From an uncultured Prevotellaceae bacterium (lineage in GTDB: Bacteria; Bacteroidota; Bacteroidia; Bacteroidales; Bacteroidaceae): DNA of 52,986 nucleotides. Each line of letters begins with the position of its first letter. The stretch's first letter is position 1. A program made the translations under genes and the position numbers. Under the pieces are notes generated by a model. That model saw only the letters and a program-made list of their open reading frames with translations, was not told the origin of the DNA and ran no database searches. The stretch covers positions 1-52,986 of the forward strand of contig ONGG01000015.1 of the NCBI GenBank assembly GCA_900317305.1, in the 5' to 3' direction. Below are positions 1-52,986 of this stretch, piece after piece.

Positions 1-215
1 GCACCGGTGGTGACTTGCTTGAGCAAGGCAGCATCGAATTTCGAGGGGTCGACAACAATCTGAACGTTCTTGATGGTAGAACCGTCGTTAAGGGCGATGA
101 AGTCTACTGATTTGCTACTACGGTGCGTGCGCACCCAACCCTTCACATTGACGATGGCACCAAAGTCGGTACGACGGAGCACGTCGATGACTTTTGTCCT
201 ACGAATTGTGTCCAT
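1..215 (-). CDS. asnS: asparaginyl-tRNA synthetase, N-terminal part (cut by window edge)
   Basis: About 71 codons are visible, starting at the ATG at 213-215. The product charges tRNA-Asn with asparagine in the cytoplasm. The visible part is the N-terminal OB-fold anticodon-binding domain of class IIb synthetases, with the run [20 protein letters not shown] followed by a NDGS turn. The wording fits AsnRS better than AspRS or LysRS, which have different residues here; the catalytic domain lies outside the window, so that choice rests on the N-terminus only. The gene follows the pseudouridine synthase gene by 27 bases on the same strand and no separate promoter is seen, so it may be cotranscribed. 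Confidence 0.85.
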
Positions 216-242
216 TTTTTTCTATACGTAATATTATGTTGA

Positions 243-1640
243 TTATTCGAAAGCACCCATGCGCAGCATCTCCACCTCTTTCTCTGTGAGGAAACGCCAG
301 TCGCCACGGCGTACGTTCTTCTTGGTGAGGCCTGCAAACTGCACGCGGTCGAGTCGTACGACACGGTAGCCCAGGCTCTCGAAGATACGGCGCACGATGC
401 GGTTCTTTCCGCTGTGGATCTCGATACCCACCTGACTCTTGTCGGTCTCGTGTGCATACTCGATGGCATCGGCCTTGATCTCACCATCGTCCAGGGTGAT
501 GCCCTCAGCAATCTGGTTCATGTCGTGAGCCGTGACATTCTTGTCGAGGAACACGTGATAGACCTTCTTCTTGAGGAACTTGGGATGGGTAAGTTTGCTG
601 GCGAGGTCGCCATCGTTGGTGAGCAGGAGCACACCGGTGGTATTGCGGTCGAGACGGCCAACGGGATAGATACGCTCCGGGCAAGCATCTTTCACCAGGT
701 CCATCACAGTCTTGCGCTGCTGTGGGTCGTCGCTGGTAGTGACATAGTCTTTGGGTTTGTTGAGCAGCACATAGACCTTCTTCTCAAGACGTACGGGCTG
801 ATCGTGGAACATCACCTCGTCGGAGCGCGACACCTTGGTGCCCAGTTCGGTCACTACCTGTCCGTTGACGGTCACCACACCTGCCTGGATATAGGTATCG
901 GCCTCACGACGGCTGCAAACGCCGGCATTGGCAAGATACTTGTTGAGGCGGATGGGCTCATTGGGGTCGATATGCTCCTCCTTGTACTCAATACGTTTCT
1001 TCAAACTGTATTTGGCATTGGGATCGTATCCGGGATTGTGCTGACGATAGCCACCCTGATTGTATCCGCGCTGCTGGTAGCCGCCGCGTTGCTGGTAACC
1101 ACCCTGCTGACGGGGTTGGTAGCCGCCACGCTGCTGGTAACCACCCTGCTGACGGGGCTGATAGCCACCCTGCTGACGGGGTTGATAGCCACCCTGCTGA
1201 CGGGGCTGATAGCCACCTTGCTGACGGGGCTGATAGCCACCCTGCTGACGGGGCTGATAGCCACCCTGCTGACGGGGTTGGTAACCACCCTGCTGACGGG
1301 GCTGATAGCCACCACGCTGCTGGTAACCACCCTGCTGGCGGGGCTGATAGCCACCCTGCTGGCGGTCGCCCATATTATTGTTGTAACGAGGACGGTAGGT
1401 ACGCTGTCCGCCTCCCGACTGAAGACCTGCCCCGAAACCCTCGGGGCGGAATCCGCCCTCATCGTCATTGTTTCTTTCGCTGGAATAAGCGCGCTGAGTG
1501 TGAATGCGAGGACGCATCATGCGCTGACCGCCACGATAGTCCTTAGAATAGTTCCCTGAGTCTGACTGATAACCTTCGCGGCCACCCTGACTCTGCTCGG
1601 ACAACTGTCCGTCTTGTTTGTTCTCGTTTTCAAAATCCAT
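243..1640 (-). CDS. RluB/RsuA-family ribosomal pseudouridine synthase with repetitive disordered N-terminal extension
   Basis: 465 residues. The C-terminal half is a standard rRNA pseudouridine synthase: an S4 RNA-binding domain (about residues 230-275, IRLNKYLANAGVCSRREAD) and the catalytic domain with the RLDRNTTGVLLLTNDGDL motif, whose first Asp is the catalytic residue of the RsuA/RluB family. It would convert a uridine in 23S (or 16S) rRNA to pseudouridine. The first about 220 residues are unusual: a low-complexity segment of roughly nine GGYQPRQQ and four GGYQQR units, rich in Gly, Gln, Tyr and Arg, preceded by an acidic/Asn-rich stretch. Such RGG/YG-like tails are RNA-binding and disordered in other proteins. 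Family members without the tail are about 240-300 residues. Fifty-two bases downstream of purB, same strand. Confidence 0.88.
   Translation of the reverse strand: MDFENENKQDGQLSEQSQGGREGYQSDSGNYSKDYRGGQRMMRPRIHTQRAYSSERNNDDEGGFRPEGFGAGLQSGGGQRTYRPRYNNNMGDRQQGGYQPRQQGGYQQRGGYQPRQQGGYQPRQQGGYQPRQQGGYQPRQQGGYQPRQQGGYQPRQQGGYQPRQQGGYQQRGGYQPRQQGGYQQRGGYQQRGYNQGGYRQHNPGYDPNAKYSLKKRIEYKEEHIDPNEPIRLNKYLANAGVCSRREADTYIQAGVVTVNGQVVTELGTKVSRSDEVMFHDQPVRLEKKVYVLLNKPKDYVTTSDDPQQRKTVMDLVKDACPERIYPVGRLDRNTTGVLLLTNDGDLASKLTHPKFLKKKVYHVFLDKNVTAHDMNQIAEGITLDDGEIKADAIEYAHETDKSQVGIEIHSGKNRIVRRIFESLGYRVVRLDRVQFAGLTKKNVRRGDWRFLTEKEVEMLRMGAFE
1060..1375 (-). repeat. tandem 24-bp/18-bp coding repeats (GGYQPRQQ / GGYQQR)
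   Basis: The DNA encoding the N-terminal tail of the pseudouridine synthase is a near-perfect tandem array. The 24-base unit encodes GGYQPRQQ and is interspersed with 18-base units encoding GGYQQR. Copies differ mainly at third positions (for example ggttgg, ggctga and ggttga on the plus strand), which shows that the peptide is kept while synonymous changes accumulate. Arrays like this change copy number easily by slippage or recombination, so length probably differs between strains. Long open frames on the opposite strand (LLTGL repeats) are only antisense shadows of this array. Confidence 0.9.
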
Positions 1641-1692
1641 AATAATTTAAATTTTTTGGTAAGCCTCCCGGCTTGGTTAGTAAATAAAATGA

Positions 1693-3042
1693 CTAAATAC
1701 CTGTATAGTTATGTGGCGTTATCGCCAACAACTGATTCTTGATCTCATCGTCGACATCGAGTGTGCGCACGAAATCGTGAATGGTCTGCTCCGTCATCTT
1801 CTGGTTGGTGCGGGTGAGTTGCTTGAGTGCCTCATAAGGATTGGGATAAGCCTCACGACGGAGGATGGTCTGGATGGCCTCGGCCACAACAGCCCAGTTG
1901 TCGTCGAGGTCGGCACGCAGCTTCTGCTCATTGAGGATGAGCTTGCGCAGACCCTTGAGCGTGCTCTCGATGGCAATGACGGTATGTCCGAAGGGCACGC
2001 CCACATTGCGGAGCACCGTAGAGTCGGTGAGGTCGCGCTGCAAGCGGCTCACCGGAAGTTTGGCGGCGAGGAACTGCAACAGTGCGTTCGAGATGCCCAG
2101 GTTACCCTCGCTGTTCTCAAAGTCGATGGGATTGACCTTGTGTGGCATGGCGCTCGACCCTACCTCACCAGCCTTGATCTTCTGCTTGAAATACTCCATG
2201 GAGATATACATCCAGAAATCGCGGTCGAGGTCGATAATGATGGTGTTGACACGGCGAAGGGCATCGAACACGCCACCGATGCAGTCGTAGTTGCTGATCT
2301 GTGTGGTATACTGCTCACGGCGCAATCCCAGTTTCTCGCTCACAAACGTGTTGGCGAACTCACGCCAGTCGTAGTCGGGATAAGCCACATGGTGAGCATT
2401 GAAATTGCCCGTGGCGCCACCAAACTTGGCCGTGATGGGATAGGCTTTCAGCTGGTTGAGCTGCTCGGTGAGGCGGTAGACAAATACCATGATTTCCTTC
2501 CCCAGTCGGGTGGGAGAAGCAGGCTGACCATGAGTCTTGGCCAACATGGGCACCTCACGCCACTCATCGGCATAGGCCTGGAGTTGGGCGATGAGTTCCT
2601 CTATGGCCGGACAAATCACCTGTGTCAGCGCATCCTTGATGGAAAGGGGGACGGATGTGTTGTTGATATCCTGTGAAGTAAGACCGAAGTGGATAAACTC
2701 CTTATACTTGTCGAGGTTTCCTATCTTGTCGAATTTCTCCTTGATGAAATACTCCACGGCCTTGACGTCGTGGTTGGTGACACGCTCTATATCCTTCACG
2801 CGCTGCGCATCGGCAGTGGAGAAAGAACCATAGATGGCACGGAGATCCTCGAAAAGAGAATGGTTGAAATCCTGAAGTTGGGGCAATGGCAATTCGCATA
2901 GAGCGATGAAATACTCTATCTCTACACGTACCCTGTATCTAATAAGCGCATATTCTGAAAAATATTCTGCCAATGACACTGTTTTCCCTCTATAGCGGCC
3001 GTCGATAGGAGATATGGCCGTCAACGAATCAAGCCCGATCAT
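1693..3042 (-). CDS. purB: adenylosuccinate lyase
   Basis: 449 residues. It catalyses two steps of purine synthesis: SAICAR to AICAR and adenylosuccinate to AMP, each releasing fumarate. The fumarase/aspartase-superfamily signature GSSAMPHKVNPIDFENSEG is present (about residues 295-313) with its catalytic serine. The TSQDINNTSVP segment and the KTHGQPASPTRLGKE segment (catalytic His) are also visible. The N-terminus MIGLDSLTAISPIDGRYRGK matches the usual start of the longer E. coli-like PurB group, which supports the ATG at 3040-3042. A TATCTTTG box lies about 70 bases upstream. The pseudouridine synthase gene follows on the same strand. Confidence 0.96.
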   Translation of the reverse strand: MIGLDSLTAISPIDGRYRGKTVSLAEYFSEYALIRYRVRVEIEYFIALCELPLPQLQDFNHSLFEDLRAIYGSFSTADAQRVKDIERVTNHDVKAVEYFIKEKFDKIGNLDKYKEFIHFGLTSQDINNTSVPLSIKDALTQVICPAIEELIAQLQAYADEWREVPMLAKTHGQPASPTRLGKEIMVFVYRLTEQLNQLKAYPITAKFGGATGNFNAHHVAYPDYDWREFANTFVSEKLGLRREQYTTQISNYDCIGGVFDALRRVNTIIIDLDRDFWMYISMEYFKQKIKAGEVGSSAMPHKVNPIDFENSEGNLGISNALLQFLAAKLPVSRLQRDLTDSTVLRNVGVPFGHTVIAIESTLKGLRKLILNEQKLRADLDDNWAVVAEAIQTILRREAYPNPYEALKQLTRTNQKMTEQTIHDFVRTLDVDDEIKNQLLAITPHNYTGI

Positions 3043-3109
3043 TCTTAAAAGTCTATATATAGAATCTAATAATGTATGTATGAGTGTGCGTATATCCTAA
3101 ATTGGTATG

Positions 3110-3137
3110 CAAAGATACGAAAATATCAATATATCAA
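3110..3137 (-). promoter_or_regulatory. purB promoter (TATCTTTG -7 box)
   Basis: On the minus strand TATCTTTG (3110-3117) matches the Bacteroidetes -7 consensus TAnnTTTG. A TTG lies at 3135-3137 with 17 bases between, slightly closer than the usual 19-20. The predicted leader of purB is about 65 bases. The region is AT-rich. Confidence 0.55.
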
Positions 3138-3189
3138 CGAAAATTAAAACATAAAGTTTTATAAAATGTGCGAAAAAATGATTTATACA

Positions 3190-3228
3190 AAAAAAAGAAA
3201 ACCCTGCAGCCCCGAAAGGCCACAGGGT
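3190..3228 (-). terminator. terminator of tRNA-Val
   Basis: On the minus strand the arms ACCCTG (3223-3228) and CAGGGT (3201-3206) pair. They enclose a second stem (GGCC/GGGGC region) with a TTTC loop, and a T-rich run (3188-3200) follows. The hairpin begins 11 bases after the tRNA 3' end. Confidence 0.8.
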
Positions 3229-3239
3229 ATCACCCCAAG

Positions 3240-3314
3240 TGGGCGTTGACGGATTCGAACCGCCGACCCTCTGCTTGTAAGGCAGATGCTCTAAACCAAC
3301 TGAGCTAAACGCCC
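3240..3314 (-). tRNA. tRNA-Val (anticodon TAC)
   Basis: Read on the minus strand, the acceptor arms GGGCGTT (3308-3314) and AACGCCC (3241-3247) pair perfectly. The D-loop contains TAGCTCAGTTGGTTTAGAGC. The anticodon stem TCTGC/GCAGA closes a seven-base loop CTTACAA, giving anticodon UAC, which reads valine GUA/GUG codons. The T-arm carries GGTTCGAAT. The discriminator base is A at 3240 and CCA is not encoded. A promoter sits just upstream and a terminator just downstream, so this is a single-gene transcript. Confidence 0.97.
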
Positions 3315-3332
3315 TTTTTGTGAAAAGCGATG

Positions 3333-3363
3333 CAAAGGTAAGGATATTTTGTGAATCCACAAA
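3333..3363 (-). promoter_or_regulatory. tRNA-Val promoter (TTTG-N19-TACCTTTG)
   Basis: Minus-strand TACCTTTG (3333-3340) is a full match to the -7 consensus. TTTG (3360-3363) lies 19 bases upstream, the expected -33 position. Transcription would start about 10-15 bases before the tRNA 5' end. Confidence 0.75.
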
Positions 3364-3412
3364 ATTTTCGGCCGTTTTTTATTCCAAAAAGATGTTTTTG
3401 AGCATTTTTGGC

Positions 3413-3659
3413 CGCTTAATCGTGCTTTGCCACTGCGTGGCGAAGGGACTCACGCTCGGAAATGCTCAAATAAATTTGGCATTTCTCTCGCTTAATCGGC
3501 TTTGCCACTGCGTGGCGAAGGGACTCACGCTCGGAAATACTCAAATAAATTTGGCATTTCTCTCGCTTAATCGTGCTTTGCCACTGCGTGGCGAAGGGAC
3601 TCACGCTCGGAAATACTCAAATAAATTTGGCATTTCTCTCGCTTAATCGTACCTTTGCA
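3413..3659 (+). repeat. three 75-76 bp tandem repeats plus partial fourth, carrying promoter-like elements
   Basis: Units start with CGCTTAAT at 3413, 3489 and 3564, and a fourth begins at 3640 and breaks off inside the trpS promoter. Periods are 76, 75 and 76 bases. Each unit holds a small palindrome GCCAC-tgc-GTGGC, the stretch GAAGGGACTCACGCTCGGAAA, and AAATAAATTTGGCATTTCTCT. At unit joins, TTTG and a degraded -7 box (TGCTTTG or GGCTTTG) occur at promoter spacing. In the last, truncated unit the same place reads TACCTTTG and serves trpS. Together with the tRNA promoter this explains the non-coding stretch 3315-3709. It is not a CRISPR: there are no unique spacers. Confidence 0.9.
3626..3657 (+). 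promoter_or_regulatory. trpS promoter (TTTG-N20-TACCTTTG)
   Basis: TTTG at 3626-3629 and TACCTTTG at 3650-3657 are separated by exactly 20 bases, an ideal Bacteroidetes promoter. Transcription should start near 3661-3665. The in-frame ATG at 3662 is therefore at or before the transcript start and is unlikely to be used; the next ATG at 3710 leaves a normal leader of about 45 bases. Confidence 0.85.
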
Positions 3660-3709
3660 GAATGAATGGGGAGCATCCCCTCAAATTGGAAACATTAACA
3701 GAAAGAAAA

Positions 3710-4699
3710 ATGGAAAAAGTAGTAAGTGGTATCCGACCTACCGGCAACCTGCACCTTGGCAATTACTTTGGTGCGGTGAAGAGTTTCGTGAAAATGCAAG
3801 ATGAATACGACTGCATGTTCTTCATTGCCGATTGGCATAGCCTCACCACCCATCCAAAACCAGAAGACATTCAGGAGAGTGCCCGCACCATCCTAGCCGA
3901 GTACCTGGCCTGTGGCCTCGACCCCGAGAAAGCGCCCATCTATGTTCAAAGCGACGTGAAGGAGACCTTGGAACTGTATCTCTTTCTCAATATGAACATG
4001 TATCTGGGAGAACTGGAGCGCGTAACCACTTTCAAGGAGAAAGCCCGCAAGCAGCCCAACAATGTGAATGCCGGTCTGCTCACCTACCCCACCCTGATGG
4101 CTGCCGACATCCTTCAGCACAGGGCCAACAAGGTGCCCGTAGGCAAAGACCAGGAGCAGAATATGGAGATGGCCCGCAGATGCGCCCGCCGTTTCAACAA
4201 CATCTATGGCGTGGAGTTCTTTCCCGAGCCACAGAATTTCTACTTTGCCGAGAAAGCGGTGAAGGTGCCTGGCCTTGACGGCAGCGGCAAGATGGGCAAG
4301 AGCGAGGGCAACTGCATTTATCTTCGCGACGAGGACAAAGTGATCACGAAGAAGGTGATGAAGGCCGTGACCGACCTTGGTCCGCAGACGCCCAACAGCG
4401 AGCGCCCCGAAATCATCGAGAATCTCTTCTCGTTCCTGAAACTCTGCTCGAACGAAGAGGCCTACACCTATTTCGACGAGAAATGGAACGACTGCACCCT
4501 GCGTTACGGAGACCTGAAGAAACAAATCGCTGCCGACCTGGTGAAGACCATCGCACCCATCAGGGAACGTATCAATGAGTTCAGTTCCAACAAAGAGTTG
4601 CTCGACCGCATTGCCCGCGAGGGTGCCGAGCGCGCACGTGCCAGTGCCACTGCCACCATCGAGGAGGTTCGCCGCATCATCGGCTTCAGGGTGAGATAA
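3710..4699 (+). CDS. trpS: tryptophanyl-tRNA synthetase
   Basis: 329 residues. It charges tRNA-Trp in the cytoplasm. The class I HIGH motif appears as PTGNLHLGNYFG near residue 10 and the KMSKS loop as KMGKSEGN near residue 200. MEKVVSGIRPTGN is the usual N-terminus of the family and the promoter position also supports this start; the open frame extends upstream to 3662. The reading frame ends in FRVR, followed by a strong bidirectional terminator shared with the convergent OmpA gene. The gene is a single transcription unit driven from the truncated last copy of the upstream repeat. Confidence 0.96.
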   Translation: MEKVVSGIRPTGNLHLGNYFGAVKSFVKMQDEYDCMFFIADWHSLTTHPKPEDIQESARTILAEYLACGLDPEKAPIYVQSDVKETLELYLFLNMNMYLGELERVTTFKEKARKQPNNVNAGLLTYPTLMAADILQHRANKVPVGKDQEQNMEMARRCARRFNNIYGVEFFPEPQNFYFAEKAVKVPGLDGSGKMGKSEGNCIYLRDEDKVITKKVMKAVTDLGPQTPNSERPEIIENLFSFLKLCSNEEAYTYFDEKWNDCTLRYGDLKKQIAADLVKTIAPIRERINEFSSNKELLDRIAREGAERARASATATIEEVRRIIGFRVR

Positions 4700-4764
4700 T
4701 TCCCTGAAGCCGCCATCACCCCATCGCCGGCATCCCAGAAAGCGAAATCAATTAAAAAAGACGA

Positions 4765-4804
4765 ACAAAAAAAGCGCCCTCACGATGAGGGCGCTTATTT
4801 TTGG
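4765..4804. terminator. bidirectional terminator between trpS and the OmpA gene
   Basis: A perfect 10-bp stem AGCGCCCTCA (4773-4782) / TGAGGGCGCT (4786-4795) with a CGA loop is flanked by an A-run on its left and TATTTTT on its right. It therefore works as an intrinsic terminator in both directions, for trpS (+) and the porin gene (-). Confidence 0.93.
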
Positions 4805-4818
4805 TTGTAGATTTCTGA

Positions 4819-5967
4819 TTAGCGAATCTCAACAACGGCACGACGGTTGAGCTCGAACGGTGAGAGGATATCCACACCACCCTTACCAACGGTGGTCACC
4901 TTGTCGCGGTTCACACCCATACCGATGACTTCCTCAGCCACGGTCTTGGCACGCTCGTCGGAGAGCCACTGGTTGTGCTCAGGATTACCTGTAGCGCTGT
5001 CAGCATAACCGGTAACGAGAACGTTGGTGTTCTTGTCGGCAGCGATCTTAGCAAGAGCGCGAACGTCTACGAGGTCGCGTGAGTAAGAAGGACCGCTGTT
5101 GGTCTTGTTGCAGTAGAAGTAAACAGTAGCAGGAGCACCGATAATCTCGTCAACGGCCTTCGGGCACTGGTGGTTCTTGATGAGGTTGTTCAGACGATCG
5201 ATCTCAGCATTGGCATCGGAGAGACGGTTGTTGAGGTCGTCGAGTTCAGCCTGGTGGAGAGCCTTGATAGCAGCAACATCGGGCACTTTGTCCCAAGTAC
5301 CTTTACCGAGGTTGAAGGTAAGGCCAATCTCAGCATAGAGGTTGTTGTCGTGGCTGTCCCATCCGCGGTTAGCGGGATCGAGGAACAAGTCCATGCCATC
5401 GATATCGGTCTCGAAGCGGTTCCAACCCAACTCGAGGTTCAGGAACACCTTGCGGCTGAGACGGAATTCGTTGAGCAAACCAACGCTGAGGTCCATACCG
5501 TAGCGGTTGTGAGTCATTGAGCGACCGAAGCCAGCACCAGCGAATGGAATGAAATTCCAAACACGGTCGGGGTTATAACCCAGCAACATGTTGCTCACGT
5601 TGAAGAGAGCATGCTCATTGAGCACCCAGTACTTGTTGAAGAAGCCTTTACCATCGCCATTCACGGCACGTACAGACTTACCCCAGATACCAGCAAGCTT
5701 GGTACGGAGTCCGAGGCCAGGAGTGAACCATTTACCGATAGCAATGGCAGCACCTGGGTTTGAACGGAAATCCTTGAGAGGACTGCGGTCGAGTCCTGCT
5801 CCGTGCTCCTCTGCGGAGTACCAAGCGTTCCACTGAGCGCCTACTTGAATAAACCAATTGCTCCAGAACGAATTAGTGGCCACACTGTACTTCAGTGTAG
5901 GATCATCCTGAGCCATGGCTGAGAAAGAAACGCTGACGAGAGCCAGCACCATTAATAGTTTTTTCAT
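4819..5967 (-). CDS. OmpA-family outer-membrane porin-like protein
   Basis: 382 residues. A signal peptide (MKKLLMVLALVSVSFSAMAQ) is followed by an eight-strand-barrel-like region (about 20-225) with alternating aromatic strands. Next come a short coiled-coil linker (ALHQAELDDLNNRLSDANAEIDRLNN) and a C-terminal OmpA peptidoglycan-binding domain (about 275-382, with VTGYADSATGNPEHNQWLSD and ERAKTV). Two Cys residues sit at the domain junction. It should anchor the outer membrane to the cell wall, like the OmpA/Omp40-41 class of Bacteroidetes. It ends at a bidirectional terminator and has its own promoter, so it is monocistronic. A related protein lies at 22655-23761. Confidence 0.9.
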   Translation of the reverse strand: MKKLLMVLALVSVSFSAMAQDDPTLKYSVATNSFWSNWFIQVGAQWNAWYSAEEHGAGLDRSPLKDFRSNPGAAIAIGKWFTPGLGLRTKLAGIWGKSVRAVNGDGKGFFNKYWVLNEHALFNVSNMLLGYNPDRVWNFIPFAGAGFGRSMTHNRYGMDLSVGLLNEFRLSRKVFLNLELGWNRFETDIDGMDLFLDPANRGWDSHDNNLYAEIGLTFNLGKGTWDKVPDVAAIKALHQAELDDLNNRLSDANAEIDRLNNLIKNHQCPKAVDEIIGAPATVYFYCNKTNSGPSYSRDLVDVRALAKIAADKNTNVLVTGYADSATGNPEHNQWLSDERAKTVAEEVIGMGVNRDKVTTVGKGGVDILSPFELNRRAVVEIR

Positions 5968-6037
5968 AACCTTTTTATTTTAAAAAATAATCAAAAATAT
6001 ATATATCCTGTTGACAGTTACGCAATATTTTCCGCTG

Positions 6038-6065
6038 CAAAGATAATATTTTTTTTCAAACCCAA
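6038..6065 (-). promoter_or_regulatory. OmpA gene promoter (TATCTTTG)
   Basis: Minus-strand TATCTTTG at 6038-6045 matches the -7 box. TTG at 6063-6065 lies 17 bases away. The leader would be about 65 bases and A/T-rich. Confidence 0.6.
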
Positions 6066-6141
6066 TTGGTTTTTCTATAGAATTTTTCACTTTTTTGCAA
6101 AAAATACCTAAATTTCGTGAAAAATATGGGATTTTATGCCA

Positions 6142-7956
6142 TTATCCAAGCAATCGGTCGATCTCATCCTGCTGCAAAATGCACAAAATGGGCTTGCCAT
6201 CGGGTGTGAGATTGACATTGGAACAAGAGAAGAGTCGGTTGACCAGATTCTCCATCTCGTCGTTGGACAGCACCTGTCCTTGGGGGATGGCTGCACCTCT
6301 TGCCATACCTAGTGCGAGGGCGAACTGGATCTCGCTCTGCGGCTGTCCGGTTTTTTCCTTTGCCACCGTGAGGAGGTCGTTGAGCATCATGGTGGCATCA
6401 ATGCCCTCAATGCCTGCGGGGATGCCATCGATGGAGAAGCTGCCCCCACCGAGGTCGTTGAGCGAGAAGCCCAGGTCGGCCAGGTCGGGGAGGATTTGCC
6501 TCATCACCTCACCATCGGCCAGCGACAGTTTGATGATCTCGGGGAAGAGCATGCCTTGCGACCGCCATCTGTGGTTGCGCATCTTCTCCTGGTATTCCTC
6601 AAAGAGGATGCGCAGGTGTGCCCTATGCTGGTCGATGATCATGAGTCCCGACTTCACTGCCGTCATGATGAGTCTCCCCTTATATTGATAATGTGAGGGT
6701 GACTTCTCGGCGATGATGTCGTCGGGGGTGTCGACGTCGCTAGGTTCATCAAACAGGCCTGGCTGCTGGGTTGCCTCTTGCCGTGCCACCGAATAGAGGT
6801 CTTCCCAATGCCGCTGCTGGGCATCGGCTTTTCGGTTTCTCGGGTCGTTGAAGGGGTTGTATTGGGGGTTTGTCTTCACCTCTGGCCTGTGCACATTGGT
6901 GTTGCTGGGGTCGTAGAGGGGGATATCGGGCCGTCCCTCGGTATCGAAATCGATGGAGGGGACGTCGTTGAATTTCCCCACAGCCTCTTTCACCGCCGCC
7001 GAGAGAATTTGCCATATCACCTGTTCGTTCTCGAACTTAATCTCGGTCTTGGTGGGATGGATGTTGACATCGATGTCGGCAGCCGGCACATCGAAGAAGA
7101 TGAAATAAGGCACCTGCTCGCCCTGTGGCACCAGCCGCTCGAACGGTGCCATCACCGCCTTGTTGAAATAGGGGTGCTTCATATATCTCCCATTGACGAA
7201 GAAGAACTGGTGCGCGCCCTTCTTCCTCGATGCCTCGGGTTTTCCCACGAAGCCACTGATGCGGCACACCGAGGTCTCCACGGCCACAGGAAGCAGGTCC
7301 TGGTTGGTTTTCTTGCCAAACACATCTACGATGCGCTGGCGCTGACCGGCCTTAGGCAGGTTCGACACCTCCACCCCATTGCTGTGCAAGGTGAAGGCCA
7401 CCTGCGGATTGACGAGCACGATGCGCTCGTAGGCCGTGAGGATATTATTGAGTTCGGTGGTGTTCGACTTGAGGAACTTCCGTCGTGCGGGCACGTTGAA
7501 GAACAGGTTCTCCACCTTGAAATTGCTTCCCACCGGACACGACACGGGTTCCTGTCCCACGAAGCGGGAACCGTGGATGGTGACAGCCGTTCCGATATCA
7601 TCAGTATGGAGACGCGTCTTGAGTTCCACTTGGGCCACTGCCGCTATCGAAGCAAGGGCCTCGCCCCTGAAGCCCATTGTATGCAGGTCGAAAAGGTCGT
7701 CGGCCTTACGGATTTTCGAAGTGGCATGTCTTTCGAACGACAATCGGGCGTCGGTGGGCGACATGCCCTTCCCGTTGTCGATGACCTGTATGGACGTGCG
7801 CCCGGCATCCACCACGAGGACATTTACCTCGGTGGCGCCGGCATCCAGGGCATTCTCCACGAGTTCCTTGATGACGGAGGCAGGTCGTTGAATCACCTCT
7901 CCGGCAGCAATCTGGTTGGCCACGGCATCGGGCAGTAGTTGTATGATGTCACTCAT
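6142..7956 (-). CDS. mutL: DNA mismatch repair protein MutL
   Basis: 604 residues. It links MutS mismatch recognition to downstream repair steps. The N-terminal GHKL ATPase carries ELVENALDAGA, DNGKGM and GFRGEALASIAAVAQ, and ends with the NVHPTK-like segment DVNIHPTKTEIKF. The C-terminal dimerisation domain contains DQHRAHLRILFEE, where endonuclease-type MutL has DQHAxxExxxxE, and TPDGKP, where those have a Cys/His-containing CPHGRP. The nicking site therefore looks degenerate. The start is MSDIIQLLPDAVANQIAAGEV, the standard MutL N-terminus; its ATG overlaps the stop of the upstream OstA-like gene as ATGA, which implies translational coupling. An open frame extends 57 codons further upstream but is not used. 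Confidence 0.95.
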   Translation of the reverse strand: MSDIIQLLPDAVANQIAAGEVIQRPASVIKELVENALDAGATEVNVLVVDAGRTSIQVIDNGKGMSPTDARLSFERHATSKIRKADDLFDLHTMGFRGEALASIAAVAQVELKTRLHTDDIGTAVTIHGSRFVGQEPVSCPVGSNFKVENLFFNVPARRKFLKSNTTELNNILTAYERIVLVNPQVAFTLHSNGVEVSNLPKAGQRQRIVDVFGKKTNQDLLPVAVETSVCRISGFVGKPEASRKKGAHQFFFVNGRYMKHPYFNKAVMAPFERLVPQGEQVPYFIFFDVPAADIDVNIHPTKTEIKFENEQVIWQILSAAVKEAVGKFNDVPSIDFDTEGRPDIPLYDPSNTNVHRPEVKTNPQYNPFNDPRNRKADAQQRHWEDLYSVARQEATQQPGLFDEPSDVDTPDDIIAEKSPSHYQYKGRLIMTAVKSGLMIIDQHRAHLRILFEEYQEKMRNHRWRSQGMLFPEIIKLSLADGEVMRQILPDLADLGFSLNDLGGGSFSIDGIPAGIEGIDATMMLNDLLTVAKEKTGQPQSEIQFALALGMARGAAIPQGQVLSNDEMENLVNRLFSCSNVNLTPDGKPILCILQQDEIDRLLG

Positions 7957-9653
7957 AGCGGGGGGATGTTGGCAGAAGTCTTTTTCTTGTGTTTCTCCTC
8001 TATATAATAAATGTCGTCTTTGTTGAGCGGTCTGATATAGTCGTACCAGCCGAAATTGGGCAGGTAGTCCTTGCCACTGGGAATCTGGAACACTGGATAC
8101 ATGATTCCCTCGGCCTTCGACGTCCATATCCTATCGAGTTTCTTTTGCTTGGTCACATACATCCTCATTGTGTCGGTCTCCACATACACCATTCCCACGA
8201 GAGAGCTGTCGCTCTCGTCGACAGGATAGTAGATGGCCATCACGTTGCGGATGGCCTCGCTCATGCGGATATTGCCATCCACGAAATAGGCGTTCATGCG
8301 TTGCGATGCGACCTGGTTGTAATACACCTTGTCAGGGTCTTTCAGTTCCTGCATGCGCTCAAGCGACAGGGCATTCTGCATGACGTGGGCCTCCCTTACC
8401 GTGGAATCGTTGAGGAACACCCTGATGCTGTCGCCCAACAGTTGGTGGTTGGTATTCCACACGATAGGGTCGTAATAGAGCGTGATGGTGGAGTCGAGGG
8501 TACAGATGACCATCGAGTCGCAAACCGCCTGGACATCGTTTCGGAACATTCTCACCTTATGATAGCAGTGCACCTTGCGGTAGAGCGAGTCGGTATTGAG
8601 GTTGAAGGTCTCCACGCGTATGGTATCGGCATGCAGGTAGAGCGTGTCTTGCTGCGAATAGTCGATATAGACGGGATTCTTGGTCGCCATGCCCGTCCCA
8701 TCCAGTTCGTTGTAGTCGACGGCATCGGCTATCAGCCGGTTCTTGTTCTTCCGGTCTTCATAGTTCACCCGTCCGAAGCCATGGCTCACCTTACTCGAAC
8801 TGTCGTAGAAGAGGCTGTCGCCTGTGATGGTGCGGATGTTGTTTTGGATGCTCGACTTGTCGTAGAGTTCCACCTTGTCGGTTTTCATGAAATAGACACA
8901 GTTGGTGGTCTCCACATCGTATCCGTCACGTATGGAATGGATGGTCGACTTGCTCCAGGTACGCCGTCCGTTCTCAAACTCAGTCTTTCCACCTTTCACC
9001 AACGCCCTCTCGTCCTGAGAATAATAATATAAGGTGTCGGTAGTGATGACATGGGTCTTGGTGCGCAACTTCACTTTGTAGAAGAACTCGGCCTCCTTCG
9101 TGTCGAGGTTGTATTTTCCCCAGTCGCTGCTAAGCATAAGTCCTTTTGACTTGTCGACGTAGTTGCCGCCCTCATCGTAGTAGACGATATTGAACTTCTG
9201 GTCGAGGATGAGGTTGTCGGTGCGCAGTTCCGAGGTTTTCCTATGCACCACCAGCACGTTATGCTGGGCATGCACCATATCGGCATCGTTTCTTCCATCA
9301 TAGAAAGCCGTGTCGCACTTGATCTCGAGCGTATCGCCCTGCAGCAGTCTCACATGGCCGAAGGCATGGAAGGTGTTCTCTTGCTGTTTGAAATAAGCGC
9401 TGTCGCAATAGAGCACTGAACCACGGTGGCGGAACTTCACGTTTCCTCTCACCACCTGAGTGTCGTTGCGTCGGAACTCATCATAGTAGAGCGAGTCGGC
9501 ATGGTCGAGGTAGATGCGCTCGTCCTGTGCCCTTCCCCGGTTGCGCTGTGCATTGGCAGGCAGCGACATACATAGACCTAGCAGGCATAGAATCAGCAAT
9601 GCCAAGATTCTATGCCTGCAAGAGGTGGGCTGTATGTGCGCGTGTCTTGTCAT
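7953..9653 (-). CDS. OstA/LptA-like outer-membrane biogenesis protein
   Basis: 566 residues. A basic N-terminus is followed by a hydrophobic signal sequence (ILALLILCLLGLCMSLPANA) and then a long series of beta-jellyroll repeats of the OstA/LptA type. Recurring motifs are D-x-A-x-Y and V-x-G-x-V, as in LDHADSLYYDEF, VVRGNVKFRHRGSVLYCDSA and FHAFGHVRLLQGDTLEIKCD. LptA and the N-domain of LptD carry lipopolysaccharide across the periplasm; this protein lacks an obvious C-terminal barrel, so an LptA-like bridging role is inferred. The ATG at 9651-9653 overlaps the stop of the upstream isomerase (ATGA); a GTG nine bases earlier is less likely. It sits between surA-like genes and mutL in one run. 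lptB lies elsewhere, at 20041. Confidence 0.82.
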   Translation of the reverse strand: MTRHAHIQPTSCRHRILALLILCLLGLCMSLPANAQRNRGRAQDERIYLDHADSLYYDEFRRNDTQVVRGNVKFRHRGSVLYCDSAYFKQQENTFHAFGHVRLLQGDTLEIKCDTAFYDGRNDADMVHAQHNVLVVHRKTSELRTDNLILDQKFNIVYYDEGGNYVDKSKGLMLSSDWGKYNLDTKEAEFFYKVKLRTKTHVITTDTLYYYSQDERALVKGGKTEFENGRRTWSKSTIHSIRDGYDVETTNCVYFMKTDKVELYDKSSIQNNIRTITGDSLFYDSSSKVSHGFGRVNYEDRKNKNRLIADAVDYNELDGTGMATKNPVYIDYSQQDTLYLHADTIRVETFNLNTDSLYRKVHCYHKVRMFRNDVQAVCDSMVICTLDSTITLYYDPIVWNTNHQLLGDSIRVFLNDSTVREAHVMQNALSLERMQELKDPDKVYYNQVASQRMNAYFVDGNIRMSEAIRNVMAIYYPVDESDSSLVGMVYVETDTMRMYVTKQKKLDRIWTSKAEGIMYPVFQIPSGKDYLPNFGWYDYIRPLNKDDIYYIEEKHKKKTSANIPPL

Positions 9654-11104
9654 TTCACCCACCCTTTGTATTGGAACTCACAATCCCTGTATTGGTCGTT
9701 CATTCTCACATAGGTGTTCTTCAGTTTCTCAGCCACCCAATCGTTGAGGGCCTGTTCTCTCCGTTTGGCGAGCACCACATCCTTCATCGTCTGGAAGTCC
9801 TCGGTGATAGTGGCCCTATGGCTCTCGGTACGGCTCTTGAGTTTGATGATGGCGCATACGTTCTTTCCCTTGCTGTTGATCATCTCGAAGGGTTTGGAGA
9901 TTTCTCCCACAGCCAGTCCCTCCACGGCCCTTGCCACTTCGGTGGGCAAGTCCTGCATACGGAACTTCGAGGTTCTGATATGCTCCTGCTCGATGGTGTT
10001 GGCCATCAGTCCGCGGTTGCTCTTGGTGTCCTTGTCGTCAGAGATGTAGGTGGCAGCCTCATCAAAAGTGTACTTGCCCTCACGGATCTCGTTTGCGATG
10101 GAGTCGAGCTGCTCGGAAGCCAGTCTCAGAGCATCTCTCGTCACGCGCGGCTTCATCAGGATATGCCTCACGTTGATTCTCTCACCACGCTTGTCGATGA
10201 GCTGGATGATGTGGAAGCCGAACTCAGTTTCCACGATTTTTGAAATCTTGTTGGGGTCGGTGAGGTTGAAGGCCACATTGGCGAAGACGGGGTCGAGGGC
10301 AGCCTTCGGGGTGTAGCCGATCTCGCCACCCTGCCGTGCCGACCCATCCTCGGAATAGAGTCGTGCCATGGTGGCGAAGGTCGTCTCACCGCGGTTCACC
10401 CTGTCGGTATACTCGCGCAGCGCATCCTTCACCCTGTTGATCTCCTCGATGGTCACCTTGGGTTGACGGGTGATGATCTGCACCTCCACTGTAGTGGGAA
10501 CGAGGGGGATGCTGTCTTCGGGCAATTTCTCAAAGAACTTGCGCACCTCGGCAGGCGAGACGGAAATGTCTTTCACGAGTTGCTGCCGCATCTTCTGGAT
10601 GAGTTCACGGTTCTTGAACTCATCGTGCATCTGCTGTCTCATCTGCGAGATGGTCATATTGCGGTATTCCTCAAGTTTCTCGCGTGAGCCATCGGCCAAC
10701 TGTATCCAGTAATTGATTTGGTCTTCGATGCTCTGCGAGATGTCGGACTCGGTGACCTCGATACTGTCGATGGCTGCCTGGTGGAGGAACAGTTTCTGAA
10801 CGGCCAACTGCTCGGGGATGGTGCAGTCGGGGTTGCCTTCCCATTTCATGCCCTCCATCTCGCCCTGCATACGCATGGTTTCGATGTCGGACTTGAGAAT
10901 GGGTTCGTCGCCCACCACCCACACCACCTCGTCGATGATGCTGGCGGGGTGAGCGTCGGGCACCACCTTGGCATTGGCATTGGTGGTAGTGGAGTCGTCG
11001 GCAAGGCAAGCCATCATGCTTGGCCGTGACGCGCCTGCACCCACCGCCATGGAGAGCATCAAGAGCGCTGCGATGCTATAAAGGCAGATTTTGTTCATTG
11101 GCAT
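9650..11104 (-). CDS. SurA-like periplasmic peptidyl-prolyl isomerase
   Basis: 484 residues. After a signal peptide (ICLYSIAALLMLSMAVGAGA) comes a SurA N-domain (VVGDEPILKSDIETMRMQGE). Two parvulin/PpiC rotamase domains follow, the first with FATMARLYSEDGSARQGGEIGYTP and GFHIIQLIDKRG, the second beginning INVRHILMKP. SurA helps outer-membrane proteins fold in the periplasm. The start overlaps the stop of the upstream isomerase gene by one base (TGATG); a second ATG six bases later is possible. Neighbours are another parvulin and an OstA-like protein, which makes an outer-membrane biogenesis run. Confidence 0.9.
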   Translation of the reverse strand: MPMNKICLYSIAALLMLSMAVGAGASRPSMMACLADDSTTTNANAKVVPDAHPASIIDEVVWVVGDEPILKSDIETMRMQGEMEGMKWEGNPDCTIPEQLAVQKLFLHQAAIDSIEVTESDISQSIEDQINYWIQLADGSREKLEEYRNMTISQMRQQMHDEFKNRELIQKMRQQLVKDISVSPAEVRKFFEKLPEDSIPLVPTTVEVQIITRQPKVTIEEINRVKDALREYTDRVNRGETTFATMARLYSEDGSARQGGEIGYTPKAALDPVFANVAFNLTDPNKISKIVETEFGFHIIQLIDKRGERINVRHILMKPRVTRDALRLASEQLDSIANEIREGKYTFDEAATYISDDKDTKSNRGLMANTIEQEHIRTSKFRMQDLPTEVARAVEGLAVGEISKPFEMINSKGKNVCAIIKLKSRTESHRATITEDFQTMKDVVLAKRREQALNDWVAEKLKNTYVRMNDQYRDCEFQYKGWVK

Positions 11105-12528
11105 CAGTGTTTGTTTACGGTAGCGACCACATCTTTGTTCACTTTCACCACATAGCGTTTCCTGAGTTCCTCAACCCACTGTTTCTCGAGCTGGTCCTGA
11201 TAGTCAGTGAGCACCTGTCCGCGTACGTCGGTGTACTCCTTTGGAGCTTTAAGCAGTTTGCCATACACGGCATCGATGGGATAGTCTTTTGTAGGGGGCA
11301 CGTCGACTTTCTTCTTGAAGACCTCACGGTCGATGAGGGGGTTGTCGCCGGCCTTGAAGAGACCCTTCACCACACGGATGCGAATCACGCTGTCGGCATT
11401 GAACGTGGCATGCAATTTCTCGGCCCATTTGTCGAAGGGCACACCCTTCACGCATTTTTTCACGGCCTTCACGTCGGCCTTGTCTTTCACATGGTAGGCC
11501 ATGCCCTTGTAGCGGGGAGCGTCCCAGGTATACTTTTTCTTGTTGGCCTTGAAGTAATTCTTCAGTCCCTCCTCGTCCTTGGCAGCCTTGTCCCAGACGT
11601 TCTGGTTGCTGATCTCGTAGAAGAGGAGTCCGTCGTGGTACTCACGGATGAGATTGGCCAGGTCGGAGTCTTTCTCAGAGAGGTCGATGGCCCTCTGCTC
11701 AAGGATCTGCTCACGTGAGAGCACACCATCCTTTGCCACCACCTCATCAATTTTCTGGTCGATGATATGCTCGCGGATGCCATTGCGGTCGATATAGGTG
11801 AGCAGGCTTTCGCGGCAAGAGTCGAAGGGCACGAAAGGTTTCTGGTCGAGCAGTTTGACGATATGGAAGCCGTAGGCCGACTTCACGGGTTGAGACATCT
11901 CGCCCACCTTGAGTTTGTAGACAGCCTTCTCAAACTCCGGAACAGTTTGTCCGGGTTGTATCCATCCTATCTCGCCACCCCTTGTTGCCGAGCCCTTGTC
12001 GTCGGAGTATTTGCGCGCCATCTCGGCGAAGTCGGCGCCATTGACGATTGCCCTATAGATGGAGTCGGCCTTCTGCCGTGCGCTGGACTCTGCCGTATTG
12101 CCGGCATCAGGATTCACCATCACCAGGATGTGTGTGGGTTTGGCCAGTCCGCCGAGCGAGTCGACATAATGCTGTGTCTTGTCGTAGATCTCGTGAGCCT
12201 GGGCCATGATATCGTCGTCGGTGATGAACGAAGGCCTAACCTGCTGGTCACGGTACATGGCAAACTCGTTCTTGAACGAGGAGAGGGTATCCAATTTGGC
12301 GTCGAGCGCAGCAGCCACTTTAAGTTTGTAGTTGATGAACAGGTCGACATACTCCTCCACCGTCTTCTTGTCGATGACGCCTTCCGAATTGTTCTTGTTG
12401 TATGAGTACTCGAACTCGGAACGGGTGACGGGCACTCCATTGATGGTCATAATAACGGGGTCGCTCTGTGCGAAAGTTGTCATGGCAACAACGCACATCA
12501 ACATCACGTTTAAAAATCTCTTTTTCAT
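11104..12528 (-). CDS. periplasmic parvulin-type peptidyl-prolyl isomerase
   Basis: 474 residues. A signal peptide (MKKRFLNVMLMCVVAMTTFAQ) precedes a SurA/PpiD-like chaperone domain (VIMTINGVPVTRSEFEYSYNKN). One clear parvulin domain lies at about residues 130-235 (THILVMVNPD, FAEMARKYSDDKGSATRGGEIGWI, YGFHIVKLLDQKPF). The long helical/unknown C-terminal part contains a second divergent rotamase-like segment. It is expected to assist folding of exported proteins together with the next gene. The ATG at 12526-12528 gives a canonical signal peptide; the frame extends to a GTG eight codons upstream, which would spoil it. It lies 47 bases after guaB. Confidence 0.88.
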   Translation of the reverse strand: MKKRFLNVMLMCVVAMTTFAQSDPVIMTINGVPVTRSEFEYSYNKNNSEGVIDKKTVEEYVDLFINYKLKVAAALDAKLDTLSSFKNEFAMYRDQQVRPSFITDDDIMAQAHEIYDKTQHYVDSLGGLAKPTHILVMVNPDAGNTAESSARQKADSIYRAIVNGADFAEMARKYSDDKGSATRGGEIGWIQPGQTVPEFEKAVYKLKVGEMSQPVKSAYGFHIVKLLDQKPFVPFDSCRESLLTYIDRNGIREHIIDQKIDEVVAKDGVLSREQILEQRAIDLSEKDSDLANLIREYHDGLLFYEISNQNVWDKAAKDEEGLKNYFKANKKKYTWDAPRYKGMAYHVKDKADVKAVKKCVKGVPFDKWAEKLHATFNADSVIRIRVVKGLFKAGDNPLIDREVFKKKVDVPPTKDYPIDAVYGKLLKAPKEYTDVRGQVLTDYQDQLEKQWVEELRKRYVVKVNKDVVATVNKH

Positions 12529-12575
12529 AACAAGGTGGTATCTAAATTCCACAAATGTGATTATCTCGTTTTTAT

Positions 12576-14126
<1,551 letters not shown>

Positions 14127-14162
14127 TTACCGAATTAATACGTTTTAACGTGCCAATACTAT

Positions 14163-14190
14163 TCATGCGGGCACCAAAATGCCCGCATGA
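14163..14190. terminator. 11-bp perfect hairpin downstream of recQ, without T-run
   Basis: TCATGCGGGCA (14163-14173) and TGCCCGCATGA (14180-14190) form an 11-bp stem with a six-base loop, 40 bases after the recQ stop and about 75 bases before the guaB promoter box. It lacks a downstream T-run on either strand, so factor-independent termination is uncertain. It may stabilise the recQ mRNA 3' end. Confidence 0.5.
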
Positions 14191-14230
14191 CAGTTTTGTG
14201 GAATGGCTGAGAAACCGGTAGAGACGGACT

Positions 14231-16408
14231 TTAATTGGCCATCTCGGAGATGAATTTTACCCTCACGAGCCTGATGTTCTCCTCGGAGTAGTCCTCGCCG
14301 AGTTCGTCCATGGCCGCATCAAGGTCGTCGGTATCACTCTCCCTGAAGTATTCATAGATATCATCGACCATGTCCTCGTCCATCACCTCCTCGATGAAAT
14401 AGTCGATATTGAGTTTGGTTCCGCTATAGACGATGGCCTCTATCTCATCGAGCAAGTCGAAGAAATCCAAGCCCTGAGCCTTGGAGATTTCTTCCAGGTC
14501 GATTTTCCTGTCGATGCTTTGAATAATCTTTACCTTGAGAATGGATTTCTTGGCCACGGTCTTCACCCTCAGTTCCTCGGGACGCTCAATCTCGTTCTCC
14601 TCGCAGTGTTTCTTGATCAGGTCGCAGAATTCCTGTCCATATCTTTTGGCCTTGCCTGCGCCCACGCCCTGGATGTTTTGCAGTTCCTGGAGCGACACGG
14701 GATACATGGTAGCCATCTGCTCGAGCGACGGGTCTTGGAAGATGACATAGGGAGGGACATTGAGTTTTTTTGACATTTTCTTACGCAAGTCCTTCAGCAT
14801 GGCAAAGAGTTCGGGGTCCAAGGCGCCTGCCGAGGCCTCCATGCTCTCGTCCTCATACTCGTCTTTGAACTCAGCGTCTTTCACGATCATGAAGGTAGTT
14901 GGATGCTTCATGAATTTCTTGCCTGCCGATGTGAGTTTCAGCAGACCGTAGTTCTCGACGTCTTTCTTGAGATAGCCCGCGATCATGGCCTGTCGGATGA
15001 CCGGGTTCCACAGTTTGTCGTCCTCATCCTCTCCCAGTCCGAACTCCTCAAGTTGGTCGTGCTTGTGGGATACGATGTCGTCGGTAGCCCTTCCTTTCAC
15101 GAAGTCGATGATATATTCGGTACGGAAATTCTCCTTCACCGCATTCACGGCCTGCAACACGATGAGCAATTGCTGCTGGCCGTCAATCTTGGTCTTCGGG
15201 TTCAGGCAGTTGTCGCAGTTGCCGCAGTTGTCGGGTTTGTATTCCTCGCCGAAATAGTGGAGGAGCATTTTCCTCCTGCATACCGATGACTCGGCATAGG
15301 CAGCCGTCTCCTGGAGCAGTTGCCGCCCGATATCCTGTTCGGCCACGGGCTTTCCCTCCATGAATTTCTCCAGTTTCTGGAGGTCCTTGTACGAGTAGAA
15401 GGCGATGCACTTTCCCTCACCGCCATCGCGCCCGGCGCGACCTGTTTCCTGGTAGTATCCCTCCAGACTCTTGGGTATGTCGTAGTGGATGACGAACCTC
15501 ACGTCGGGTTTGTCGATACCCATACCGAAGGCTATGGTGGCGACGATGATGTCGATTTTCTCCATGAGGAAATCATCCTGGGTCTCCGACCTTTTGGCCG
15601 ACTCCAGTCCGGCGTGGTAGGCCGCGGCCTTGATATCATTGGCGCAGAGGTCGGCAGCCAGTTCCTCCACTTTCTTTCTGGAGAGGCAGTATACGATGCC
15701 GCTCTTTCCGGGATTCTGCTTGATGAAACGAATGATTTGCTTGTTGATCTCGTTGGTCTTTGGCCTCACCTCATAATACAGGTTGGGCCTGTTGAACGAA
15801 CTGTTGAACTCTTTTGCATCGACAATGCCAAGGCTTTTCTTGATATCGGCGCGCACCTTGTCGGTGGCGGTGGCGGTAAGCGCGATGACCGGAGCATTGC
15901 CGATTTTCTGGATGGTGGGCCGGATGTTCCTGTATTCGGGTCTGAAGTCATGTCCCCATTCCGAGATACAGTGCGCCTCGTCGATAGCATAGAATGATAT
16001 TTTCACCGAGCGGAGGAATTCCACGTTCTCGTCCTTGTTGAGTGACTCTGGCGCCACATAGAGCAATTTGGTATGCCCCGACAGGATGTCGGCCTTCACC
16101 TGGTCGATGGCAGCCTTGTTGAGTGAGGAGTTGAGGTAGTGGGCCACACCATCCTCCTCGCTCATGGCATTGATGACATCCACTTGGTTTTTCATGAGCG
16201 CTATGAGGGGCGACACCACGATGGCCGTGCCCTCCATGATGAGGGAGGGCAACTGGTAGCACAGCGACTTACCTCCACCGGTAGGCATGAGCACGAAGGT
16301 GTCGTTGCCTTCCAGCAGGTTTCTCACGATAGCTTCTTGGTCGCCCTTGAACTTGTCAAAGCCGAAATAGCGTTTGAGTTGTTGAGTTAGGTTAACATCT
16401 TTCAGCAT
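14231..16408 (-). CDS. recQ: ATP-dependent DNA helicase RecQ
   Basis: 725 residues. A 3'-5' DNA helicase in recombination and replication repair. Domains in order: SF2 helicase core with Walker A MPTGGGKSLCYQLP (about 41-54), Walker B/DEAH AIDEAHCISEWGHDFRPEY, motif VI QETGRAGRDG; the RQC zinc-binding Cys set (CRRKMLLHYFGEEY and CGNCDNC); a winged-helix part; an HRDC domain (VPPYVIFQDPSLEQMA to GVGAGKAKRYGQEF); and an acidic C-terminal tail of about 100 residues (DEDMVDDIYEYFRESDTDD). I chose the ATG at 16406-16408 (MLKDVNLTQQLKRYFGFDKF); in-frame ATGs at 16432 and 16444 are alternatives. It follows clpX on the same strand. Confidence 0.94.
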   Translation of the reverse strand: MLKDVNLTQQLKRYFGFDKFKGDQEAIVRNLLEGNDTFVLMPTGGGKSLCYQLPSLIMEGTAIVVSPLIALMKNQVDVINAMSEEDGVAHYLNSSLNKAAIDQVKADILSGHTKLLYVAPESLNKDENVEFLRSVKISFYAIDEAHCISEWGHDFRPEYRNIRPTIQKIGNAPVIALTATATDKVRADIKKSLGIVDAKEFNSSFNRPNLYYEVRPKTNEINKQIIRFIKQNPGKSGIVYCLSRKKVEELAADLCANDIKAAAYHAGLESAKRSETQDDFLMEKIDIIVATIAFGMGIDKPDVRFVIHYDIPKSLEGYYQETGRAGRDGGEGKCIAFYSYKDLQKLEKFMEGKPVAEQDIGRQLLQETAAYAESSVCRRKMLLHYFGEEYKPDNCGNCDNCLNPKTKIDGQQQLLIVLQAVNAVKENFRTEYIIDFVKGRATDDIVSHKHDQLEEFGLGEDEDDKLWNPVIRQAMIAGYLKKDVENYGLLKLTSAGKKFMKHPTTFMIVKDAEFKDEYEDESMEASAGALDPELFAMLKDLRKKMSKKLNVPPYVIFQDPSLEQMATMYPVSLQELQNIQGVGAGKAKRYGQEFCDLIKKHCEENEIERPEELRVKTVAKKSILKVKIIQSIDRKIDLEEISKAQGLDFFDLLDEIEAIVYSGTKLNIDYFIEEVMDEDMVDDIYEYFRESDTDDLDAAMDELGEDYSEENIRLVRVKFISEMAN

Positions 16409-16465
16409 GTGTTTATCCTCCGTTCGTTGCATCGCCGTTGGCATGAGGCGTGATGAAGTCTCATG

Positions 16466-17689
16466 CTAACTGCTCTGTAAGTGTGCTTTTTCAAGTTGCT
16501 TTTCAGCATATTCTTTTGTCACCACGAACTGGTTGACCTTTTTTGAAGGGAAGTCGAACATGGCATCCATGATGACACTCTCGACAATCGACCTCAGTCC
16601 GCGTGCTCCGAGTTTATACTCCACTGCCTTGTCGACGATGAAATCGAGAGCCTCGGGGTCGAACTCCAGTTTTACGCCATCCATCTCGAAGAGTTTCACA
16701 TACTGTTTCACGATGGAGTTCTTGGGTTCGATGAGGATTCGTTTCAGAGCCTCCCGGTTGAGCGGGTTGAGGTAGGTGAGCACGGGCAGTCGGCCAATGA
16801 TCTCGGGGATGAGTCCGAAGGACTTCAGGTCTTGGGGCAGCACATATTTCATGAGGTCCTCCTTGTCGATTTTCCTCAAGTTCTGCACCGAGTTGTAGCC
16901 CACGGTACGCGTGTTCATGCGCTGTGCGATCTTGCGCTCTATCCCGTCGAAGGCACCTCCGCAGATGAAGAGGATGTTGTGGGTGTCGACGTGGATATAT
17001 TCCTGGTCGGGATGCTTGCGTCCACCCTGTGGTGGCACGTTCACCATGGTTCCCTCAAGGAGTTTGAGCAGTCCCTGCTGCACGCCCTCACCGCTCACGT
17101 CGCGGGTGATCGACGGGTTGTCGGCCTTCCGCGCGATTTTGTCGATCTCGTCGATGAAGACGATGCCCCTCTCGGCAGCCTTCACATCATAGTCGGCCAC
17201 CTGGAGCAGTCGGGAGAGGATGCTCTCCACGTCCTCGCCCACATATCCGGCCTCGGTGAAGACGGTGGCGTCGACGATGGTGAAGGGAACGTCGAGAAGT
17301 TTGGCTATCGTGCGTGCGAGCAGCGTCTTTCCCGTACCGGTGCTCCCCACCATGATGATATTGCTCTTCTCTATCTCCACCCCATTGGGATCGTCGGGTT
17401 GCTGGAGTCGTTTGTAGTGGTTGTAAACGGCAACGGAGAGATAACGCTTGGCCTCATCCTGCCCGATGACATACTGGTCGAGATAGTCTTTTATCTCTTT
17501 GGGTTTGGGCACCTTCTTGATTTTGAACTTCTCTTTCGAGCCTGCGGCAGTAGACGCCAGAACGCCCGAGGTCTGGACGATCTGGTAGGCCTGCTGCGCG
17601 CAGTTCTCGCAGATGAAGCCATTGATGCCAGAGATGAGCAGTCTGACATCTTTCTCTCCACTTCCGCAAAAGCTACATACTTTCTTCAT
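16466..17689 (-). CDS. clpX: ATP-dependent Clp protease ATP-binding subunit ClpX
   Basis: 407 residues. An AAA+ unfoldase that feeds substrates to ClpP. The N-terminal zinc-binding domain has four Cys (CSFCG and CENCAQQ). Walker A is GSTGTGKT, Walker [12 protein letters not shown], sensor-1 and arginine finger regions are present, and the IGF-like ClpP-docking loop region lies near [13 protein letters not shown]. The start is ATG 17687-17689, one base after the clpP stop; a longer frame ([10 protein letters not shown]) overlaps clpP and was rejected. It is in the clpP-clpX-recQ run. Confidence 0.97.
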
Positions 17690-17690
17690 C

Positions 17691-18353
17691 TCACTTCTTC
17701 CGTTTGAGCACGGTGTCAATCATTCCATATTCCTTCGCCTCGTCGGCCGTCATCCAGTAGTTGCGGTCGGAATCGGCCCACACCTTGTCGTATGGGGTAT
17801 GCGAATGATCGGCGATGATGGTGTAGAGCTCTTTCTTGTATTTCTGTATCTCACGGGCCTCGATCTCGATATCCGAAGCCTGGCCCTGCACGCCACCGAG
17901 AGGCTGGTGTATCATCACGCGGCTATGGGTGAGTGCCGACCGTTTGCCTTCGGCGCCTGCCACGAGGAGCACGGCGGCCATAGAGGCGGCCATTCCGGTG
18001 CAGATGGTTGCCACGTCGCTCGAGATATACTGCATGGTGTCGTAGATGCCGAGACCTGCTGTGACGCTTCCACCAGGCGAGTTGATGTAGATGGAGATAT
18101 CCTTGGTGTCGACAGAGTCGAGGTAGAGCAACTGAGCCTGCAGCGTGTTGGCAGTATAGTCGTCGATCTGCGTGCCGAGGAAGATGATACGGTCCATCAT
18201 GAGCCTGGAGAAGACATCCATCTGGGTGACATTGAGTTGTCGTTCCTCCAGGATGTATGGATTAAGATACTGGGCTTGTGCGCTGATCACATCGTCGAGC
18301 GCCTGTCCGTTGATGCCAAGATGGCCTGTAGCGAATTTTCTGAAGTCGTTCAT
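17691..18353 (-). CDS. clpP: ATP-dependent Clp protease proteolytic subunit ClpP
   Basis: 220 residues. A serine peptidase forming the double-ring chamber of ClpXP. The catalytic Ser is in [13 protein letters not shown] and the catalytic His in [16 protein letters not shown]; the [15 protein letters not shown] oxyanion segment is intact. The start [16 protein letters not shown] agrees with Bacteroidetes ClpP proteins; a GTG-initiated longer frame (18 codons more) has no support. It heads the clpP-clpX-recQ run and follows tig, as in many bacteria; its promoter lies inside the loop of a long inverted repeat. Confidence 0.97.
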
Positions 18354-18443
18354 AGTTGCTATAAATTGTTTCACATCGTGGGTACAATCCATGTCGAGGA
18401 AGCCCACGGTCCCCTTACGGCAAAAATCGAGCCATAAAAGAAT

Positions 18444-18504
18444 AAGGTTACCGACTTTTCCGTCCTTGTTGCAACAAAGATACGAAAAAAAGTCGGTAAC
18501 CTTT
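18444..18504. terminator. long inverted repeat between tig and clpP
   Basis: AAGGTTACCGACTTTT (18444-18459) and its complement ending at 18504 form a stem of about 16 bp around a roughly 28-base loop, starting 33 bases after the tig stop. It could terminate tig transcripts. The clpP -7 box lies inside the loop. Confidence 0.55.
18475..18482 (-). promoter_or_regulatory. clpP promoter -7 box (TATCTTTG)
   Basis: Minus-strand TATCTTTG is an exact TAnnTTTG match about 120 bases before the clpP ATG, in the loop of the inverted repeat 18444-18504. No TTTG is found at the -33 distance. The resulting mRNA would begin with only the distal arm of the repeat. Confidence 0.55.
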
Positions 18505-18536
18505 ATATAAAAAGTGATTTTTTTGCAAAAAACCGA

Positions 18537-19898
18537 TTATTCAGCGGCAATTTTGTTGAATTCCTCGAGGGTCACAGTCTTGACATTCAACTTCACGACA
18601 TTTTTGAGTACGTCGATGAGTTTGCGGTCGATGGCCCTGTCAACGAGTGAGTCGACATTCTCCTTCTGCTTGAGCATATCCTCGGCATATCCATCGAGAT
18701 AATCGTCGGGAACGTTGTTCATGCCATATTGTGCGAACTGTGCCCTTGCCATCTCCTTGGCCACGGCCTTCACGTCGGCATCCTCGATCTTCACCTGGTT
18801 GTCGGTCACGATCTGCTCTTTGATGAGGTGCCACTTCAGTTCGTTGATACTGGCTTCGAAGTGCTTGTCCACGTAGTCGGCCTCTTTCTCCTTGTTGTTG
18901 GCTTTCATCACCTTCTTGAGGATTTCCTCGGGGAATGTGAGTTCGCCCACCTTCTTCTCGGCATACTTGCGCACGTCGAGCAGGAAGCGGTAGTCGGACT
19001 CGCCGGCAAGCTGAGCCTTCAGCCCTTCGGTGATGCGGCTTCTGAATTCCTCCTCGTTGGTCACTTTGCCCTCACCGAAGACGCTGTCGAAGAGTTCCTG
19101 GTCGAGACCGGCCTTCACGAAGCGTGAGATTTCGGTGATCTGATAACTGAAGTCGGAGTTGATGTCGGCCACCTCCTCTTTCTTGAGTTTGAGGAGTGCT
19201 GCCACCTCGGCGTCGCTCTCAGGATAGGCTTTCTTGGGATTGAAGGTGATGATGTCGCCCAATTTGGCTCCATCGAAGAGTGCCTTCTGGGCCTCCTCCT
19301 TGATGTACTGCGGCATGAGCACAGCGTCGGCCACGGTGATGCCACCCTCCAGGGTATTGCCCTCCTCGTCGAGCTGGCGCAGGTCGCCCTTGAGCATGTC
19401 TCTCTGCTCGGGATCGTAAGCCTCGGCCTTCTCATAGTGTCCGTTACGGCTGGCAAGCATCTCCACCTGCTGGTCGATGAGCTTGTCGTCGGGCTGGATA
19501 TCGTAGTAGTCGATCTTGTCTTTGTTGGAGAGCGAGATGCTGAACTCGGGAGCCACGGCGATATCGAAGATGAACTCATAAGCGCTCTCTTTCTCCAGGT
19601 CTTGGGGTACCTGCTTCTCAGAAGGAATGGGCTCGCCCAGCATCTTCACGTTGTTCTCTCTGATGTATTTGTACATTTCCTCGCCGATGAGTTTGTTCAC
19701 CACATCCACCTTCACGGCGGTGCCATACTGGCGCTTGATGAGGTTCATCGGCACGTTGCCGGGCCTGAAACCAGGCACGCTGGCTTTCTTGCGGTAGTCC
19801 TTCAGGGTTTTCTCTACTTTCTCCTTGTAATCATCAACCTCCACGGTCAATGTCATCAGACCATTGATCTTGTCAGGGTTCTCGAATGAAATTTTCAT
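18537..19898 (-). CDS. tig: trigger factor
   Basis: 453 residues. A ribosome-bound chaperone that meets nascent chains. The N-terminal ribosome-binding domain carries the signature-like GFRPGNVPMNLIKRQYG (about 43-59, where other species have GFRxGKVP). A divergent FKBP-like middle domain (about 155-250) follows, then the helical C-terminal chaperone arms (KPAFDSVFG-like segment LFDSVFGEGKVTNEEEFRSRI). The middle domain is poorly conserved, so isomerase activity is doubtful. It precedes clpP-clpX, the common tig-clpP-clpX order, but has its own promoter and a likely terminator. Confidence 0.93.
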   Translation of the reverse strand: MKISFENPDKINGLMTLTVEVDDYKEKVEKTLKDYRKKASVPGFRPGNVPMNLIKRQYGTAVKVDVVNKLIGEEMYKYIRENNVKMLGEPIPSEKQVPQDLEKESAYEFIFDIAVAPEFSISLSNKDKIDYYDIQPDDKLIDQQVEMLASRNGHYEKAEAYDPEQRDMLKGDLRQLDEEGNTLEGGITVADAVLMPQYIKEEAQKALFDGAKLGDIITFNPKKAYPESDAEVAALLKLKKEEVADINSDFSYQITEISRFVKAGLDQELFDSVFGEGKVTNEEEFRSRITEGLKAQLAGESDYRFLLDVRKYAEKKVGELTFPEEILKKVMKANNKEKEADYVDKHFEASINELKWHLIKEQIVTDNQVKIEDADVKAVAKEMARAQFAQYGMNNVPDDYLDGYAEDMLKQKENVDSLVDRAIDRKLIDVLKNVVKLNVKTVTLEEFNKIAAE

Positions 19899-19963
19899 CT
19901 TTTATCGTGTTATTTTTTGACGTTTGTATGCTATTGGAAAAAACACTTTCCGAAATTGGAGTG

Positions 19964-19971
19964 CAAAATTA
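19964..19971 (-). promoter_or_regulatory. tig promoter -7 box (TAATTTTG)
   Basis: Minus-strand TAATTTTG, an exact consensus match, about 65 bases before the tig ATG. The -33 element is not evident. Confidence 0.5.
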
Positions 19972-19980
19972 CGCATAATT

Positions 19981-20004
19981 CGCTGAAAATCCTAACTTTC
20001 AGCG
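19981..20004 (-). terminator. hairpin after lptB
   Basis: CGCTGAAA (19981-19988) and TTTCAGCG (19997-20004) pair over eight bases with an eight-base loop, 36 bases after the lptB stop. The tract after it on the minus strand is AATTATG rather than a T-run, so termination efficiency is unclear. Confidence 0.4.
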
Positions 20005-20040
20005 TAAAAATTTGATTTTTTAACCAAGGCAGACACGAAA

Positions 20041-20865
20041 TCAGGAGTATCTCTCGTTTTCGGCCTTCTCTCTGGCCCGATGTTCCTCGTCGATGGTTTG
20101 GAAGTCTTTCTTCCTGAGCACGAAACTATTGCTGAGGTACTTCTCGCGCACAATCTTGTTGGCCGCCAGTTCCTCGGGTTTTCCCTGGAAGAGGATACGG
20201 CCCTCGAAGAGCAGGTAGGCACGGTCGGTGATGGTGAGCGTCTCCTGCACGTTGTGGTCGGTGATGAGGATGCCGATGTTGCGGTATTTCAGTTGCCACA
20301 CGATGTGCTGGATATCCTCCACGGCGATGGGGTCGACGCCGGCGAAAGGCTCGTCGAGCATGATGAACTTGGGGTCGATGGCCAGGCATCTTGCGATCTC
20401 GGTGCGCCGGCGCTCGCCACCCGACAGGGTGTCGCCCTTGCTTTTCCTCACTTTTCCAAGGCGGAACTCACTGATGAGACTCTCGAGTTTCTCGATTTGC
20501 TGTTTCTTGCTGAGTTTGGTCATCTCGAGCACCGACCGGATATTGTCTTCCACGCTCATTTTCCTGAAGACACTGGGTTCCTGCGGCAGGTATCCGATAC
20601 CTGCCCTAGCCCGTTTGTAGACAGGGAAACTGGTGATATCCTGGTTGTTGAGGAAGATGTGTCCGGCATTGGGCACGATGAGTCCGGTGGTCATGTAGAA
20701 CGACGTGGTTTTCCCGGCGCCATTCGGTCCGAGCAGTCCCACGATCTCGCCTTGGCGCACGTTGATCGACACCTCGTTCACCACGGTGCGCTTGCCATAT
20801 CGTTTCACCAGTCCCTCGGTGCGGAGCACCATGCCTTCAAGGTTGATTGTGTTCTCTGTATCCAT
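20041..20865 (-). CDS. lptB: LPS export ABC transporter ATP-binding protein
   Basis: 274 residues. The cytoplasmic ATPase of the LptB2FG complex that drives lipopolysaccharide out of the inner membrane. Walker A is GPNGAGKTT, the LptB-specific segment is [21 protein letters not shown], the ABC signature is [15 protein letters not shown] and Walker B is [16 protein letters not shown]. The protein is about 30 residues longer than E. coli LptB because of a polar C-terminal tail ([20 protein letters not shown]). The ATG at 20863-20865 is used; a second at 20832 is possible. The partner OstA-like gene is at 7953-9653. Confidence 0.95.
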
Positions 20866-20908
20866 CTCTGTTTATCTGATACTGTCTTGACGAAACTTTT
20901 TCGGGTTG

Positions 20909-20916
20909 CAAAAATA
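20909..20916 (-). promoter_or_regulatory. lptB promoter -7 box (TATTTTTG)
   Basis: Minus-strand TATTTTTG fits TAnnTTTG about 45 bases before the lptB ATG; no clear -33 element. Confidence 0.45.
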
Positions 20917-21056
20917 GATAAAAAAAACGACTTATCATCTTTTGCCGGCATATTATTAACCTTAATTTATGTTTCTCATTTGCTCAACTTCTTGGAGTTC
21001 AGGAGTTGCAGGAGTACAGAAAATAGCCCGGCATTCACCTCGCCGGGCCCAATGTC

Positions 21057-22511
21057 TCATTTCTTCTCGATGCGTTTCGACAGGCCGATGGCCCCCGTGG
21101 GACATACGAGACGGCAGAGATGGCACCCCACGCACTTCGTGCCCACAATCCGCGGCATGCGTTCTTCGGTATCGAAACTGATGGCCTGATGGCCACCATC
21201 GAGGCAAGAGGTGTAGCAACGTCCGCAGCCCACGCACCGTTCCCTGTCGACCTTTGGATAGACGATAGTCTTGCGGTCGAGCATCGACGCTGTGACGAAA
21301 TGGGGCAGTTCCTCGCCCACGAGTTCTTCCACCCGGCTCACGCCTCTCTGGCTCATGTAGAACTGCATGCCGAGTATCAAGTCGTCGATGATACGGTAGC
21401 CATACTGCATCACGGCGGTGCACACCTGCACGTTGCGGCAGCCCAACTGTATGAACTCCAGTGCGTCGCGCCAGGTTTCTATACCACCGATACCACTCAA
21501 CTGGATGCCTTTCATCACCGGGTTTTGCGCCATTTCTAGAATGAAGCGCAGGGCAATGGGTTTCACGGCCCGGCCGGAGTATCCCGACACGGTCTTCTTC
21601 TCCGACACCGAACTGTCTTCACTCATCGTCACGCTCTTGATGGTGTTGATGGCCGAGATGGCGTCGGCGCCTGCGAAATACGCGCCCATGGCAGGCCGCG
21701 ACATGAAGGTGATGTTGGGTGTCATCTTCGGGATGACGGGGATGGAGACATTGCGTTTCACGTAGGCGGTGTAGAAGGTGACGAGCTCAGGATCCTGTCC
21801 CACATCGGAGCCCATTCCCGCCAGTCGCATCTGCGGACACGAGAAATTGAGCTCTATGGCATCCACGCCAGCCTTCTCGGCCATTTTGGCCAATACAATC
21901 CATTGTCGTTCGGTCTGGCCCATGATGGATGCCACAACCACCTTTGTAGGATAGTTTTCCTTGAGCCGTTTGAGGATTTCGAAATCCACCTTCACTGGGT
22001 TCTCGCTCAGTTGCTCCATGTTACGGAATCCATAGAAGTCGCCCGTCCCCTCGCAGTGCACGGCATCGAAGCGTGGCGACACCTCGTTGATGTCCTGCAT
22101 ACAGATGGTCTTGTAGAACACGCCAGCCCATCCTGCGTCGAAGGCCCGTGCCACCATCTCGTAATTGGTGCAGATGGCCGACGAGGCGAGGAAGAACGGA
22201 TTCTCGCATTTGATACCACAGAAGTCGACAGCCAGGTTGGGAAGGCTGGAAGGCATAGCGGGTGGTGTGGCCATACGGCATAGTTGTTTGATTCGAATAG
22301 GCCTGTCGTAGTGAATACAAGCCTGCTCGGCCGCCTCGAGGTCGGCATCGGTGCAGTTGGCGGTCCATAGCCCTGCCATTTTGTCATTGCCGAACCTTAT
22401 GGCCCGGATAGCTCTTGCGGGGTCGCCATTCCGGCATGCCTTGCTACAAGGAGCATCGGCACAAAGCAGGCATCTTGCCGCCTCTTCCTTTGAGTGCAAT
22501 GTTTTTTTCAT
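21057..22511 (-). CDS. preA: PreA-like dihydropyrimidine dehydrogenase subunit with extra N-terminal Cys domain
   Basis: 484 residues. The core (about residues 85-400) is a dihydroorotate-dehydrogenase-like FMN barrel (VDFCGIKCENPFFLASSAICTN, IELNFSCPQM, ALRFILEMAQNP). The C-terminal tail carries two [4Fe-4S] clusters (CVGCGRCYTSC and CVGCHLCRLVCP). This matches PreA, which with PreT reduces uracil or thymine using NADH. Unusually, the first 80 residues carry a second Cys-rich region (CLLCADAPCSKACRNGDPARAIRAI) that resembles the N-terminal Fe-S domain normally found on PreT or GltD. No PreT gene is seen nearby. MKKTLHSKEEAARC was chosen as start; the frame runs 34 codons further upstream. 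The exact substrate is uncertain. Confidence 0.82.
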   Translation of the reverse strand: MKKTLHSKEEAARCLLCADAPCSKACRNGDPARAIRAIRFGNDKMAGLWTANCTDADLEAAEQACIHYDRPIRIKQLCRMATPPAMPSSLPNLAVDFCGIKCENPFFLASSAICTNYEMVARAFDAGWAGVFYKTICMQDINEVSPRFDAVHCEGTGDFYGFRNMEQLSENPVKVDFEILKRLKENYPTKVVVASIMGQTERQWIVLAKMAEKAGVDAIELNFSCPQMRLAGMGSDVGQDPELVTFYTAYVKRNVSIPVIPKMTPNITFMSRPAMGAYFAGADAISAINTIKSVTMSEDSSVSEKKTVSGYSGRAVKPIALRFILEMAQNPVMKGIQLSGIGGIETWRDALEFIQLGCRNVQVCTAVMQYGYRIIDDLILGMQFYMSQRGVSRVEELVGEELPHFVTASMLDRKTIVYPKVDRERCVGCGRCYTSCLDGGHQAISFDTEERMPRIVGTKCVGCHLCRLVCPTGAIGLSKRIEKK

Positions 22512-22589
22512 GGAATGTTTGGGATAATTGGGGTGAATGATTGAGTTGAAAAGGGAAAAACACAATACGGCAAACGATTGTGAAAGTAG

Positions 22590-22637
22590 AAAGGTGTGTC
22601 GATAACGGCACATCTCTGTCCGTCACGACACACCTTT
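22590..22637. terminator. 12-bp inverted repeat between second OmpA gene and preA
   Basis: AAAGGTGTGTCG (22590-22601) and CGACACACCTTT (22626-22637) pair perfectly; the loop holds an additional ACGG/CCGT stem. It lies 17 bases after the OmpA stop on the minus strand. TTTCTACTTTC follows, a weak T-rich tract, so this is a probable terminator. Confidence 0.6.
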
Positions 22638-22654
22638 GTATGAGTAGTAGACAA

Positions 22655-23761
22655 TTACTTCACGTAGACAATGGCCAGGCGGTTGGAGGTTGTGCCTTGC
22701 ACGCCCTTGCCCTCTGCCTCGTCAATGATCACGCCACGTTCTCTGAGATAGTCGGCCACAGCGTCGGCACGGGCCTGCGACAGGCGCTGGTTGAGTTCGG
22801 GGTTGCCCTCTGGCGATGCCGTACCCACGATTTGCACGTGCGAGCCAGCCTTCACAGCATTGAGCGCATCCATTGCCTCTTTGGTAAGCACCGACTTGCC
22901 CTGTGCGAATGTCACGAACACGAGGTTCTCCACCTTCACCTCACGGCCTGCCACCGGCACCTCTTTCACCACTTCTTTCACCACTTCCTTCACTACCTCC
23001 TTGGGCTTCTTGGCCAGTTCGGCGCGCAGGCTGTTGATGACACCATTCAGGCGGTCGATCTCAGCGTTGTCGGCCCCGGCGATCTTGAAGTTATGCGTGC
23101 CGTTGGAGTTGCCGAACTTGTACACCAGTCCGGCATTGAGTTGCACGGCGGAGTTGTTGACGTTGTAACGAGGTTGCGCGTCATCATACGAGAGTTTGTA
23201 GTCGGGCTGCACGCCAGGCTGGTTGCAGGTGGAGAGGAACATCCATGTGAAAGAAGGCTCGATGTAGAACTGCCACTGTCTGTCGCTTCCGAAGTTGAAG
23301 GCGAGGTCGATGCCCGCTTTCGACGTCATCTTGTTGGTGGGCTCATAGAAGTCGTGGTTGGAGCGGAACAAGTGTCCCCATCCCAGTCCATAGAGTCCGA
23401 TGACCTCGAAGCGGCGCGGTTGTCCCTTGTATCCGCCAAACCAATTGGTGAAGTTCAGCGTACCAAGCAGCGACACGTTGGTGGCGCGGATGGCGGTGCC
23501 TGTGGAGATGAACGGCTTGTTGGACAGGTATGCCGTTCCTTCGACAGCCAGACCGAACACCGGTGTGAACCACCTTCCGATGCGTAATCCGAAGTTGGGG
23601 TCGAGATTCTCGGCCCATTTCACTCCTGTGGCTTTCACGGCCACGCCACCATTGATGCCCACATAGATATTATCATAATTCTTGCTCTCCTCCACGGTCT
23701 GAGCCGATGCCGAGAATGCCATGAGAGCGGCGGCAAACAACAAAATATACTTTTTCATCAT
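22655..23761 (-). CDS. OmpA-family outer-membrane protein
   Basis: 368 residues. A signal peptide (KKYILLFAAALMAFSASAQ), a barrel region (about 20-215), a linker containing repeated VVKE units (PKEVVKEVVKEVVKEV) and a C-terminal OmpA domain (about 255-368: VTFAQGKSVLTKEAMDALNAV, IVGTASPEGNPELNQRLSQARADAV). The peptidoglycan-binding core is clear. It parallels the gene at 4819-5967 in layout but the two sequences are distinct paralogues. Two adjacent ATGs (23761 and 23758) can start it; an upstream extension of the frame lacks a signal peptide. A perfect-spacing promoter lies upstream, and cobU diverges from the other side. Confidence 0.9.
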   Translation of the reverse strand: MMKKYILLFAAALMAFSASAQTVEESKNYDNIYVGINGGVAVKATGVKWAENLDPNFGLRIGRWFTPVFGLAVEGTAYLSNKPFISTGTAIRATNVSLLGTLNFTNWFGGYKGQPRRFEVIGLYGLGWGHLFRSNHDFYEPTNKMTSKAGIDLAFNFGSDRQWQFYIEPSFTWMFLSTCNQPGVQPDYKLSYDDAQPRYNVNNSAVQLNAGLVYKFGNSNGTHNFKIAGADNAEIDRLNGVINSLRAELAKKPKEVVKEVVKEVVKEVPVAGREVKVENLVFVTFAQGKSVLTKEAMDALNAVKAGSHVQIVGTASPEGNPELNQRLSQARADAVADYLRERGVIIDEAEGKGVQGTTSNRLAIVYVK

Positions 23762-23836
23762 AGTTAAATAATTTGGTGGACCGTTTTGGCAAATGAGCAG
23801 CACGACGGCCCACATCATTTGAATGGATAAGTGGTG

Positions 23837-23868
23837 CAAATTAAGAAAAATTTCTTGAAGAAAGCAAA
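23837..23868 (-). promoter_or_regulatory. promoter of second OmpA gene (TTTG-N20-TTAATTTG)
   Basis: Minus-strand TTTG (23865-23868) and TTAATTTG (23837-23844, one mismatch to TAnnTTTG) are separated by exactly 20 bases. The leader would be about 70 bases. Confidence 0.65.
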
Positions 23869-23962
23869 CTTTAAGCCCTAAAAATCATGTAGAAAGACAC
23901 GTTTTATGCTTTTTGGCCAACATAAAGTGCTTGCCGACTCCTTTTATTTCAAAAATTATATG

Positions 23963-23970
23963 TAAGTTTG
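23963..23970 (+). promoter_or_regulatory. cobU promoter -7 box (TAAGTTTG), nearly leaderless
   Basis: TAAGTTTG is an exact -7 match ending only four bases before the cobU ATG at 23975, so the transcript should begin at or next to the start codon. No TTTG at -33 distance. No cobalamin riboswitch motif is present in 23762-23974. Confidence 0.55.
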
Positions 23971-23974
23971 CAGC

Positions 23975-24502
23975 ATGAGTGAAATCATTCTGATTACAGG
24001 AGGCCAGCGGTCGGGCAAGAGCAGTTATGCCGAGCAGCTGGCCCTGAGCCTGAGCGAACACCCCGTGTATATGGCCACGGCGAAAGCATGGGACGAGGAG
24101 TTCAGGATGCGCATCAAGCGACACCAGGAGCGTAGGGGTCCCTGCTGGACCAATATCGAGGAGGAGCGCTATCTGAGCCATCACGACATCACTAACAAGG
24201 TGGTGCTCATCGACTGCGTGACCCTTTGGCTCACCAACTTTTTCTTCGCTGCCCGCGACCGTGAGGCCAGTGTCGACGAGCTGCTGGAAGAAGCAAAAAG
24301 CGAGTTCGACCTCTTCACCCGCCAAGACGCCACCTTCATCTTCGTCACCAACGAGATTGGCAGTGGCGGCGTGAGCGACAACCCGCTACAGCGCCGCTTC
24401 ACCGACTTGGAAGGATGGATGAACCAGTATATCGCCTCGCGCGCCGACACCGTCATACTGATGGTGAGCGGCATTCCCGTAACCATAAAACCACAGTCAT
24501 GA
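23975..24502 (+). CDS. cobU: adenosylcobinamide kinase / adenosylcobinamide-phosphate guanylyltransferase
   Basis: 175 residues. It phosphorylates adenosylcobinamide and then transfers GMP from GTP, activating it for joining to the lower ligand. The P-loop is GGQRSGKS (residues 9-16), and His50 in RMRIKRHQERRG occupies the place of the guanylylated His of Salmonella CobU. VVLIDCVTLWLTNFF and FVTNEIGSGGVSDNPLQRRF are family segments. MSEIILITGGQRSGKS is the normal start. Its stop overlaps the cobT start (ATGA). First gene of a four-gene plus-strand run. Confidence 0.95.
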   Translation: MSEIILITGGQRSGKSSYAEQLALSLSEHPVYMATAKAWDEEFRMRIKRHQERRGPCWTNIEEERYLSHHDITNKVVLIDCVTLWLTNFFFAARDREASVDELLEEAKSEFDLFTRQDATFIFVTNEIGSGGVSDNPLQRRFTDLEGWMNQYIASRADTVILMVSGIPVTIKPQS

Positions 24503-25569
24503 GAGCGTTCCACATACCCATTCCCGACCAGGGAATGAAAGCCGCCATCGAACGGAAGATCGACAACCTGAACAAGCCGAAAGGCGCACTGGGCGAGTTG
24601 GAGACACTCGCCATGCAGGTCAGCCTCATCCAGCACACCCTCTCTCCCACCCTCTCCCATCCCTGCCACCTGCTCCTTGGTGGCGACCATGGCATTGAGC
24701 GCGAGGGGGTGAGCGTGTCGCCCCGCGACGTGACCTGGCAACAGATGGTGAACTTCACCAAGGGTGGTGGCGGCGTGAACATGTTTTGCCGCCAGCATGG
24801 GTTCCACCTGCGCATCGTCGATATCGGGGTCGATCACGACCTCTCTGCCGTCGACGGCATCATCCACCGCAAGATAGCCCCCGGCACGGCCAACTTCCTC
24901 CATGGGGAGGCCATGACCGAGGACCAATATTGGCAGTCCATCGATGTCGGCGCTTCGCTGGTGGACGAATGCGCCGCCGAGGGATGCAACATTGTCTGTG
25001 TGGGCGAGATGGGCATTGCCAACACCTCGCCATCGAGCATCTGGATGAGCATCTTCGGGCATATTCCCCTCGACGAGTGCATCGGCGTGGGGGCCGGCCT
25101 CAACAACGAGGGACTGCTCCACAAGCACGAGGTGCTGCGCACTGCCCTACAACGGTTCCAAGAGCGTTACCCCGATGCCGTAGAAAAGCCCTGCACACCC
25201 TCCTCCGCCCGTCTCATCGTGCGCTACTTCGGTGGGTTCGAGATGGTGGGTGCCATCGGTGCCATGTTGCGTGCCGCCGAACTCGGAATGGTGGTGATGG
25301 TCGACGGTTTCATCATGACCGCCTGCATGCTTGCCGCCTCACATCTCTGTCCCAATGTGCTCCACTATGCTATTTTCGGACATTGTGGCGACGAGAGCGG
25401 GCATCGCCGCATGCTCGAATTGATGGACGCCCGTCCGCTGCTACGGCTGGGTCTGCGGTTGGGTGAGGGCACTGGCGCCTTATGTGCCTACCCCATCATA
25501 GAGAGCGCCGTGAGAATGATTAACGAAATGAACAATTTTGACAATGCGCATATTACGAAGTACTTCTAA
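24499..25569 (+). CDS. cobT: nicotinate-nucleotide--dimethylbenzimidazole phosphoribosyltransferase
   Basis: 356 residues. It makes alpha-ribazole phosphate, the activated lower ligand of cobalamin, from dimethylbenzimidazole and nicotinate mononucleotide. Family segments are NLNKPKGALGELETLAMQ, LLGGDHGIEREGVSVSP, GEMGIANTSPSS and the catalytic-Glu region near VDGFIMTACMLAASHLCP. It starts at the ATG of an ATGA overlap with cobU; the longer frame from 24415 lies inside cobU and is rejected. Its 3' end overlaps cobS by 26 bases. Confidence 0.95.
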   Translation: MRAFHIPIPDQGMKAAIERKIDNLNKPKGALGELETLAMQVSLIQHTLSPTLSHPCHLLLGGDHGIEREGVSVSPRDVTWQQMVNFTKGGGGVNMFCRQHGFHLRIVDIGVDHDLSAVDGIIHRKIAPGTANFLHGEAMTEDQYWQSIDVGASLVDECAAEGCNIVCVGEMGIANTSPSSIWMSIFGHIPLDECIGVGAGLNNEGLLHKHEVLRTALQRFQERYPDAVEKPCTPSSARLIVRYFGGFEMVGAIGAMLRAAELGMVVMVDGFIMTACMLAASHLCPNVLHYAIFGHCGDESGHRRMLELMDARPLLRLGLRLGEGTGALCAYPIIESAVRMINEMNNFDNAHITKYF

Positions 25570-26353
25570 GTGGTACCAGCATTTGTGGGCAGCGCTGATA
25601 TTCTTTACCCGACTGCCCTTCTGGAGAGTCTACCAACCTCCCAAGGAAAGTTATCGCGCCGTAGTTGAATTCTGGCCCCTGACAGGCTGGCTCACCGGTG
25701 GCGCAATGGCCGCCATCCTCTATTTCGGTTCCGCCATCTTCCCCTACGCCATCGTGGTGGCACTCGCCATCGTGGTACGGCTGCTCATCACCGGAGCCCT
25801 GCACGAAGACGGTCTGGCCGACTTCTGCGACGGGTTTGGCGGAGGCACCGACCGCGAGCGCATCCTTGCCATCATGAAGGACTCGCGCATCGGCACCTAT
25901 GGCGTGCTAGGACTGACGTTCTATTTCTTGCTGCTCTTCCTCGCACTCTACCATCTGCCTCCCGCCACGGCAGCCCTTACCGTGATCGCCGCCGACCCCT
26001 TCTCGAAGATGCTTGCCGGCCAGGTGGTGCAGATGATGCCGTATGCTCGCACCGAGGCAGAGGCGAAGAATAAGGTGGTGTACCGGAAGGTAAGCATCGC
26101 GGGCAGCATAGCCCTGGCCTTCCAGGGGTTGCTTCCCATCCTGCCACTGCTCTTTTTTACCGACATCCTCTCCGCCCAATGGCATCTCGTGGTGTTCATT
26201 CCCTGCTTGGTAATGTATTTCCTCTATCTCAAGATCTGGACCAAGCTCCGTGGCTACACCGGCGACTGCTGTGGCGCCATGTTCCTCCTGGTGGAACTGA
26301 GCGTCTACCTCACTGTCTGTGCCATTGTCTATCGTTCCACCCTTGCCGCCTGA
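25544..26353 (+). CDS. cobS: adenosylcobinamide-GDP ribazoletransferase (cobalamin synthase)
   Basis: 269 residues, integral membrane protein with about six or seven hydrophobic segments. It joins adenosylcobinamide-GDP and alpha-ribazole (phosphate) to form adenosylcobalamin (phosphate) at the inner membrane. The Mg-binding family motif GALHEDGLADFCDGFGGG is intact (about residues 87-104), followed by DRERILAIMKDSRIGTYG, and WTKLRGYTGDCCGAMFLLVE near the C-terminus. The ATG at 25544 was chosen over a TTG six bases upstream. It overlaps the cobT 3' end by 26 bases, which suggests coupled translation. Confidence 0.95.
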   Translation: MRILRSTSKWYQHLWAALIFFTRLPFWRVYQPPKESYRAVVEFWPLTGWLTGGAMAAILYFGSAIFPYAIVVALAIVVRLLITGALHEDGLADFCDGFGGGTDRERILAIMKDSRIGTYGVLGLTFYFLLLFLALYHLPPATAALTVIAADPFSKMLAGQVVQMMPYARTEAEAKNKVVYRKVSIAGSIALAFQGLLPILPLLFFTDILSAQWHLVVFIPCLVMYFLYLKIWTKLRGYTGDCCGAMFLLVELSVYLTVCAIVYRSTLAA

Positions 26354-26377
26354 TAGGACAAACCTTCAAGAAAGCCT

Positions 26378-26905
26378 ATGAGAGTGACCATGATCCGCCA
26401 TACCAGCGTGGCTGTGCCCAAGGGCACCTGCTATGGGTGGAGCGACGTGCCCGTGGCCGACACTTTTGAGCAGGAGGCTGCTGTCACGCGGGCGAAGTTG
26501 GAAGGAATGGTCTTCGACCAAGTCTATTCCTCGCCACTCACCCGTGCCACCAAACTGGCTGCCTACTGTGGCTTCCCCTCCCCTGTTCTCGATGACCGAC
26601 TGAAAGAAATGAACATGGGGGACTGGGAGATGCAGCGCTACGACGACATACGCGACGAGGCCCTGCAGCGGTGGTATGACGACTACATGCACCTGCCCGC
26701 CACCGGTGGCGAGAGTTTCCCGATGCTTCATGCCCGCGTGTCGGCATTTCTTGACGAGCTCCGTGCCAAGCCTTTCCGTCGTGTGGCCATCTTCGCCCAT
26801 GGCGGTGTACTGGTGAGCGCAGGCATCTATGCCGGCCTCTTTGGCGAGGAGAATGCCTTCTCCCACTCCGTGCCCTATGGAGGGGTTCAGGAGATAAGGC
26901 TCTAA
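26378..26905 (+). CDS. cobC: histidine phosphatase, probable alpha-ribazole phosphatase
   Basis: 175 residues. The phosphohistidine motif is RHT (residues 7-9, MRVTMIRHTSVAV) where the family has RHG/RHT; the second catalytic region is YSSPLTRATKLA and the late His is in IFAHGGVLVS. CobC removes the phosphate from alpha-ribazole phosphate or adenosylcobalamin phosphate. Assignment rests on its place 24 bases after cobS in the cob run; the family also contains phosphoglycerate mutases and other phosphatases. Confidence 0.88.
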   Translation: MRVTMIRHTSVAVPKGTCYGWSDVPVADTFEQEAAVTRAKLEGMVFDQVYSSPLTRATKLAAYCGFPSPVLDDRLKEMNMGDWEMQRYDDIRDEALQRWYDDYMHLPATGGESFPMLHARVSAFLDELRAKPFRRVAIFAHGGVLVSAGIYAGLFGEENAFSHSVPYGGVQEIRL

Positions 26906-26922
26906 TTATTAAATATCTGAAA

Positions 26923-26967
26923 TTAAGGACTTTAAGAACTTTAAGGACCTTAAGGACTTTAAGGAAA
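26923..26967 (+). repeat. five 9-bp units, TTAAGGACY
   Basis: TTAAGGACT, TTAAGAACT, TTAAGGACC, TTAAGGACT and TTAAGGAAA follow each other in exact 9-base register between the convergent ends of cobC and the TonB receptor gene. The same 9-mer array occurs at 44214-44258. The unit contains the CTTAAG palindrome when joined, so the array can form nested hairpins and may mark a 3' end. Confidence 0.85.
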
Positions 26968-26978
26968 CCTCAAACCTA

Positions 26979-29366
26979 TCAGAACTGTATGGAGAGTGAC
27001 GCCATCAGCGTCCGCCCACGTTGGAACATCGGAGCATACTGGTAAGTTGGTCCACAAAGATAACTATAAGTGTCGAAGATGTTCTCGCAGTCGAGAGACA
27101 GCTGATACATTTGGAGGTAATTATACTTGATGCCAAGGTCGACAATCAGTTTGCCAGGCACGAAGTAGTCGTCTGTTTCTTGTGCCGAGTAGTTCAGTTT
27201 TCTGCCCAAATACGAGGAATTGCCATATACCTTGATTTCGTGATTATTTTGCTGAAGCAGTTTCCATGCGCCATGGAGATGGAGCGTGAAATGAGGAACG
27301 TCGCAGACCATTTTCTTCGACGTGTTATAATAATAATGTTCTGAACTGGTATCATGGCATAAAAAGAGCGAGAGATTGGCGGAGAGCCGCTTATATGCAT
27401 AATAGGCAGAACCCCCAACGCCCACATTGGTGAGCCGGCCTGAATTTAATAAGAAATCACCCAAGCGATCTTGCCAGCACAAGAGGTTGGAGAACCTATT
27501 ATAGAAAAGGTTGACCTCATAATTGAGATGCATCGGTGGGATAGTCCCCATGGCCGTAAGCTGTATGGCAGAAAGATGCTGTGGATCTGAGCTGTAGTTG
27601 CTGACCTTGGAGATGTATCGATAGTAGAATGAGATATCGGAGAAGGCTTCAGAATAAGACAATTTGAGACTGAAGCGGTCGTTAGGCACATACATCAGTG
27701 CCAGTCGAGGGGAGAAGGTCTTGACCACATTCTCATTTTGCCTTTGTTTGAAATCGTAGCGGGCACCGGCATTCAAAATGAGCTGCGACATGATATAGTG
27801 CTTGTCCTGGATAAAAAAGGAGAGGATATTCTCCTTGCCGGCATCAATGATTTCTTCATGAAAGATATTGCCATCCGACACAATTCCTATATCCATTCCC
27901 CAACAACTAAGGTTTGACGAAAGCGAGAAATGCTCATATTGGACACCTGCAAGGAAATTTCCTTTCATGTTGGCAAGCCTATAGTCGGAACTGGCCCTGA
28001 AAGTCCCGCCCATTGTATGCTCCCTATAACTGTTGAAAGACCATTTTCCTGATTCCTCTTCGGTTTCGATAGGACTAACATTCAAGATCGAATCATGCAC
28101 CACATCGTAAATTGACAAGACATACCAGTCGCCATAGAGTGAGGCATTCAGATATACTTTTCCCACTTGCCTTGAATATCCTATTTCAGCATGGGTCGAT
28201 GATGTAGCACTTCCTGGCATGAGATCATTGATGGGATGAAATTTGTCCAATCTATAGCCACCATTGTAATTGGTCAACATCATAGCTTTCGAGACATTCT
28301 TCTTGCTGAACATCACGTCAAAGCCCTTGAACTTTAATGTCATGCCCACATCGTATGAAGGCGTATCCCTGTATCTGTCGATATAAATTTTATCTGGGCC
28401 TACAGCTATCCATTTCATACCCCCTATCTGCTCGACCGGAGACAAGAACTCTTTAAGATAACCTTTATCTTCGCCAAAATGACGTATCTTGCCATTGGAT
28501 TTGTAGTAGGAGCCCCAAGCGAATATGTCAACGTCCATGAACTGCGTACCCATCAACAGGTCTGCCTTGTGGGTGGCGAAAGTGCCATAGCCATATTTTG
28601 CCTTTATCCCGTTTGTCGTCCTGCCGCTCTTGGTGATGATATTCACCACAGCCGACAAGGCCACATTGCCATAGAGAGAAGATGCCGGACCACGCAACAC
28701 CTCGATATGGTCGATTTTCTCCGTACCGACAGAATAGCTTATCGGACCAATATTATTGAATCGTGTGTTCAGGCGATGCCCATTCTCCATAATCAGGATG
28801 AGTTCCTGTCCGTTGGAGAAAGCACCATGTGTCGACAAATTCGCTCCCCCGTCCAAATCGAGAACCTCGGCCATGCCTGGGACGTAAGCGGCAAGTATCT
28901 GACCCAGGTTCTTGTTGTAGCCCAGTTGCTCTATCATCTCGGCGGTGATAATGGTAATGGCCACCGGAGCCTCATTGACACTCTCACTCTGGCTAGATGC
29001 CGTTGTGATCGTAGTGACGACTCCTCCCTTGAGTTCGTTGATGAGATCCTGGAATCGTGCGGGGTCGTCTGCTGAATTATAGTAGTTGTTGAGTTTGATG
29101 AGCTGTTCTGCATAGCGCCGGGCCTCCTGATCCCTGTCCTCCATCAAGTAGCAGAGGGCAAGTAGCCGGTAGGCACTCTGCTTGAGATTGCCCTCGAATT
29201 TGGACAGATGTCCCTGAAGGAGTTCAATAGCCTGTTCGATGCGCCCAATCTCATATTCGCTCTCGGCTTGGTTGAGAATCTGCCTGGGGGCGTTCTCCTG
29301 AGCATGGGTGCAAACCGGCAACAAGCAGAATGCTATCAATATGGCCAGGTGTAGTATCTTTTTCAT
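26979..29366 (-). CDS. TonB-dependent receptor with N-terminal TPR-like domain
   Basis: 795 residues. After a signal peptide (KKILHLAILIAFCLLPVCTHAQ) comes a helical TPR-like region (about 25-110: AESEYEIGRIEQAIELLQGHL, YRLLALCYLMEDRDQEARRYAEQLI) in place of the usual carboxypeptidase-like domain. A plug follows (APVAITIITAEMIEQLGY, IEVLRGPASSLYG, VNIITKSGR) and then a 22-strand-type barrel ending in Phe (SLSIQF). No clear TonB box is seen. It would be an outer-membrane receptor or transducer. It is the last gene of a five-gene signalling run, overlapping the kinase stop by ATGA. The DNA is visibly more AT-rich than its neighbours, especially in the barrel part. The ligand is unknown. Confidence 0.85.
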   Translation of the reverse strand: MKKILHLAILIAFCLLPVCTHAQENAPRQILNQAESEYEIGRIEQAIELLQGHLSKFEGNLKQSAYRLLALCYLMEDRDQEARRYAEQLIKLNNYYNSADDPARFQDLINELKGGVVTTITTASSQSESVNEAPVAITIITAEMIEQLGYNKNLGQILAAYVPGMAEVLDLDGGANLSTHGAFSNGQELILIMENGHRLNTRFNNIGPISYSVGTEKIDHIEVLRGPASSLYGNVALSAVVNIITKSGRTTNGIKAKYGYGTFATHKADLLMGTQFMDVDIFAWGSYYKSNGKIRHFGEDKGYLKEFLSPVEQIGGMKWIAVGPDKIYIDRYRDTPSYDVGMTLKFKGFDVMFSKKNVSKAMMLTNYNGGYRLDKFHPINDLMPGSATSSTHAEIGYSRQVGKVYLNASLYGDWYVLSIYDVVHDSILNVSPIETEEESGKWSFNSYREHTMGGTFRASSDYRLANMKGNFLAGVQYEHFSLSSNLSCWGMDIGIVSDGNIFHEEIIDAGKENILSFFIQDKHYIMSQLILNAGARYDFKQRQNENVVKTFSPRLALMYVPNDRFSLKLSYSEAFSDISFYYRYISKVSNYSSDPQHLSAIQLTAMGTIPPMHLNYEVNLFYNRFSNLLCWQDRLGDFLLNSGRLTNVGVGGSAYYAYKRLSANLSLFLCHDTSSEHYYYNTSKKMVCDVPHFTLHLHGAWKLLQQNNHEIKVYGNSSYLGRKLNYSAQETDDYFVPGKLIVDLGIKYNYLQMYQLSLDCENIFDTYSYLCGPTYQYAPMFQRGRTLMASLSIQF

Positions 29367-30181
29367 TTCCTGACGGGTAAGGTGAATGTGAATGAGGAAC
29401 CCTCACCCTCGGTCGACTCAAAGGAGATGGTTCCGCCATGCTTGTTCTCGATGATGTCGCGCGTGATGCCCAGGCCCAGGCCCGTGCCCTGCCCGATGGG
29501 CTTGGTGGTGAAGAAATTCTCGAAGAGCCGCTGCTTCACCTCCTCATTCATGCCCTCTCCATTGTCGGCAATACAAATAATGAGGTTGGTGCCCTCAAGC
29601 CTGACGCTGACCGTCACCTCAGGATGATAGTCCTCGCCCGCCGACTGTTTCTTTTTCCAAACGGTATAGCAGGCATTGTTCATGACATTGAGCACAGCAC
29701 GGCTCAGGTCCTGCGGAATGACCTTCATCGGAGGGATTCCCTCTTCGTATTGCTCGTGTATGCTGATGTTGAAGCCCTTGCTGTTGACGCGCATGGCATG
29801 ATACGACAGCCACACATACTCCTTGACAAGTCTGCACACGTCGACGGGCAGGAATTCATCGGCCTTTCCCCTCGACACCAGCAAGATGTCCTGGACGATG
29901 GAGACGGCCCGCTCGCTGTGCTCCACGATCTTGGCCATGTTCTCCTTCAGGTCAGCGATGATGTCGGTGGCATCCTCTCGTTCCTCCTCCGGCAATTTGT
30001 CGGCATTGTCGTCAACGATGTCGGCGAGATCGGCCAGCAACCTGTCAGACATCTTACTGAAGTTGATGACGAAGTTGAGCGGGTTTTGTATCTCGTGGGC
30101 AATACCGGCGCTGAGCGTTCCAAGCGAAGCCAGTTTCTCTTGCTGTTGGAGTTGTTTCTTGAGCTGTTCTATCTGTTCCAT
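29363..30181 (-). CDS. soluble sensor histidine kinase
   Basis: 272 residues, no signal peptide or membrane segment. A short coiled coil (QIEQLKKQLQQQEKLASLG) leads into the H-box SAGIAHEIQNPLNFV with His29 as phospho-acceptor. A helical dimerisation segment with an acidic insert follows. The ATPase domain has N-box AVLNVMNNACYTVWKKKQ, G1 IADNGEGM, F-box FENFFTTKP and G2 GQGTGLGLGI, so all catalytic motifs are intact. With no input domain, it probably receives signals through a partner, most simply the propeller kinase encoded three bases upstream, and passes phosphate to the response regulator at 34663-35826. Confidence 0.9.
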   Translation of the reverse strand: MEQIEQLKKQLQQQEKLASLGTLSAGIAHEIQNPLNFVINFSKMSDRLLADLADIVDDNADKLPEEEREDATDIIADLKENMAKIVEHSERAVSIVQDILLVSRGKADEFLPVDVCRLVKEYVWLSYHAMRVNSKGFNISIHEQYEEGIPPMKVIPQDLSRAVLNVMNNACYTVWKKKQSAGEDYHPEVTVSVRLEGTNLIICIADNGEGMNEEVKQRLFENFFTTKPIGQGTGLGLGITRDIIENKHGGTISFESTEGEGSSFTFTLPVRK

Positions 30182-30184
30182 AAC

Positions 30185-33019
30185 CTATGATTTTCTTACT
30201 GGTAGCGTGATGATAAACTCAGTGTATTCGTTTTTCAGGGAATTGACCTGTATGTCTCCACCATGGCTCTGCACAATCTCACGGCTCAGGTAGAGTCCCA
30301 CGCCAGATGCCTCGGCCGTGGTTTTGGTGGTGAAGAAGGGGTCGAAGATTTTTCCGATGATGCCTTCCTCGATACCGATACCATTGTCCCGGACACTCAG
30401 TTTGATGGTCTTGTTCTTCCGCTCTACGTGCAGGGTTATCTCTGGCACATAGGCCTCGGCCGCCTCGCCATTGTGCAGTTTCTGTGCTTTTCTCGCCACG
30501 GCATAGACCGCATTTCCAAGCACACTCATGATGGTCTTGCTCAGTTGGTCGGGATTGCCGCTGATAGGCAGTTGTTCGTTGGAGTCGTTGAAGTAGGTTC
30601 TGATGCCATATTGTGCGATTTCCTGCTTGTAATACTCATGTAAGATCTCCTTGTCTTGGCGGATGACAGCCATGAGGTCCATGTCGACGACACCGCCCGA
30701 CCGGTCTTTGAGCATCTCCTCCATCGCTTTCAGTATGCGTGTGGTGTTCTGCCCATGCTCGCCCACTTTCTGCAGGTTGCCCGTAATCATGTCGAGCACT
30801 TCGACCGTATCCTCGTAGTTGTCCTTATCAATATGCTCTTTCTCCTCCACCACATTCACCTTGACATCCCTCACAAGTCCCTCGGAGAGTTTTGCGAAGT
30901 TGTTGATGTAGTTCAAGGGATTGAGGATGCGGTCGATGAGTCCCTGGGTCAGTTTGCCTGCCGTGGCCATCTTCTCGAGTCTGACGACCTCTGCCGAACG
31001 TTCTCTCACGACGGTCTCCAGCCTCACCTTTTCTTTCTCCAGCCTGCGCAGACGTAGTCGGAAGAGGGCATAGGCAAGGGCCAGCATCAGCAGCAAGTAG
31101 AAGATGTTCATGTACCATCTGATGTAAAACGGCGGAATGATACGGAACTGCATACTCGTAGTGTCGGTGACGCGGTTCAGGACGTCGAGGGTCTGGACAG
31201 AGAACGTATATCTGCCTGGTGACAGATTGGCAAAGCTTGCCGAGGTGTTGGTGTTCCAAGCACTCCAGTTGCCGTCGTTGAGCCGATAGCGGTATAATGT
31301 CTCACCTGCGACGAAAGGACAGTCGATCGAGAAGGTAAACCGGATGTCGTTCTCGTCATAGTTGAGTTCAGGCGCCATATCGGGCATGTCGCCCAATCCT
31401 GTCCAGAGGATGCTGTCATTGCCCAACCTCATGGAGCGGATATAAAGTTTCGGCGTGTTGCTCAGGGCCAAGTCGGCAACCCGCGTGTTGACGATGGTCA
31501 GTCCCTTGTCGTTTCCCAGCCACAACTCACCCGTCCTGGTGAAGATGGAGCCCACGACCATATCCTTGACAGGCAGCAGCAGACGGCTCGAATCATCCAA
31601 TCTTTTGCCACCCTTCCATCGGTAGAGTTGTTTGCCCTCGTTGTTGGTCAGCCAAGTCACCCCTTGTTCATCGACATACGAGAGGAGCGGATAGGGAATG
31701 GGGGCCGTATCCTCCGCACTCACTATGGTCACCTTTCCGTCGGCCATCACAGTGGTCAGCATGGTCTCTTTCTTTCCCTTGCCTTCGTAATGATGGAACG
31801 AGCTGTCGGCCGCTTTCTTGTACCAGATGGTGCCATAGAGACTTTGTGCCCAGATGGTGCCCTCCTTATCCTTCACCAATTTCTTGACATTATCCATATC
31901 GCACACCTTCTGCCGGTTCTGCCCGTCGGCCTGCATCAGAAAGATGCCATTGGTCTCGCCACTGTAAAGATGAGAGCCGTCTTCGAGCAGGGCCATGGCG
32001 TTGGAATTGGTCAATTGGCGCACCCGGCCGTCGGCGTAGACACGGTAGATGCCGTCGGCCGAAGCCGCCAACAACCCGTTGCCACTTCTCACCAGTTGCC
32101 AGCAGGCATGAGCCACCCCGGGCACTTTCACGAAACAATGCCCCTCCTGTCGGTAAAGTCCGTCGTCGGTACCCGCATAGATGCTGCCATTGAGCGACTC
32201 GATGGAGAGCACCGTGCCCTGCAGTCCCTCGTGCGGGGTGTAATGAGAGAAGGCCGAGGGAATCCCGACAACGAAGATGCCCTTGCTTGTGGCCCCCCAA
32301 AGATGACCACGACCATCGTATGCGGCATATGCGATATTGTTTGAGCAAAGCCCGTTGGCATCGGTGAGGGTATAGAGGGTGTGGTTCTTGCCATCGGTGA
32401 TGTGGATGCCAGAATTTTTCATCAACACCGCCTTCAGGTCCTTGGTCAAAGTGAGGACTTGAATGGTGTCGTTCTTCACCACGTCGGACTCGCCTTTTTC
32501 CAGTGCCTCGACATCCAGCACGTCGAGCATACCGATTTTCAGCAGTTCCTTGTCCACCTCCTTCCTCACGGTCACCTGGCCGTCCTTCACCTGGTAGATC
32601 ACACCATTGTCGGCGACAAACTGCAAGGAGCCTTCGTGCTCGAAGATTTCCGTCACCTCGCTGCGGAACAAGTTAGCGCCTGCCACTCGTTGCAGCGCAA
32701 TCTCGCCATTGGCCTTTTTCACCACCTTTCCGAAATAGTTGTATCCGCCCACCCAGATGGTGTCGTCGGAGGCTCTGTAGACCACGGTGATACGTGTGAT
32801 TCCCGGTGTATGGATAATGCGCCATTCGGCATAGTCGTAGTAGAGCAAGCCTTCGAAATTGGCCACGAACACATTGCCATATTTGTCAATCTCGATATCG
32901 TAGTTGGTGTTGTTGGCGTGGTAATCCTCCACCGTGAAATTGCGGATGAAGGGGATACCCTGCCCCCATGCCGACGTCATAATGAGCATCAAGTTGAGTA
33001 TGGTGAGCAGTCTTTTCAT
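30185..33019 (-). CDS. propeller-type sensor kinase with Asp in place of the phospho-acceptor His
   Basis: 944 residues. Signal peptide (MKRLLTILNLMLIMTSAWGQ); a long periplasmic beta-propeller region (about 25-520) of Reg_prop-like blades (NYDIEIDKYGNVFVANFEGLL, GLCSNNIAYAAYDGRGHLWG); a Y_Y_Y domain (about 545-630: LNYDENDIRFTFSIDCPFV, LSPGRYTFSVQT); one membrane helix (WYMNIFYLLLMLALAYALF). The cytoplasmic part has a kinase dimerisation helix and an ATPase domain (N-box VLGNAVYAVARK, G1 RDNGIGIEEG, F-box FDPFFTTK, G2 ASGVGLYLSREI). The H-box reads LTQGLIDRILNPLNY: position 696 is Asp where His is required, and the next residue is Arg instead of Glu. It probably binds ATP but cannot autophosphorylate on His. 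No C-terminal receiver or AraC domain, unlike classical hybrid regulators. Confidence 0.9.
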   Translation of the reverse strand: MKRLLTILNLMLIMTSAWGQGIPFIRNFTVEDYHANNTNYDIEIDKYGNVFVANFEGLLYYDYAEWRIIHTPGITRITVVYRASDDTIWVGGYNYFGKVVKKANGEIALQRVAGANLFRSEVTEIFEHEGSLQFVADNGVIYQVKDGQVTVRKEVDKELLKIGMLDVLDVEALEKGESDVVKNDTIQVLTLTKDLKAVLMKNSGIHITDGKNHTLYTLTDANGLCSNNIAYAAYDGRGHLWGATSKGIFVVGIPSAFSHYTPHEGLQGTVLSIESLNGSIYAGTDDGLYRQEGHCFVKVPGVAHACWQLVRSGNGLLAASADGIYRVYADGRVRQLTNSNAMALLEDGSHLYSGETNGIFLMQADGQNRQKVCDMDNVKKLVKDKEGTIWAQSLYGTIWYKKAADSSFHHYEGKGKKETMLTTVMADGKVTIVSAEDTAPIPYPLLSYVDEQGVTWLTNNEGKQLYRWKGGKRLDDSSRLLLPVKDMVVGSIFTRTGELWLGNDKGLTIVNTRVADLALSNTPKLYIRSMRLGNDSILWTGLGDMPDMAPELNYDENDIRFTFSIDCPFVAGETLYRYRLNDGNWSAWNTNTSASFANLSPGRYTFSVQTLDVLNRVTDTTSMQFRIIPPFYIRWYMNIFYLLLMLALAYALFRLRLRRLEKEKVRLETVVRERSAEVVRLEKMATAGKLTQGLIDRILNPLNYINNFAKLSEGLVRDVKVNVVEEKEHIDKDNYEDTVEVLDMITGNLQKVGEHGQNTTRILKAMEEMLKDRSGGVVDMDLMAVIRQDKEILHEYYKQEIAQYGIRTYFNDSNEQLPISGNPDQLSKTIMSVLGNAVYAVARKAQKLHNGEAAEAYVPEITLHVERKNKTIKLSVRDNGIGIEEGIIGKIFDPFFTTKTTAEASGVGLYLSREIVQSHGGDIQVNSLKNEYTEFIITLPVRKS

Positions 33020-34650
33020 TGTGCCGCCCTCCTTCCCTGCTTTTCGACAAACGTCTCATAGGGTACGTTCTCTCCGATGAAATAATTCCATTCCTCCGTG
33101 GTCAGGTTGCGCTTCAGTTTCTTCCTGATGGTTTCGATCATGATTGGGACAGAAATATTGACCACAGTCAGGTTACCTTTGGCATCCCCCACCCAGAAGG
33201 TGCTCTTCGAAGAGTCGAAGTTGAAGTGCATAAGCCAATTGTTCGACTCGAGCAGTGTCATAGGCTCCACCTTCTCCTTGTCGGCCACCCATAGAATCAC
33301 TGTGCCATCGTAACTGGCAGAATAGAGCCGCCGGCCATTCAGTTTCATTTTCGAGATGCGCGACTGATGTCCCAGCAGCTCCTGCGTTTTTCCATTGGAG
33401 CCGACGAGCCAGATGGTGCCGTCGCTCATGCCGTAAGCCTCGACGTGCGTGTTTTTCGATTCGCAATAGGCGGTCACTTTTCCTTTCACGGGCACAGGCT
33501 TCGTATCGTAGTTGTCGATACCTTTCACCAGGTGCATCCCTCCTTGGTCGTCGAAAAGCAGGGGCAGAGATGACTTTCGCGAGCAGTAGGTGACCCGGAA
33601 GGGCAGTTGTTTTGTCGCGCCCAGACTCCAGTGTTTCAAGTCGACCATACCAAGTGCTCTTTCACCCACAATCAACAAACTCCTTTCGCTGAGGATATGT
33701 ACCCGCATGGGGTGTTCTATCTTGTCGAGAACCAGGACGCTGACAGTCTTCTTGTCTTTTGGCACACACACCAAGTGTCCTGTGCGGCTCACTGCGAAGA
33801 TGTTGCCCGAATTGCTGTCGATGATGACGTCGCGGAAGTCGTACTTGCTGTTTTTGAAAAGTTCAGTAGATATCAGCCGGTTGCCTTGTCTCTCGTTCAG
33901 CGTTATCTCGCCATAGTTGCTCACGGAGACGAGGGCGTTGTCCTTACCCGGCAGGTATTCCAAGTTCATCACGGCTCCGGCGTGCTCAGTCCATGTCGTC
34001 TTGCTCTGGCTCGACTGCATGAGCGACTGGAAGACGGCAGGATAATAGATGTCGCCGCCGTAGCGGGAAGTGTAGAGGTATGAGGCGTAGCTCAACAGGC
34101 AAGCAATGTCGTTGTTGCCGGCCTGGGCTTGAATGGTGGACATGGAGCCAAGAGAGCGTCCAAGCGCGATATAGCTCAGCGTGTCGGCCTTGTTCTTCGA
34201 GAACTCTGCCTGGATGCGCTGGTGCTCGGCCAACAGCTGTTGCTGTTCGGCCAGCTTTCTCTGCTCTTCGGCCACGCTCCGCTGTTGGTCGGCCGCCGCC
34301 GAGGCTTCCAAAGCCTTTTTCTCGGAAGCGACGGCATTGCGCTCGGCCTCGAGCGCATTAAGGCGCTCGGCCTCCGAGCGCTGTCGCATCTCGTTGGCCA
34401 GCCTTGTCTGCTGGAGCGCTTCCTCGCGTTTCTCGTCAGAGATTTCCCTCTGCTCGTTGGCGATGCTCTCCATCTGCGCGCTGACACTCCTGTCTATGGC
34501 CGACCGCATTTCCTGCTTCTTCATCTCCTCGACCCGAGCCTGAAGGTCTTCCACCTTCTTGTGCTCCGACCTCCAGCCGATGAAGCCAGCAACAGCGAGT
34601 CCTGCCAGCAGGATACCTGCGCATGCCGTTATGATATGCTTCCTATCCAC
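33016..34650 (-). CDS. membrane-anchored coiled-coil and WD-type propeller protein
   Basis: 544 residues. One N-terminal membrane helix (IITACAGILLAGLAVAGFIGW), then a long charged coiled coil (about 28-150, heptads of EEQRKLAEQQQLLAEHQRI type), then a helical segment (ALGRSLGSMSTIQAQAGNND), a WD/propeller region (about 215-510) and a short tail LKRNLTTEEWNYFIGENVPY. The helical segment before the propeller and the NLTxEEW tail resemble those framing WD40 propellers of nSTAND-type ATPases, but no NTPase domain is present. The start is a GTG (34648-34650): the next ATG would remove the membrane helix. Its stop overlaps the next start (ATGA). It is probably a scaffold or sensor for the adjacent kinases; function not known. 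Confidence 0.75.
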   Translation of the reverse strand: MDRKHIITACAGILLAGLAVAGFIGWRSEHKKVEDLQARVEEMKKQEMRSAIDRSVSAQMESIANEQREISDEKREEALQQTRLANEMRQRSEAERLNALEAERNAVASEKKALEASAAADQQRSVAEEQRKLAEQQQLLAEHQRIQAEFSKNKADTLSYIALGRSLGSMSTIQAQAGNNDIACLLSYASYLYTSRYGGDIYYPAVFQSLMQSSQSKTTWTEHAGAVMNLEYLPGKDNALVSVSNYGEITLNERQGNRLISTELFKNSKYDFRDVIIDSNSGNIFAVSRTGHLVCVPKDKKTVSVLVLDKIEHPMRVHILSERSLLIVGERALGMVDLKHWSLGATKQLPFRVTYCSRKSSLPLLFDDQGGMHLVKGIDNYDTKPVPVKGKVTAYCESKNTHVEAYGMSDGTIWLVGSNGKTQELLGHQSRISKMKLNGRRLYSASYDGTVILWVADKEKVEPMTLLESNNWLMHFNFDSSKSTFWVGDAKGNLTVVNISVPIMIETIRKKLKRNLTTEEWNYFIGENVPYETFVEKQGRRAAQ

Positions 34651-34662
34651 GTAGTATGGGGC

Positions 34663-35826
34663 TTAAAGACGTTTGAGGGCGAGCAACGTGATGTCGTCGC
34701 TCTGTTCGGCTTCTCCCGCGAATGCTTTCACGCCATCCTTCACCATGTCGATCATCTGCTGGCAACCCACCTGCGAGGTGGAGCTCAGCAGTTCCTTCAG
34801 GCGCTGTTCGCCGAACTCCTCTTTGGTGATGTTGTTGGCCTCTGTCACTCCATCGGTATAGAGCAGCAGCATATCGCCCGGACTCAGTTGGAAGTGATCC
34901 TCCTTAAACTGATAGTCTTCAGCGAATCCAGCGATGATGTCCTTACTGAAGGGCAGTTGACAGACGTTGCCGTTGGCCTTTACCACATAAGGAGGGTTGT
35001 GACCGGCATTGGTATAGCTTACCTCACCCGTATTGATGTCGTAGATGCCATAGAAGACGGTGACGAACATGCTGTTGATCGACTCTTCTGCCAGCAACTT
35101 GTTGCAATAGGTGATGCATTCGGATGGTTTCGCGCCCTTGATGCCCGTAGCCCGGATTAGCGTGCGGCTGACAGCCATGAAGATGGCGGCTGGCACCCCT
35201 TTCCCGCTCACGTCGGCAATGACGAAACCGATGCGGTGGTCGTCGACACGGAAGAAGTCGTAGAAATCGCCGCCCACGTCGCTGGCCGCGTTCATCGAGG
35301 CAGCGATCTCGAGTTGACTGGCATTCTCAGGAAATGGAGGGAAGATACGTGGCAAGATGGCTTGCTGGATTTCCCTGGCCACGGCCAGGTCGCCCTTGAT
35401 TGTCTCCAACTGCTGATGCTCTTTCTGCATCGCCTTGATATAGGTGATGTGCTCGATGGCTTTCTCTATGGTCAGGCTGAGGTCGTCGAGGTCGATAGGC
35501 TTTGTCGCGAAGTCGAAAGCACCGTTGTTCATCGCCTGGCGGATATTGCCCATATCGCCATAGGCCGACACCATGATGCATTTCAGCGCGGGATTCTGCA
35601 GTTCGTTGATTTTGGCCAATAACGTCAAGCCGTCCATCTCGGGCATGTTGATGTCGCTCAAGATGATGTCGAAGTCTTTTTCCTTGAGCAACATCGTGAG
35701 TGCCTCCAGTCCGTTGTGGGCGAAATGGAATTCGTATTCTCCTTTTCTGATTTTCTTTCTGAAAAACTGTGTTAACAGCAATTCGAGGTCAAGTTCGTCG
35801 TCAACACTGAGTATCTTTACAGGCAT
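34663..35826 (-). CDS. response regulator with PP2C-type (RsbU/SpoIIE) phosphatase output
   Basis: 387 residues. The N-terminal receiver (about 1-125) has acidic DD (9-10), phospho-acceptor Asp58 in IILSDINMPEMDG and Lys109 in FATKPID. A coiled linker (EHQQLETIKGDLAVAREIQQAILP) leads into a PP2C-like serine/threonine phosphatase domain with metal-binding GGDFYDFF, VSGKGVPAA, NAGHNPP, TDGVTEANN and SDDITLLAL. Such proteins usually dephosphorylate an anti-sigma antagonist rather than bind DNA. No anti-sigma factor or STAS protein is in this window. First gene of the five-gene run; the propeller protein starts 12 bases after its stop. Confidence 0.93.
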   Translation of the reverse strand: MPVKILSVDDELDLELLLTQFFRKKIRKGEYEFHFAHNGLEALTMLLKEKDFDIILSDINMPEMDGLTLLAKINELQNPALKCIMVSAYGDMGNIRQAMNNGAFDFATKPIDLDDLSLTIEKAIEHITYIKAMQKEHQQLETIKGDLAVAREIQQAILPRIFPPFPENASQLEIAASMNAASDVGGDFYDFFRVDDHRIGFVIADVSGKGVPAAIFMAVSRTLIRATGIKGAKPSECITYCNKLLAEESINSMFVTVFYGIYDINTGEVSYTNAGHNPPYVVKANGNVCQLPFSKDIIAGFAEDYQFKEDHFQLSPGDMLLLYTDGVTEANNITKEEFGEQRLKELLSSTSQVGCQQMIDMVKDGVKAFAGEAEQSDDITLLALKRL

Positions 35827-35868
35827 GCTATTAGGTTGATATTAGGTTGAATCTGTGGAAATCGAGGA

Positions 35869-35900
35869 CAAACATCCTGTTTCCCTCATGGATTGTCAAA
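35869..35900 (-). promoter_or_regulatory. promoter of the signalling cassette (TTTG-N20-GATGTTTG)
   Basis: Minus-strand TTTG (35897-35900) and GATGTTTG (35869-35876, one mismatch to TAnnTTTG) are exactly 20 bases apart. The leader would be about 35-40 bases. No other promoter-like site is seen within the five genes. Confidence 0.55.
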
Positions 35901-35961
35901 TCGAATAAGAAAACTTGTTGTCGGTCGTGAAACAAACAAGGCTTCGGAGGTTAGAAAGATA

Positions 35962-36001
35962 ACAAACGGGGACATGCCATCAACTGGCATATCCCGTTTG
36001 T
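35962..36001 (-). terminator. terminator after the oxoacid oxidoreductase run
   Basis: ACAAACGGG (35962-35970) pairs with CCCGTTTGT (35993-36001) and, across a small internal bulge, ATGCCA with TGGCAT. It starts 16 bases after the gamma-subunit stop and is followed by TTATCTTTCT on the minus strand. Confidence 0.75.
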
Positions 36002-36016
36002 CATCTGTATTTTACA

Positions 36017-36559
36017 TCACATCTTCTTCATGATCTCGCCGCCCACGCTGAGTGCTTCCATATTGAGCGGTATCATGTTGTGATGGCGCTCGGGCAGCGT
36101 CTTGTGGAGCGCTTTCTCCAAGCCCTTGTTGGTAACCACCGGACACACATGGAGGAGTCCGCCGAGCACGATCATATTGAAGATTTTGGCGTTCTTCATC
36201 TCAGCCGCCTTGTCCATGGCATTGATGCTGTACACCTCGATGTCCTTGCGGGTGGGAGGGTTGATGATGCCATAGCTGTCGTAGATGAGGATGCCACCAG
36301 GCTTCACCTTCGGTTCGAATTTGTCGAGCGAGGGTTGGTTGAGCACGATGGCAATGTCGTAGCGGCTCAGGATAGGCGATGAGATGCGGTCGTCGCTCAC
36401 GATGACCGTCACGTTGGCCGTTCCGCCTCGCTGCTCGGGTCCATAGGCCGGCATCCAGGTCACCTCCTTGCCTTCCATCAGTCCTGAATAGGCCAGGATT
36501 TTGCCCATGGAGAGCACGCCCTGTCCACCAAAGCCAGATATAATGATTTCTTTTTTCAT
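36017..36559 (-). CDS. 2-oxoacid:ferredoxin oxidoreductase, gamma subunit
   Basis: 180 residues. The KorC/VorC-type subunit, with GFGGQGVLSMGKILAYSG at the N-terminus and PAYGPEQRGGTANVTVIVSD, both diagnostic of the family. Together with the alpha and beta subunits it oxidatively decarboxylates a 2-oxoacid to acyl-CoA and reduces ferredoxin. It is the last gene of the run, 28 bases after the beta subunit, and is followed by a terminator. Substrate (branched-chain 2-oxoacid or 2-oxoglutarate) cannot be fixed from sequence alone. Confidence 0.92.
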   Translation of the reverse strand: MKKEIIISGFGGQGVLSMGKILAYSGLMEGKEVTWMPAYGPEQRGGTANVTVIVSDDRISSPILSRYDIAIVLNQPSLDKFEPKVKPGGILIYDSYGIINPPTRKDIEVYSINAMDKAAEMKNAKIFNMIVLGGLLHVCPVVTNKGLEKALHKTLPERHHNMIPLNMEALSVGGEIMKKM

Positions 36560-36587
36560 ACGTCGATAATTTTTTGGTGAAACGATC

Positions 36588-37358
36588 CTACTCCCCAGTG
36601 GTGTCCTTCAGGTCGCCTTTGGGATAGAACTTGAACATATTCTCCTGCATCCACTCGTTGGCTTTCTGCGGTGAGAGTTTCCATCCGCTGTTGCAGGTGC
36701 TGACGAATTCCACCAGGCAAGAGCCCTTGCCGGCCATCGATGCCTCGAACGCCTTGCGGAGCGCCTTCTTGGCCTTGCGGATGGCAGCCACGTTCTCCAC
36801 GCTCTGGCGGGTCACATAGCAGGTGCCCTCAAGGGTTGCTGCAATCTCGGTCATCTTCAGCGGGTAGCCATGGAGCGCCGGTTCACGGCCATACGGACAA
36901 GTTGACGTCTTCTGTCCGATGAGCGTGGTGGGTGCCATCTGGCCTCCCGTCATGCCATAGATGGCATTGTTGATGAAGATGATGACGATATGCTCGCCGC
37001 GGTTGAGTGCGTGAATGGTCTCGCAGGCACCGATACAGGCCAGGTCGCCGTCGCCCTGGTAAGTGAACACCAGGCGGTCGGGCCACAACCGCTTGATACC
37101 CGTAGCCACAGCGGGAGCCCTGCCATGGGCAGCCTCCTGCCAGTCGATGTCGATATACTTGTAGGCAAAGACACCACACCCCACGGGTGAGACGCCGATG
37201 GATTTCTCCTCCATGCCCATATCTTCTATCACCTCGGCGATGAGTTTGTGCACCACGCCGTGCGAGCATCCCGGACAATAGTGCATGGGCACCTCGTTCA
37301 GGAGCGTCGGTTTCTTGTAGACCAGGTTCTCTGGACTAATGATATCGTTTGTTTCCAT
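36588..37358 (-). CDS. 2-oxoacid:ferredoxin oxidoreductase, beta (thiamine diphosphate-binding) subunit
   Basis: 256 residues. It contains the Cys pair of MHYCPGCSHG, SPVGCGVF, and the thiamine diphosphate/Mg motif GDGDLACIGACE...NNAIYGMTGGQMAPTT. It carries the catalytic cofactor of the oxidoreductase. The ATG at 37356-37358 shares one base with the alpha-subunit stop (TGATG), so a GTG one codon upstream was rejected. Confidence 0.93.
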   Translation of the reverse strand: METNDIISPENLVYKKPTLLNEVPMHYCPGCSHGVVHKLIAEVIEDMGMEEKSIGVSPVGCGVFAYKYIDIDWQEAAHGRAPAVATGIKRLWPDRLVFTYQGDGDLACIGACETIHALNRGEHIVIIFINNAIYGMTGGQMAPTTLIGQKTSTCPYGREPALHGYPLKMTEIAATLEGTCYVTRQSVENVAAIRKAKKALRKAFEASMAGKGSCLVEFVSTCNSGWKLSPQKANEWMQENMFKFYPKGDLKDTTGE

Positions 37359-38443
37359 CACTTCATCAATTTAGTTTTCAATGCCTCTACTATCTCTTCT
37401 GGCTCGGGGACAATGCCACCCAAGCGTCCGAAATGCTCCACGGGAACCTCACCGTTGATAGCCAGGCGCACGTCCTCGACCATCATACCGGCATTGATCT
37501 CGGCCACGAGCACGCCCTTCTTGCCATGGGCGAGTTCCTTCACCTCCTTGGTGGGGAACGGCCATACGGTGATGGGGCGCAGCATACCTACCTTGATGCC
37601 CTCGGCACGGGCCAGTTCGATGGCCTTCTCGGAGATGCGGGCGGCACTGCCGAACGACACGATGACATACTCGGCATCATCGCAAAGCATGGTCTCATAC
37701 CTCACTTCCTTCTCGCGGATTTCCTGGTATTTCTTCTGCAGGTGGATATTTCGCTCCTCCATGATCTCGGGCTTCAGTTCAAGCGACGTGATGACATTCA
37801 CGCCCCTGGTGCGCGGTTTGCCCACCGAAGCCCATGGGCACTGTGCGATGACCTCCTCGTCGGTGCGGCGGGGCTTGTAGGGCGGCAGCACGATTTTCTC
37901 CATCATCTGTCCGATGACGCCATCACTGAGGATCATGGCCGGATTGCGGTACTTGAAAGCCAGTTCGAAGGCTAGGTCGACGAAGTCGGCCATCTCCTGC
38001 ACCGACGATGGTGCCAGCGTGATGACGTAGTAGTCGCCATTACCGCCGCCGCGTGTGGCCTGGAAATAGTCGCTCTGCGAGGGCTGGATGGTTCCCAGTC
38101 CGGGACCGCCACGCTGCACGTTGACGAATACGCCCGGCAGTTCGGCACCTGCGAGATAGGCGATGCCCTCCTGCATGAGCGCCACGCCAGGGCTCGACGA
38201 CGAGGTGAGCGCGCGTTTTCCGGCACCTGCGGCTCCGTAGACCATGTTGATCGATGCCACCTCGCTCTCGGCCTGTACCACCACCATGCCAGTGGTCTCC
38301 CAGGGTTTGAGGGCGCACAATGTCTCGATTACCTCACTCTGCGGCGTGATGGGATATCCGAAATATCCATCTGCTCCGCACCGAATGGCAGCGTGGGCGA
38401 TTGCCTCGTTGCCTTTCATCAATGTTACTTCCTGCTCAGCCAT
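37358..38443 (-). CDS. vorB: 2-oxoacid:ferredoxin oxidoreductase, alpha subunit (VorB/KorA type)
   Basis: 361 residues. N-terminal pyrimidine-binding domain (MKGNEAIAHAAIRCGADGYFGYPITPQSE; QAESEVASINMVYGAAGAGKRALTSSSSPG), followed by the transketolase C-terminal-like domain (VIVSFGSAARISEKAIELAR, GMLRPITVWPFP). In Bacteroidetes this subunit is usually annotated as VorB, of 3-methyl-2-oxobutanoate:ferredoxin oxidoreductase; 2-oxoglutarate is the main alternative substrate. It lies three bases after the ferredoxin gene and is coupled to the beta subunit. Confidence 0.92.
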   Translation of the reverse strand: MAEQEVTLMKGNEAIAHAAIRCGADGYFGYPITPQSEVIETLCALKPWETTGMVVVQAESEVASINMVYGAAGAGKRALTSSSSPGVALMQEGIAYLAGAELPGVFVNVQRGGPGLGTIQPSQSDYFQATRGGGNGDYYVITLAPSSVQEMADFVDLAFELAFKYRNPAMILSDGVIGQMMEKIVLPPYKPRRTDEEVIAQCPWASVGKPRTRGVNVITSLELKPEIMEERNIHLQKKYQEIREKEVRYETMLCDDAEYVIVSFGSAARISEKAIELARAEGIKVGMLRPITVWPFPTKEVKELAHGKKGVLVAEINAGMMVEDVRLAINGEVPVEHFGRLGGIVPEPEEIVEALKTKLMK

Positions 38444-38446
38444 GGG

Positions 38447-38680
38447 CTAACCCTCCATTTTTTTACGGTAGACAGTGATACATCCGTCAGGACATACGAT
38501 AGCACACGAGGCGCAGCCGATGCAGTCGTCGGGCATTTTTGCCTCGATGTAGGGATATCCCGACACATTGACTTTCTTGTCGGCCATGGCGATGACGCCT
38601 TTCGGACAAGCCACAATGCACAGGCCACATCCCTTGCATCGGTTTGTGTTTACCAAGATTTGACCTTTGATTTTACTCAT
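38447..38680 (-). CDS. 2x[4Fe-4S] ferredoxin, delta subunit of the oxidoreductase
   Basis: 77 residues. Two clusters of ferredoxin motif: CKGCGLCIVACPKG and CIGCASCAIVCPDG. It takes electrons from the oxoacid oxidoreductase core. It is placed first of the four subunit genes, three bases before the alpha subunit, with the small TPR gene just upstream. Confidence 0.93.
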   Translation of the reverse strand: MSKIKGQILVNTNRCKGCGLCIVACPKGVIAMADKKVNVSGYPYIEAKMPDDCIGCASCAIVCPDGCITVYRKKMEG

Positions 38681-38711
38681 AATATTCAGATTTTATGCCA
38701 CAAAAGGCAGA

Positions 38712-38891
38712 TTAAGGATTGTAATAATCTTTATGATAAAAATTGAGGATGTCGTCGAGCATTTGCTTGGCTTGCACTGCCGGACTCTCAGGATCGAGGG
38801 CGATGGCCTCAAGATAGTTGTTGAGTGCCATCTGCCAGTTACCCTGACGTCTATACTCGTTTCCCAGTTGATAATACTCCTCAGCTGTCAT
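38712..38891 (-). CDS. small TPR-repeat protein
   Basis: 59 residues. One tetratricopeptide repeat is visible: EEYYQLGNEYRRQGNWQMAL followed by NNYLEAIALDPESPAV, with the expected W/L/G/A/P pattern, and an aromatic tail (ILNFYHKDYYNP). It lacks a signal peptide. It is 17 bases after folD and 31 bases before the ferredoxin gene, so probably cotranscribed with the oxidoreductase genes, perhaps as an assembly or partner protein; this role is inference. A longer frame upstream overlaps folD and is rejected. Confidence 0.8.
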   Translation of the reverse strand: MTAEEYYQLGNEYRRQGNWQMALNNYLEAIALDPESPAVQAKQMLDDILNFYHKDYYNP

Positions 38892-38908
38892 CTTGTGACT
38901 CCAATTGT

Positions 38909-39787
38909 TTATTGATAATATTCTTTTTTTGCTGCCGCCAAGGTATTCTTCATGAGCGAGCAGATGGTCATGGGCCCCACACCACCTGGCACGGGAGTGA
39001 TCATCTCGCATCGTGGAGCCACCTCGTCGAACTTCACGTCGCCATTGAGCCGGTATCCGCTCTTGCGTGAGCTATCGGGCACGCGGGTGGTTCCCACGTC
39101 GATGACCACGGCACCCTCGCGCACCATGTCGGCGGTCACGAAGTCGGGCTGTCCGATGGCGGCGATGATGATGTCGGCCTGACGGCACTCCTCGCGCAGC
39201 GTGGCCGAATGGCTGTGGCACACGGTGACCGTGGCGTCGCCATAGTTTTTCTGCATCATCAGCTGTGCCATGGGCTTGCCCACGATGTTGCTGCGGCCGA
39301 GCACCACGCATTTCTTACCCGAGGTCTTCACCCCATAGCGGCGGAGCAGGGTAAGGATGCCCAGCGGCGTGGCCGAGATGAAGCAGGGCAGTCCGATGGC
39401 CATCCTTCCCACATTCACAGGATGGAATCCGTCGACATCCTTGCGGTAGTCGATGGCCATAATGACTTTCTGCTCGTCGATGTGGCGGGGCAGGGGCAGT
39501 TGCACGATGAACCCGTCGACATCGTCGTCCTGGTTGAGTTCCTGCACCTTGGCGAGGAGCACTTCTTCTGTCACGTCGTCCTCGAAGCGGATGAGGGTTG
39601 ACTTGAACCCGCACGCCTCACAGGCGATAACCTTGTTCTTGACGTAGGTCTCCGAACCTCCGTCGTGACCCACGAGGATGGCTGCCAGATGGGGTTGTTT
39701 CCCTCCGGCGGCGACAATGGCCTTCACCTCCTCGGCAATCTCGCCCTTGATGGCGGCGGCAGTGGCTTTTCCGTCTATCAGTGTCAT
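38909..39787 (-). CDS. folD: methylenetetrahydrofolate dehydrogenase / methenyltetrahydrofolate cyclohydrolase
   Basis: 292 residues. It interconverts 5,10-methylene- and 10-formyl-tetrahydrofolate for purine and formyl-methionine synthesis. Family segments: [14 protein letters not shown] (with the catalytic Lys), [39 protein letters not shown] (NADP site) and [19 protein letters not shown] at the C-terminus. It lies 13 bases after ffh. Confidence 0.97.
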
Positions 39788-39800
39788 AACTTGTCGCGTT

Positions 39801-41147
39801 TTATTGTGGCATGTTGGGCATCTTGCCCTTCATGGCGTTCATCATCATGCTCATCTTCGACTGGTTGGTCACCATCTGCATCATCTTCCTGGTCTGGTCG
39901 AACTGCTTGACAAGCCTGTTCACATCCTGCACGGTGGTGCCCGAACCCTTGGCGATTCTCATCCTGCGGCTCTGGTTGAGACACTCGGGATGGGTGCGCT
40001 CCTTGGGAGTCATACTCTGGATGATGGCCTCAATACCCTTGAAGGCGTCGTCGTCGATGTCGATATCCTTGATGGCCTTTCCCACACCGGGAATCATCGA
40101 GGCCAGGTCCTTGAGGTTGCCCATCTTCTTGATTTGCTGAATCTGGTTCATGAAATCGTTGAAGTCGAACTTGTTCTTCTGGATTTTCTTCTGCAGTTCG
40201 AGGGCCTCTTTCTCATCGATGATGGCCTGTGCTCGCTCCACCAGACTCACCACGTCGCCCATGCCGAGGATACGGTCGGCCATACGTGTGGGGTGGAAGG
40301 CGTCGATGGCCTCCATCTTCTCGCCCGTTCCGATGAACTTGATGGGTTTGGTGACCACGTTGCGTATGGAGAGGGCCGCACCACCACGGGTGTCGCCATC
40401 GAGTTTGGTCAGCACCACGCCGTCGAAGTCGAGCCTGTCGTTGAAGGTCTTGGCCGTGTTCACGGCGTCCTGACCGGTCATGGAGTCGACCACGAAGAGC
40501 GTCTCGTCGGGGTTGACGGCATTCTTCAGGGTCTCTATCTCGTTCATCATCTCCTCGTCGACGGCCAGTCGTCCGGCGGTATCGATGATCACCACGTCGT
40601 ATCCCTTGGCCTTGGCCTCGCGGAGCGCGTTGTTGGCTATCTGGACCACGTTTTTGTTATCCTCCTCGGCATAGACGGGCACACCGATTTGCTCTGCCAC
40701 GACCTTAAGCTGCTGGATGGCAGCCGGGCGGTAAACGTCGCAGGCCACGAGCAGTGGGTTCTTGCGTTGCTTGTTCTTGAGCATGTTGGCCAGTTTGCCG
40801 CTGAAGGTGGTCTTACCAGAGCCCTGCAGACCCGACATCAGAATGATGGAGGGCTTGCTCTTGAGGTTGAGGCCCACCGTCTCGCCGCCCATGAGCTCGG
40901 CCATCTCGTCGTGCACGAGTTTCACCATCAACTGACCTGGCTTCACAGCCGTCAGCACATTCATGCCCATGGCCTTGCGTTTCACCTCGTCGGTGAATGA
41001 TTTGGCGACCTTGTAACTCACGTCGGCCTCAATCAGTGCCTTCCTCACGTCCTTGAGTGTGGCAGCCACGTTGATCTCGGTGATTTTACCCTCACCCTTG
41101 AGGATTTTGAATGAGCGTTCAAGTCTGTCGCTTAGATTTTCAAACAT
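39801..41147 (-). CDS. ffh: signal recognition particle protein Ffh
   Basis: 448 residues. The SRP54 GTPase that delivers nascent membrane proteins to FtsY. N domain ([19 protein letters not shown]), GTPase motifs [54 protein letters not shown], and a methionine-rich M domain ending in [15 protein letters not shown] with the SRP-RNA binding [20 protein letters not shown]. An upstream -7 box supports the ATG at 41145-41147. No SRP RNA gene was found nearby. Confidence 0.97.
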
Positions 41148-41208
41148 AATTGTTGCCTAATTTTGTTATTTATTTAATTTTTATTCATTTTCAACTTTAC
41201 ATAGCATG

Positions 41209-41216
41209 CAAAGATA
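41209..41216 (-). promoter_or_regulatory. ffh promoter -7 box (TATCTTTG)
   Basis: Minus-strand TATCTTTG, exact consensus, about 60 bases before the ffh ATG in an AT-rich region; no TTTG at the expected -33 distance. Confidence 0.5.
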
Positions 41217-41271
41217 GGCAAAAAAACGCAAACGCTATCCATTTGCACCCGTTTTTTTACATTTAAAAGAG

Positions 41272-41311
41272 AAAAAACGAATATTGCACACCGAACAAGA
41301 CAGTGTGCAAT
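41272..41311 (-). terminator. intrinsic terminator after the exonuclease-family gene
   Basis: ATTGCACAC (41283-41291) and GTGTGCAAT (41303-41311) form a nine-bp stem with an 11-base loop, followed on the minus strand by ATTCGTTTTTTC. It closes the transcript that begins at the aromatic operon promoter. Confidence 0.88.
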
Positions 41312-41319
41312 CTCTTGAT

Positions 41320-42261
41320 TCACCATTTGAACCGTGCCACAAGCGGCAGATGGTCGCTGAATCCCCGTTTCCATTTTGGTCCCTTGAAATTCCTCAAAGG
41401 CTGCTTTCCGCCATACTTCTCATCGTCTTCGAGCAGGAAAGGCTCATCGACGATACGACAGTCGTGGAGCCAATCGGCCAGGGCCTCGCTCACGAGGATA
41501 TGGTCGAGGCTTCCCCATTTTCCACGGAATTTGTACGTGCCTTTTGCCCCATTTTTTCCTTTTGCCCCCTGTGAGACACTCACCAGTTGCCGGGAGCACA
41601 GCCTGACGAGGGCGCTGTCGCCATCATAGTCGTTGAAGTCGCCGGCCACCAGCACCCGTGCATGGGGGTCGTGGCAGCGGAGCGAGTCGATGGCATCGGC
41701 CACCCGCTCGGCCACCCTCAGCCGGTAGGGCCTGGTGGCACGCTCTCCGTCGACCCTGCTGGGGGCATGCACCACCATCACGTGCAGGGTGTCGCCCGAG
41801 AGCACCAGTCCCTTGGCATAGAGGATATCGCGAGTGGCATGCTTCCCTTCAGGTGGAACCACCCTGAGGGCATACTGTCCAAGCAAGCGGAAGGAGAAAG
41901 GCGAATAGAGCAATGCCACGTCAATGCCTCGCTCGTCGGCCGAATGGGTCATCACATACTCGTATCCGGCATTCCTGAGGAGCGACCGCCGTGTGAGGTC
42001 GTGGAGCACCGAGTCGTTCTCCACCTCGGTGAGCGCAATCATGTCGGGCAGCGTCCAGCCCTCACCTTCATCACCACAAGCCACCAGTTCGCGAGCGATA
42101 TTATTGAGTTTGTTCCAATAGCGGTTTTTGTCCCATTTTTTCGCAGCCTTAGGCAGATACTCATAGTCGTTGAACCCCTCGTCGTGTTGGTAATCGAAGA
42201 GGTTCTCGCAATTCAGTTCAACGAAGGTGAACAGCGACACGAGCAAAAGAGACAATGACAT
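41320..42261 (-). CDS. endonuclease/exonuclease/phosphatase family protein
   Basis: 313 residues. The DNase I-like fold is shown by FVELNCENLFDYQ, DMIALTEVEND (catalytic Glu), VVHAPSR, VLVAGDFNDYDGDS (catalytic Asp/Asn), GSLDHILVS and GFSDHLPLVARF. A hydrophobic N-terminus (MSLSLLLVSLFTF) may be a short signal or membrane anchor. The family hydrolyses phosphodiesters of nucleic acids or lipids; substrate unknown. It lies 38 bases after tyrA and before a terminator, so it may be a passenger at the end of the aromatic operon. Confidence 0.85.
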   Translation of the reverse strand: MSLSLLLVSLFTFVELNCENLFDYQHDEGFNDYEYLPKAAKKWDKNRYWNKLNNIARELVACGDEGEGWTLPDMIALTEVENDSVLHDLTRRSLLRNAGYEYVMTHSADERGIDVALLYSPFSFRLLGQYALRVVPPEGKHATRDILYAKGLVLSGDTLHVMVVHAPSRVDGERATRPYRLRVAERVADAIDSLRCHDPHARVLVAGDFNDYDGDSALVRLCSRQLVSVSQGAKGKNGAKGTYKFRGKWGSLDHILVSEALADWLHDCRIVDEPFLLEDDEKYGGKQPLRNFKGPKWKRGFSDHLPLVARFKW

Positions 42262-42299
42262 AGCTGCGGAAAGGACTGGAAGAAATTTTAGATGAAACG

Positions 42300-43094
42300 C
42301 TATCTTTCTATCTTGATGTCATGCCTCACATTGTTGCGAATTTTCATCAGGTATGCCTTCATGCCATCGGCATCTTTTGTGTCGATGATATGCAACAGTT
42401 CCTTGAGTTCCGTCCGTATCTGCGCCACCTGATCGCTGGTATAGGGATTGAAGAGGATTTCCTGCAAGAGGTAGTCGTCCTCGTTGAGCACGCCCTTGGC
42501 GATTTTCATATGCCGTTTGAAGGTTGTGCCGGGTGCGTCCTGGTGTTTCATGACAGCGGCGAAGACAAACGTGCTCACGAACGGGATACTGAGCGAGTAG
42601 GCCACGGTGCGGTCGTGCTCGTCGAAGGTATACTCATAGATATTGAGGTCGAGCCGCTGGTAGAGGTCCTTGAAGAAGATGCGCCCCATATAGTCGCCCT
42701 CGCTGATGATGATGGCGTTCTCCTCGCTCAGTTGCTGGAGATTGGCAAAAGTGGGACCGAACATGGGGTGTGAGGAGACGAACCTGCGTCCCGTCTGCTC
42801 GTAATACTCTTTCAGGCCGGTCTTCACCGAGGCGATGTCGCTGATGATGCAGTCGTCGGGCAGGTAAGGGATGACCTCGTCGAAGGCCTTGATGGTGTTC
42901 TTCACCGTGACGGCGTTGATCACCAGTTCGGGTGCGAACTCGCGTATCTCTTCCAACTGTGTGAACCGCTGTGTGTTGTAGGTGAAGCGCATGCGCTTCG
43001 GGTCTTTCTCAAACACGGCCGTCTCGTGCTCAAAACTCAGCAGGTCGAGGAAGAAACTCCCCATCTTTCCTGCTCCCAGAACCAATATTCTCAT
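42300..43094 (-). CDS. tyrA: prephenate dehydrogenase
   Basis: 264 residues. It oxidises prephenate to 4-hydroxyphenylpyruvate on the way to tyrosine. N-terminal Rossmann motif GAGKMGSFFLDL, ISDIASVKTGLKEYY, and the SSHPMFGPTF segment with the conserved His of TyrA. The C-terminal helical domain follows; no ACT or chorismate mutase domain is fused. The ATG lies nine bases after the stop of the DAHP synthase/chorismate mutase gene, so it is part of the Phe/Tyr operon. Confidence 0.93.
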   Translation of the reverse strand: MRILVLGAGKMGSFFLDLLSFEHETAVFEKDPKRMRFTYNTQRFTQLEEIREFAPELVINAVTVKNTIKAFDEVIPYLPDDCIISDIASVKTGLKEYYEQTGRRFVSSHPMFGPTFANLQQLSEENAIIISEGDYMGRIFFKDLYQRLDLNIYEYTFDEHDRTVAYSLSIPFVSTFVFAAVMKHQDAPGTTFKRHMKIAKGVLNEDDYLLQEILFNPYTSDQVAQIRTELKELLHIIDTKDADGMKAYLMKIRNNVRHDIKIER

Positions 43095-43103
43095 AGTGTA
43101 GAA

Positions 43104-44168
43104 TTACTTGTTGATGATTTCCATTTGCTGGCGCACGCTTTCCTCGTGCACGCTCTCGAACACTTTCTTCACGAAGTCGGCTCCCATGCCGCAGAGCGAG
43201 CCCTGCGCACCTCGTTTGTCGAGGATCTCGCCATAACGGGCAGGCTGAAGCACGGTCATGTTGTGCTCTTTCTTGAACTGGCCTATCTCGCGGCACACCC
43301 TCATACGCTTGGCAAGCAAATCCATGAGCTGGTTGTCGAGCTCGTCGATCTGCTTCCTGAGTTCCCTGATATCCTCGGTGCTGACCGACTCGTCGCGGAT
43401 GACGAGCAGCGAGAGGATGTAGTCGAGCACGTCGGGAGTCACTTGTTGTGCGGCGTCGCTCCAAGCCATGTCGGGCTCGCAGTGCGACTCCACGATGAGT
43501 CCGTCGAAGCCCAAGTCCATGGCCTGCTGGCAGAGCGGAGCCACCAATTCGCGCCGTCCACCAATGTGGCTGGGGTCGCAGAGGATAGGCAGACTGGGAA
43601 TCCTACGGCGCAGTTCGATGGGAATCTGCCACATGGGCAGGTTGCGGTAGATTTTCTTGTCGTAGCTGGAGAATCCCCTATGGATGGCCGCCAACCGCTT
43701 GATGCCGGCCTGGTTGATACGCTCGAGCGCTCCAATCCACAGTTCCAGGTCGGGGTTGACCGGGTTTTTCACCAGCACAGGCACATCCACACCACGCAGG
43801 GAATCGGCCAGGGCCTGCATGGCGAAAGGGTTGGCCGAGGTGCGAGCACCTATCCACAGAATGTCGATGCCATACTTGAGGGCCAGCTCCACATGCTCGG
43901 GTGTGGCCACCTCGGTGGTGACAAGCATTCCCGTCTCTTCTTTCACCCGTTTCATCCACGGGAGGGCTTTCTCGCCATTCCCCTCGAAGCCACCGGGTTT
44001 CGTTCGGGGTTTCCACACGCCAGCGCGGAACATGTGGCATCCTTTTTTTGCCAGTTGTGTGGCGGTTGTCATCACTTGCTCCTCGGTCTCTGCGGAGCAT
44101 GGCCCTGCGATGACCACGGGTCGCTCATTGTCGCTGGGCAGTTTCAAGGGTTGAAGATCTAATTCCAT
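43104..44168 (-). CDS. DAHP synthase / chorismate mutase fusion
   Basis: 354 residues. N-terminal domain (about 1-255): 3-deoxy-7-phosphoheptulonate synthase of the type I-beta/KDO8P-like group (VVIAGPCSAETEEQV, FRAGVWKPRTKPGGFEG, WIGARTSANPFAMQ, ILCDPSHIGGRRELV), the first shikimate step. C-terminal domain (about 262-350): AroQ-type chorismate mutase (ELRKQIDELDNQLMDLLAKRMRV), which makes prephenate for pheA and tyrA. C-terminal mutase fusions of this kind are known from Prevotella and Porphyromonas, and the mutase part can carry feedback control. Encoded in the Phe/Tyr operon between the aminotransferase and tyrA. Confidence 0.95.
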   Translation of the reverse strand: MELDLQPLKLPSDNERPVVIAGPCSAETEEQVMTTATQLAKKGCHMFRAGVWKPRTKPGGFEGNGEKALPWMKRVKEETGMLVTTEVATPEHVELALKYGIDILWIGARTSANPFAMQALADSLRGVDVPVLVKNPVNPDLELWIGALERINQAGIKRLAAIHRGFSSYDKKIYRNLPMWQIPIELRRRIPSLPILCDPSHIGGRRELVAPLCQQAMDLGFDGLIVESHCEPDMAWSDAAQQVTPDVLDYILSLLVIRDESVSTEDIRELRKQIDELDNQLMDLLAKRMRVCREIGQFKKEHNMTVLQPARYGEILDKRGAQGSLCGMGADFVKKVFESVHEESVRQQMEIINK

Positions 44169-44213
44169 GTTTATCTTGATTTTTTTGTTATTATTGCAAG
44201 TTTTTGCTTGACC

Positions 44214-44258
44214 CTAAAGACTTTAAGGACCTTAAGGACCTTAAGGACCTTAGGGAGC
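44214..44258 (+). repeat. five 9-bp units, TTAAGGACC, inside the aromatic operon
   Basis: CTAAAGACT, three copies of TTAAGGACC and TTAGGGAGC run in exact 9-base register in the 90-base gap between the aminotransferase stop and the DAHP synthase start. The ends (CCCTAAAG and CTTAGGG) can pair, so the array forms an intercistronic hairpin. The same unit is repeated at 26923-26967. Confidence 0.85.
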
Positions 44259-45440
44259 TTACCAGTCGAGGGCCTTTATCCGCTTGAGCGCCTCGCGCAT
44301 CTTATCGTCTTTGGCACAGAGCGAGATGCGGATGAATCGGCTGCCGTTGCTCCCGAAGATGAATCCCGGTGTGATGAAAACCCTCGCCTCGTGGAGCACG
44401 CGCTCGGTGAGCTGTTCCACATCGTCGTACTTATCGGGAATCTTTCCCCAAAGGAACATACCCACCTGCTTGGGGTCGAAGGTGCAGCCCAACTGTGTCA
44501 TGATGGCCTCGGCTATCTCACGACGACGGCCATAGGTCTCGATATTGGCTTGCCGGTGCCAACTGTCATCATTGTCGTAGGCCTGGGCGGCAGCCAGTTG
44601 TATGCCGCGGAAAGTTCCGCTGTCGATATTGCTCTTTACCTTGAGAATCCACGAGATGAAGGTGGCGTTGGTGGCGCAGAGTCCCACACGCCATCCCGGC
44701 ATGTTGTGGCTCTTGCTCATCGAGTTGAACTCGATACAGCACTCCTTTGCTCCTTCCACCTGGAGCAGCGAGCGGTGATGCTCGTTGAGGATGAATGAAT
44801 AGGGGTTGTCGTTCACCACCACGATGCCATGCCGGCGGGCGAAGTCAACCAACCGTTCATAAGTCTCCATCCTGGCATCGCCACCGGTGGGCATATTGGG
44901 ATAGTTGGTCCACATCAGCCTCACCCCACTGAGGTCCATGTTCTCCAGTTCATCAAAGTCGGGCTGCCAGCCATTATCCTCCCTAAGGTTGTAGTTCACG
45001 ATTCTCGCCCCCAGGATCTTGCTGAGCGAGGTGTAGGTGGGATAGCCCGGATTGGGCACCAGCACGCCGTCGCCAGGATTGACAAACGCCAATGTGACAT
45101 GCAGTATACCCTCTTTGCTGCCTATCAGCGGGAGGATCTCGGTGGCGGGGTCGAGCGTCACGCCATACCACCGTTGGTAAAAGCGCGCCATTGCCCCACG
45201 CAGTTCGGGCGTGCCCATGGTGGGTTGGTAGCCGTGGGCGTCGGGGCGCCGGGCCACCTGGCACAGTGTGTCGATGGTAGCCTCGGAGGGCGGCATGTCG
45301 GGACTGCCTATGGCCAGGCTGATGATGTCGCGGCCCTCGGCGTTGAGGCGTGCCACCTCCTTGAGTTTCCTACTGAAGTAATACTCCTGCACCAGACTGA
45401 GTCTGTCGGCGGGCTGTATGCTAATTGGTCTGTCTTCCAT
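44259..45440 (-). CDS. class I aminotransferase, probable aromatic aminotransferase
   Basis: 393 residues. A PLP-dependent aminotransferase (fold type I). PLP Lys is in EFNSMSKSHNMPGWRVG; YPNMPTGG and SRFIRISLC hold the substrate-carboxylate Arg. The N-terminus QEYYFSRKLKEVARLNAEGRDIISLAIGSPD is typical of the aspartate/LL-DAP aminotransferase subgroup. Its place between pheA and the DAHP synthase/chorismate mutase suggests it converts phenylpyruvate and hydroxyphenylpyruvate to Phe and Tyr; an aspartate substrate is possible too. Start overlaps the pheA 3' end by 20 bases. Confidence 0.88.
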   Translation of the reverse strand: MEDRPISIQPADRLSLVQEYYFSRKLKEVARLNAEGRDIISLAIGSPDMPPSEATIDTLCQVARRPDAHGYQPTMGTPELRGAMARFYQRWYGVTLDPATEILPLIGSKEGILHVTLAFVNPGDGVLVPNPGYPTYTSLSKILGARIVNYNLREDNGWQPDFDELENMDLSGVRLMWTNYPNMPTGGDARMETYERLVDFARRHGIVVVNDNPYSFILNEHHRSLLQVEGAKECCIEFNSMSKSHNMPGWRVGLCATNATFISWILKVKSNIDSGTFRGIQLAAAQAYDNDDSWHRQANIETYGRRREIAEAIMTQLGCTFDPKQVGMFLWGKIPDKYDDVEQLTERVLHEARVFITPGFIFGSNGSRFIRISLCAKDDKMREALKRIKALDW

Positions 45441-46263
45441 TTTGATATTCTCCTAAAATTTTCAGTTCTTTGGTCAGTGGTGTAATAGCGTCGATGCTCT
45501 GGCGGTATCGGGTGATGTTGTTGTAGGTCACATCCACGTAGAACAGGTATTCCCACTCATGTCCGATGATGGGCAGCGACTGTATCTTGGTAAGGTTGAT
45601 GTTGTAGAACGAGAGGATGGTGAGCACCTTGGAGAGAGCACCCTCCTCATGGGGCAGTGAGAAGACCAGGCTCGATTTGTCGGTCTTGTCGAGCGGGCGG
45701 AGGAAGTCGGCCTTACGGGGGTCGCACACCACAAGGAACCGGGTGAAGTTGTGCTTGTTGTCCTCAATGGAATCTTCGAGCACACGCATACCGTAGAGGC
45801 GGGCGGCGGCGGCACTGCAGATGGCAGCCTTGCCCCGCAACTGTTTCTCCATGATTTCCTCGGCAGCGCCGGCCGTATCTTCCGTTTCCACTGCTTTCAG
45901 TTCGGCATGCCGGGCCAGAAATTCCCGGCACTGCATCAGGGCCACGGGGTGCGAGTGTATCTCGTCGATGGTGTCCCAGTCGTCTTCGGGCAGGCAGCAG
46001 ATACAATGGCGTATATGCAGCTTGTGCTCGCCCACCACCGTGGTACCCGAGTCGCGCAGCAATTCGTAGTTGTGGAGCAAGCTGCCGGCGATGGTGTTCT
46101 CGATGGCTGTCATTCCGATGACAGTAGGGTCGTTGAGAATCTGTGCATACACCTCCTCGAAGGTGGCACAGCAGATCAGTTGCACCTGCTCGCCCTCGAA
46201 ATACAGATGGGCTGCCATATCGTGGAACGAACCGGCTTGACCCTGGATAGCTACTCTCTTCAT
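45421..46263 (-). CDS. pheA: prephenate dehydratase
   Basis: 280 residues. It converts prephenate to phenylpyruvate. Catalytic domain (about 1-185): VAIQGQAGSFHDMAAHLYF, GMTAIENTIAGSLLHNYELL, and the HNFTRFLVV motif with the catalytic Thr. A C-terminal ACT domain (about 200-275: SLVFSLPHEEGALSKVLTILS) is the Phe-binding feedback site. There is no fused chorismate mutase; that activity is on the DAHP synthase. First structural gene of the operon, 87 bases downstream of the leader-peptide stop and 15 bases after the attenuator stem. Confidence 0.95.
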   Translation of the reverse strand: MKRVAIQGQAGSFHDMAAHLYFEGEQVQLICCATFEEVYAQILNDPTVIGMTAIENTIAGSLLHNYELLRDSGTTVVGEHKLHIRHCICCLPEDDWDTIDEIHSHPVALMQCREFLARHAELKAVETEDTAGAAEEIMEKQLRGKAAICSAAAARLYGMRVLEDSIEDNKHNFTRFLVVCDPRKADFLRPLDKTDKSSLVFSLPHEEGALSKVLTILSFYNINLTKIQSLPIIGHEWEYLFYVDVTYNNITRYRQSIDAITPLTKELKILGEYQNGRQTN

Positions 46264-46277
46264 ACTGTTCTTATTTT

Positions 46278-46308
46278 AAACACAAATCCCGCCTCTATCG
46301 AAGCGGGA
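46278..46308 (-). terminator. attenuator terminator of the Phe/Tyr operon
   Basis: On the RNA (minus strand) UCCCGCUUC (46308-46300) pairs with GAGGCGGGA (46295-46287) over nine base pairs including one G-U, with a GAUA loop. UUUGUGUUU follows. Its 5' arm can instead pair with an upstream segment inside the leader-peptide gene (see antiterminator). Confidence 0.85.
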
Positions 46309-46372
46309 AACTGACTGTAGGCTCTCGGCCTGGTGGTCATAAGTTGAAATCTACACGCAACTTCCCGCTTCG
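46299..46372 (-). promoter_or_regulatory. antiterminator of the Phe/Tyr operon
   Basis: CGAAGCGGGAA (46372-46362 read on the minus strand) is perfectly complementary over 11 bases to UUCCCGCUUCG (46309-46299), which is also the 5' arm of the terminator. The two structures exclude each other. The upstream arm lies in leader codons 18-22, eleven bases after the last aromatic codon, so a ribosome stalled on the aromatic run leaves it free while one that reaches the stop codon covers it. Confidence 0.85.
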
Positions 46373-46425
46373 CAATGGCTTGCAAAGTAAAAATAGAAGT
46401 AATAGTATGCGTTGAAGGTTCTCAT
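46351..46425 (-). CDS. Phe/Tyr leader peptide (attenuation)
   Basis: 24 codons from ATG 46423-46425 to TAG 46351-46353. The peptide begins MRTFNA, continues YYYFYFYF and ends ASHCEAGSCV. Residues 7-14 are eight consecutive aromatic codons, and with Phe4 there are five Tyr and four Phe codons in total. It begins about 20 bases after the predicted transcription start and overlaps the antiterminator arm. It is the sensor of charged tRNA-Phe and tRNA-Tyr for the pheA-aminotransferase-DAHP synthase/chorismate mutase-tyrA operon. Recognised here from composition and position, not from a known family. Confidence 0.9.
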   Translation of the reverse strand: MRTFNAYYYFYFYFASHCEAGSCV

Positions 46426-46450
46426 ACCTATGATTCTCTTGATTTGGCTG

Positions 46451-46482
46451 CAAATTTATAACATTATGACCACATCCACAAA
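46451..46482 (-). promoter_or_regulatory. promoter of the Phe/Tyr operon (TTTG-N20-TAAATTTG)
   Basis: Minus-strand TTTG (46479-46482) and TAAATTTG (46451-46458) are separated by exactly 20 bases, both exact consensus matches. Transcription should start near 46444-46447, giving a 180-base leader before pheA. Confidence 0.88.
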
Positions 46483-46529
46483 CATTTTGATGTTTTTTTT
46501 GCTTTTTTGTTGATTTATTGTTGCAAAAT

Positions 46530-46686
46530 GGTCTCACCTGGCTTTCTTTGGGAACGGAGCCTGCGTGGCATGGAAGGGAGGGCAGAGCGAGTAGGCCTGG
46601 TTGCAGCATCGGCATGTGAGCTGAGGCGCAGCAGCGCCACGCCATACGGAGAAGGGGGATAATGCGGCGAATGTCCACCTTCAGGG
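46530..46686 (-). other. possible degenerate cobalamin-riboswitch-like element (non-coding stretch)
   Basis: This stretch between the Phe/Tyr promoter and the btuB promoter has no convincing gene. Read on the minus strand it shows, in order, CCTGAAGGTGGACATTC, TATCCCCC, a GCCAC, TTCCC and AAGCCAGGTGAGACC. These echo parts of the cobalamin riboswitch core in the right order and over a similar length, but the closing P1 stem and several core bases are missing. A 140-codon open frame across it has no recognisable protein features. Confidence 0.25.
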
Positions 46687-46768
46687 AAATTACGGGCACG
46701 ATCACTGTTTTGGGTGGCTGAAACCACAAAAAAAACACTTTATCGAAATAGGAAAACATTTTTTTGTT

Positions 46769-46776
46769 TATCTTTG
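46769..46776 (+). promoter_or_regulatory. btuB promoter -7 box (TATCTTTG)
   Basis: TATCTTTG is an exact -7 match that ends two bases before the first paired base of the riboswitch P1 stem, so the RNA begins with the aptamer. No clear -33 TTTG. Confidence 0.65.
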
Positions 46777-46778
46777 CA

Positions 46779-46944
46779 GTGCAATTGGTTCACGAACTCA
46801 AGTGATGAAAAAGGGAATCGGGTGGAACTCCCGAGCAGTCCCGCTGCTGTGAGTCGTCCTTCCATGCGCCAACAACAAGCCACTGGCCCCCTTGCCGGGA
46901 AGGCGTTGGCACACGACGACAAGCCAGAATACCTGCCATTGCAC
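46779..46944 (+). ncRNA. cobalamin riboswitch
   Basis: P1 is closed by GTGCAAT (46779-46785) and ATTGCAC (46938-46944). The core contains GGGAATCGGGTGGAACTCCCG, AGCAGTCCCGCTGCTGTGAG, the B12-box-like AGCCACTGG, CCGGGAAGGCG and the 3' signature AAGCCAGAATACCTGCC. These are the conserved blocks of the cobalamin (B12) aptamer in order. The btuB ATG follows 48 bases later. There is no T-run; a GCCTCC...GGCGG pairing near the start codon hints at translational control. It would shut the uptake genes when cobalamin is plentiful. Confidence 0.95.
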
Positions 46945-46992
46945 GACAACATCTCGCCTCCACGATGTATGGCGGCGCAGAAGAAGAAGCCC

Positions 46993-48999
46993 ATGAAACG
47001 ACTCTTGACGACATGCCTGCTGTCGTTCTGTCTTGCCTTGGTTTGTGCCCAGACAAAAAAAGAAGCACAGAGCGACAGCATCAGGCAACTAGACGAAGTG
47101 GTGGTAACCTCGAAACTGACCTTCCGTGAGGTTATCCCATCACAAATATTGAGCGGCGAGCAACTCGAGCGGCTCAACACCCACTCCGTGGCCGACGCCC
47201 TGAGGTACTTCTCCGGCTTGCAACTGAAAGACTATGGCGGCGTGGGCGGCATCAAGACCGTCAATATCCGCAGCATGGGCACTAACCACCTGGGCATCTA
47301 CTACGACGGTGTGGAACTGGGCAATGCCCAAAACGGACAGATCGACCTGGGGCAGTTTACCCTCGACAATGTGGACGAGGTGACGCTGTACAATGGCCAG
47401 AAGAGCGCCATCTTCCAGACTGCCAGTGATTTTGGCAATGCCGGCTCGGTGTATATCCGCACCCGGCGTCCCTGGTTCTCGTATGGCGAGACCTACCATT
47501 TGAAGACCAACGTGAAATACGCATCGAGCGACATGATCAGACTCTCGGGCCTATATGAGCAGAAGTTGGGCGACAACCTGAGCGCATCGGTGAGTGCGGG
47601 ATTCCTCAACGCCAGCGGCAAGTACAAGTTCCGTTACCGTAGGGTGAACATCGACGGCACCACCGCCTGGGACACCACCGCCACCCGACAGAATGGCGAC
47701 ATCCATGCCGAACGGCTGGAGGTGAACCTGCACGGCACCCTCGACCAAGGTTACTGGTATGCCAAAGGCTATTTCTACAACTCCGAGCGCGGCATCCCCG
47801 GGGCTATCGTCAACAACGTGTGGAAACGAGGCGAACGGCAGTGGGACCTCAACACCTTCGGTCAGGCCGCCTGGCAGAAGAGTCTGAGCGACCGATACAG
47901 TTGCCGCGTGATGGCCAAATATGCCTACTACCGCACCCACTACGTGAACCGCGACTCCACCCAGTTGCCCGTCGACAACCGCTACTACCAGCAAGAGTTC
48001 TACCTCACCACGTCGCACGTGTACGAGTTGCTGCCTCTCTGGAGCATCTCGGCAAGTTACGACCTGCGCTGGAACAAGCTCAATGCCAGCACCTACAACT
48101 TCGCCTACCCCACCCGACTGTCGAACCTCTTCTCGGTGGCCACCGCCGTCGACTACTCCCGAGTGAAGTTGCAGGCCAGTCTGCTGGCCTCGGTCATCAG
48201 CGACCGCACCCGCCTGCGAGGCAGTCAGCCCACCCTCACGCGGTGGACCCCCGCCATCTTTGCCAATGTCTATCCCCTGCGCGGCAAGATGCTGTCGGTA
48301 AGGGCCTTCATGAAGCGCAGTTTCAGGATGCCCACCTTCAACGACCTTTTCTACACCGACATGGGCAATGCCCAGTTGCGTCCCGAGACCGCCACGCAAT
48401 GGGATGTGGGGCTGGTGCTCAACAAGACCTTCGTATCGGGACTGCTGCGGCATGTGGGCGTGCAGGCCGACGGCTACTACAACACGGTGAAAGACAAGAT
48501 TGTGGCCTACCCCAAGGGACAGCAGTTCCGCTGGACCATGCTCAACCTGGGCAAGGTGCACATCCGCGGCATCGACATCGAGGCCGAGGCCGATGTGGAG
48601 CCCCTCGCCGGACTCACCCTCACCGGACGCGTGCAGTACACCTACCAGGATGCCCGCGACGTGACCGACCCCCATACGCCCTACTACCGCGACCAGATAC
48701 CCTATATTCCCTGGCACAGCGGTTCGGCCATCGTGGGCCTCGCCTACCGCGGATGGACCCTCAACTACAGTTTCATCTATGCCGGCGAGCGCTACAACGA
48801 GCAGGAGAACATCGTCTACAACCACATGGAACCCTGGTATACCAGCGACCTAACATTGATGTATCAGTGGCGGTGGGCGAAAGCCACCTGGAAAGCCACC
48901 CTGGAGGTGAACAACCTGCTCGACCAAGACTACGACGTGATACTCAACTACCCCATGTCGAAGCGCAACTACGGGTTGTCGCTCAACGTGGAGATATAA
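46993..48999 (+). CDS. btuB: TonB-dependent cobalamin receptor BtuB
   Basis: 668 residues. Signal peptide (MKRLLTTCLLSFCLALVCAQ), TonB box DEVVVTSK shortly after, plug domain (about 45-160: VADALRYFSGLQLKDYGG, IKTVNIRSMGTNHLGIYYDG) and a 22-strand barrel ending in a typical terminal strand (RNYGLSLNVEI). It imports cobalamin across the outer membrane with TonB energy. Function is inferred from the upstream cobalamin riboswitch and the downstream BtuG- and BtuH-like genes. The open frame extends upstream through the riboswitch; the ATG at 46993 starts the signal peptide. Confidence 0.93.
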   Translation: MKRLLTTCLLSFCLALVCAQTKKEAQSDSIRQLDEVVVTSKLTFREVIPSQILSGEQLERLNTHSVADALRYFSGLQLKDYGGVGGIKTVNIRSMGTNHLGIYYDGVELGNAQNGQIDLGQFTLDNVDEVTLYNGQKSAIFQTASDFGNAGSVYIRTRRPWFSYGETYHLKTNVKYASSDMIRLSGLYEQKLGDNLSASVSAGFLNASGKYKFRYRRVNIDGTTAWDTTATRQNGDIHAERLEVNLHGTLDQGYWYAKGYFYNSERGIPGAIVNNVWKRGERQWDLNTFGQAAWQKSLSDRYSCRVMAKYAYYRTHYVNRDSTQLPVDNRYYQQEFYLTTSHVYELLPLWSISASYDLRWNKLNASTYNFAYPTRLSNLFSVATAVDYSRVKLQASLLASVISDRTRLRGSQPTLTRWTPAIFANVYPLRGKMLSVRAFMKRSFRMPTFNDLFYTDMGNAQLRPETATQWDVGLVLNKTFVSGLLRHVGVQADGYYNTVKDKIVAYPKGQQFRWTMLNLGKVHIRGIDIEAEADVEPLAGLTLTGRVQYTYQDARDVTDPHTPYYRDQIPYIPWHSGSAIVGLAYRGWTLNYSFIYAGERYNEQENIVYNHMEPWYTSDLTLMYQWRWAKATWKATLEVNNLLDQDYDVILNYPMSKRNYGLSLNVEI

Positions 49000-49012
49000 C
49001 AGCACACCACAG

Positions 49013-51091
49013 ATGACAAAAAAGAGCACCACATACCACCAATCCCTCTGCCACCTGATGACGGCCATCGCCGCTTTGCTGATGGTGGGACTCACCTCGT
49101 GCCGCGACGACAACATCGTGGTCTATCCCACCCATACCGACACCGGTGACATCATCGACGGCGACTACGTGGGCATGTACGTGCTCAATGAGGGCAACAT
49201 GGGGTCGAACAAATGCACGCTCGACTACCTCGACTTCGAGACCGGCACCTACCAGCGCAACATCTATCCCTCACGCAACCCCAACCAAGTGATGGAGCTT
49301 GGCGACGTGGGCAACGACATCAAAATCTACGGCAGCAGCCTGTGGATGGTGGTCAACATGTCGAACAAGGTGGAGGTGGCCCATGCCGCCACCGCCGTGA
49401 GCCGTGGCCATGTCGACATCCCCAACTGCCGCAACGTGGCCTTTGCCGATGGTTATGCCTATGTGAGTGCCTATGTGGGCGAAATCAGCAGTGAGTCGGT
49501 GCTGGGAGGCGTCTACAAGGTTGACACCACCACGCTCCAAGTGGTGGACAAGGTGACGGTGGGCTACCAGCCCGACGAGTTGGTGGTGAGCGGTGGCAAG
49601 ATTTATGTGGCCAACAGCGGAGGTTACCAGGCCGTGCAAGGCAAGGGCTACGACAACCGTGTGAGCGTCATCGACCTCGCCACTTTCACCCATGAGCGAG
49701 ACATCGAAGTGGCCCCCAACCTCTCGCTCATCCGTGCCGACCGCCATGGCCGTCTGTGGGTGGCCTCGCGGGGCGATTACGGCTCGCACCGCCCCAACCT
49801 TTACTGGCTAGAGAAAAATGCCGACGGACAGATGACTCTGGCCGGCAGCATCGATGCCTCCATTGGCGGGATGTGCATAGATGGCGACTCCCTCTACTAC
49901 TATGGCGCCACCCAGGATGCCACGGGCAGACAAATCAAAGCATTTGGCATCATCGACCTCCAGCAGAAGCGCATCGTGGACCAAACCCCGTTGCAAGAAC
50001 CGGCCGACAATCCCATCAAGACCCCCTACGGCATCACCATACACCCCGAGACCCACGACATCTTCGTGATGGACGCCACCAACTACGTGTCGAGCGGCAA
50101 ACTCTACTGCTTCGACCGTCATGGCCAATGGAAATGGGTGATGTGGACAGGCGACATCCCCGCCCATACCGCTTTCGTGCCCCGCAACCTGAAAGCCAGT
50201 TTCGAGCCTGAGGACGACACCCCCAAGACCTACAGCAAATACATCCAGGCCGTAGACGAGTATATGCCCGCTCCGGGACAATTTGTCAACACCCTGCCCG
50301 AATGCACCGCCGACGACACCCCCGCCTCGGTGGCTGCGAAATGCACCGAGGCCATCGCAGACAACAACTCGGGGTTGGTGACCCTGGGCGCCTATGGCGG
50401 ATACATCACCTTCCACTTCGACCACAGCATCGCCAATCTTCCCGGCCAGCGCGACATCTACATCAAGGGCAACACCTATGCCGGCAACAGCGAGCCCGGC
50501 ATCGTGATGGTGGCCGAAGACACCAACCACAACGGCATCGCCGATGACCCCTGGTATGAGTTGGCCGGCAGTGCCGACACCGACAGCGCCGCGCTCATGG
50601 TATACAACTACGAGATCACCTACACCCCCAATCCCCTTGGCGACATTGGATGGACCGACAATCAAGGTCGCAGCGGCGTGGTGGAACGCAACACCTTCCA
50701 CACCCAGGAGTACTTCCCGCTGTGGCACGACGGCCCACTGCAGTTCAGAGGCACCCTGCTGCCCCGAAACGCCGAGGACCAAAGCCGTGGCACAACCCAA
50801 TACTGGGTGCTCAGTGCCCTGCGTTACGGCTATGCCGACAACGTGGCCAACACCGACACGCTGGGCTGCAGCTTCGACATCGGATGGGCCGTGGACAACC
50901 ACCGTCAGCCCGTACACCTCGACCACATCGACTTCGTGCGTGTGTATAGTGCCGAGAACCAGATTTGCGGATGGATAGGTGAGACCTCTACCGAGGTGAG
51001 CGGTGCCGAGGACCTGCACCTGGAAGCCTCGCTCGAGGCCATGAGCCGCCGCAAGGGCACGGCGAGAAAACCGAGAACCAATCAACACTAA
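49013..51091 (+). CDS. BtuG-like surface propeller lipoprotein with extra C-terminal domain
   Basis: 692 residues. Lipoprotein signal ending LMVGLTSC (Cys30), followed by RDDN, a charged context that fits Bacteroidetes surface export. Residues about 50-385 form a YncE-like seven-bladed propeller (MYVLNEGNMGSNKCTLDYLD, GKIYVANSGGYQ, HPETHDIFVMDATNYVSSGKLY). BtuG proteins of this type cap BtuB and bind B12 at the cell surface. The remaining about 290 residues are an additional domain (TLGAYGGYITFHFDHSI, GNTYAGNSEPGIVMVAEDTN, DDPWYELAGS) that I do not recognise by name; its beta-rich, Asp/Asn pattern suggests a carbohydrate- or ligand-binding sandwich. Starts 13 bases after btuB. Confidence 0.82.
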   Translation: MTKKSTTYHQSLCHLMTAIAALLMVGLTSCRDDNIVVYPTHTDTGDIIDGDYVGMYVLNEGNMGSNKCTLDYLDFETGTYQRNIYPSRNPNQVMELGDVGNDIKIYGSSLWMVVNMSNKVEVAHAATAVSRGHVDIPNCRNVAFADGYAYVSAYVGEISSESVLGGVYKVDTTTLQVVDKVTVGYQPDELVVSGGKIYVANSGGYQAVQGKGYDNRVSVIDLATFTHERDIEVAPNLSLIRADRHGRLWVASRGDYGSHRPNLYWLEKNADGQMTLAGSIDASIGGMCIDGDSLYYYGATQDATGRQIKAFGIIDLQQKRIVDQTPLQEPADNPIKTPYGITIHPETHDIFVMDATNYVSSGKLYCFDRHGQWKWVMWTGDIPAHTAFVPRNLKASFEPEDDTPKTYSKYIQAVDEYMPAPGQFVNTLPECTADDTPASVAAKCTEAIADNNSGLVTLGAYGGYITFHFDHSIANLPGQRDIYIKGNTYAGNSEPGIVMVAEDTNHNGIADDPWYELAGSADTDSAALMVYNYEITYTPNPLGDIGWTDNQGRSGVVERNTFHTQEYFPLWHDGPLQFRGTLLPRNAEDQSRGTTQYWVLSALRYGYADNVANTDTLGCSFDIGWAVDNHRQPVHLDHIDFVRVYSAENQICGWIGETSTEVSGAEDLHLEASLEAMSRRKGTARKPRTNQH

Positions 51092-51119
51092 CTTCAATAT
51101 TCACATAAAAATAATGATT

Positions 51120-52652
51120 ATGAGGAAATTCTACCTTTCATTTATTGCGGCCCTGCTCTTCGCACTGAATGGCATGGCAGGCGACGTGGTGACCTTCGAA
51201 GAGATAGAGGTCAACGAGAACGGCTACCAGAACGACTTCGGTGATGACTCCTACTTCGAGTTGGGAGGTTTCACCTTCAACAGCAACTACTTCCCTGAGT
51301 GGCTCTATTGGTCGGGATTCGCCATCTCCAGCCGCACAGAGACAACCTTTGTCAACCTCACGCCCGACCAGTTCAACAGTTGCGTGGGACATGGAGTAAA
51401 TGGTTCAGAGAAATTCTGCGTGGTCTATCCCCAAGGCGAGGAGATAGAGGTAGACGACCCTGAGGGCACTGTCGTCTCGGGGTTTTACGCCACCAACGAA
51501 GCATGGGCAGTGGATGCCATCCTCAACGGCGATGGCATGACACCCGGAGCCTTCGCCACCGGCGACTGGTTCAAGGTGACCGTCACCGGCAAGCATGCTG
51601 ACGAGACCACCGAGAGCATCGACTTCTATCTGGCCGACTATCGCTCGGAGAACGAGGCCGATCACTACTATCTCACTGACTGGACATGGGTTGACCTCAC
51701 TCCACTGGGAAAAGTCACCTCACTCACCTTCCAACTTGACAGTTCACGCAAGAATGACTGGGGCATGACCACCCCGGGCTATTTCTGCATGGACGACTTC
51801 AATGGCGTGGCCCCTGCCGCTGGCGTGGCCACCTTCGAGGAGATTGCCCTCGAGCCCGAAAGTGCCTACAACGGTGCTGGCGTAGAGGGTGAGACCATCA
51901 CCGACATCTATGGCTCGCAGAGCATAAAGAGCCAGTTCGCCAGCGGTGCCTACCGCTTCACCACCATCTACACTCCCTCATGGGGCTCGTGGTCGGGCAT
52001 TGCCGTATCGAACGAGACCTCGACGGCCTATGCCACCTATGCCGACCAATACCGCTGCGCCGTGGGCCATGGCTACGACGGCTCCGCCAATTTCGCCGTG
52101 GTCTTCCCCTCCGGCAACAACGAGACCGTGGAGCCCGTCGATGGACCAACCGTGATCAGCGGTATGTATGTCACCAACTCGGCATGGAACGTATCGGCCT
52201 ATACCCAGGGAGACGGCATGACTCCGGGTGCCTTCACCACCGGCGACTGGTGCAAACTCACCATCACCGGCACTCATGCCGACGGCACCACAGCCACCAC
52301 CGACATCTACCTGGCCGACTACCGTTCGGAGAATGAGGCCGACCACTATTATCTCGACTACTGGCAGTGGGTAGACCTGAGCGTGCTGGGCGAGGTAAGC
52401 AACCTCACCTTCGCCATCACCAGTTCGCGTGCCAACGAATGGGGTATGACCACTCCGGGCTATTTCTGCATGGACAATCTCGGAGGTGAGCCCGACGAGA
52501 CCGTAGGCATCATCCGCAACCAATTCGTTGCCACGAAGCAGATGGCCGCCTCGCGCCACACCCTCGACGGCAAGGCCATCAATACTCCACAGCGTGGCAT
52601 CAACATCGTGCGCATGAGCGACGGCAGCGTGCGCAAGGTCGTGGTGAAATAA
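51120..52652 (+). CDS. BtuH-like protein with two DUF4465 domains
   Basis: 510 residues. Signal peptide (MRKFYLSFIAALLFALNGMAG) without a lipobox Cys. Two homologous domains (about 22-240 and 240-460) share SGFYATNEAW/SGMYVTNSAW, GDGMTPGAF.TGDW, YLADYRSENEADHYYL and GMTTPGYFCMD. DUF4465 proteins near btuB (BtuH) bind cobalamin at the cell surface in Bacteroides; those commonly have one such domain. The C-terminus (TLDGKAINTPQRGINIV...RKVVVK) resembles the short sorting tail of many Prevotella exported proteins. Two in-frame ATGs (51114 and 51120); the second gives the cleaner signal peptide. Third gene of the riboswitch-controlled run. Confidence 0.85.
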   Translation: MRKFYLSFIAALLFALNGMAGDVVTFEEIEVNENGYQNDFGDDSYFELGGFTFNSNYFPEWLYWSGFAISSRTETTFVNLTPDQFNSCVGHGVNGSEKFCVVYPQGEEIEVDDPEGTVVSGFYATNEAWAVDAILNGDGMTPGAFATGDWFKVTVTGKHADETTESIDFYLADYRSENEADHYYLTDWTWVDLTPLGKVTSLTFQLDSSRKNDWGMTTPGYFCMDDFNGVAPAAGVATFEEIALEPESAYNGAGVEGETITDIYGSQSIKSQFASGAYRFTTIYTPSWGSWSGIAVSNETSTAYATYADQYRCAVGHGYDGSANFAVVFPSGNNETVEPVDGPTVISGMYVTNSAWNVSAYTQGDGMTPGAFTTGDWCKLTITGTHADGTTATTDIYLADYRSENEADHYYLDYWQWVDLSVLGEVSNLTFAITSSRANEWGMTTPGYFCMDNLGGEPDETVGIIRNQFVATKQMAASRHTLDGKAINTPQRGINIVRMSDGSVRKVVVK

Positions 52653-52720
52653 GAAGTTCAGAACTTCTCTCAACTTGAGACTGCTTGCTGATGAGCAAAG
52701 CAAATAAAGTAGAGTGAATT

Positions 52721-52767
52721 ATACGGAAATAGGGGACTGCGCTTGTCGCAATCCCCTATTTCCGTAT
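52721..52767. terminator. 16-bp hairpin after the BtuH-like gene
   Basis: ATACGGAAATAGGGGA (52721-52736) and TCCCCTATTTCCGTAT (52752-52767) are perfectly complementary, and the loop holds a further TGCG/CGCA stem. It lies between the convergent btuH-like gene and the small minus-strand ORF, and could end both transcripts, although neither side has a T-run. Confidence 0.55.
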
Positions 52768-52790
52768 CAGTCTGAGACGGAGCCATGCTC

Positions 52791-52964
52791 TTATGCCTTG
52801 CACCAGATCTGCTGCTGCTCTGGGTTCACTACCATGCCGGTGGGCATCTGGAAGAACACCAGGTAGGTGTCGATGAACTTCGATATGGCTTTCTTGCACT
52901 TGGCGGCGAAGGCCTCCTTGCTGTACTCTACTGCTACGACGGGGTTGATATCCATTGCTTTCAT
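52791..52964 (-). CDS. hypothetical protein, 57 residues
   Basis: Runs from ATG 52962-52964 to TAA 52791-52793. The product begins MKAMDINPVVAVEYSKEA, is mixed-charge with two Cys, and ends QQQIWCKA. A second ATG three codons in is possible. There are no membrane segments or known motifs. Codon use (many GCC, AAG, ATC, GTA) is similar to the neighbours, which argues for a real gene. The upstream region is cut by the window end, so no promoter can be judged. The next gene may be related. Confidence 0.5.
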   Translation of the reverse strand: MKAMDINPVVAVEYSKEAFAAKCKKAISKFIDTYLVFFQMPTGMVVNPEQQQIWCKA

Positions 52965-52986
52965 TGTTGTATTTGTTTAATGTTGT

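Follow-up and report, generated by a model that had tools for sequence, protein, structure and literature searches.

A predicted ribosome-mediated attenuator with a mixed phenylalanine and tyrosine sensor precedes the pheA operon in Prevotella and other Bacteroidia

Introduction

Does a ribosome translating a short aromatic peptide decide whether an operon for phenylalanine and tyrosine is transcribed? The question is raised by a locus of an uncultured Prevotellaceae bacterium (GenBank assembly GCA_900317305.1, contig ONGG01000015.1). The window, which is the whole stretch of DNA analysed, comprises positions 1 to 52,986 of this contig (52,986 nucleotides). On its minus strand, from 46482 to 46277, lie in order a promoter, a 24-codon reading frame, and a hairpin with a U-rich tail; the next element is pheA. 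We consider it very likely that this region is a trp/phe-type attenuator, in which a translating ribosome would control transcription of the pheA operon.

The pheL leader of Escherichia coli is Phe-only, and the ilvGMEDA and thr leaders of enterobacteria are multivalent, responding to more than one operon-dependent amino acid. In 2010, leader-peptide systems were described as known only in Proteobacteria and Actinobacteria, plus the authors' own case in Firmicutes (PMC2965389). Strong clues for leader-peptide attenuation were reported in 2021 5′ of amino-acid operons of Flavobacterium psychrophilum, together with 5′ elements before pheA and hisG that also occur in other genera of Flavobacteriaceae and matched no Rfam family (PMC9723704). 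In Bacteroides thetaiotaomicron, long 5′ UTRs contain short ORFs reminiscent of leader peptides, which is a different example (PMC7366714).

Results and Discussion

The pheA operon and its neighbors

The first gene, pheA (45421..46263), encodes a prephenate dehydratase with an ACT domain (PF00800, 2.4e-53; ACT, 0.00013, under Pfam's own cut-off). It overlaps by 20 nt a class I/II aminotransferase gene (44259..45440; PF00155, 3.7e-58), which is followed 90 nt on by a DAHP synthase-chorismate mutase fusion (43104..44168; PF00793 and PF01817) and, 9 nt further, by tyrA, for prephenate dehydrogenase (42300..43094; PF02153, 7.2e-12). All are on the minus strand, and the Pfam matches agree with the gene content read from the letters in a preliminary description of this DNA. 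A gene of the endonuclease/exonuclease/phosphatase family (41320..42261, minus strand; PF19580, 2.5e-60) begins 38 nt after tyrA. The terminator scan of this strand placed no site between the two genes and two sites just beyond the latter, which is possibly the fifth and last gene of the attenuated operon.

Diverging from the pheA operon, a cobalamin riboswitch (46768-46954, plus strand, 105.8 bits) precedes a BtuB-like TonB receptor and a DUF5074 protein (49013-51091). The receptor ORF is listed from 46714 and its true start is probably after the riboswitch.

Promoter, leader peptide and helices of the window

The promoter comprises a -33 element, TTTG (46482-46479), and a -7 element, TAAATTTG (46458-46451), with a spacer of 20 nt, and is by its motifs of the Bacteroidales type. 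The leader ORF, MRTFNAYYYFYFYFASHCEAGSCV, runs on the minus strand from its ATG at 46425 to its TAG at 46351 (46351..46425), and was recognized from the sequence, the ORF list and its conservation. Codons 7-14, YYYFYFYF (46384..46407), are the putative sensor. The predicted leader ORF is short and strings together codons for the operon's own products, and the mixed Phe/Tyr run fits an operon making both amino acids. A leader gene of 24 codons is easy for annotation to miss. The pattern of six consecutive Phe/Tyr codons is by itself uninformative, since it had 12 matches in the bacterium's own genome (three of them this leader) and the reversed control pattern had 24. The fold of the leader region is unusually stable (z = -3.19), none of 200 shuffles being equally stable.

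Arm 2 of the antiterminator, CGAAGCGGGAA (46372-46362, that is 46362..46372 on the minus strand), is exactly complementary over 11 bp to arm 3, TTCCCGCTTCG (46309-46299, or 46299..46309). Arm 3 also belongs to the predicted intrinsic terminator 3:4, TCCCGCTTC-GATA-GAGGCGGGA (46287..46308), whose stem has 9 bp with one G-U. The two structures are mutually exclusive through this common arm. The U-rich tail, TTTGTGTTTA (46277..46286), has six T in its first eight bases, with a G interrupting, and 23 nt lie between the end of the hairpin and the ATG of pheA. By sequence, then, an intrinsic terminator lies ahead of the first structural gene. This site tops the terminator list of the window, although the scan as a whole was at chance level (12 sites against 8.5 in shuffles, sd 3.4).

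These parts had been set out in the preliminary description, which claimed that every element of attenuation was present. The TTTG-N20-TAAATTTG promoter, the 24-codon peptide with its aromatic codons 7-14, the 11-bp antiterminator and the 9-bp terminator with its U-rich tail and common middle segment are all exact in the sequence; the protector helix 1:2 and a small hairpin had been overlooked. The protector (46368..46387, minus strand) pairs CUUUGCAA (46387-46380, in codons 13-16) with UUGCGAAG (46375-46368). It has 8 bp, and it overlaps codons 13-14 as well as the antiterminator, its UUGCGAAG strand covering bases of the 5′ half of arm 2. Its pairing was seen in the alignment, and RNAalifold recovered seven of the eight pairs de novo. 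This helix is the 1:2 helix of classical attenuators and completes the trp/phe-type architecture. The small hairpin (46357..46368, 46368-46365 with 46360-46357, minus strand), over part of arm 2, came from the RNAalifold consensus. Its GCGG...UUGC stem shows one-sided changes only, G-U/G-C exchanges across Prevotella, and it may reinforce the protector. An AAGTTG...CAACTT pairing of the window was rejected as a candidate, being lost in many relatives.

Occurrence across Bacteroidia and sister classes

The preliminary description had staked its reading on aromatic leaders and both pairings in orthologous regions, and the orthologues bear it out. All 94 Prevotella loci have a leader with at least six aromatic residues of eight before pheA, and in an alignment of 85 of their sequences helices 2:3 and 3:4 are paired in most cells (84.0% and 89.9%). 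The 94 loci are the window, all 13 congeners with a pheA match (four of the 17 congeners searched had none) and 80 of 80 further loci, which were the closest 80 and not a random sample; as the PheA of L051 is 99% identical to that of the window and at least two contigs occur in both sets, they represent about 91 distinct loci. The association with pheA is more than chance: the 80 further loci hold 80 ATG ORFs with at least six of eight aromatic residues within 400 nt 5′ of pheA, and five in the 761,802 bases, both strands counted, outside the pheA upstream regions. The sense strand carries 17 such ORFs in 60 loci from elsewhere in the phylum, and the antisense strand none.

Elsewhere in Bacteroidia, a leader with at least five of eight aromatic residues was present in 48 of the 50 loci having upstream sequence: 6/6 from other families of the order, 2/2 from the same family, 22/22 class loci among L024-L050 and 18/20 among L131-L150. 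L022-L050 were the best-scoring matches and L131-L150 were 20 more chosen for spread over genera; L019 was excluded, its contig ending at pheA. The leader of L145 starts with GTG. In the two leaderless loci, L140 and L141, open frames of 131 and 265 codons end 14 and 5 nt from the pheA match, so that pheA is probably not the first gene of the operon there.

The sister classes gave a leader in six of 45 loci (L026, L029, L034, L039, L151 and L037, the last 640 nt upstream), the 45 being the five best matches and 40 loci chosen across families. These six have the most window-like PheA among the sister-class matches (at least 195 bits). All 39 lower-scoring loci are without a leader once the weak aromatic ORFs of L167, L175, L176 and L183 are dropped, where a terminator is missing or lies 171-290 nt away. 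This distribution suggests that the leader goes with pheA operons of the Bacteroidia type. An aminotransferase or DAHP synthase gene flanks pheA in 127 of the 129 loci examined; in the two exceptions, L009 and L021, the sequence ends shortly after or inside pheA.

A terminator, for which the finder required a T-rich tail, follows 145 of 147 leaders. The comparisons below use these 145 loci, 92 from Prevotella and 53 others, without L075 and L113, in which the finder failed. In these two of the 94 Prevotella loci the leader and hairpin are present and the U-run after the hairpin is missing; the attenuator may be decaying there, or another kind of termination may be used. Among the 92 Prevotella loci, the first eight tail bases hold four or five T in 55, six in 21, and seven or eight in 16, by which the window, with six, has no weaker a tail than most of the genus. 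The promoter is also conserved: a TAnnTTTG -7 box lies no more than 90 nt from the leader ATG in 90 of the 92 (3.5% of shuffles), and 81 have in addition a TTG 19-22 nt from it.

Another way in which such a region might act is translational, the hairpin and leader governing ribosome access or re-initiation at pheA. The hairpin does end close to the pheA start, at the 23 nt given above, and re-initiation at short leader genes is a published proposal, accompanied by a distance peak in groups that include Bacteroidetes (PMC4833913). The peak given for Bacteroidetes, at 11-14 bp, is far exceeded by the leader-pheA distances, which are 87 nt from the leader stop in the window, at least 62 nt in all 145 loci, and 60-150 nt in 84/92 Prevotella and 48/53 others. 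Since the T-rich terminators following nearly every leader also speak against it, translational control is very improbable.

The aromatic run

Counted back from and including the last aromatic codon, the eight-codon stretches of the 145 loci contain TTT 421, TAC 312, TAT 194 and TTC 91 times. Thus 1018 of 1160 codons specify Phe or Tyr; Trp accounts for 17, and Gly is the next commonest. Beyond Prevotella, Phe and Tyr swap within the run. As the Phe and Tyr codons are interchangeable, it is the coding meaning that is kept and not the identity of the bases. This bears on the idea of direct sensing of Phe, Tyr or a metabolite by the leader RNA, as a riboswitch or protein-binding element with an incidental ORF. 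The 5′ region is indeed structured and conserved, and a true riboswitch stands nearby in the window, but such an RNA would not account for the four interchangeable codons with some Trp, nor for arms that vary between families while the aromatic run persists. At a permissive threshold, Rfam, whose families would cover T-boxes, riboswitches and known amino-acid leaders, recognized none in 46250-46500, with two chance matches (E 2.9 and 4.2), and at gathering scores it found in the whole window only the cobalamin riboswitch and a tRNA. Direct sensing by the RNA is very improbable.

Certain peptides arrest the ribosome by their own sequence, as in tnaC and the erm leaders, and the nascent aromatic peptide might do so here, with a free amino acid or a drug as the cue. 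The end of the run is tightly constrained in Prevotella, where the last aromatic residue is Phe in 91/92 loci and the penultimate one Tyr in 91/92. Helix 1:2, to which these bases belong, accounts for the constraint. Beyond the genus the aromatic residues come in varying order, and the residues after the run differ too, which is ill-suited to sequence-specific arrest; we give this reading very little credence, and prefer stalling on the codons of a scarce amino acid.

Conservation and covariation of the three helices

The helices were tested in the alignment of 85 Prevotella sequences against shuffles and against helices slid by 1-3 columns; the slid controls weigh more, because shuffles do not keep relatedness. 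Helix 1:2 is paired in all 679 usable cells (100%; slid controls 35-59%), with 28 double-change cells (shuffles 8.2), which all fall at a single pair and are A-U to G-C in 26. Helix 3:4 exceeds its slid controls (38-60%) and has 60 double-change cells against 18.6. Helix 2:3 also exceeds the slid controls (35-47%), and has 24 double-change cells against 9.7, with double changes at six pairs; only 14/85 sequences retain its outermost pair. Its covariation score (0.097) is similar to those of the slides at -1 and -2 columns (0.098 and 0.095), because the arm core is nearly invariant in Prevotella, and the weight for 2:3 is therefore carried by the pairing percentage and by the arms of other families.

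The better evidence for 2:3, judged from the arm sequences, comes indeed from loci outside the genus. Arm 2/arm 3 contain GAAGCGGGA/TCCCGCTTC in Prevotella (for example L008), CGAGGCTT/AAGCCTCG in L020, CGAGACCT/AGGTCTCG in L025, GCCGGAGG/CCTCCGGT in L030, and AGGATTGT/ACAATCCT in L043: the arms change between families yet still match each other. In the 53 non-Prevotella loci the mean complementarity score of the two arms is 20.7; shuffles give 12.4, and pairing with the arms of other loci gives 14.7. It is above the 95th percentile of the locus's own shuffles in 45/53 of these (eight are below) and in 87/92 Prevotella.

The protector region pairs with arm 2, in folds without a ribosome, in 85/92 Prevotella and 43/53 others (base-shuffled controls, 0.29 and 0.25). 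Arm 2 starts 9 nt (median) after the last aromatic codon in Prevotella and 10 nt in the others, with a range of 5-18 nt over the 145 loci. This spacing is about one ribosome footprint.

Folding with a ribosome and the proposed mechanism

In the mechanism that we propose, RNA polymerase would start about 20 nt 5′ of the leader ATG, as predicted from the promoter, with a ribosome trailing through the 24 codons. When charged tRNA-Phe or tRNA-Tyr is scarce, the ribosome would halt within codons 7-14 and, toward the end of the run, would cover segment 1 and block the protector. Arm 2, thus free, would pair with arm 3 ahead of the synthesis of arm 4. This would block the terminator, and the genes from pheA through the aminotransferase and the DAHP synthase/chorismate mutase to tyrA would be transcribed. 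With both amino acids ample, the ribosome would move over arm 2, 3:4 would form, and transcription would end near 46278-46286. In the absence of a ribosome, 1:2 and 3:4 would form and the default state would be off.

The folding was computed with a footprint model in which 12 nt are protected past the first base of the A-site codon. With the A site at codons 7-14 of the full window leader, the antiterminator has a probability of at least 0.99; from codon 15 onward the terminator has at least 0.95. The earlier suggestion that arm 2 lies just past the aromatic codons and is freed by stalling is in line with the predicted switch at codon 14/15, which shifts by no more than one codon to either side with footprints of 9-15 nt. 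Both the window folds and the spacing in the 145 loci place the sensor codons such that a stalled ribosome would free arm 2 and a passing one would cover it. A ribosome on the codons before the run would also antiterminate in the window (0.81 at codon 1, at least 0.88 afterwards), and on the non-aromatic codons 2, 3, 5 and 6 it would do so in both fold states.

Without a ribosome, the full window leader forms 1:2 (0.99) and 3:4 (1.00), which is off by default at equilibrium; the RNA before arm 4 favors 2:3 (1.00 in the window). In this shorter RNA, 2:3 persists in the window with the A site at codon 15 (0.99) and 16 (0.65), and pairing without a ribosome has means of 0.66 in Prevotella and 0.62 in the others. 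The off state therefore rests on refolding once arm 4 appears.

Equilibrium switching, taken as a terminator probability below 0.2 at one or more of the final five codon positions and above 0.8 at the stop codon, was given by only 24/92 Prevotella and 11/53 other loci. Most relatives fail because their terminators outweigh the antiterminators at equilibrium. In the RNA made before arm 4, when the ribosome stands at the most favorable of the final four codons of the run, more than half of arm 3 is paired to the leader zone in 92/92 Prevotella and 53/53 others, so that kinetic trapping of the antiterminator would do for the relatives. In this model, in which the folds take no account of polymerase speed, the relatives failing at equilibrium would need co-transcriptional kinetics.

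Tandem leaders and leaders for other amino acids

A search for two aromatic leaders, each with its own terminator, covered the regions upstream of pheA in 189 loci (L001-L130 except L019, plus L131-L190) and flagged five. In L037 the second ORF and its hairpin are weak. The other four (L021, L027, L041 and L135), from three family-level groups, are by their sequences probable tandem attenuators. Both leaders of all four have candidate arm 2/arm 3 pairings of 5-10 bp; the arms of the second leader appeared in one of two analyses in L021, and as different pairs in each analysis in L027.

Putative leaders for other amino acids were sought as ORFs within 500 nt upstream of the gene match. An ORF with at least four His of eight residues precedes hisG in 18 of 28 class loci (28 of 30 retrieved), L247, L253, L257, L262 and L263 among them, with 0/28 in antisense. 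An ORF with at least three Trp of eight precedes trpE in 10 of 21 loci (of 30 retrieved) and in three of four added loci, which were picked after three had already been seen to have one; the antisense count was 0/25. Such Trp-rich leader ORFs are those of L206, L278, L283, L284, L287 and others. In three Prevotella (L209, L213 and L243) a Trp leader stands at least 1.5 kb upstream of trpE; the stretches of L241 and L242 were without one. No convincing Trp leader was found in the bacterium's own genome in the stretches 5′ of trpE, which may not extend to the first gene of that trp operon, and seven Prevotella hisG regions, including that of the same genome, had no His leader near the gene. Before the large aspartokinase gene, an ORF with at least five Thr/Ile of eight was found in 6/13 loci (of 30), against 1/13 in antisense, and two or three of these look convincing by eye. 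L305 has upstream of a gene of this family a leader-like ORF, MYNSTIIITIIITTGRNLAEE, which resembles the enterobacterial thr leader.

Comparison with known systems

The E. coli pheA attenuator (pheL) has, like the present one, an aromatic-rich leader and helices 1:2, 2:3 and 3:4 before pheA. It differs from the leader described here, in which Phe and Tyr alternate and to which some relatives add Trp; the operon here makes both amino acids and has a Bacteroidales-type promoter, and Rfam has no matching family. The predicted sensing of more than one amino acid is shared with the ilvGMEDA and thr leaders, which respond to other amino acids and belong to another phylum. The putative His and Trp leader ORFs of other Bacteroidia are likewise short, with cognate codons, upstream of hisG and upstream or far upstream of trpE.

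The pheA 5′ element of Flavobacteriaceae resembles the window leader in being structured, located before pheA in the same class and without an Rfam family; the available part of PMC9723704 gives for it no sequence, arms, covariation, codons or distribution beyond the family. The remark in the preliminary description that no case was known in Prevotella holds as far as our search by title and abstract goes, which found no published Prevotella leader of this type, although a 2010 survey by Lopatovskaya, Seliverstov and Lyubetsky may list Bacteroidetes attenuators; for the phylum, the clues of PMC9723704 came earlier. The mechanism is the textbook one, and the attenuator is complete, phylogenetically supported and, as far as searched, scarcely described in this group. 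The present work adds the mixed Phe/Tyr, sometimes Trp, sensor with three helices across Bacteroidia, the probable tandem copies in four loci, and the His- and Trp-rich leaders in the class.

Significance

We hold it moderately probable that attenuation is an ancestral, class-wide regime of Bacteroidia, with a Phe/Tyr (sometimes Trp) sensor before nearly every pheA operon, two sensors in series in some lineages, and His and Trp, perhaps also Thr/Ile, leaders elsewhere. Ribosomes of Bacteroidota mostly initiate without a Shine-Dalgarno sequence. For flavobacteria, the absence of Shine-Dalgarno sequences is noted in the available part of PMC9723704. If the class-wide regime is true, ribosomes would keep close behind RNA polymerase in a phylum where Shine-Dalgarno initiation is generally missing, and the pheA attenuators across Bacteroidia would be natural reporters of transcription-translation coupling in the phylum. 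The leader would also offer a ready promoter-sensor-terminator cassette for gut Bacteroidales. The interest of the finding lies in this class-wide reach and in what it would imply for coupling, and not in the mechanism itself.
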